A DNA stretch of 27,116 nt from a virus, in IMG/VR virus record IMGVR_UViG_3300000116_000171, positions 1 through 27,116 of that record; one strand, given 5' to 3'. Shown here in pieces: positions 1 through 27,116 of this stretch. Both the position numbers and the translations under genes were made by a program. Numbering within the stretch: the first letter of the stretch is position 1; every line of letters begins with the position of its first letter. The notes below the pieces were generated by a model, which was given only the letters and a program-made list of their open reading frames with translations, ran no database searches and was not told the origin of the DNA.

Positions 1-98
1 ATAATATTATTAAATCAGTCGATTCCTTTGCTAATATTTCAGAAGAGCATGGAATTAGTACAGAAGATGTATATTTAGTTAAAGCACACTTTAGGTGA
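1..98 (+). CDS. C-terminal end of an unknown gene (partial)
   Basis: The window opens inside a reading frame (codons from base 3) that ends at TGA 96-98. The visible residues end in SEEHGISTEDVYLVKAHFR. The stop overlaps the GGTGATTAG ribosome-binding site of the next gene, which is the compact stop-plus-RBS arrangement used throughout the window. The position just upstream of the large terminase would suit a small terminase subunit or another DNA-binding protein, but too little is visible to assign a function. Confidence 0.6.
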   Translation, partial: NIIKSVDSFANISEEHGISTEDVYLVKAHFR

Positions 99-103
99 TT
101 AGG

Positions 104-274
104 ATGACTTTAAAAGCCAAAGATGCCGCAATAAATAAACCTATGGCAACTGATATTAGATACCCAAAAGTACAAAGAACTGGTCATACAGGTAGAACTA
201 TGACAAGTAAGAATATGCCTAAAGAAGAGTGGAAAAAACTCCTTGAAAGGAATCCCCAAAAAAAGAGGAATTGA
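104..274 (+). CDS. Small basic protein of unknown function (56 aa)
   Basis: An ATG at 104 follows the RBS AGGTGATTAGG and opens 56 codons to TGA at 272-274, two bases before the next ATG. The product is hydrophilic and rich in Lys and Arg (many K, R, T, N), with no cysteines and no membrane segment. The C-terminal third (KEEWKKLLERN) looks helical. I do not recognise the family. The case for a real gene is the good RBS, the tight spacing to both neighbours and the collinear strand. It could be an internal virion protein or a small regulator. Confidence 0.6.
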   Translation: MTLKAKDAAINKPMATDIRYPKVQRTGHTGRTMTSKNMPKEEWKKLLERNPQKKRN

Positions 275-275
275 A

Positions 276-596
276 ATGGATTGGAAAAACATCTTGAAAA
301 GAATTCAAGATAGGCAATCCAAAATAAATGAAATGGATGAATGGGTTCAAGTATTCATAAATTCAATATATGAAATGCATGGAGATTTAGATAGGGGTCA
401 TGGTAATAATTGGTTGGGTATTACTAGATTAATAGCCGCAGTATTATATTCTGGAGCAGGTGCAGAACATAAAGATATTATGAAGAAATTCAGAGGAATT
501 ATGGATATTATTGAAAATAAATATATAGATGGCAAAGAACTCAAGAATAAGTTAGAAACTATAATAGATAGAAGAAAAGGTGAACGCTATGCCTGA
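276..596 (+). CDS. Tagged small protein, MDWKNILK N-terminus (106 aa)
   Basis: The start is placed at ATG 276 (RBS AGAGGAATTGAA) rather than upstream codons, because this makes the protein begin with MDWKNILKRI, the tag shared with several other small proteins here. The rest is mostly helical, with a more hydrophobic centre (WLGITRLIAAVLYSGAG, about residues 47-63) and a charged C-terminal helix. Its end overlaps the terminase start by 8 bases, so the two are probably translationally coupled. No known family is recognised. The position before the large terminase could suit a small terminase subunit, but no helix-turn-helix is clear. A co-packaged virion protein is the alternative suggested by the tag. 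Confidence 0.75.
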   Translation: MDWKNILKRIQDRQSKINEMDEWVQVFINSIYEMHGDLDRGHGNNWLGITRLIAAVLYSGAGAEHKDIMKKFRGIMDIIENKYIDGKELKNKLETIIDRRKGERYA

Positions 597-2022
597 TGCT
601 GAAGAATTTAACTTAGAACATCAAATGGATATGGAATTATCTAAAAATTCCTTTCCATATTTTTTTCAACACGTTCTAGGCTTTGACTTTCCTTCTTACA
701 TTCAAGAGTGGAATGAATTAATGGACAGTACACAAAGAACTGTAATTGTTTGTTCAAGAGACCACGGAAAATCTGTATTTATGCATTCGTGGGTTGTTTG
801 GAATTTAGTGTTTCAACCAGCACCATATCAAATGCTTTATATCTCTTCTAACCAAAAGCAGACTTTAGTTCACATGAGAGACATTGATAAGATGTTTCAG
901 CATCCACTACTAAAAGCATTTAAACCTGCAAGGGGTTGGGCTATTGGTAATATTACTTTAACAAATGGTAATCAAATTTTAGAGCGTTCCGTTGGTTCAC
1001 AGATTCGTGGACTTCACCCTCAAGAAATTATTATTGATGACCCTTTGAAAGAATTTAGTATTAGTGGTATTCAAAAGGTTACTGATTGGTTTTATGGAGA
1101 CATGATTCCTACGCTTCACCATACTGCATCGTTAAGAGTTATTGGAACTCCATTCAGTTACACAGATATTTACCAACAGTTATCAGAAAATGAAGCATAT
1201 ACTGTAAGAACCTACCCATGTTTAAATGCCCTCAATGAACCACTATGGCCTGAAAGATGGAACTATGATGCACTAATGGCACGTAAATCAGAAGTAGGGT
1301 CTTTAATGTTTACGAGAGAATATATGTGTGTTCCAATCTCAACTGGAACTTCTCTCTTTAATCCAGAATACTTAGACCATGCTAAGAATAAAAATTTAGT
1401 TCTTAAGCCTAGCAGAAGAGAAGGATATAAGTATTTTGTAGGGGTAGACCCTGCAATTTCTACTGATGGAGACTACAATGTAATTACTGTATTAGAAGTA
1501 GATGCAGACGATAATAAGAATGTAATTTATGTAGACCGTTCAAAGAATGTAGAGTTTAGAGAAAATATTCAAAAGGTTAAGATTATAGGAAAGATATTCA
1601 ATCCCGAAGTTATTCTTTTTGAGACAAATACTTTCGCTAAGTCCTTTACTCAGGAACTTCGCCATGTAGCAGATTTAAATGTTCATGACTTCAATACCAC
1701 TAGGAAGAAGAAACAAGAAATTATTCTTAATTTACAAATGACTCTTGAGAATCAAAAGATGAATTTCCCATACGGTAATGAGGAAAGTAGAAGAGTTACT
1801 TCGGCATTAGTAGAAGAACTATCTATGTTCGCAATTACAGAACGTGGGAAATTTGAAGGGATTGGGGCGCACGATGACATGGTTATGAGTTTAGCCTTAG
1901 CCAACGCCGCCACGTTCCAAGTCTCAGAAAACTTCATACTCTTAGACGATATGGATATATTTGGTAGTCCTACGACTCCAAAGAATCGAGTAAATGTTCC
2001 ATTCATAGGATTGAATCTTTAA
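589..2022 (+). CDS. terL: Terminase large subunit
   Basis: The packaging motor ATPase and nuclease that pumps DNA into the prohead and cuts it. The start is ATG 589 (477 aa) behind AAAAGGTGA; GTG 580 is a weaker alternative. ATPase: phosphate-binding loop S56-R-D-H-G-K-S62, Walker B I-I-I-D150-D151 (Asp where Glu is common), and coupling motif V-I-G186-T187-P. Nuclease (RNase H-like fold): D287 in GVDPAIS, an acidic position at E345 in LFETNTF, and H-D429-D430 in GAHDDMVM. Both domains are complete and the length is normal for the family. The next gene follows after 9 bases, with the RBS touching the stop. Confidence 0.95.
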   Translation: MPDAEEFNLEHQMDMELSKNSFPYFFQHVLGFDFPSYIQEWNELMDSTQRTVIVCSRDHGKSVFMHSWVVWNLVFQPAPYQMLYISSNQKQTLVHMRDIDKMFQHPLLKAFKPARGWAIGNITLTNGNQILERSVGSQIRGLHPQEIIIDDPLKEFSISGIQKVTDWFYGDMIPTLHHTASLRVIGTPFSYTDIYQQLSENEAYTVRTYPCLNALNEPLWPERWNYDALMARKSEVGSLMFTREYMCVPISTGTSLFNPEYLDHAKNKNLVLKPSRREGYKYFVGVDPAISTDGDYNVITVLEVDADDNKNVIYVDRSKNVEFRENIQKVKIIGKIFNPEVILFETNTFAKSFTQELRHVADLNVHDFNTTRKKKQEIILNLQMTLENQKMNFPYGNEESRRVTSALVEELSMFAITERGKFEGIGAHDDMVMSLALANAATFQVSENFILLDDMDIFGSPTTPKNRVNVPFIGLNL

Positions 2023-2031
2023 GGTGATAAT

Positions 2032-2337
2032 ATGTGGAAATATATTCTTAAAGCAAGGTATTGGGATAAAAGCGGAATACCATTAAGAATGTTCAAACCT
2101 ACTACGAAATCCACAATGCTCAATTTAACCCCACTTATTAAAAATGCTCTTAAAGATGTTGGGGAGATGAACTTATATATCTATCGAGAAAATTTAGGTG
2201 ATTATGACCCAGACATATTGTTTGAAATTAAAAGCGTAGAAGATTTTAAAAACAAAATTAGTAAACTTATGAGTGGAAATTCTTGGAAAAAATTAGATAA
2301 TAGACATAAATTTTTAATTTATACTGATGACAATTAG
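2032..2337 (+). CDS. Tagged small protein, MWKYILKA N-terminus (101 aa)
   Basis: It begins MWKYILKARYW, a form of the shared tag lacking one residue. The rest is a mixed charged protein with probable alpha/beta content: MNLYIYRENL and a C-terminal strand KFLIYTDDN separated by a Lys-rich helix. It resembles the 101-residue product at 10190 in size and in having a NLYIY segment near the C-terminal half, so the two may be distant paralogues. The RBS is AAGGTGATAAT directly after the terminase stop. No family is recognised. By analogy with the tag hypothesis it may be an internal capsid protein. Confidence 0.75.
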   Translation: MWKYILKARYWDKSGIPLRMFKPTTKSTMLNLTPLIKNALKDVGEMNLYIYRENLGDYDPDILFEIKSVEDFKNKISKLMSGNSWKKLDNRHKFLIYTDDN

Positions 2338-2345
2338 GTGATAAT

Positions 2346-3722
2346 ATGGCTACTTCTGAAGAACTGAGGGATATTTCTGCTAAGATAACAGATGTCGCTG
2401 ACAAAAAGGATAAAATCAAAGAAGCAGAAGATGACATCGAAGAAGCAACAGGAGGCGAAATTAAATTGTCTTTCTTAAGTAATGGTCATGTTCTTTCTGA
2501 AATAGAAGAAATACATAAGATTTCTACTAAATTAAATATCAATGCTACTGATGCAAGGAAACAATTAACTTTCCCTAAAGAATATAACATTGATGGTCAA
2601 ACTATTCCTGACCTCGTAAGAAAAATGAGAAAGGCTAGAAGGCAACTAAAAGGAGATATGAGAGATAAGATGGCAAAAAGTATTGATGCTCTTATTGATG
2701 GATATTCAGATTATCTAGATACTTGTATTAAATCTATGCATTGGATTAGTCCATACTCTCATCCATTAAAGAAAATGTCTATCAAAGAAAAAGACTTATT
2801 CAAATTGAATAAAATGAAAGATAGTCAATTAAGAAGAGAAGTAGTAGATGTTCTTTGTAAGTATTGGGAATTAGATATTAAGCAAAAAGATATGGCATAC
2901 GGTAAAGAATATGCTGAAATATCTAAGAACATTAAAGAAGTAAAGAAAGAATACAAGGAAGTCTTATCTAAGATTAGTTCCCAACAATTAGTTAAATCTA
3001 AAAAAGAATTGGCTAAAGAATATATTCTAAAACAAATAATTAATAATCCTGGAATTGCTGCTAAAGGCATTCATGATAGTATGCCAAATAATTTACATAG
3101 ATACAGTAATAGTAATATGATTTCTAAGATGGCTAGAAGTATGCCAGTTACAAATTATGACGGGTCTTATTACAAAGTGCCTTCTATGCTAATGAAAAAC
3201 ATTTGGGCTTATACTGCTGCATTTATTGATTCTGATGGATATATTACAATGGATAGGAATATGAATCCAAGAGTAGGATTAGTTGCTACTGGTGAAAGAG
3301 GTAAGGCTTTCATGCAAGAAATGCATAAATCTATTGGTTATGGAAGAATGCACCTTGACCAAAAATCACCACAAGATACTCGATTAATTAACCGATTAAA
3401 TTTTTATTCTCAAGCAGATGTTACAGATTTGCTAACTAAGTGCTTACCTCACTTTAGATTAAAGAAAGGTAATGCTAAGTTACTATTAGAACTTATTCGT
3501 ATGAAGAAGTCATATAAGAAAGCAGAATGGTATCAGCCAAGATGTGAAGAAATCTTTAAGTTAATGAAGTGGGAGAACCATAAAGACCATGTAGGTTTTG
3601 ATTGGTCTAAAGAAGGAATATACTTAGATGATATTACTAAACTGCAAGGTAATTGTAAAATGTCTACTATGGATAGTTTAGAAAATATTGGTGGAACTAT
3701 TCTCAAGGAGGAAGCAGAATGA
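2346..3722 (+). CDS. Protein with a LAGLIDADG-like domain (458 aa)
   Basis: The N-terminal 270 residues are helical and charged, with likely coiled-coil stretches (Lys/Glu-rich around 190-225). Residues about 286-300 (IWAYTAAFIDSDGYI) match a LAGLIDADG motif with its catalytic-type Asp, and the following 90 residues (KGNAKLLLELIRMKKS and others) fit one LAGLIDADG repeat. Free homing endonucleases usually have one or two such motifs; only one is visible here, so a dimer would be expected. It is not an intein, because no splice-junction residues or host protein halves are seen. It may be a homing nuclease joined to a virion protein, or a domesticated DNA-binding protein. It starts at ATG 2346 behind TAGGTGATAAT. 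Confidence 0.8.
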   Translation: MATSEELRDISAKITDVADKKDKIKEAEDDIEEATGGEIKLSFLSNGHVLSEIEEIHKISTKLNINATDARKQLTFPKEYNIDGQTIPDLVRKMRKARRQLKGDMRDKMAKSIDALIDGYSDYLDTCIKSMHWISPYSHPLKKMSIKEKDLFKLNKMKDSQLRREVVDVLCKYWELDIKQKDMAYGKEYAEISKNIKEVKKEYKEVLSKISSQQLVKSKKELAKEYILKQIINNPGIAAKGIHDSMPNNLHRYSNSNMISKMARSMPVTNYDGSYYKVPSMLMKNIWAYTAAFIDSDGYITMDRNMNPRVGLVATGERGKAFMQEMHKSIGYGRMHLDQKSPQDTRLINRLNFYSQADVTDLLTKCLPHFRLKKGNAKLLLELIRMKKSYKKAEWYQPRCEEIFKLMKWENHKDHVGFDWSKEGIYLDDITKLQGNCKMSTMDSLENIGGTILKEEAE

Positions 3723-3838
3723 CCTTTGTTTATGAAAGTTGTTGTCTTATGGCTATGCATGAAGGTAAAGCAAAACCATTCAGCCTTTGTGAAAAATGTT
3801 GGATTGAACAAGGTAGTCCTGAAGGGGTGAAAGTATGA
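3719..3838 (+). CDS. Cys-rich mini-protein (39 aa)
   Basis: A short frame opens at ATG 3719, behind CAAGGAGG at 3704-3711, one of the strongest ribosome sites here. It overlaps the upstream stop by 4 bases (ATGA) and the downstream start by 4 bases (ATGA). The 39-residue product has four cysteines: C8-C9 and C24-x-x-C27 (SLCEKCWIE), suggesting one small zinc-binding knuckle. The double overlap with strong coupling signals argues for real expression despite its size. Function is unknown; zinc-stabilised DNA-binding or an adaptor role is only a guess. Confidence 0.65.
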   Translation: MTFVYESCCLMAMHEGKAKPFSLCEKCWIEQGSPEGVKV

Positions 3839-4167
3839 ATTGGCAAACTATTCTTAAGAAAAAGGGTAAACATCCTGCATTAAAGAGAGCAGGTGTTAGT
3901 GGTTTTAGTAAGCCTAAAAGAATCAAGCACAAAACTAAATCTCATATTGTTGTTGTTAAAGACGGAGATAAAGTTAAAACTATTAGATTCGGGCAGAAAG
4001 GTGTAAAAACAAATCAAACTGCTGGACAAAGAAAAGCATTCAAATCTCGCCATGCTAAGAATATTAAGCGTGGAAAAATGTCTGCGGCTTATTGGGCTGA
4101 TAAAGTTAAATGGAGCCCAAAAAAGACCAAAGAGAAAAAGAATAAAAATTGGAGAAAGGGGTCTTAA
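3835..4167 (+). CDS. Tagged basic protein, MNWQTILKKK N-terminus (110 aa)
   Basis: Very rich in Lys and Arg. After the MNWQTILKKK tag and a basic linker comes a compact domain (about residues 37-95) with strands IVVVKDGDKVKTIRFG and then GQRKAFKSRHAKNIKRGK and SAAYWADKVKW. This arrangement (beta hairpin, KxFxxRH, then xYWxxKxxW) resembles a small domain I recall in many phage virion or packaging-associated proteins; the family name should be checked. Its charge suggests DNA binding inside the capsid. It is the first of five consecutive genes with the same tag. It starts at ATG 3835 behind GAAGGGGTGAAA. Confidence 0.8.
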   Translation: MNWQTILKKKGKHPALKRAGVSGFSKPKRIKHKTKSHIVVVKDGDKVKTIRFGQKGVKTNQTAGQRKAFKSRHAKNIKRGKMSAAYWADKVKWSPKKTKEKKNKNWRKGS

Positions 4168-4169
4168 TT

Positions 4170-4406
4170 ATGAATTGGCAAGATATTCTTAAGAAACCAA
4201 GTAGGAAGCAAAGAAAAATTCCTAAACATACTTACAAAGTTCCTAAAGGTGTTTATAGCAACCCAGCATTGAGATTAAAAATACATAGAAGATTGTGGGC
4301 TAAAAATACTCATGGAACTGGAAAATATAAATGGTCTGGTCGTAAATCTCAAGAATTAAATAGATTATATCAAAAGGAAGGTGGCGGATTTGTCAATAAA
4401 GGATAA
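4170..4406 (+). CDS. Tagged basic protein, MNWQDILKKP N-terminus (78 aa)
   Basis: The start is placed at ATG 4170 (RBS GGAGAAAGGGG, partly inside the upstream coding end) because it gives the tag MNWQDILKKP. The remainder is strongly basic and aromatic, with the run KHTYKVPKG and then LKIHRRLWAKNTHGTGKYKW, likely nucleic-acid binding. No cysteines and no membrane segment. Its first 25 bases are nearly identical to those of the genes at 3835 and 4715, as if the 5' coding end had been copied or strongly constrained. Its end overlaps the next gene. No family recognised. Confidence 0.75.
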   Translation: MNWQDILKKPSRKQRKIPKHTYKVPKGVYSNPALRLKIHRRLWAKNTHGTGKYKWSGRKSQELNRLYQKEGGGFVNKG

Positions 4407-4713
4407 TTGGTTTTCTATTCTTAAAAAGAAAAATTTAACAGAGTCCCAAAAAGATATGGTTGAATGGAATAAAGAAGATTGGGTAGATATGGCTAATCCT
4501 AATAAAAAGAAAGGAACATACAAAAAAGGAAGATATGCTCCTAAAGCCGTTGCTGAATCATTAACCCCTAGTCAAAGAGCCTATGAAAACAGAAAGAAAA
4601 GAGCAGGAAAGGAAAAAGGAAAACAACACGTTCCTAGAGGAAAAACTGCAAAAAATGTTTATAGAAGAGTTGAAGGAAGAAGTCGTGGAAGAGGATTTAC
4701 AAGGAGAGATTAA
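4390..4713 (+). CDS. Tagged basic protein with TTG start (107 aa)
   Basis: The best start is TTG 4390, 7 bases after the GGT of GGAAGGTGG; GTG 4381 would add three residues but lies on the RBS itself. The protein begins MSIKDNWFSILKKKNL, so the tag here is a few residues inside the N-terminus rather than at the first Met. The rest is highly basic and disordered-looking, ending in a Gly/Arg-rich tail (RGKTAKNVYRRVEG, then SRGRGF) typical of nucleic-acid-binding tails. It overlaps the preceding gene by 17 bases. Confidence 0.7.
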   Translation: MSIKDNWFSILKKKNLTESQKDMVEWNKEDWVDMANPNKKKGTYKKGRYAPKAVAESLTPSQRAYENRKKRAGKEKGKQHVPRGKTAKNVYRRVEGRSRGRGFTRRD

Positions 4714-4714
4714 A

Positions 4715-4990
4715 ATGAATTGGCAAAATATTATTAAAAGGCGAAAAACGCAAAGGCTTGAAGAAGAAAGTTATATTACAGATAGAATTATACAAGGAAA
4801 GGAACAGGTATCAGAAGATAAAAATAAAGTTAAGTTTGTTGGCGATAGTGTTCGAGAACAAAAAGAACGAGATATTAAAAGATACGGAAAAGAATTTCTT
4901 AGAAGGCAAAAAAAAGAAAGGCAACGTCTTAAAAATATGGATTCTAAACAAAGGCTCGAAAACCCCGTTGTAGATTTAAAAGGTGATTAA
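4715..4990 (+). CDS. Tagged charged protein, MNWQNIIKRR N-terminus (91 aa)
   Basis: A longer frame exists upstream, but ATG 4715 follows the RBS AAGGAGAGATTAAA and gives the tag MNWQNIIKRR. The upstream extension would be an out-of-frame read of the preceding gene. The body is an almost entirely charged helix (many E, K, R, Q), which could form a coiled coil. The final codons overlap the RBS AAAGGTGATTAA of the next gene. Function is unknown; the clustering with other tagged genes suggests a common destination. Confidence 0.75.
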   Translation: MNWQNIIKRRKTQRLEEESYITDRIIQGKEQVSEDKNKVKFVGDSVREQKERDIKRYGKEFLRRQKKERQRLKNMDSKQRLENPVVDLKGD

Positions 4991-4991
4991 A

Positions 4992-5369
4992 ATGAAATGG
5001 GAACAAATAATTAAAAGAAATTGTGGGTGTGGAAAGAACCCTTGCGAAAAATATGGAGAAATACAGAAAGGTAAAGGCCAAAGGCATTTTTACCTTGAAG
5101 GCGGGAAACCTGTTCAATGGACAGGAGAAACACATAAACATGATGATGGAACTTTAATGTCTGGTAAAGAACATAAAGAAGGCGTTAGTAAGGAATTGCT
5201 TCATATTGAAGAATTAAGTGAACAGCAACAGAAACATTTAGGTAAAAATACTACTGTTATTAAGAATAAAGAACTATCTCCAAAACAAAAGAAAATTGCA
5301 GAATTAACTCCACCAGAGGATAAAATTGACGGTGGAGACTTAGCAAGACTAAGAAACAAAAAGGCTTAA
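4992..5369 (+). CDS. Tagged protein with Cys/His segment, MKWEQIIKRN (125 aa)
   Basis: It starts at ATG 4992, 6 bases after the GGT in AAAGGTGATTAAA, giving the tag MKWEQIIKRN. Next is a cysteine cluster (NCGCGKNPCEKYGE, three Cys), then HFYLEGGKPVQWTGETHKHDDGTLMSG, whose pattern suggests a small beta domain with several His. The C-terminal half is Lys/Glu-rich and helical, with KELSPKQKKIAELTPPEDK. The Cys and His residues could hold a metal. It is the last gene before the portal and ends 39 bases before it. Confidence 0.75.
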   Translation: MKWEQIIKRNCGCGKNPCEKYGEIQKGKGQRHFYLEGGKPVQWTGETHKHDDGTLMSGKEHKEGVSKELLHIEELSEQQQKHLGKNTTVIKNKELSPKQKKIAELTPPEDKIDGGDLARLRNKKA

Positions 5370-5385
5370 TAGGGGCATCTCATTA

Positions 5386-5397
5386 CCCTAATTAGGG
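5386..5397 (+). promoter_or_regulatory. Palindrome overlapping the portal ribosome site
   Basis: The 12-base perfect palindrome CCCTAATTAGGG lies in the short gap before the portal gene. Its right arm supplies the GGG of the ribosome-binding site GGGAGG (395-400 of this block). As DNA it could be an operator; as RNA the arms could pair between molecules or weakly mask the site. What is seen is only the symmetry and the overlap; a function is inferred. Confidence 0.35.
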
Positions 5398-5408
5398 AGG
5401 CGTAGGCT

Positions 5409-7049
5409 ATGGTTGAAGAAAAGAAGAGATTCTCCATAACTAACTTGTTTAGACGTTCTACTCCCAAACCTGCCGATAGGCAAATTTTTAACATTGGTAT
5501 TCAAGAAAGGCGTAATCAACAAATGATGACCGCCCCAGTCATTTATTCAATGGTTCAACAATCTGTCATTGTTAGAACCTGTGTTACTCAATTGAAGCAA
5601 GAAATCTTTAGAAGAGGATATGTTTGGGAAAAGGCATATGAAGCCCTTTGTCAAGATTGTGGTAAGAAACACCAAAAGCCTATTACTGAATGTACTAGAT
5701 GCGGTTCTGAAAATTTAAGACTTCCAGACCCTAAACAATTAGAATACATTGAAAAATTCTTAGAACAGAACGTAAATAAATCAGAACAGTTATTCATTGA
5801 CGTTCTCAAAGAATTAGAAGAAGATTTGAATACAATGGATGATGCTTATATTGTTATGGTAAAGGAATACTTTATTGACGGTAATGGTAAAATTCGTATG
5901 CATCGAGTAAAAGAACTTTATCGAGGCGACCCAGTAACTATGTATATCTATGCCGATGAAAACGGTGTTAGAGGTACTAAGGGTTTTACCTGCGTAAATC
6001 ATCGAGACATTATTGCTATTGAACCCCATGAAATGTGTGAAACTTGTGGAAGTAATTTATTCCCTATTCATTATGTAAATAGAGTCGGAGGTGCTGACCA
6101 ATACTTTTTAGAAGGGGAAGTCCTTCACTTTAGCAAATACAGCCCTTCTCGTTTGTATGGGCTTTCTCCTATATTGACTCTCTATAATCATATTATGACA
6201 TTGATTGCTATGGAGAATTATGTTAATTCGTCTTATACAAAGAGCAGAATGCCTAGAGGTCTATTAGCAGTACAGACTAGAAACATGGACTCTATGCGCT
6301 CTTTTTGGAGGTCTGTTAAGGAAAAGATGGAACAAGACCCACACTTCATTCCTGTTATGGGAATCGAAGCAGAGAACGGTAAAGGGGCAGTTGAATGGAT
6401 TAAGTTCATGGACAGTTTGAAGGAGATGGATTACGTTTCAGTCAAGGAAGATTTACGGGACAGAATTGCAGCATTTTACGGTGTAAGTAAAATCTTTATG
6501 GCCGATAATACTACAAGCGGTGGATTAAATAATGAAGGTATGCAAATTCTCGTTACTAACAGAGCAGTTCAAATGGCTCAGAATGTCTACAATAATTATG
6601 TATTTCCCTTCTTAGTGAAACAATTCGGCATTACTGATTGGGATTTAAAACTCCCTCCAAGTGAAGAAGAAGATGAAATAGCAGTATTAAGAAAGAGAGA
6701 ATTAGAAGTTAGTATTGCAGCAGCAATTAAGAATCTAGGATTTGAAATTGAAATGGATGAAGATGGTCAATTTACATACACTAAACCTGAACCTGAAGAA
6801 CCTAAAGAAAAAGAAGGTGAAGAAAAGGATTTAGAAAAAGACCCATTAGCAGGTTCTAATCTAGACCAAAGAGATTTAGATGAACAAACAAGGCAATTCG
6901 CAGAGGGTGGAAGTAAACCTCAAGAAAACCCAGCAAAAACTAGAAATAAACCTTCTATTAGTACTGGCCCAGATAAAAGATTTCAAGGATTACCTGAAGA
7001 TGCGGGTAATCAAAACGTAGATAGAAGAAGTGAAAGGAGAGTTGGATGA
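5409..7049 (+). CDS. Portal protein with two zinc ribbons
   Basis: The dodecameric portal through which DNA enters and leaves the head. The length (546 aa), the position after the terminase, and motifs in the core (SVKEDLRDRIAAFYGVSKIF, then TTSGGLNNEGMQ) fit the HK97/SPP1-type portal family. Two inserted metal sites are visible: C81-x2-C84-x10-C95-x2-C98 and C195-x2-H198-x11-C210-x2-C213. The C-terminal 110 residues are acidic then Gln/Asn/Arg-rich and probably disordered. It starts at ATG 5409 behind GGGAGGCG. The zinc ribbons are extra to the minimal portal fold and may decorate the wing or clip. Confidence 0.9.
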   Translation: MVEEKKRFSITNLFRRSTPKPADRQIFNIGIQERRNQQMMTAPVIYSMVQQSVIVRTCVTQLKQEIFRRGYVWEKAYEALCQDCGKKHQKPITECTRCGSENLRLPDPKQLEYIEKFLEQNVNKSEQLFIDVLKELEEDLNTMDDAYIVMVKEYFIDGNGKIRMHRVKELYRGDPVTMYIYADENGVRGTKGFTCVNHRDIIAIEPHEMCETCGSNLFPIHYVNRVGGADQYFLEGEVLHFSKYSPSRLYGLSPILTLYNHIMTLIAMENYVNSSYTKSRMPRGLLAVQTRNMDSMRSFWRSVKEKMEQDPHFIPVMGIEAENGKGAVEWIKFMDSLKEMDYVSVKEDLRDRIAAFYGVSKIFMADNTTSGGLNNEGMQILVTNRAVQMAQNVYNNYVFPFLVKQFGITDWDLKLPPSEEEDEIAVLRKRELEVSIAAAIKNLGFEIEMDEDGQFTYTKPEPEEPKEKEGEEKDLEKDPLAGSNLDQRDLDEQTRQFAEGGSKPQENPAKTRNKPSISTGPDKRFQGLPEDAGNQNVDRRSERRVG

Positions 7050-7050
7050 T

Positions 7051-7278
7051 ATGAGCGAAGATACTAAACAAAAAGAAATTAGGCTAAGAAAAGAATTAGC
7101 AAAACTAAAGACACAGAATGCAAATGATACTAGAAAGGTCGCAAAGAACCGTGATTTTTCTGTTGGTGGATTACCACCAGATACTACGCATAAGTCTAAA
7201 ACATCATCTAATGATGTTCCAGATGTAGTTTTGTTACCTCCTAGTAAAAGAGGAAGAAAAGAAAACATTCCATTTTGA
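7051..7278 (+). CDS. Small hydrophilic protein of unknown function (75 aa)
   Basis: It starts at ATG 7051, two bases after the portal stop, behind AAAGGAGA. The N-terminal 40 residues form a likely basic coiled coil (KEIRLRKELAKLK), followed by a Pro/Ser/Lys-rich unstructured tail ending KRGRKENIPF. No cysteines or membrane segment. A GTG at 7030 would add seven residues inside the portal end but has a poorer RBS. I do not recognise it; the position behind the portal suggests a portal- or head-associated role. Confidence 0.65.
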   Translation: MSEDTKQKEIRLRKELAKLKTQNANDTRKVAKNRDFSVGGLPPDTTHKSKTSSNDVPDVVLLPPSKRGRKENIPF

Positions 7279-7288
7279 GGTGAATTAG

Positions 7289-9583
7289 ATGTTACATAAG
7301 GCCATTCTGAAAGGAATAGATAATGATATTTATGGTTTGTTATCTTTTATGTATGATGATATGGTTAGTAAAATATCTAAACAAGATGCCAAATATACTA
7401 TGGCACAAGGATTAGAAGCCAAAGGTAAGACTAAGGCTGTGGAAGCATTGAAAAGACTTCTAGAACCAATAGACACTTTCGACGGTAAAAAAATTAATAT
7501 TGGTGAATATATTAAAAATAAGCCTTACCTTAATAGGATTGTTTATAATAGAAAATACACAGAAGGTACTAAGACTGAAAGTGAAGGAGATTCAATTCAA
7601 GTTCAAAAACTCAAACTCTTATCTAAGTATGCAAATGCAAAAGAACTAACAAAAGAATATGGGTCTGACTCTGAAATAAACAAAGAAAAATATTTGATAG
7701 ATAAGAAAATAGAAGTACCTGTTAATTTATCTCTTAATGTTGGTGAAAGATTAACTCCTGAACAAGTAAAGGAAAATAAAGAAATTACTGAAAGAAATAA
7801 GCCTGTAAATGATGCACTATCTAAAATAGACAAATTAACTGATAAGTTTTTTGAGGAGACTAAAAAACTATCAACTATCAAGTTTGGCAAAGACTACGAA
7901 GAGAATAAATCTAAAAAAGAAATTGACCCTAAAGAGGCTGCTAGTTATGACAAACTTAAATCTAAATTAGATAAGGATATTCAAAAAGAGATTGATAAGA
8001 TTGATAAACTCAAAGGGAAAAAAGAAAGTAAAACTATTAAAGTACTCAATGAACAATATAAACAAGATGTTGATGAATTCTATAAGAAAAAATCACTAAT
8101 TAGAAATTTATTCGATGGAAAGAAACCAAAGGCAGGACTACTTTACGGAGACAAAGCCAAAGCACAATTGAAAAAAATTGGTAAAGTAGGTACTCCTAAA
8201 AGTACAGATAGTTCATTATTACAACATTTGAATGCTCAGACCCCTAAAGGTGCGGGAAAAGGTAATGTTCTTAGAAGAGGTAAAGAAACTAATTTTGATA
8301 TATTAGTATTTGATTTACGAAGAACTATGACTATGATTCTAAATGCCTTCGGTTCAGAATATAAAGACACAGTAGGTAAAATTCTAGAACTGCTCAAAAA
8401 GTCATTAAGGTCTGAATTAGACAGGCTTAGCATTAAAGATGAAGTAACCGCAGAAAGTAAAACAGATACTTCTGTAAAAGAAGGAACTGCTAAAACTTTA
8501 GGATTTTATAAGAATTTACTTTCTATAATTAGTGGTAAGATAGTATCTAGCGATGTCAAAGATTTATTTGATAATGACCCAATAGTAAAGCAGCAGATAG
8601 TTTATTTACTAGTAAATGATAAAAATAAATATAGATATTTCTTATTACCAAGAAAGGGTGGTAAGCAATTAGATAAAAGTAAAAAACCGCTACAGGGAGA
8701 AAATTTTACTAAATTTGATGTGTTAGAAAATAAACTAACTGCTGAAAAATATAAAGAACTTAGGAGTATGATAGTTAAATCAGGAATTCCTTTATATGTT
8801 TCTACTGGCGCAAAAGGTCAATTGAGAGGTAATTTAAAACAATACGCCCAGAGTTTAGAAGATGTGTTTATTCTTTTGGGTAGAGTAGTGGATTCTGCTG
8901 AATATAGTAGTTCTATGATAGATTACAATATGTTAAAATTAAAAACTAAAATTAAAGAGGACTTAGGAAGAATCAGAACTACTGATAAAGGTAATATGAT
9001 TCAATTTAATCAAGACGCTACTTCTTTTTTAGAAGCATTAGATGATTTATCTTCCGAATATAACAAGGGTACTGCTAAACAAAGAAGAGATAAACTATTA
9101 GATAATTTATCTGACAAAATAGATTCTATTAGAGAAAGAATAGGAAGTAAGGAAAAACAAAAGTTACCAGTAAAGATAGAATTTTCTCAGAAAGGATTGG
9201 ATATTGAAACGAGCAGAAATGGTAAAATTGATAGGGAAATACAAAAAATTAAGTCTAATTTTTATACAATGTTAGACGAAGCCCCAGCGAAGGGTGATGA
9301 AGTTATTATGGATTCAATTGTGATTAACGAATACAAAACAATTCTTGCTGAACTAGAAGAAAATTTAGAAGATTCTTCTGAAAGGATGGAACGTATTACA
9401 GACGGAATGAAAAGATTAGAGGATGCACATTCTGATTATATGGCTTCTGGGAATGGAGAAAAAGAAACTGAGAAACTCACAGAAAAAGATGGTAAGATAT
9501 ATACTGGAGTCCAAAACGATTTAAAGTATCTTAAGACAACTCTAAGTCGATTGATGGAAAATACAAAAGATAAAGGTGAATAG
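7289..9583 (+). CDS. Long Lys/Glu-rich protein of unknown function (764 aa)
   Basis: A highly charged, mostly helical protein with probable coiled-coil segments (about 170-270 and 590-640) and no cysteines in the core. The N-terminal segment (MLHKAILKGIDNDIYGLLSF) is weakly like the tag because of AILKG, but lacks the Trp. The middle contains DLRRTMTMILNAFGSEYKD and a more globular stretch near 430-560 (IVYLLVNDKNKYRYFLLPRKG). The position between portal and capsid genes and the length suggest a virion or internal scaffold component. No catalytic motif is seen. It starts at ATG 7289 behind GAGGTGAATTAG. The overall style is like the 583-residue product at 20257. Confidence 0.75.
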   Translation: MLHKAILKGIDNDIYGLLSFMYDDMVSKISKQDAKYTMAQGLEAKGKTKAVEALKRLLEPIDTFDGKKINIGEYIKNKPYLNRIVYNRKYTEGTKTESEGDSIQVQKLKLLSKYANAKELTKEYGSDSEINKEKYLIDKKIEVPVNLSLNVGERLTPEQVKENKEITERNKPVNDALSKIDKLTDKFFEETKKLSTIKFGKDYEENKSKKEIDPKEAASYDKLKSKLDKDIQKEIDKIDKLKGKKESKTIKVLNEQYKQDVDEFYKKKSLIRNLFDGKKPKAGLLYGDKAKAQLKKIGKVGTPKSTDSSLLQHLNAQTPKGAGKGNVLRRGKETNFDILVFDLRRTMTMILNAFGSEYKDTVGKILELLKKSLRSELDRLSIKDEVTAESKTDTSVKEGTAKTLGFYKNLLSIISGKIVSSDVKDLFDNDPIVKQQIVYLLVNDKNKYRYFLLPRKGGKQLDKSKKPLQGENFTKFDVLENKLTAEKYKELRSMIVKSGIPLYVSTGAKGQLRGNLKQYAQSLEDVFILLGRVVDSAEYSSSMIDYNMLKLKTKIKEDLGRIRTTDKGNMIQFNQDATSFLEALDDLSSEYNKGTAKQRRDKLLDNLSDKIDSIRERIGSKEKQKLPVKIEFSQKGLDIETSRNGKIDREIQKIKSNFYTMLDEAPAKGDEVIMDSIVINEYKTILAELEENLEDSSERMERITDGMKRLEDAHSDYMASGNGEKETEKLTEKDGKIYTGVQNDLKYLKTTLSRLMENTKDKGE

Positions 9584-9584
9584 A

Positions 9585-9953
9585 ATGACATGGAACTACT
9601 ACGATAATGGCGAAGAGTTTATACTCAAAGAAGATAAAGAAATATCAAAGAACTTACTAGATACATTAAATCCTAAAGAAAAAAAGAAACTTAAGAAGCA
9701 AGTAAACTCTGCTTCTCCTACTGAATTTTTTGGACAGGACTTTACTAAGTTAGGGGATTTAATTATTGTACTTAAAGAAATTAACTTTATTAAATCAGAT
9801 GATAAACTTAAAAAGAAAATGAAATCAATGGATGAGCGCAACGTAGATATAGTCGCTACTGCAAGTAAACTCCGTAAGGAGTACGAGTTGCTGTATCGTC
9901 AATTACGTGATTTAGTTTATCCACCCAAAAAAGGAGAGAAAAAAGATGACTGA
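9585..9953 (+). CDS. Small charged protein of unknown function (122 aa)
   Basis: It starts at ATG 9585 behind AAAGGTGAA, one base after the upstream stop. It opens MTWNYYDNGEEF: a Trp at position 3 as in the tag proteins, but the rest of the tag is missing, so I do not count it. It is helical and Lys-rich with the segments KEISKNLLDTLNPKEKKKL and a C-terminal helix (VATASKLRKEYELLYRQLRD). Its end overlaps the next gene by 8 bases, showing tight coupling. The size and helical pattern would suit a chaperone or head-completion role, without proof. Confidence 0.7.
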   Translation: MTWNYYDNGEEFILKEDKEISKNLLDTLNPKEKKKLKKQVNSASPTEFFGQDFTKLGDLIIVLKEINFIKSDDKLKKKMKSMDERNVDIVATASKLRKEYELLYRQLRDLVYPPKKGEKKDD

Positions 9954-10188
9954 AGAAAACAAAGTTAGTAACGACATTTTGGCTATATTAAAAGCCTTAA
10001 CAGATAAGATTGAAACATTAGAGAGGACTGTATATGCAAAGGATAATTTGCTAATGAAGTCTGGTTTAGTTGTTTCTCAAAGCCCTACTCCTTCAATGGA
10101 TAATAAGATTTCTTCACCTGTTGGTGATGTTGGAAGTATGGATTGGAAAGATATTCATAAGATGGTAGAAAACGTAGGAGGTCAATGA
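9946..10188 (+). CDS. Small protein ending in SMDWKDIHK motif (80 aa)
   Basis: It starts at ATG 9946 behind AAAAGGAGAG. A short N-terminal coiled coil (ILAILKALTDKIETLERTV) is followed by a Ser/Pro-rich linker and a C-terminal end DVGSMDWKDIHKMVENVGGQ. That end is nearly the same as the C-terminus of the protease-scaffold protein at 13625 (IASMDWSDIHRFVGGNQ), so both carry the D-W-x-D-I-H-K/R element at the C-terminus. This layout (oligomerisation helix, linker, binding peptide) is that of a minimal scaffolding or capsid-binding protein. That reading is inference. Confidence 0.75.
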   Translation: MTEENKVSNDILAILKALTDKIETLERTVYAKDNLLMKSGLVVSQSPTPSMDNKISSPVGDVGSMDWKDIHKMVENVGGQ

Positions 10189-10189
10189 T

Positions 10190-10495
10190 ATGAAATGGAA
10201 AACATTACTAAAAGCAAAAAACGATTATAAAAGCCCAGAAGAACTAGAAGGATTATTTGATAAATTCGTACATCCAAAAGTTCTACAATGGATTAAAAAA
10301 GACTCTCTGCAACTGCCTATCCCTTTGCGAAAGTTAAAAATGACAGGCGATAAGGCAGAAACAAATGTAGATTCATATTACAGAAATAAAGATGGTGGTA
10401 AATGGAAAAATCACATAGAAGATTATAATTCTGATGACACAAACTTATATATTTATTTTAGGCAAGCGAGCAGAGGCGGCCCAATTCCAGAGTAA
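10190..10495 (+). CDS. Tagged small protein, MKWKTLLKAK N-terminus (101 aa)
   Basis: It begins MKWKTLLKAKND, again the shared tag, behind a very good ribosome site (AGGAGGT at 10176-10182). The middle contains LPIPLRKLKMTGDKAETNVDSYY and the end has DDTNLYIYFRQASRGG, which recalls the NLYIY segment of the product at 2032. No catalytic motif is recognised. It follows the C-terminally tagged 80-residue protein after one base, so two genes with the two tag placements are adjacent. Confidence 0.75.
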   Translation: MKWKTLLKAKNDYKSPEELEGLFDKFVHPKVLQWIKKDSLQLPIPLRKLKMTGDKAETNVDSYYRNKDGGKWKNHIEDYNSDDTNLYIYFRQASRGGPIPE

Positions 10496-10505
10496 GGTGA
10501 TTAAT

Positions 10506-11027
10506 ATGCCCGAAAGAGTAACAAGAGAAGAAAGAATGGTTTCTTTAGCCATTGAAAAAGCAAGAAAAGTAAAGCAAGAATTAAGTGCTAAGAAGCGAAT
10601 GAACATTGAACCAACTCAAGTTAATGAGTTTGATTCAGAAGTAGAAGTTCAAAAGATTAAGCGACCCAAAGTTCAAGATGCTTCAAAGATTACAAATCAA
10701 ACTCAAGATAAAGAAGGCTATGGTTTAGCAGGTGAAACTTTAAAGAAGTCATTTAGGTTTTATAACGATAAGACAAAAGAACTATATGAACAGACAGATA
10801 ATGAATTGTCTAAAACTAAAGGAATGAATGTGGGCAAGTTTATAGGGCATTTAAAAGAACAAATGAATAAGCAACCAGTTCTTTATGAGAGAGACATAAT
10901 GAATGCTAAACAAATGGCTCTTTCAGACCCTAGAAATCAAAACCTCCCTCAATCTGCTCCCCAACCTCAAATGTCTCAACCAACTCAACCTAAAAATTTA
11001 GAAAGAAGAAAGAAATGGAGTAGATGA
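10506..11027 (+). CDS. Helical protein of unknown function (173 aa)
   Basis: The start is placed at ATG 10506, 7 bases after the GGT of AAGGTGATTAAT. An upstream in-frame ATG at 10434 lies inside the preceding gene and has no RBS. The protein is basic and helical in its first third (REERMVSLAIEKARKVKQEL), then Lys/Gln-rich, and ends in a Pro/Gln-rich tail (PQSAPQPQMSQPTQP) before a basic tip RRKKWSR. No known family. Possibly an internal or scaffolding-associated protein. Confidence 0.7.
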   Translation: MPERVTREERMVSLAIEKARKVKQELSAKKRMNIEPTQVNEFDSEVEVQKIKRPKVQDASKITNQTQDKEGYGLAGETLKKSFRFYNDKTKELYEQTDNELSKTKGMNVGKFIGHLKEQMNKQPVLYERDIMNAKQMALSDPRNQNLPQSAPQPQMSQPTQPKNLERRKKWSR

Positions 11028-11075
11028 TAGAGGCAGTTTAGATTTATCGTCATCAATTTAAAAAAGTGATAATCC

Positions 11076-13577
11076 ATGCCTCTTCTAATTGAAAAAGATG
11101 GTAACTCATCTGAAGAGATTATACGTCTTTTCGAGAAAACAAGAGTTGCTTATCTATCTGCTCGTACTGACCCTAAAGAATATGGGAATAAGTGGAGTAA
11201 AGCAGTAGATGATATTAGAGAAATCTATGAACAATTAAATGCACTAAGTAAAGAAATGAAAAACTTTATCGAAGAAGATGAATTAAACGATAAGGAAATA
11301 AAAGACCCTACTAGTGAGATAGCAGAAAAACTCTACGAAGGAATTAAAGAACTAAGGTTTAGTTCTGAATTAATTAAAGACCCATTTGCTAAAAGATTCA
11401 AAGGTAATGTTCTTGAAGCATTGATGGATTCACCAGAGACTATGGTTAAATTTACTCACTATGCTTTAAGAAATGACGATAAAGCACTTCCAAAAGAAGT
11501 TTGGTCAATTAAGGACATGGAACCCGACACGATAACAGATGGGTTAGAGGGACTTGACATAGCCGAAGAGGATATTGCCCTGTATATTATCGAACAGTAT
11601 GGCGATGGAAAAGACTCAAAGAAGGTAGAAAGTAAAGTAAATGCCGCTTTAGAGATATTACAGACGCTATTCTTCTCTAAATATGATGAAGAAGAGTTTG
11701 AGGACTTGAAAGATATTGAAGGCATTGAGAAAGCGGAGATGAAATCTAAAAGTGATTTCATCGTACCGAATAAACCAATGTATAGAATCTTCGATATTGA
11801 TGACTTAAAAGAACTTAGAGGCTTTAGTGGAGAGTATGTTGTTCAAGAAAAGTACGACGGTATGCGTATTCAGATTCATAAAATAGATGATAAGATTAAA
11901 GTCTATTCCTATAACGAAAAGGACATTACTGATAAATGTGAAGGTCAAGTAAAGGAAATGGAGCAGAAGAAATACGGTGATTGTGTTCTTGATGCAGAAT
12001 TAATTCTTTTCGAGAAGGATGAACCATTACATAGAGCAGATACAATTGCTCATGTATTCAAAGGTAAATATCCTGATGCTACATTAAGAGCGCACGTCTT
12101 TGATGTTATGCGACACAATGAGCAGAACCTACTAGAAGAAGAGTTAAAAGATAGGATTAATATTCTTTTTAATAATTATTCAATGCATTCATCAGAAGAG
12201 ATAGCATTCCCTTCTAAAAAAGATACTCGTATTGCTGATAATGTAAAAGACGTGGAAGAATATTCTAAAGAAATTATGGAGATGCCTACATCAGAAGGGG
12301 TAGTAATTAAAGATATTACTTCTACTTATTATGTTGGTACTAGAAAGAACCCTAAGTGGATTAAATGGAAGAAGTTTGTAGACTTAGATTTAATTGTATT
12401 AGATAAGAAAACTACTAAGAGCAATCTTAATTCATATACTTTAGGGGCTGGGCCAGCAGAAGGAGAAGGTAAATTTTATTCTGAAATAGAAGATAAAATA
12501 TACATGAATGTTGGTAAAGCATTAAATACTAAGATTAATGTCGATGTAGGAGATATTGTTCGAGTAAAGGTAGATGAAGTCAAAAAGAATGGAGATAGAT
12601 ATACTCTCTTTTCTGCGAAGGTTATTGAAGTTCCTGAAGTTGAACATCCAGATAAACTAGTTACTTTAGAATTACTTTCTCAAGATACTAAGAAGTCTTT
12701 GAATTATGATGTTAAAGCATTAGAAAAAGGAATACAAGTAACTGACCATATTCACGGAGATGCTAATGTTATTATTAAATCCGATATGGATGGTTTTACT
12801 ATTTACGGATTTGAAGAAAGTAATTTAATGTCTAAGAATGCATTAGTTGATATTGATGTATGGAAGGCCAAAGCAGAAGAGATTATGAAAACTAAGCAAA
12901 GTCTTTTAGCCAATAGTATCTTAAATCATTTAAAAGACATGGGAGCAAAGACTGTTAAAGAATTACATAACTTCTTAGTTAAAAGAAAGAGTTCAGGATA
13001 TGAAGATGTTGTTCAAGAAGGAATGAAAGGCTTGAAAGACTGGGCTAAACAAAGGGATGGAATAGAATACAACCCTAAGACTAAGAAATTGTTTGCTGAT
13101 GATTCAAAACTACAAAAAGAACCAGAATTATTGAAAGCATATAAAACTCCTGAAGAGTATAGAGAAGGTGAATTTAAGTTATACTCTAGAGAAGATGATA
13201 ATTTAAATCTTTCTATATCGGTTGGGGATGAAACAATGCATTGGTATATTGAAATTGGAGAAGAAAACAATCTCTTTGATTTGTTCGGTAAAGCAGGTAA
13301 ATATCCAGCAGAAGTAGCAAAGAATGTTTCTAAGGAAAAAGTTATTGATTCAGGAAAAATAGGCTTAGGACTACAAAGGCATGGTTATCATGAGTATTTC
13401 CTAAAGGGTAACAAATTCGAGACTAAATTGCATATAAGAGTATTACCTGTCAAAGATAAGAAAATGTGGCTTGCATGGACTGGATTCAAGCAAAAGCCCG
13501 CAAAGAAAGATGATGATGAAGGAATCTGGAATATCTATGAGGATAGGTTTAACGAATTGACCATACCCAACGAGTAA
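11076..13577 (+). CDS. ATP-dependent DNA ligase core in an 833-aa protein
   Basis: Seals nicks using ATP through a covalent lysyl-AMP. Nucleotidyltransferase motifs are in order: E-K259-Y-D-G-M-R264 (the nucleophile), L-D-A-E-L-I 305-310, V-F-D-V-M 341-345, S-E-G-V-V-I-K 406-412 and K-W-I-K-W-K-K 427-433; an OB-fold follows (about 440-510, DIVRVKVDEV). Residues 1-225 are helical and could hold a DNA-binding part. About 320 extra residues follow, the last 150 of which (HWYIEIGEENN, HGYHEYFLKGN, MWLAWTGFK) recall the LigD phosphoesterase fold or a phage structural domain, but this is uncertain. Typical archaeal ligases are about 550-600 aa. It sits among head genes rather than replication genes. 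It starts at ATG 11076 behind AAAAAGTGAT. Confidence 0.88.
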   Translation: MPLLIEKDGNSSEEIIRLFEKTRVAYLSARTDPKEYGNKWSKAVDDIREIYEQLNALSKEMKNFIEEDELNDKEIKDPTSEIAEKLYEGIKELRFSSELIKDPFAKRFKGNVLEALMDSPETMVKFTHYALRNDDKALPKEVWSIKDMEPDTITDGLEGLDIAEEDIALYIIEQYGDGKDSKKVESKVNAALEILQTLFFSKYDEEEFEDLKDIEGIEKAEMKSKSDFIVPNKPMYRIFDIDDLKELRGFSGEYVVQEKYDGMRIQIHKIDDKIKVYSYNEKDITDKCEGQVKEMEQKKYGDCVLDAELILFEKDEPLHRADTIAHVFKGKYPDATLRAHVFDVMRHNEQNLLEEELKDRINILFNNYSMHSSEEIAFPSKKDTRIADNVKDVEEYSKEIMEMPTSEGVVIKDITSTYYVGTRKNPKWIKWKKFVDLDLIVLDKKTTKSNLNSYTLGAGPAEGEGKFYSEIEDKIYMNVGKALNTKINVDVGDIVRVKVDEVKKNGDRYTLFSAKVIEVPEVEHPDKLVTLELLSQDTKKSLNYDVKALEKGIQVTDHIHGDANVIIKSDMDGFTIYGFEESNLMSKNALVDIDVWKAKAEEIMKTKQSLLANSILNHLKDMGAKTVKELHNFLVKRKSSGYEDVVQEGMKGLKDWAKQRDGIEYNPKTKKLFADDSKLQKEPELLKAYKTPEEYREGEFKLYSREDDNLNLSISVGDETMHWYIEIGEENNLFDLFGKAGKYPAEVAKNVSKEKVIDSGKIGLGLQRHGYHEYFLKGNKFETKLHIRVLPVKDKKMWLAWTGFKQKPAKKDDDEGIWNIYEDRFNELTIPNE

Positions 13578-13588
13578 AACCGAGCCTA

Positions 13589-13595
13589 TTATATA
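13589..13595 (+). promoter_or_regulatory. Possible TATA box before the protease-capsid genes
   Basis: TTATATA lies in the 47-base gap between the ligase and protease genes, about 30 bases upstream of the ATG at 13625. Archaeal TATA boxes sit about 25 bases before transcription starts, so a short-leader transcript for the highly needed protease, scaffold and capsid genes is plausible. No clear purine-rich BRE is visible, and AT-rich DNA gives such matches by chance. Confidence 0.25.
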
Positions 13596-13624
13596 CTGAA
13601 CTTGATTAGAAAGGTTTGAAGGAC

Positions 13625-14860
13625 ATGAGCATAAGTATCATGGCGACAAGGAATGATGAATTTAACATTCTAAAGAGCGACGAACTTATGATTGGTGGAT
13701 ATGCAAGCATTGAAATTGTAGATAAACAAAATGATTTAATAACTTTGAAAGCATTAAATGAAGCCGTTCAAAAGTTCATGTCTAAACCCGAATACAGAAA
13801 CGTAATGACAAATCATTCAAATGTTCAAGTAGGCGAAGTAGTAGATTCATATAGAGACAAAACAGGGAGATTGTGGAAAACAGAAGTAGATGATGTTGGA
13901 TTCTTTGTTGTAATCAAATTAAGAGATGATATAGAAAAAGCCAAAGAAGTTGGAAGAGGAATTCGCAAAGGGTCATTAAGGTCATTTAGCATTGGGGGAC
14001 AAGCATTACAGAAATCTAAGAAAACGCATGATGAATTGGGTAAATACAATGAAATCAGCAAATTAGAACTGCATGAAGTTACCATATGTGAAAAAGGAAT
14101 TAATCCCGAAGCGAGATTCGATATACTAAAACAAGATAAAGGAGAAGATATAATGACTAACAAACTAGAAAAAGCATTGGAAGAATTAGACGCATTGATG
14201 TCAGAAGTCAATACGTTGAGAAAGGAAGAAGAAGAACTCATGTTGGATGAAAAGGGTAATCCTAGAGAAAACATGGAAATGGCTGATGAAATGGCTGATG
14301 ATGATGTCGATGACGATGACACAAAGGAATCTTCTGAATACATGGACACAGATACAGGTGAAAATCCTAGAGAAAAGACAGATAAGGCTTATCTTCGCAC
14401 ATTAGACGGCGCAGGTAATCAAATCGGTGAACCTGCTGATAGAATCGTTATTAATAACGGTAAGCCTACTTCAACCGATATGCCAGTAGTTAAGGCATTC
14501 GGAAACAATGAACTAGAAACTCTTGATTTGAGTGTTTCAAATGTTGAAAAGGCATACGAAGCATTCCGTCAAGAACAACTTGAAGCACTTGCTTACGATA
14601 ATCTTCAAAAGTCTTTTGAAGCACGATTCGCTAATGAAAAGAATTCAAGAGAAAATACTCTCGCAAAGTCTCAATATGATGCGGCTTCCGAGATTGCATC
14701 CCTAAAGGATGAATTTACACAACTAAGAAAGTCTTTGACAGCAGAGAAGGAAACAATCCTAAAGGCTCAAGAAGATTCAATTATTAAGGCTCCATCTATT
14801 GACGATATTGCATCAATGGATTGGTCGGATATTCACCGCTTTGTCGGGGGAAACCAATAA
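13625..14860 (+). CDS. Prohead protease fused to scaffold-like region
   Basis: HK97-type (U35) serine protease that cleaves scaffold and capsid termini during maturation. ATG 13625 is preferred over TTG 13616 because AAAGGT (13610-13615) is 9 bases away. Protease residues: H64 (MTNHSN), S122 (RSFSIGG) and the acidic/His region L-E-L-H-E-V-T-I 147-154. From residue 177 on, the chain is acidic and coiled-coil-like (LEKALEELDALMSEVNTL), then a linker and a long helix, and ends IASMDWSDIHRFVGGNQ, the C-terminal form of the tag. Capsid-binding helices at scaffold C-termini are known in P22 and phi29, and the location fits. The capsid gene follows 16 bases later. Confidence 0.88.
   Translation: MSISIMATRNDEFNILKSDELMIGGYASIEIVDKQNDLITLKALNEAVQKFMSKPEYRNVMTNHSNVQVGEVVDSYRDKTGRLWKTEVDDVGFFVVIKLRDDIEKAKEVGRGIRKGSLRSFSIGGQALQKSKKTHDELGKYNEISKLELHEVTICEKGINPEARFDILKQDKGEDIMTNKLEKALEELDALMSEVNTLRKEEEELMLDEKGNPRENMEMADEMADDDVDDDDTKESSEYMDTDTGENPREKTDKAYLRTLDGAGNQIGEPADRIVINNGKPTSTDMPVVKAFGNNELETLDLSVSNVEKAYEAFRQEQLEALAYDNLQKSFEARFANEKNSRENTLAKSQYDAASEIASLKDEFTQLRKSLTAEKETILKAQEDSIIKAPSIDDIASMDWSDIHRFVGGNQ
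14138..14155 (+). promoter_or_regulatory. Internal ribosome site and ATG for separate scaffold
   Basis: Within the protease-scaffold gene, AAAGGAG at 14138-14144 is followed after 8 bases by an in-frame ATG (14153, residue 177). It lies exactly at the protease-to-scaffold boundary, so translation from it would give a 235-residue scaffold ending in the DWSDIH motif. Phage lambda makes its scaffold Nu3 the same way within gene C. The site is seen in the sequence; its use is inferred. Confidence 0.6.
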
Positions 14861-14876
14861 GAAAAGGTGATTTAAG

Positions 14877-16211
14877 ATGACAGGATATATTAACACAATT
14901 GCAGATTTAGAAGCACAAACATACGGAACAGGAACTTTTGCAGGTAATTCTTTACTAAAGCAAGCAGGAATGGTCGGTGGAATTCATACAGGACATGATG
15001 GAAGTCCAGCATTTAGCGGTTCAGCCATTTCAGATGTTTCAGCACTATACAACGTAGTTTACGGACAAAAGGTTTGGTCTATGCTAAACCGTGAAGTAAA
15101 CGCACTATCAATGATTTCAAAGCGACCATACACTTCAAGCGGTTGGAGAGTATTAAAGTCAAGACCTGCTGGTGGAAGCGGAAATACTTTTACTGTTGGC
15201 GAAAGCGGAACTGCTTCTTTAGCAGAATTAGGTTCTGATTCTCCAAGAGCAGATTTAATTGGTGGTGTTCCAGAAAATGCAGGATTATCTACTGCTCAAG
15301 ATGGATTGGGGCCAATTGCACCAACATATGCTCAATTAAACATGAGTCCAAAGGTTATTGCTCATCAATTCGATTTCAGCGAATTAGCAATGGAAATGGC
15401 TCAAATTGATGATGGTATTGGCGATATTAGAGCGCAAATGCGTGAAGATATGGGTAAGCACCATGCAGAAGTTCAGAATAAAATGCTTGTAATGCCTTTG
15501 GAACATTATGGTGAAAGTGCAGCAATGCCTAACATTGGTAACAATTTGACTTCATTAAATAAGGTTATTACTTCAAGAGCAGAATTACTCGCTATTGATG
15601 GTAATGTTATTGCTACTGATACAACCTCTGCTTCAAACGCATTAGGTAAGATTTACGGTAATGAGAGATTTACTGCGGCTTCTTACTTAGATGCTACAAT
15701 TGATTTCGGTTCGGGATATGCTTCAGGAAATGTTCGTTCATTAACTCTAACTCTGTTGAATAACATGATTAGAAACCTAAGACTAGCAGGTGGTTCACCA
15801 AAGGTTATTCTTACTGGATATGATACAATTCAAGCACTTGCTGACCTATTGCAAAGCCAAGAGCGATTTATGGATAGAAAGGAAATTGTTCCTACTGTAA
15901 ACGGTGTTCGTGGAACAAAGGGTCAAGAAGTTGGATTTAGAGTTGCAACATACTATGATATTCCATTGATTCCTGTAAAGGACATGGCTACAACTGGTAA
16001 TGCATCATCTAAACTATCTGACCTATTATTCCTTGATACAGACCATCTATGGCTTTCAGTTATGAAGCCAACACAATACTTTGAAGATGGTATTGGCAAT
16101 GGAAACCCATTCGGTGTAGGAACTCTCGGAAACAGAGCATTATACCGAACAATCGGAGAAGTCGGATGTTCTTTCTTTAAGGGACAGGGTAAGATTACTA
16201 ACGTACAATGA
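14877..16211 (+). CDS. Major capsid protein, HK97 fold
   Basis: The 444-residue shell protein. It comes directly after protease and scaffold, starts at ATG 14877 behind AAAAGGTGATTTAAG and has the composition of an HK97-fold capsid: a flexible Gly-rich N-terminus, a middle with a long helix (DIRAQMREDMGKHHAEVQNK), and a C-terminal P and A domain region (PKVILTGYDTIQALADLL, YDIPLIPVKDM, GEVGCSFFKGQGKI). Codon use is less AT-biased than that of the small genes, as expected for a highly expressed product. No long N-terminal delta domain is seen, agreeing with a separate scaffold. The fold is inferred from context and pattern rather than a single signature. Confidence 0.88.
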   Translation: MTGYINTIADLEAQTYGTGTFAGNSLLKQAGMVGGIHTGHDGSPAFSGSAISDVSALYNVVYGQKVWSMLNREVNALSMISKRPYTSSGWRVLKSRPAGGSGNTFTVGESGTASLAELGSDSPRADLIGGVPENAGLSTAQDGLGPIAPTYAQLNMSPKVIAHQFDFSELAMEMAQIDDGIGDIRAQMREDMGKHHAEVQNKMLVMPLEHYGESAAMPNIGNNLTSLNKVITSRAELLAIDGNVIATDTTSASNALGKIYGNERFTAASYLDATIDFGSGYASGNVRSLTLTLLNNMIRNLRLAGGSPKVILTGYDTIQALADLLQSQERFMDRKEIVPTVNGVRGTKGQEVGFRVATYYDIPLIPVKDMATTGNASSKLSDLLFLDTDHLWLSVMKPTQYFEDGIGNGNPFGVGTLGNRALYRTIGEVGCSFFKGQGKITNVQ

Positions 16212-16237
16212 GGAAAAAAAATTAGGAGATGATTATT

Positions 16238-16537
16238 ATGGGAAAAACACAAGTAATATTAGGCGAAATGAACTTAGAAGGAAACAGAAAGATGGCTTTT
16301 GGAACAATTACAGAAGATGCCGCTACAACGGAATTAGTTTTAACAGGATGGACTTCTGTTGAAATTATGACTACTGCCCCTATGGGTAATGGTGTAAGAG
16401 CGCATGGAACTGCAACACATTCAATTGATGAAACATTCCCTGTTGCTAGTACAGTTGTAGGTGGAATAAATACAGTTTCTCTTACACTAGACGTAGTTTC
16501 AGACGAAGTTTTAAGTTGGATTTGTATTGGACAGTAG
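16238..16537 (+). CDS. Small beta-rich virion protein (99 aa)
   Basis: ATG 16238 is chosen because GGAGATGA lies 6 bases upstream; ATG 16229 lies on the RBS itself. The product is Thr/Gly/Val-rich with repeating short strands (TELVLTGWTSVEIMTTAP, then NTVSLTLDVVSDEVLSW). It carries no signal peptide or charged cluster. The position directly after the major capsid gene and the composition suit a head decoration or fibre protein. It has the same length class as the products at 16547 and 17327, and the three may be related beta-sandwich proteins, which I cannot prove by eye. Confidence 0.75.
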   Translation: MGKTQVILGEMNLEGNRKMAFGTITEDAATTELVLTGWTSVEIMTTAPMGNGVRAHGTATHSIDETFPVASTVVGGINTVSLTLDVVSDEVLSWICIGQ

Positions 16538-16546
16538 GTGTTTTAA

Positions 16547-16903
16547 TTGGCACATACAGTAACATTAGTAGCAAACCATAAAGGTTTCACTAGACCTAGA
16601 GTATTAGGTGATGAATACGTCGTTGATGCTTCAATTGACATTCAAACCTACACTACTGGTGGAGTAGTTATTACTGCGGCATCATTAGGACTTAAAACTA
16701 TCAATTGTGCGTTTATTACCAGAATTCCTGCTGGTTTAGTAAAACATAGTATAAATCTAGCAGAAGGGGCATCGACTAGCGATACTCTTTATTTGGAAAT
16801 AAACGTAGAAGATGGTACTACTGGTATTGAAGCACAATTAGCAAATACTAACGCTTCTTTAGACGGCTCTCCGATAATTATTAGAGTTCACGGACAACTT
16901 TGA
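16547..16903 (+). CDS. Small beta-rich virion protein, TTG start (118 aa)
   Basis: The start is TTG 16547 (MAHTVTLVANHKGF), 7 bases after the GGT of TAGGTG; no ATG is nearby. Alternating strands (YVVDASIDIQTYTTGGVVITAAS, then DTLYLEINVED) and a high content of Thr, Ala and Val suggest a small beta-sandwich. The last strand is SPIIIRVHGQL. The neighbourhood between capsid and membrane/GTPase genes points to a structural head or neck role. No family is recognised. Next gene follows after 9 bases. Confidence 0.75.
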   Translation: MAHTVTLVANHKGFTRPRVLGDEYVVDASIDIQTYTTGGVVITAASLGLKTINCAFITRIPAGLVKHSINLAEGASTSDTLYLEINVEDGTTGIEAQLANTNASLDGSPIIIRVHGQL

Positions 16904-16912
16904 GGTGATTAA

Positions 16913-17275
16913 ATGGTTTCTGTCAAATTGACTGAAAACAGTCGCTTAGGCAGTAGGTGTACCATTAACGGACTAGAACGGATGACTGAGATTACTCAGA
17001 ATGATTCCGCTTCTATTCCTCTTAGTCGTGCTATCGTTGGTTTATCAGATGAGAACTTAATGTTTACATTTGAAGAATCTGATAGAGAAGGCATCCTACT
17101 ACTTAATGAAAAATTATTAAAGATTGGTTTTGAAGAACTAGGCAAAGAACTAGGTTCAGCAGAAGATTTGTGTGATTTACTTCTACCAAAGAAGGAATTA
17201 CCAAAGGCTAAACCTAAGCCAAAGGCTAAGAAACCTTCAAAAACAGTAAAGAAATCGTCTTTAAGTGAAGATTAA
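16913..17275 (+). CDS. Small protein with Lys/Pro-rich tail (120 aa)
   Basis: It starts at ATG 16913, 6 bases after the GGT in GAGGTGATTAA. The first 90 residues form a compact alpha/beta protein (ending LGSAEDLCDLLLP), followed by a Lys/Pro repeat tail (KAKPKPKAKKPSKTVKK) that is probably disordered and basic, so it may contact DNA or the acidic capsid lining. Two cysteines (about residues 14 and 87) are not in a metal motif. Function is unknown; a head-tail connector-like role is possible. Confidence 0.7.
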   Translation: MVSVKLTENSRLGSRCTINGLERMTEITQNDSASIPLSRAIVGLSDENLMFTFEESDREGILLLNEKLLKIGFEELGKELGSAEDLCDLLLPKKELPKAKPKPKAKKPSKTVKKSSLSED

Positions 17276-17326
17276 AACCCAAGTATTAAGTAGGGTTGGC
17301 ACTCTGCTCAAAGTGAAGGTGATAAC

Positions 17327-17629
17327 ATGGCAAATCAAGTATGTCGTTCAAGTGGAGTTTTAGGCGCAAGCGCAATCGTAAATACAGGGCAAACAATATT
17401 AATTAGCATTCATGCTAATTTAATTATTGTAGGTAATGCAGCAGTAACAGTTAAAGTGTTTGATGGACAAGATAATAGCGGAACAGAAGTGGCTAGAATT
17501 ACTCATTCAGTAACAGGACATTATAATTTTGAATATGATATGCATGGCGTATTATGTAGAAATGGAATCTTTTTAGAAATTACAGAAGCCAGTTCTTCAA
17601 CGGCAGAAGTTTCTGTTGAATTCGCTTGA
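17327..17629 (+). CDS. Small beta-rich virion protein (100 aa)
   Basis: It starts at ATG 17327, 6 bases after the GGT of AAGGTGATAAC, following a 51-base gap after the preceding gene. Strand-like segments run through most of the chain (TILISIHANLIIVGNAAVTVKVF, GVLCRNGIFLEITEAS, AEVSVEFA). The size and pattern fit a virion surface or decoration protein. Two cysteines are present at residues about 5 and 78. The membrane-module genes start 9 bases downstream. Confidence 0.75.
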   Translation: MANQVCRSSGVLGASAIVNTGQTILISIHANLIIVGNAAVTVKVFDGQDNSGTEVARITHSVTGHYNFEYDMHGVLCRNGIFLEITEASSSTAEVSVEFA

Positions 17630-17638
17630 GGTGATATA

Positions 17639-18037
17639 ATGCCAGCATTAAATCAAGATACTCGATTAGTTATGACTATTCTGTTCGTTGGAACAGTAAG
17701 CGGTGCTAACGTATTCTTTTATGCAGAATACGGTTCAGCATTCCCTTATCCACCAATTGCTCATGGAGTTCTATTCGGTCTTATGACTGTTGGAACTATT
17801 ATGTGCATGAAAGCCCTATTTGACCTATCATTAAATGATAAGATTGAACTTTGGTTATTAGACCGAAAGATTACTGCTTACTGGGCTAGAATGGCAAGAG
17901 ATGAAGAACAACGAAAGAAACTTCAAGATACTGCTAAATCATACAACCTTTCACCTTACTCTGGAATGCCACCTATTGCACAGTCATATGAAACAGAAAA
18001 CGTAGTTTCTTCTGATTTCTTGACCCAATTGCAATAG
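17639..18037 (+). CDS. Two-span membrane protein (132 aa)
   Basis: Two hydrophobic segments lie near residues 9-27 (RLVMTILFVGTVSGANVFFY) and 38-60 (IAHGVLFGLMTVGTIMCMKAL), followed by a soluble C-terminal half with a charged helix (ARMARDEEQRKKLQDTAKSYN) and a Pro/Ser-rich end. No signal peptide cleavage site is evident. It starts at ATG 17639 in the context TGAGGTGATATA. It is the first gene of the membrane/GTPase module. Holins also have two spans, but a holin in the structural operon between capsid and tail would be unexpected. Confidence 0.75.
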   Translation: MPALNQDTRLVMTILFVGTVSGANVFFYAEYGSAFPYPPIAHGVLFGLMTVGTIMCMKALFDLSLNDKIELWLLDRKITAYWARMARDEEQRKKLQDTAKSYNLSPYSGMPPIAQSYETENVVSSDFLTQLQ

Positions 18038-18045
18038 GTGATTAA

Positions 18046-18261
18046 ATGGTAGTTAGCGACTGGTTAGGATTTAGCGATTCTGATTATGCTTATAATCAAT
18101 CAAGAGCGCATTCTGCGGATATGTTCTTTGTTAAGATGAGATTGATTTTTTGGGGCAGTTGTGCAACATTATCAGCATTTCTGATTGGAAATATCATGGG
18201 TGTCTTTGACATCAATATCATGGGTTCTTTAATTAGTTATTTGAAATCATTTTGGCATTGA
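18046..18261 (+). CDS. Single-span small membrane protein (71 aa)
   Basis: The N-terminal 27 residues are soluble and aromatic (DWLGFSDSDYAYNQSRAHSA), then one long hydrophobic segment from about residue 32 to 51 (IFWGSCATLSAFLIGNIMG) and a second weaker one at the end (DINIMGSLISYLKSFWH), which may be amphipathic. It starts at ATG 18046 behind TAGGTGATTAA. It ends 9 bases before the GTPase gene. Two other membrane-associated genes flank it, so a shared membrane complex is plausible. No family recognised. Confidence 0.7.
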   Translation: MVVSDWLGFSDSDYAYNQSRAHSADMFFVKMRLIFWGSCATLSAFLIGNIMGVFDINIMGSLISYLKSFWH

Positions 18262-18270
18262 GGCTATTAT

Positions 18271-18933
18271 ATGTCATTACTAGCAGGATTTGCAGTTGTT
18301 GTTACAGAAGCAGTAATTGGTTTTTATAAAAAAATTCATGCTATTAACTTTGGTATCTATGGTGCGACAATGGTAGGTAAAACTACTTTACATCATCAAT
18401 TAAGAACTAGGGGAGAAGTACCAGCAATACAGAAAAGAACTGTTGGTCGTCATAGAGCCACTAGAAAATCAATTAAATTAGATGGTGAAATGAATACTGT
18501 AAAAACTTCCGATATTGGTGGAGAAGCGATATACTGGAAAGAATGGGCTAAAGATATGCAAACTAGAAAAGTAAAATATATTATTTTTTTAATCGACCAT
18601 AGACATTTAGATAAAGGTGGTAATTTAGACCATCAAGTAGCATGGAAGTTTTTAGTAGATACAATTGTTAGTGAAAGATGGCCTACTGGTAAAAAGAAGA
18701 AGGAATCAGATTATCCATTAGCAGTTTCTATTTGGGCTAATAAGTATGATATATGGGGAGATAAACATAAAAGTGATTTACCTATTGAAAAGCATCCTAT
18801 CTTTGAACCATTTAAATATGGAATGCAAAAGTTAAATGATGTAGGAATTCCAACACACAAATATATTGTTTCGGCTAAATCACAACCCGAAGCAGTTTAT
18901 CAAGGCGTGTTTACAATGATAAAGGATTATTGA
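18271..18933 (+). CDS. Arf/Ras-like small GTPase with N-terminal membrane segment
   Basis: GTP-binding switch protein. Motifs in order: G1 G31-A-T-M-V-G36-K37-T38-T39, possible G2 Thr at T57 or T64, G3 D81-I-G-G84, G4 N157-K-Y-D160, and G5 S201-A-K-S. The G3 form DxGG is Arf-like. Residue 85 is Glu where Ras and Arf have the catalytic Gln, so intrinsic hydrolysis may be slow or use another residue. The first 20 residues (SLLAGFAVVVTEAVIGF) are hydrophobic and could anchor it to a membrane. The start is ATG 18271 with a modest RBS (GAGGCT). It sits between membrane genes and Cys/His protein. It could instead be an MglA/Rab-like archaeal GTPase that the virus acquired. Confidence 0.85.
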   Translation: MSLLAGFAVVVTEAVIGFYKKIHAINFGIYGATMVGKTTLHHQLRTRGEVPAIQKRTVGRHRATRKSIKLDGEMNTVKTSDIGGEAIYWKEWAKDMQTRKVKYIIFLIDHRHLDKGGNLDHQVAWKFLVDTIVSERWPTGKKKKESDYPLAVSIWANKYDIWGDKHKSDLPIEKHPIFEPFKYGMQKLNDVGIPTHKYIVSAKSQPEAVYQGVFTMIKDY

Positions 18934-18938
18934 TTATT

Positions 18939-19601
18939 ATGTATCAGAACAACATTATACAGCAAGTAGGAACAAATGGAACACCAGTCGGTAATACGGT
19001 TGGTCAGAACGTACCAAATAGATTTTTGCCTAAACTACCACAGGCAAGAGCAAGTGGTATAATAGAAGAATATAAGTTTAATAATTTCAAACCTAAAAAG
19101 AAACTAAAAGAATTACATAAAGTACTATTACCAGAAAAGAAGAAGTTTATTTTTGTAAGATTCGGATATAAATTTAATCTTAAAGAAAGATGTGTAGTAT
19201 GTGGAATGCATCATATTTGGGAAGCAGGAGATTATTTACGGCCACCTATTCCTTTAGATAGAGTAGAACGTGGAAGGCCATTAAGAGGAACCTATTGCCC
19301 TAAACACGCTGCTTATCATAAGCAATTTGAAATGATACAGCAAGAAATCATTGCTGATGAACACGGATTAGATTTCAAAAGATTTATTCCTAAGCCTAAA
19401 ATGCCTCAATTAATGAAAAGTGGGCCAATTTATGCTTTATCTAATGAAGATATTATCGCCCTCTCGTCAGTCGGATATATTATAAAGCCGCCCACGCTAT
19501 CAGAAGATGAGTCGAAGGAGGCCGAAGTATTGCGGCTAACAACGGAACTAAAGGCTATTACTTTAAAATTAGACTTTTTAGTTAATCAAAAGGAGGAATA
19601 G
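18939..19601 (+). CDS. Cys/His protein with C-terminal coiled coil (220 aa)
   Basis: The start is placed at ATG 18939 (RBS AAAGGAT 12 bases upstream); TTG 18930 is a possible alternative. A flexible N-terminus is followed by a basic region and a zinc-site pattern: C85-x2-C88, then C120-x2-H123 with H127 close by (RCVVCGMHHIW and TYCPKHAAYH). The C-terminus is a likely coiled coil (EAEVLRLTTELKAITLKLDFL). No catalytic motif is recognised. The gene follows the GTPase after 5 bases, which suggests it could be an effector or tether, but nothing in the sequence proves interaction. Confidence 0.75.
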   Translation: MYQNNIIQQVGTNGTPVGNTVGQNVPNRFLPKLPQARASGIIEEYKFNNFKPKKKLKELHKVLLPEKKKFIFVRFGYKFNLKERCVVCGMHHIWEAGDYLRPPIPLDRVERGRPLRGTYCPKHAAYHKQFEMIQQEIIADEHGLDFKRFIPKPKMPQLMKSGPIYALSNEDIIALSSVGYIIKPPTLSEDESKEAEVLRLTTELKAITLKLDFLVNQKEE

Positions 19602-19603
19602 AT

Positions 19604-20260
19604 ATGGGAGTATTTGGAACAAGTAATGGAACAGTAATGGGAGCAGTTCAGCAACAAGGTGAAGCAAATTTCAAAACAGTAAACAACCTGTTATCTTTGC
19701 AAGAAAATCACGTTGAAGAGTTCTTTCAATATCATGGTGAGCAATTCTTTAAATCATTAGAAACACTAATGGAAGATGTATTGGAAAGAGTAATGAGTCA
19801 AATGCTAGGAAAGTTAGCATTTGTTCAAGACTCAACTACTAATAGAATGAAAATAGATTCTGAGAGTATGAGAGAGTTTGAAAGGATTACTCAAGCAAAC
19901 ATTGACTTAGACTTAAAGAACTTATTAGATTCAGCAATTAACACAGAAATTGTTAATCAAAGAAAGATGGCAAAACAACAGTATCTAGAATCTCAAGGGT
20001 TCTCAGGCGGTATGGCTGCACCGACAGCAGGTATGGCTATCGCTGGAATAACAGGACAAACACAGCAATATCAACAAATGCAGGGAGCAGTAGGTAATGG
20101 TTCAGGTTATCCTGTTCCTCCATCGGGTCAAGACGGATATGGCCGACCATATTGGATTGACCCACAAACAGGCCAAACAAGTTATGAACCGCCACAAAGC
20201 GGATTAGGATTAGGTTCAGCCATTCAAAAAGGTGCGGCTTGGGCTAAGTGGTTAATGTGA
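19604..20260 (+). CDS. Protein with WW-like C-terminal motif (218 aa)
   Basis: It starts at ATG 19604 behind AGGAGGAATAG. The first 135 residues are helical (ESLETLMEDVLERVMSQML-like), then a Gly/Ala-rich stretch with a hydrophobic patch (APTAGMAIAGITG), a Gln-rich linker and, at 170-197, a segment G-R-P-Y-W-I-D-P-Q-T-G-Q-T-S-Y-E-P-P. This matches the second half of a WW domain, but the first conserved Trp and its LPxGW context are missing and the second Trp is Tyr. It could bind Pro-rich peptides or be a coincidental match. The last residues (WAKWLM) are aromatic. Confidence 0.7.
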   Translation: MGVFGTSNGTVMGAVQQQGEANFKTVNNLLSLQENHVEEFFQYHGEQFFKSLETLMEDVLERVMSQMLGKLAFVQDSTTNRMKIDSESMREFERITQANIDLDLKNLLDSAINTEIVNQRKMAKQQYLESQGFSGGMAAPTAGMAIAGITGQTQQYQQMQGAVGNGSGYPVPPSGQDGYGRPYWIDPQTGQTSYEPPQSGLGLGSAIQKGAAWAKWLM

Positions 20261-22008
20261 GCATTAAAGTAGTTATTAATAATGATGAAATAGAACTCAA
20301 TGAAGAGTTCTTGTTGAGGAACTATTATAATTTTTTATTTTACAATATTGAAGGTAAAAAACCCACTAATAAAAAACCAGAATTAAATACAGAATACTTA
20401 AAAATATCTGAGTTAAGAAATGCCATTAATAGAAGTGCTAATCTTAGATTAGAGTCTATCATTAACGAAAAAGAATATGTTGATTTATTAAAAGAACCTT
20501 TCGATAAATTGATGACTGAAACCTCTATTAGTAAACAACTATTCAGGCCCACTAAAACTAAAAGTTTAGGAACCGAAAAGGGAATCCCTAAACCAATTTT
20601 AGACTTAATTAAGGATAAACCATTAGAAGAATTACTTAATGATGATTTTATTAGAAGTATTATGTTAGTTCAAAGAGATACTACGGAAAATGCGCCTAAA
20701 AAAGAAAAAGAATTAGTTGGTAAAGTTCTTGAAGGATTAGGTAATGATGATTACCTTATTGATTACATTAAGAAGAATTCTACTGCTAAGTTCAATAAGG
20801 GTAGACTTACTACCTTTACCTTTGATGAAAGTATTAATGATAAAGGTGAAAAGAGAAAAAAACTTGAAGAAACTATTGGTCTTAAAAATAGAAAAATTGT
20901 GGCTACTGCTAAAGGTGCAGGTAAAAAACAACCATTTGCCATTGGTACGCAAGTTAAAAAGGATAAGTTTGAATATGATGGTGAAGAAATAGATGATTCT
21001 TTTTATACTGATAAAGTTAAATTGATAATATCTAATGAAGATTTTGATAATATTAAAGAAGTATATGATTGGTTTGTTGGCGATAGTTTTGATTTTGCTA
21101 TGCAGGATGAAGTTTTAATGCCACTTCATGCAAAACTACAAAAAGAAAACAAAAAAAAGAAAGAGAAGGCAAAACGTGATATTAAAACAGAAGATGAAGA
21201 ATCAAAAAGAATGTATGCCATAGAAGAAACTTATAAAGAATTATCTTATGACGATTGGGAAGAAGAAAACAAAGATAAAATTACAGAGGTAAAAAAAGCA
21301 TATACCTCATTACTAATTAAATTTATCATAGAAAAATTTGGCTATTCAGAAGCGGCTTTAAAAAGGAAGAGAGATGCGGAAATAGATACTGCAAATGAAC
21401 AACATATAAATAATGCTAAGAATGCAAAAGGTAAAGAACTACAAGAAAAAGCAAAAGAACACAGCGCAACAATATCTGCTATCGAAGGTAAATATAAAAA
21501 AGAAATAGATAATGCTAAGAAAATAAGTAAGCCTCTCGGTGATTTAAAAAGAATGTCTCTAGAAGATGCTAGGAATATAATTGAAAGATTTTTTGGGGAA
21601 TCCTCAGACGAATCTGTAAGTATTATCAGAGATGCTGGACATACTGATTCAGAAGGTAATGCTAGTTCTTTAGGTAAAATTCTAGAAGAGGCAAAGCAAG
21701 ATGGAGATACTGTTGATAAAGCCACTATTAAAGAAATATATCATTGGACTAAAAAAAAATTAGGTAATCCTATAAATGACTTATATAATATATACCAACT
21801 TAAATTAAATATGAATAAAAAGAAAGGGGAACTTATATTACATAGTCAATTTAATGTTTCTAAGGGAGAATCAATGCAAACAGGTAGGAGTAGGACTGTA
21901 AAGGAAACAAGTGAAGGTAAAGTCCCACAAGGTTTACAGACTAAATTCAATACTATGATTAATAAATTCAGAAAGAACGTAAGAGTTATTAAAAGAACAT
22001 TGAGGTGA
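20257..22008 (+). CDS. Long Lys/Glu-rich protein of unknown function (583 aa)
   Basis: GTG 20257 overlaps the upstream stop by the pattern GTGA, which I prefer to GTG 20248. The product is charged, helical and Lys/Glu-rich, with a globular-looking N-terminal half (KLMTETSISKQLFRPTKTK; DYLIDYIKKNSTAKF), a predicted coiled coil at about 300-430 (KLQKENKKKKEKAKRD and AKGKELQEKAKEHSA) and a basic C-terminus (KFRKNVRVIKRTLR). No enzyme motif is recognised. The style and size resemble the 764-residue product at 7289. It ends with the TGA of TTGAGGTGATATT, which also forms the RBS of the next gene. Confidence 0.75.
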   Translation: MSIKVVINNDEIELNEEFLLRNYYNFLFYNIEGKKPTNKKPELNTEYLKISELRNAINRSANLRLESIINEKEYVDLLKEPFDKLMTETSISKQLFRPTKTKSLGTEKGIPKPILDLIKDKPLEELLNDDFIRSIMLVQRDTTENAPKKEKELVGKVLEGLGNDDYLIDYIKKNSTAKFNKGRLTTFTFDESINDKGEKRKKLEETIGLKNRKIVATAKGAGKKQPFAIGTQVKKDKFEYDGEEIDDSFYTDKVKLIISNEDFDNIKEVYDWFVGDSFDFAMQDEVLMPLHAKLQKENKKKKEKAKRDIKTEDEESKRMYAIEETYKELSYDDWEEENKDKITEVKKAYTSLLIKFIIEKFGYSEAALKRKRDAEIDTANEQHINNAKNAKGKELQEKAKEHSATISAIEGKYKKEIDNAKKISKPLGDLKRMSLEDARNIIERFFGESSDESVSIIRDAGHTDSEGNASSLGKILEEAKQDGDTVDKATIKEIYHWTKKKLGNPINDLYNIYQLKLNMNKKKGELILHSQFNVSKGESMQTGRSRTVKETSEGKVPQGLQTKFNTMINKFRKNVRVIKRTLR

Positions 22009-22012
22009 TATT

Positions 22013-23317
22013 ATGGGAACAGTTCGCTCGCCAAGTGATTATACAACAATCAATGTAGACTACTCAAGTGGTACTGGTTTTTATACTGATAAAGGCGCAG
22101 TTTCTGATTTACTTCAAGTTTCAGCATTTTCAGACTCCACTAACCCTTCTCAATCACAGGTCGGTTCTATCATTAAGCGTGTAGAAGGGATGATAGACGA
22201 CAAAGTAAAGCGTTCCTTCCGACCAATAATTACTCAAAATGAATATCATAACTTTGAATTCATTAGGCATCCTGCAAGAGCATATTATGGAGGATATGTA
22301 GGCTATATTCAACTTTCAATGATGAAGGTAAGAAAGATTGTTTCTCTTCAAGTTTGGCAAGGAAGTAGTTATATTGAATTAGCATCTGCTCAAGCAAAGA
22401 TTGAATTACTTGAAAATTATAGAGATATTTATTCAATAGTATTAGAACTACCAAATAGCGGAACTTCTTTTGAAATGCTTTCAGAAGATGCAGGTTCTCT
22501 ACAAAACACAGAATTTAATACTTCCTTTGGAGAAAAGACAACTGCTAATGAAATTGTGTCTTTAGTAAATGAACAATTCCCTTCACCAACTGCACAATTT
22601 ACTGGTGCTACTGCGGCTAAAGAATTAATAGTTAGTAGTAGAAACATTTCTGATTTCTTTTATGCTCATAAGAATACTGAGAACTCAAAGGAGATATTTA
22701 TTTCTTCTTTATTAGCAGGAGAAGATGGTTCTGATTGCACAATTAAAGTAAAAGTTCAACAAACTTGTTCAGCATCAGGAACTACAACAAACTTAACAGT
22801 TCAAGATTCTAGTAAATTAATTGTAGGAATGGCAGTTGCAGGGACAAATATTAATTCATCTGCAACAATAAGTTCTATCACTAATTCAACTACTGTTGTT
22901 CTAAGCCATACTACTACTGGTTCTATGAGCGATACTGTTTTATTTACTGCAACAAATGTTTCTATTCCTACACTTTGTACTGTAAGTGGATTTACAGATA
23001 AACAAAACCTCAAAAGATTAGGTTCTTTCTGGACTATTGGTGAAGAAGGTAAAGTATTCTTCTTACAAGATTATCCTTATCATACTCAAAATTCTATTAT
23101 TGCTTCATATATTGCAGGAGATAATAGAGTACCTGCGGCTATTCATGAAGCGGCTACTAAATTAGTAGCGGCTGAAATACTAAGACATGATGACCAAACT
23201 ATTCTAATTGCTGAAACTGGTGGTAATATATCATTGAAAGAAAAATATGATATATTAAGAAAAGAAGCGTTGGATATTTTATCTGGCAAGTCTGATTTAG
23301 TATATTTCTTAGGGTGA
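22013..23317 (+). CDS. Head-tail adaptor-like protein with inserted beta domain
   Basis: The N-terminal 80 residues (DLLQVSAFSDSTNPSQSQVGSIIKRVEGM, IDDKVKRSF) have the pattern of head-tail connector adaptors that pack under the portal: a helical bundle containing a R-x-E-G-x-I-D element. Residues about 130-230 contain a beta-rich part. Residues about 245-320 are a repeat-like Ser/Thr/Val insertion (NLTVQDSSKLIVGMAVAG, SSITNSTTVVLSHTTTGS) of a type common in phage surface proteins. The final 90 residues resume a helical adaptor-like region (AIHEAATKLVAAEILRHDD). It starts at ATG 22013 behind GAGGTGATATT. The assignment rests on order and pattern; no unique signature is visible. Confidence 0.75.
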   Translation: MGTVRSPSDYTTINVDYSSGTGFYTDKGAVSDLLQVSAFSDSTNPSQSQVGSIIKRVEGMIDDKVKRSFRPIITQNEYHNFEFIRHPARAYYGGYVGYIQLSMMKVRKIVSLQVWQGSSYIELASAQAKIELLENYRDIYSIVLELPNSGTSFEMLSEDAGSLQNTEFNTSFGEKTTANEIVSLVNEQFPSPTAQFTGATAAKELIVSSRNISDFFYAHKNTENSKEIFISSLLAGEDGSDCTIKVKVQQTCSASGTTTNLTVQDSSKLIVGMAVAGTNINSSATISSITNSTTVVLSHTTTGSMSDTVLFTATNVSIPTLCTVSGFTDKQNLKRLGSFWTIGEEGKVFFLQDYPYHTQNSIIASYIAGDNRVPAAIHEAATKLVAAEILRHDDQTILIAETGGNISLKEKYDILRKEALDILSGKSDLVYFLG

Positions 23318-23321
23318 TATT

Positions 23322-23540
23322 ATGTTTAAAAATATTAATATCAGTACTAAAAAATTTCAAGAGTTTCTTAAAATAGAACAAGAGAGACAATTAGCAATGA
23401 AAGAATTATCTATGATACTAGGCTATGATGTTAGTTTTAGTAAAGAAGAAGTAGTAGATAACGCAGGAAAAGCATATGCAAATTACATTTCAAAGGAATT
23501 TACAAAGGAGGTATCGTTATTGATGAAGTCAGCCTTTTAA
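23322..23540 (+). CDS. Small protein overlapping the neck gene (72 aa)
   Basis: It starts at ATG 23322 behind AGGGTGATATT. The product is helical with a charged N-terminal half (FQEFLKIEQERQLAMKEL) and then LGYDVSFSKEEVVDNAGKAYANYISKEFTKEV. Its last 12 codons overlap the next gene in another frame and contain the strong ribosome site for it (AAAGGAGGT, 23504-23512). Such arrangements often couple two small connector genes. It may be a small neck or head-completion protein, but I recognise no family. Confidence 0.75.
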   Translation: MFKNINISTKKFQEFLKIEQERQLAMKELSMILGYDVSFSKEEVVDNAGKAYANYISKEFTKEVSLLMKSAF

Positions 23541-24028
23541 TTGATTTAGTTTCTAGCAATTGGTCATCATCTGCTTCAACGCTGCAATCGGCTGGAACAG
23601 TTAGTTCTTCCCACGTTGCTACTCCTAATTTTGTTGATGTTAGAACATTAGAAAAAGGAAAGGGAATGAGATATGATTTATCTTCAAAGGATGTAATTAT
23701 CTTCTTTGAGGACAGTCAAAGCATAGAATACCCTACTGTTCATTTTGACGTTAGACATGAAACATATGGCTTTACTATGCACATTAGGACTATTCATGAT
23801 GAAAGAGCAGGAACGGACTCAAATTTTGGTCGAGATAGGCTAAGGGCTTTATACTTGATTGCCCGTCATGCAATTGAGCGAGGTCGTCGTGGCTATACCG
23901 CAAGTGATGGAAGTAAATTCAATCAAATCTTTTTAGGTTCTAGAAGCGAAAGTAATGACCGAGCAAAACGATTATTCGGATATAAATTAAACATTGAAGC
24001 AAAGAGATTCGCATTAACACTCCCTTAG
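23519..24028 (+). CDS. Neck/tail-completion protein with apparent ATT start
   Basis: The frame is open from 23462 but has no ATG, GTG or TTG before ATG 23666. The ATT at 23519 (M-D-E-V-S-L-L-I-D...) lies 6 bases after the GGT of AAAGGAGGT, the same spacing as in normal genes here. The N-terminal segment (DEVSLLIDLVSSNW) looks like the beginning of tail-completion proteins, and the body (NFVDVRTLEKGKGMRYDLSSK, then HIRTIHDERAGTDSNFGRDRL) resembles neck/tail-completion proteins of archaeal tailed viruses as I remember them. 169 aa. Starting at 23666 would remove this part. Frameshifting from the 72-aa gene is the alternative. Confidence 0.7.
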   Translation: MDEVSLLIDLVSSNWSSSASTLQSAGTVSSSHVATPNFVDVRTLEKGKGMRYDLSSKDVIIFFEDSQSIEYPTVHFDVRHETYGFTMHIRTIHDERAGTDSNFGRDRLRALYLIARHAIERGRRGYTASDGSKFNQIFLGSRSESNDRAKRLFGYKLNIEAKRFALTLP

Positions 24029-24057
24029 TAAGTTTGTAAAGGAAAGGAGAGATTAAC

Positions 24058-25656
24058 ATGGTAAACAGCAACATATTTTTAGGAAGCGGCACGACAACGA
24101 CTTTAGTTCCAGAACTTTTATTAAGCGCATTAATTGATGAAAGTGAATCAACTGCAACTCGACTTACTCTATTACCTGCTTTTGCTACCAATCTTCTCTT
24201 AGTTCCTAATCTATATGTTGGTTGTAAGGTTGAACTTTACGATGAATCAGGAACAGGCAATCCTCATACTGTCCATACTATTACTGCTAATGGTGAAAAT
24301 ACAATAGATATTACACCTGCACACGAATTAACTTTAGAAGCAGATGTTGATTATGTTATTATTCAACCATACGGCGCACCATGTCCTGCTAAGAAAACAG
24401 GTTCTAACTCATACAGGCTAAATGCTGACAATTGGTTAGGTTTAGTTGAAACTGTATCATTCCCATCTACTGAAATTGAAATGAAGCAATTAAATCTTTC
24501 TCTTGGTGGAACAAGAAACTTTACTCATCAATACAAAGGTATTCATACCGCAAGCGGTGGAAACATAGCATTGATGGCTAATCATGGTGCTTTCCTTTAT
24601 TATGCTCTAGGTAGTTGTACTGGTGTTAAATGCACTACTACTACCTCAACAAGTCTTGACCCTACCGATGAAAACAATGCTCATGTAGCAGGTGCAGTTT
24701 ATATTGATTCAGGAGATACTGCCGTAACTGCTTTTGATGGTGCTTTTGAAACTGCTCATCTTAATCAAGGCCCAATCTTTTATAGGGCTGATGCCGCATC
24801 TGTAACTCTATTACCTCCTGTTGTTCATGGTATTGATGTTCATACTAATTTGAATCTATTAACAAGACCCACTTATGCAAGTGGTGTAATTGCTAATCCC
24901 ATTACTTATGAGTTTAGTGAAGCCAATGGAGAAGATTTACCTTCTTTCAGTTTAGAACATAGTATGACAAAGACAACAAACACTACTATTACAGAAGGAG
25001 CCGCTACTGAAACAGAAACAGTCGTAAGAATAGCAAGAGGAAATAGAGTCAATACTTTGACTATGACGGCTAATGAAAACGAAGAAGTTAAAATGACTAT
25101 GGATTTAAATACTAGAATTGTAGACCATATTAATGATTTAACTACAACTCAAGTCTATACTCCAAGAAATAATGTTGGAATAAATACTTCACTATTTAAT
25201 TACGATAGTAACCCCGAAGCACTTGACCCTTTCTTTTTCTCAAGTGGTTCCTTTTCTTGCTTCGGACAGAATTTTTTAAAGATTACTAATTTAACACTTA
25301 CCATAAACAACAATCTACAAGATAAAAGATTTATTGGAATGGGAAGTAAAAGAATTAAGAGTGCTATTCCTGCTCAAAGAACTTATGAAATTGCTTTTAC
25401 TGCTATGGTAACTGATGACACGCTTCTAAAGGAACTATTAAACAATACCGAAGATACTGGTGCTACGAATGAAATAGTGCTTCAATTCGATAAGGCTAGT
25501 GGAGAACAAATGTTGTTTAACTTCCAAGATTACCTACTATCTTCTGCCAATGTTACAGTTCCAGATGATAAAGGGGCAATTACTATTGAAGGAACCGTCA
25601 TGCCAAGAACGCTAGATAAGTGTGAAGTAAAAACTCATTGGGTTTTGCAGGGGTGA
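24058..25656 (+). CDS. Tail tube-like protein (532 aa)
   Basis: It starts at ATG 24058 behind AAAGGAGAGATTAAC. It is beta-rich throughout: an N-terminal domain with a Gly/Thr-rich start (FLGSGTTTTLVPELLL), a middle with the tube-like string NWLGLVETVSFPSTEIEMKQ, NLSLGGTRNFTHQYKGIHTA, and a C-terminal half (FTAMVTDDTLLKELLNN, GAITIEGTVMPRTL). The order, size and composition fit the major tail tube, placed just before the assembly chaperones. At 532 residues it is longer than simple tube proteins (about 150-250), so it probably has extra surface domains. A baseplate or fibre role is less likely. Confidence 0.75.
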   Translation: MVNSNIFLGSGTTTTLVPELLLSALIDESESTATRLTLLPAFATNLLLVPNLYVGCKVELYDESGTGNPHTVHTITANGENTIDITPAHELTLEADVDYVIIQPYGAPCPAKKTGSNSYRLNADNWLGLVETVSFPSTEIEMKQLNLSLGGTRNFTHQYKGIHTASGGNIALMANHGAFLYYALGSCTGVKCTTTTSTSLDPTDENNAHVAGAVYIDSGDTAVTAFDGAFETAHLNQGPIFYRADAASVTLLPPVVHGIDVHTNLNLLTRPTYASGVIANPITYEFSEANGEDLPSFSLEHSMTKTTNTTITEGAATETETVVRIARGNRVNTLTMTANENEEVKMTMDLNTRIVDHINDLTTTQVYTPRNNVGINTSLFNYDSNPEALDPFFFSSGSFSCFGQNFLKITNLTLTINNNLQDKRFIGMGSKRIKSAIPAQRTYEIAFTAMVTDDTLLKELLNNTEDTGATNEIVLQFDKASGEQMLFNFQDYLLSSANVTVPDDKGAITIEGTVMPRTLDKCEVKTHWVLQG

Positions 25657-25660
25657 TTCT

Positions 25661-25774
25661 ATGGATAAGTTAGAGAAAAGAAAACTTTACATTAAAAATG
25701 CGGCTTCTAATAAGAAACCCGCTAAGAAAGATACTCCAAAAAAAGAAACTCCAAAGAAGTCTAAGTTAGAATAA
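25661..25774 (+). CDS. Small Lys-rich protein (37 aa)
   Basis: ATG 25661 follows the RBS GGGTGATTCT at the tail tube stop and opens 37 codons to TAA at 25772-25774. The product is almost wholly basic: KLEKRKLYIKNAASNKK, then KDTPKKETPKKSKLE with a repeated KK-D/E-T-P unit. It resembles the basic tail of the product at 16913. Its RBS and position support a gene, but it could be a disordered short peptide with little function. Confidence 0.5.
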   Translation: MDKLEKRKLYIKNAASNKKPAKKDTPKKETPKKSKLE

Positions 25775-25780
25775 TATTCC

Positions 25781-25807
25781 ACCAACACCGTTTGTTTGTT
25801 TGTTGGT
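25781..25807 (+). terminator. Hairpin with T-run between tail tube and chaperone genes
   Basis: ACCAACA (25781-25787) and TGTTGGT (25801-25807) can form a 7-bp stem with a 13-base loop of TTTG repeats, followed by TTTT. It sits between the abundant tail tube gene and the chaperone gene, where an attenuating element is useful. A factor-independent terminator is possible; archaeal termination depends mainly on T-runs, so the stem may matter less. Its activity is unproved. Confidence 0.4.
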
Positions 25808-25823
25808 TTTGAAGGTGGATGAA

Positions 25824-26192
25824 ATGTTAAACGATAAAAAAGTTATTACAGATAAGAGTGTATTATTTGCACTACAAGAGCCTACGCTACACTATGTTAA
25901 AGTAGCACCCGAAAGCGAAGAATACCTCAAGGTATGGGTTAAAGAACCTACTTGGCTCGAAGCCGAGAAAGCCTTGAATAGCGTGATGAAGATTGATTCA
26001 CGCACACAATCGGTAGACCTTGACTTAAATGCGATGTACCGCTATATGGTTGAGAATTTCATCTCAAAGACAGAACCCTCGTTATCAACAATTGATATGC
26101 TTAGATTAAGCCATTATGTAGGAAATCAGATTAAAGAAATCCTCCCAAATCCAATGATGATGATGCAGGAGGATGAAGGAAAAAACGAATGA
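25824..26192 (+). CDS. Tail assembly chaperone, N-terminal part (gpG-like)
   Basis: The start is ATG 25824, behind AAGGTGGATGA; TTG 25800 would add eight residues and lies inside the hairpin. The 122-residue product is acidic and helical (KEPTWLEAEKALNSVMKI, TIDMLRLSHYVGNQIKE) and ends in EDEGKNE. It lies between the tail tube and the tape measure, the usual place of tail chaperones. Its last codons contain the heptamer A AAA AAC in the correct phase, so a -1 frameshift would extend it into the next gene, as in phage lambda G and GT. Confidence 0.8.
   Translation: MLNDKKVITDKSVLFALQEPTLHYVKVAPESEEYLKVWVKEPTWLEAEKALNSVMKIDSRTQSVDLDLNAMYRYMVENFISKTEPSLSTIDMLRLSHYVGNQIKEILPNPMMMMQEDEGKNE
26180..26186 (+). 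other. -1 frameshift slippery site (A AAA AAC)
   Basis: Codons GGA AAA AAC hold the heptamer A AAA AAC, a classical -1 slippery sequence in correct phase, two codons before the stop of the chaperone gene. Slipping enters the frame of the next gene, giving a fusion of about 193 residues. A downstream structure was not established by eye. Confidence 0.7.
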
Positions 26193-26404
26193 TTAGGGAT
26201 GCTTTAAAAGGAAAAAAAGCAAACCCTAAAACAATTTCGTTAATTATGGTTTATACTCTTTCTAGCGCACTATCTATTAGTCCGTTAGAAGTGTATAAGA
26301 TGCCAGTAAGTCTAGTTAAAGACTTATTAAATGTTCATTCTACTATTGAACAACTTAAAGCAGAAGAAATAGATAAAGCAAAAAGGTCGGCTAAGGGGGT
26401 TTAA
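26189..26404 (+). CDS. Tail assembly chaperone, C-terminal part (T-like)
   Basis: A 71-residue frame whose ATG overlaps the upstream stop (ATGA). It is helical and moderately hydrophobic (KTISLIMVYTLSSALSISPLEVYKMPVSLVKDLL), with a basic C-terminus ending KRSAKGV. It most likely acts as the C-terminal extension of the preceding chaperone through frameshifting, recruiting the tail tube protein around the tape measure. It may also be made by itself from the overlapping ATG. The stop at 26402-26404 overlaps the region where the tape measure begins. Confidence 0.7.
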   Translation: MIRDALKGKKANPKTISLIMVYTLSSALSISPLEVYKMPVSLVKDLLNVHSTIEQLKAEEIDKAKRSAKGV

Positions 26405-26406
26405 TC

Positions 26407-27116
26407 ATAGGTGCAGAAACTGAAATAAAGAACTTAGCAAGTGCTATTGGTGATTTAAACACAGTTGCAGAGAGAGCCCCACTTGAATTTCAAGGATTTA
26501 CAAAAGCAATTCTTCAATCCGCTAACAGTTTTGAAGGCGCAGGTAGAAATTGGAATATTTTTAGTCGATTAGTTTCAGGAAGTCCATTATGGGCTATTCA
26601 AAACAAATTCAGAGCATATCTAGGTGTTCTGGGAATGATGGAGAAACGGTCAAAAGATAACATGAAGGCACAATTAGCCGCAAATCAGACAGTAGTAAAG
26701 CAAGTATCGGCATATAATGATTTAATTCCTGGAATAAAAAAATTAGAAGAATTGAGAAGAATAGAAGATTCAGCCCAAAAAGTTAGGTCTATGGGTTTAA
26801 TAGCCATTGGCGACCTTATGGGTGATATGGATGAAGAACAGAAATCTGCAATACAAGGAACTCTTGCATATGCTAAAGCAGTTCTTGAAGGGGCAGAGGC
26901 TAATGAAGCATATTCAGCAGGTTTAGATGAATTAATTGAGAAAGGAAAAAGACAAAAAGATTTATTCAAAGAACGTCAAAATGACTTTATGAAGGCTAAA
27001 AAAATGGAAGAAAGTTTTGGTAAAGAAGCATTATCAACTTTTTCTGGTCAAAAGAAGGCTCAAAAAACAATTGATGCCTTTACAAAGAAAAAAGGTAAAG
27101 TTACTGGCGGCGGGGG
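26407..27116 (+). CDS. Tape measure protein, N-terminal part (partial)
   Basis: This frame is open from 26395 to the window end, and the first ATG lies more than 200 bases inside. ATA 26407 lies 6 bases after GGT in AAGGGGGT, the spacing used by other genes; ATC 26404 is less well placed. The visible residues are helical and Ala/Lys-rich (IKNLASAIGDLNTVAERAPL, NKFRAYLGVLGMMEK, then KAVLEGAEANEAYSAGL), as in tape measure proteins that set tail length. The position after two chaperone genes supports this. Alternatively a -1 shift on the GGGGG run would fuse it with the upstream gene, although A-site pairing would be poor. Confidence 0.7.
   Translation, partial: MGAETEIKNLASAIGDLNTVAERAPLEFQGFTKAILQSANSFEGAGRNWNIFSRLVSGSPLWAIQNKFRAYLGVLGMMEKRSKDNMKAQLAANQTVVKQVSAYNDLIPGIKKLEELRRIEDSAQKVRSMGLIAIGDLMGDMDEEQKSAIQGTLAYAKAVLEGAEANEAYSAGLDELIEKGKRQKDLFKERQNDFMKAKKMEESFGKEALSTFSGQKKAQKTIDAFTKKKGKVTGGG

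Follow-up and report, generated by a model that had tools for sequence, protein, structure and literature searches.

A terminal peptide shared by unrelated proteins of magrovirus-type archaeal viruses is a probable signal for loading cargo into the virus head

Phage T4 encapsidates diverse internal proteins by means of a capsid-targeting sequence (CTS), which can also bring foreign proteins into the head (PMC3012670), and encapsulins take up cargo through cargo-loading peptides (CLP), which are found at one or the other terminus of the cargo and attach to the luminal side of a shell with the HK97 fold (PMC7355545). The Magrovirales, viruses of Poseidoniales archaea that are related to the Druskaviridae, are described as tailed viruses with genomes of 90-110 kb in which the strand bearing the morphogenesis module is opposite to that of the replication module, and with genes for a family B polymerase and an ATP-dependent DNA ligase (PMC12999244). 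Here, we analyzed a 27,116-base fragment of a tailed archaeal virus of magrovirus type, taken from a virus record and hereafter called the window, which encodes a terminase, a portal protein, an S78 prohead protease, a capsid protein (SU10/phrog_24667), an ATP-dependent DNA ligase and a tail tube protein. Its capsid and portal proteins are 25-29% identical to those of the haloviruses HVTV-1, HCTV-1, and HCTV-5, and viral contigs yielded hundreds of relatives far closer than these haloviruses. In relatives of 76-99 kb the replication-side genes and the virion genes lie on opposite strands, and a family B DNA polymerase (DNA_pol_B) is encoded in all eight of the eight large relatives. In size, opposed modules, polymerase, ligase, and halovirus capsid and portal matches, the window and its relatives appear to fit the published description of the Magrovirales; the capsid and portal matches in the phage collection included no named magrovirus record, and the assignment is therefore one by architecture. 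Scanning the window against Rfam and for tRNAs returned no match. Poseidoniales-type hosts are widespread and among the commonest archaea of the surface ocean.

A preliminary description of this DNA had pointed to a common peptide at the start of eight unrelated products, and reading the products from the DNA bore this out at all eight coordinates. The tags and the structural genes discussed with them are as follows.

276 to 302, plus strand: tag MDWKNILKR, N-terminus of a 106-aa protein (276-596)
580 to 2022, plus strand: terminase large subunit, untagged, adjoining tagged genes
2032 to 2055, plus strand: tag MWKYILKA, N-terminus of a 101-aa protein (2032-2337)
3835 to 3861, plus strand: tag MNWQTILKK, N-terminus of a 110-aa protein (3835-4167) with a phrog_7595 body
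4170 to 4196, plus strand: tag MNWQDILKK, N-terminus of a 78-aa protein (4170-4406) with a body related to phrog_17747
4390 to 4428, plus strand: tag NWFSILKK, near the N-terminus of a 107-110 aa protein ending at 4713, with a phrog_14910 body
4715 to 4741, plus strand: tag MNWQNIIKR, N-terminus of a 91-aa protein (4715-4990)
4992 to 5018, plus strand: tag MKWEQIIKR, N-terminus of a 125-aa protein (4992-5369)
5409 to 7049, plus strand: portal protein, untagged, adjoining tagged genes
10190 to 10216, plus strand: tag MKWKTLLKA, N-terminus of a 101-aa protein (10190-10495)
14877 to 16211, plus strand: major capsid protein (SU10_MCP, phrog_24667), a docking surface by proposal only

Seven products (276, 2032, 3835, 4170, 4715, 4992, and 10190) begin directly with M-(x)-W-x-x-[IL]-[IL]-K, and the eighth tag lies a few residues past TTG 4390 or GTG 4381, its start being ambiguous between the two. 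At least seven tagged proteins among the 34 genes of the window correspond to P ~4e-23 in a post hoc binomial calculation on window composition. The tag is retained in three of four matches to the 276 body (the window counted) and in all seven matches to the 4992 protein, of which one relative (L091) has the tag joined directly to a later part of the body; the sole relative found for the 2032 protein, 32% identical, starts MWWNIIK. The neighboring tags at 3835 and 4170 have codons in common, and the 3835, 4170, 4390, and 4715 products are rich in Lys and Arg.

Across relatives, a logo of 141 tags from eight genomes gives the consensus M-[STN]-W-[KEQ]-[DNE]-I-[LI]-K, with Asp, Asn, or Glu conserved at W+2, Leu, Ile, Val, or Met at W+4 in 141/141, and Lys or Arg at W+5 in 139/141. 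That the products share little after their first 8-12 residues, as had been described, holds well beyond the window: none of the 141 tags gave evidence of conservation past W+6 or of a conserved protease site after the tag, and when 126 representative tagged proteins were aligned the tag Trp was the sole invariant column. The 747 N-tagged proteins found across relatives fall into 269 unrelated body clusters, 180 of them singletons, and variants of the tag exist, some with one residue changed (e.g., MSWKEEIKK), while other genes start MTWDYYN.

Eight relatives of 76-96 kb each carry 11-18 tagged genes versus 0.26-0.48 expected from shuffled N-termini, an excess of ~26- to 60-fold. Among the 1945 genes (536,284 residues) of 109 non-redundant related loci, ~283 have the motif starting at residues 1-7, against 141 occurrences at residue 60 or beyond, ~85 of which are a single conserved site in the capsid protein. 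Two more distant capsid groups (12 genomes, searched with a DNA pattern) show 7-22 tag hits on one strand versus 0-2 on the other, with 0-3 hits for a reversed-pattern control, and nine other viruses gave 0-1 hits. Because the W..[IL][IL]K pattern was picked after the finding was known, and genes were called crudely as longest open reading frames with alternative starts permitted, chance or a start-codon artifact had to be considered; we regard this explanation as scarcely credible, and it is refuted by the excess over shuffles in eight genomes together with reversed-pattern and other-strand controls that stay near zero.

Modularity is tested most clearly by cargo that has homologues elsewhere. 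Two unrelated cargo families in public viral contigs are tagged in 24/24 magrovirus contigs versus 0/132 others (Fisher P 9e-29, a value that, like the other counts, is not independent, because the relatives share phylogeny). Magrovirus genes lie nearby in 20 of these contigs, all 20 tagged; four more tagged contigs were at first unplaced; of these, three have a gene for the magrovirus capsid protein at another position, and the fourth, 36 kb long, is a fragment that bears nine tags on a single strand. The tag therefore tracks the virus lineage and not the cargo. In four small cargo families, the homologues from bacterial phages have ordinary, untagged starts. The 3835 body shares ~70% identity with proteins from phages of the Roseobacter group, whose untagged versions start MSVPDRVKATMEREG... 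(CRP-13) or VPSKKKDPRLDRAG... (P12053L), and untagged homologues occur for the 4170 product in the pelagiphages HTVC034P and HTVC115P and also in CRP-13, for the 4390 product in HTVC034P and HMO-2011, and for a further family (L092) in CRP-7, CRP-212, and a Vibrio phage. The distant relatives that are cultured or named (HVTV-1, vir335, and vir519) have neither a tag nor a comparable scaffold end, so virion data from these viruses are uninformative for the tag.

Gene duplication after which the bodies diverged fast, or an element at gene starts acting at the DNA level, could produce shared starts with no role in targeting, and some neighboring tags do share codons, as at 3835 and 4170. Overall, codons for the same residue within tags are identical in 55% of cases versus 48% expected from codon usage, an excess that is present though slight and close to neutral, from which it follows that tags are mainly kept by selection on the peptide rather than by recent copying of DNA. 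Untagged bacterial-phage homologues of tagged bodies and the occurrence of tags at C-termini also speak against duplication or a DNA element, and the swap of tag state between lineages (24/24 vs 0/132) contradicts it, leaving this explanation very improbable. The comparison of cargo by lineage and the C-terminal copies are the evidence least affected by kinship among the relatives.

The preliminary description had further proposed testing for enrichment of tags near terminase and portal genes, and such a link was upheld in part. Tagged genes are almost all on the virion-gene strand (17.6% of plus-strand genes versus 1/568 on the minus strand), and in the closest group, comprising eight genomes, they occupy the stretch between the last part of the replication module and the terminase and portal genes. 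In group 214 (L214, G017), the capsid and neck genes have some of the tagged genes downstream of them. The tag is thus tied to the morphogenesis strand, without being confined to the surroundings of terminase and portal. In a scan of genome contigs, tag matches were on virus contigs only, binned under bacterial MAGs.

Nor is the tag strictly N-terminal, as first described. The motif lies within eight residues of the C-terminal end in 30 plus-strand proteins versus ~6 expected, only 1/30 of which is also N-tagged, and in a family of 329-381 residues, whose members are only 22-28% identical over their length, KSW is invariant near the end and x-[ED]-[LIVM] comes after it. An AF2 model of this family places the C-terminal tag in a short helix past a disordered linker (linker pLDDT ~40), and in the model of the 3835 protein residues 1-10 have a pLDDT of ~49 with most of the body at 80-92, suggesting that the tag stands outside the folded body at either terminus. 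The bodies themselves mostly lack matches in Pfam and PHROGs, and a PDB fold search with two predicted cargo structures gave nothing significant. Enzyme-like cargo does occur, with GNAT acetyltransferase domains in two C-tagged proteins and a PAP2 phosphatase as one N-tagged protein. The earlier suggestion that the cargo is mostly DNA-binding is not supported: tagged bodies are mostly near neutral (median net charge per residue +0.03, upper quartile +0.09, with ~1/10 exceeding +0.24; median -0.02 for untagged proteins), and the phosphatase and acetyltransferase domains are part of this cargo.

Two proteins of the head module end in a related motif, M-[DSE]-W-x-[DE]-I-[HN], and one of their genes contains a nested reading.

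10138 to 10167, plus strand: C-terminal motif MDWKDIHKMV, end of an 80-aa scaffold-like head protein (9946-10188) with 152 relatives
14153 to 14860, plus strand: nested in-frame scaffold reading of 235 aa from an internal ATG after GGAGAAGAT
14816 to 14845, plus strand: C-terminal motif MDWSDIHRFV, end of the S78 prohead protease/scaffold (13616-14860)

With the C-terminal copies and this end motif (9946 and 13616), the pattern is larger than previously listed. The Trp of the protease/scaffold end is 99.5% conserved in 183 sequences, and an internal in-frame start at around codon 180 is found in 180/182 prohead protease relatives, which is the pattern expected of a protease-scaffold gene. The scaffold and the 80-aa protein align in hhalign only over their last ~23 residues, with a probability of 95% that falls to 3% once both C-terminal ends are removed. 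As only their ends are shared, these head-assembly proteins carry a terminal peptide with the layout of the cargo tag (M-x-W-x-D-I). The match is inexact, W+4 being His or Asn versus Leu or Ile in the tag, and under the N-tag profile the protease ends rank at about the 90th and the 80-aa protein ends at about the 97th percentile of internal Trp sites; a common dock for the scaffold end and the tag is therefore only plausible.

The conserved nested start in the protease/scaffold gene would also suit a tag that binds the scaffold core or the protease instead of the capsid protein, with cargo carried in the core and freed by proteolysis, which would be nearer to the T4 model. We consider this unlikely, given that the scaffolds themselves bear a related motif, which a third partner common to scaffold and cargo fits better, and that a cleavage site after the tag was not seen in 141 tags. 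Slightly less credible is a tag with a destination in the infected cell other than the capsid, such as a virus factory, the terminase/portal complex, the host polymerase, or a membrane, with the cargo staying out of the virion. A short amphipathic helix would be compatible with such a role, as would the grouping of tagged genes in a block of the virion-gene strand whose function may be other than structural, but two head-assembly proteins end in a related motif, and a membrane destination is at odds with the conserved Asp, Asn, or Glu at W+2, which is unusual at such a position in membrane anchors.

We propose instead, with reasonable though not full confidence, that the tag is a portable head-targeting (cargo-loading) signal that docks like the scaffold end and co-packages cargo for delivery. 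Whether placed at the N- or the C-terminus of a cargo protein, it would fold into a short amphipathic helix. As the procapsid assembles, this helix would dock at the site used by the related C-terminal helix of both the scaffold and the 80-aa protein, for which the inside of the HK97-fold capsid protein is the likeliest place. Docking at one place with the scaffold end would hold tagged proteins inside the procapsid, so that each genome would have ~10-20 different cargo proteins enclosed in the head beside the DNA and carried with it to the next host cell. We infer packaging in virions, docking site, delivery, and cargo function from the genomic patterns above. The capsid co-packaging tag put forward in the preliminary description thus survives in its main part, a short terminal tag on unrelated cargo that is modular, linked to the morphogenesis module, and similar to the scaffold end, its mostly DNA-binding cargo being unsupported. 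With somewhat more caution, we favor an open-ended modular delivery system in which a scaffold-mimicking peptide would recruit almost any protein, including enzymes and products of genes held in common with marine bacterial phages, into the virion and on to archaeal cells, about a tenth or more of the genes in each genome being cargo.

If this is true, viruses of very common surface-ocean archaea possess a protein-loading code, hundreds of "unknown" small viral proteins become predicted virion cargo from eight residues, and effector discovery in uncultured archaeal viruses becomes directly testable. The same short peptide could serve to put chosen proteins into a large HK97-fold shell. We found no paper linking a capsid-targeting tag to archaeal viruses, an earlier mention in the primary literature on magroviruses or Poseidoniales viruses being possible.

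Like the T4 CTS, the magrovirus tag is a short N-terminal peptide common to varied small unrelated proteins, in the context of a head module and with a prohead protease encoded. The magrovirus system differs in its archaeal host, its other capsid lineage, its C-terminal use, its kinship with the scaffold end, its ~10-20 cargo genes per genome and the fact that no cleavage site was found, and the likeness is one of layout, not of sequence comparison. With the encapsulin CLP, compared by description and not by sequence, it has in common a terminal peptide of about ten residues at either end of unrelated cargo enzymes, but the shell of magroviruses, being a virus head, goes with DNA, a scaffold, and a protease, and shell binding is here only proposed. 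That the shell is itself an encapsulin was rejected, as terminase, portal, prohead protease, capsid, and tail-tube genes are present. In lambda Nu3 and P22 gp8, C-terminal segments of the scaffold bind the coat, and the magrovirus motif likewise stands at the end of the scaffold nested within the protease gene; to our knowledge, such segments are not known as copies on many cargo proteins. Should our proposal be correct, an answer of the type seen in the T4 CTS and in encapsulin loading arose again in these viruses, built from the scaffold's own end.

The tag may extend, in eroded form, to a large protein encoded between the portal and scaffold genes. This protein and two other products of the window are:

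7289-9583, large Lys-rich protein, between the portal and scaffold genes
2346-3722, untagged 458-aa protein, between the terminase and portal genes, similar to HNH/homing endonucleases (phrog_5046) in its C-terminal part
18271-18933, P-loop GTPase-like protein of 220 aa with a weak MMR_HSR1 match, conserved, one of the products encoded downstream of the capsid gene

At the place equivalent to that of the Lys-rich protein, relatives encode proteins of 577 to 1100 aa, and the N-termini of this protein and its positional counterparts (MLHKAILKG, MWKAIIAKK and MLWEAVLVG) look like a degraded tag. The 1152-aa product of 929-4387 in the related contig L269 begins with MGTLLKAYLKN and carries a complete tag, VTWREILKVN, at its C-terminal end. 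A second N-terminus, MTWDYYN or MTWDFY, recurs on several proteins located between portal and scaffold and also in the cargo block (9576-9953 in the window; in the related contig L158, four related starts at 4718, 13602, 14176 and 14436). Proteins similar to the untagged 458-aa product are found at the same place in relatives.

Among the large relative genomes, family B DNA polymerase is apparently split in some groups: its PF00136 match falls into two separate pieces in six (G002, at 68338-70004, G008, G013, G014, G018 and G019) and is a single piece in G017 and G020. Magrovirus contigs (L212, L213 and L214) also occur in genome assemblies labelled Maricaulis and Altibacter, where they are apparently misbinned.

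One cargo body, the part beyond the tag, also occurs in a fusion, found in two related loci:

L104 6580-7026 and L122 844-1281, with the tag followed by an EF-hand-like stretch (DKNKNGKLDAEDF) and, after it, the domain of the cargo protein starting at 3835

Marine bacterial phages (CRP-13 and HTVC034P) carry the bodies of the cargo proteins starting at 3835, 4170 and 4390 (window 3835-4713). In CRP-13 the homologues, gp69, gp66 and gp65, are near neighbours with terminase genes downstream, as if a cassette had been transferred between bacterial phages and archaeal viruses, each member gaining the tag.
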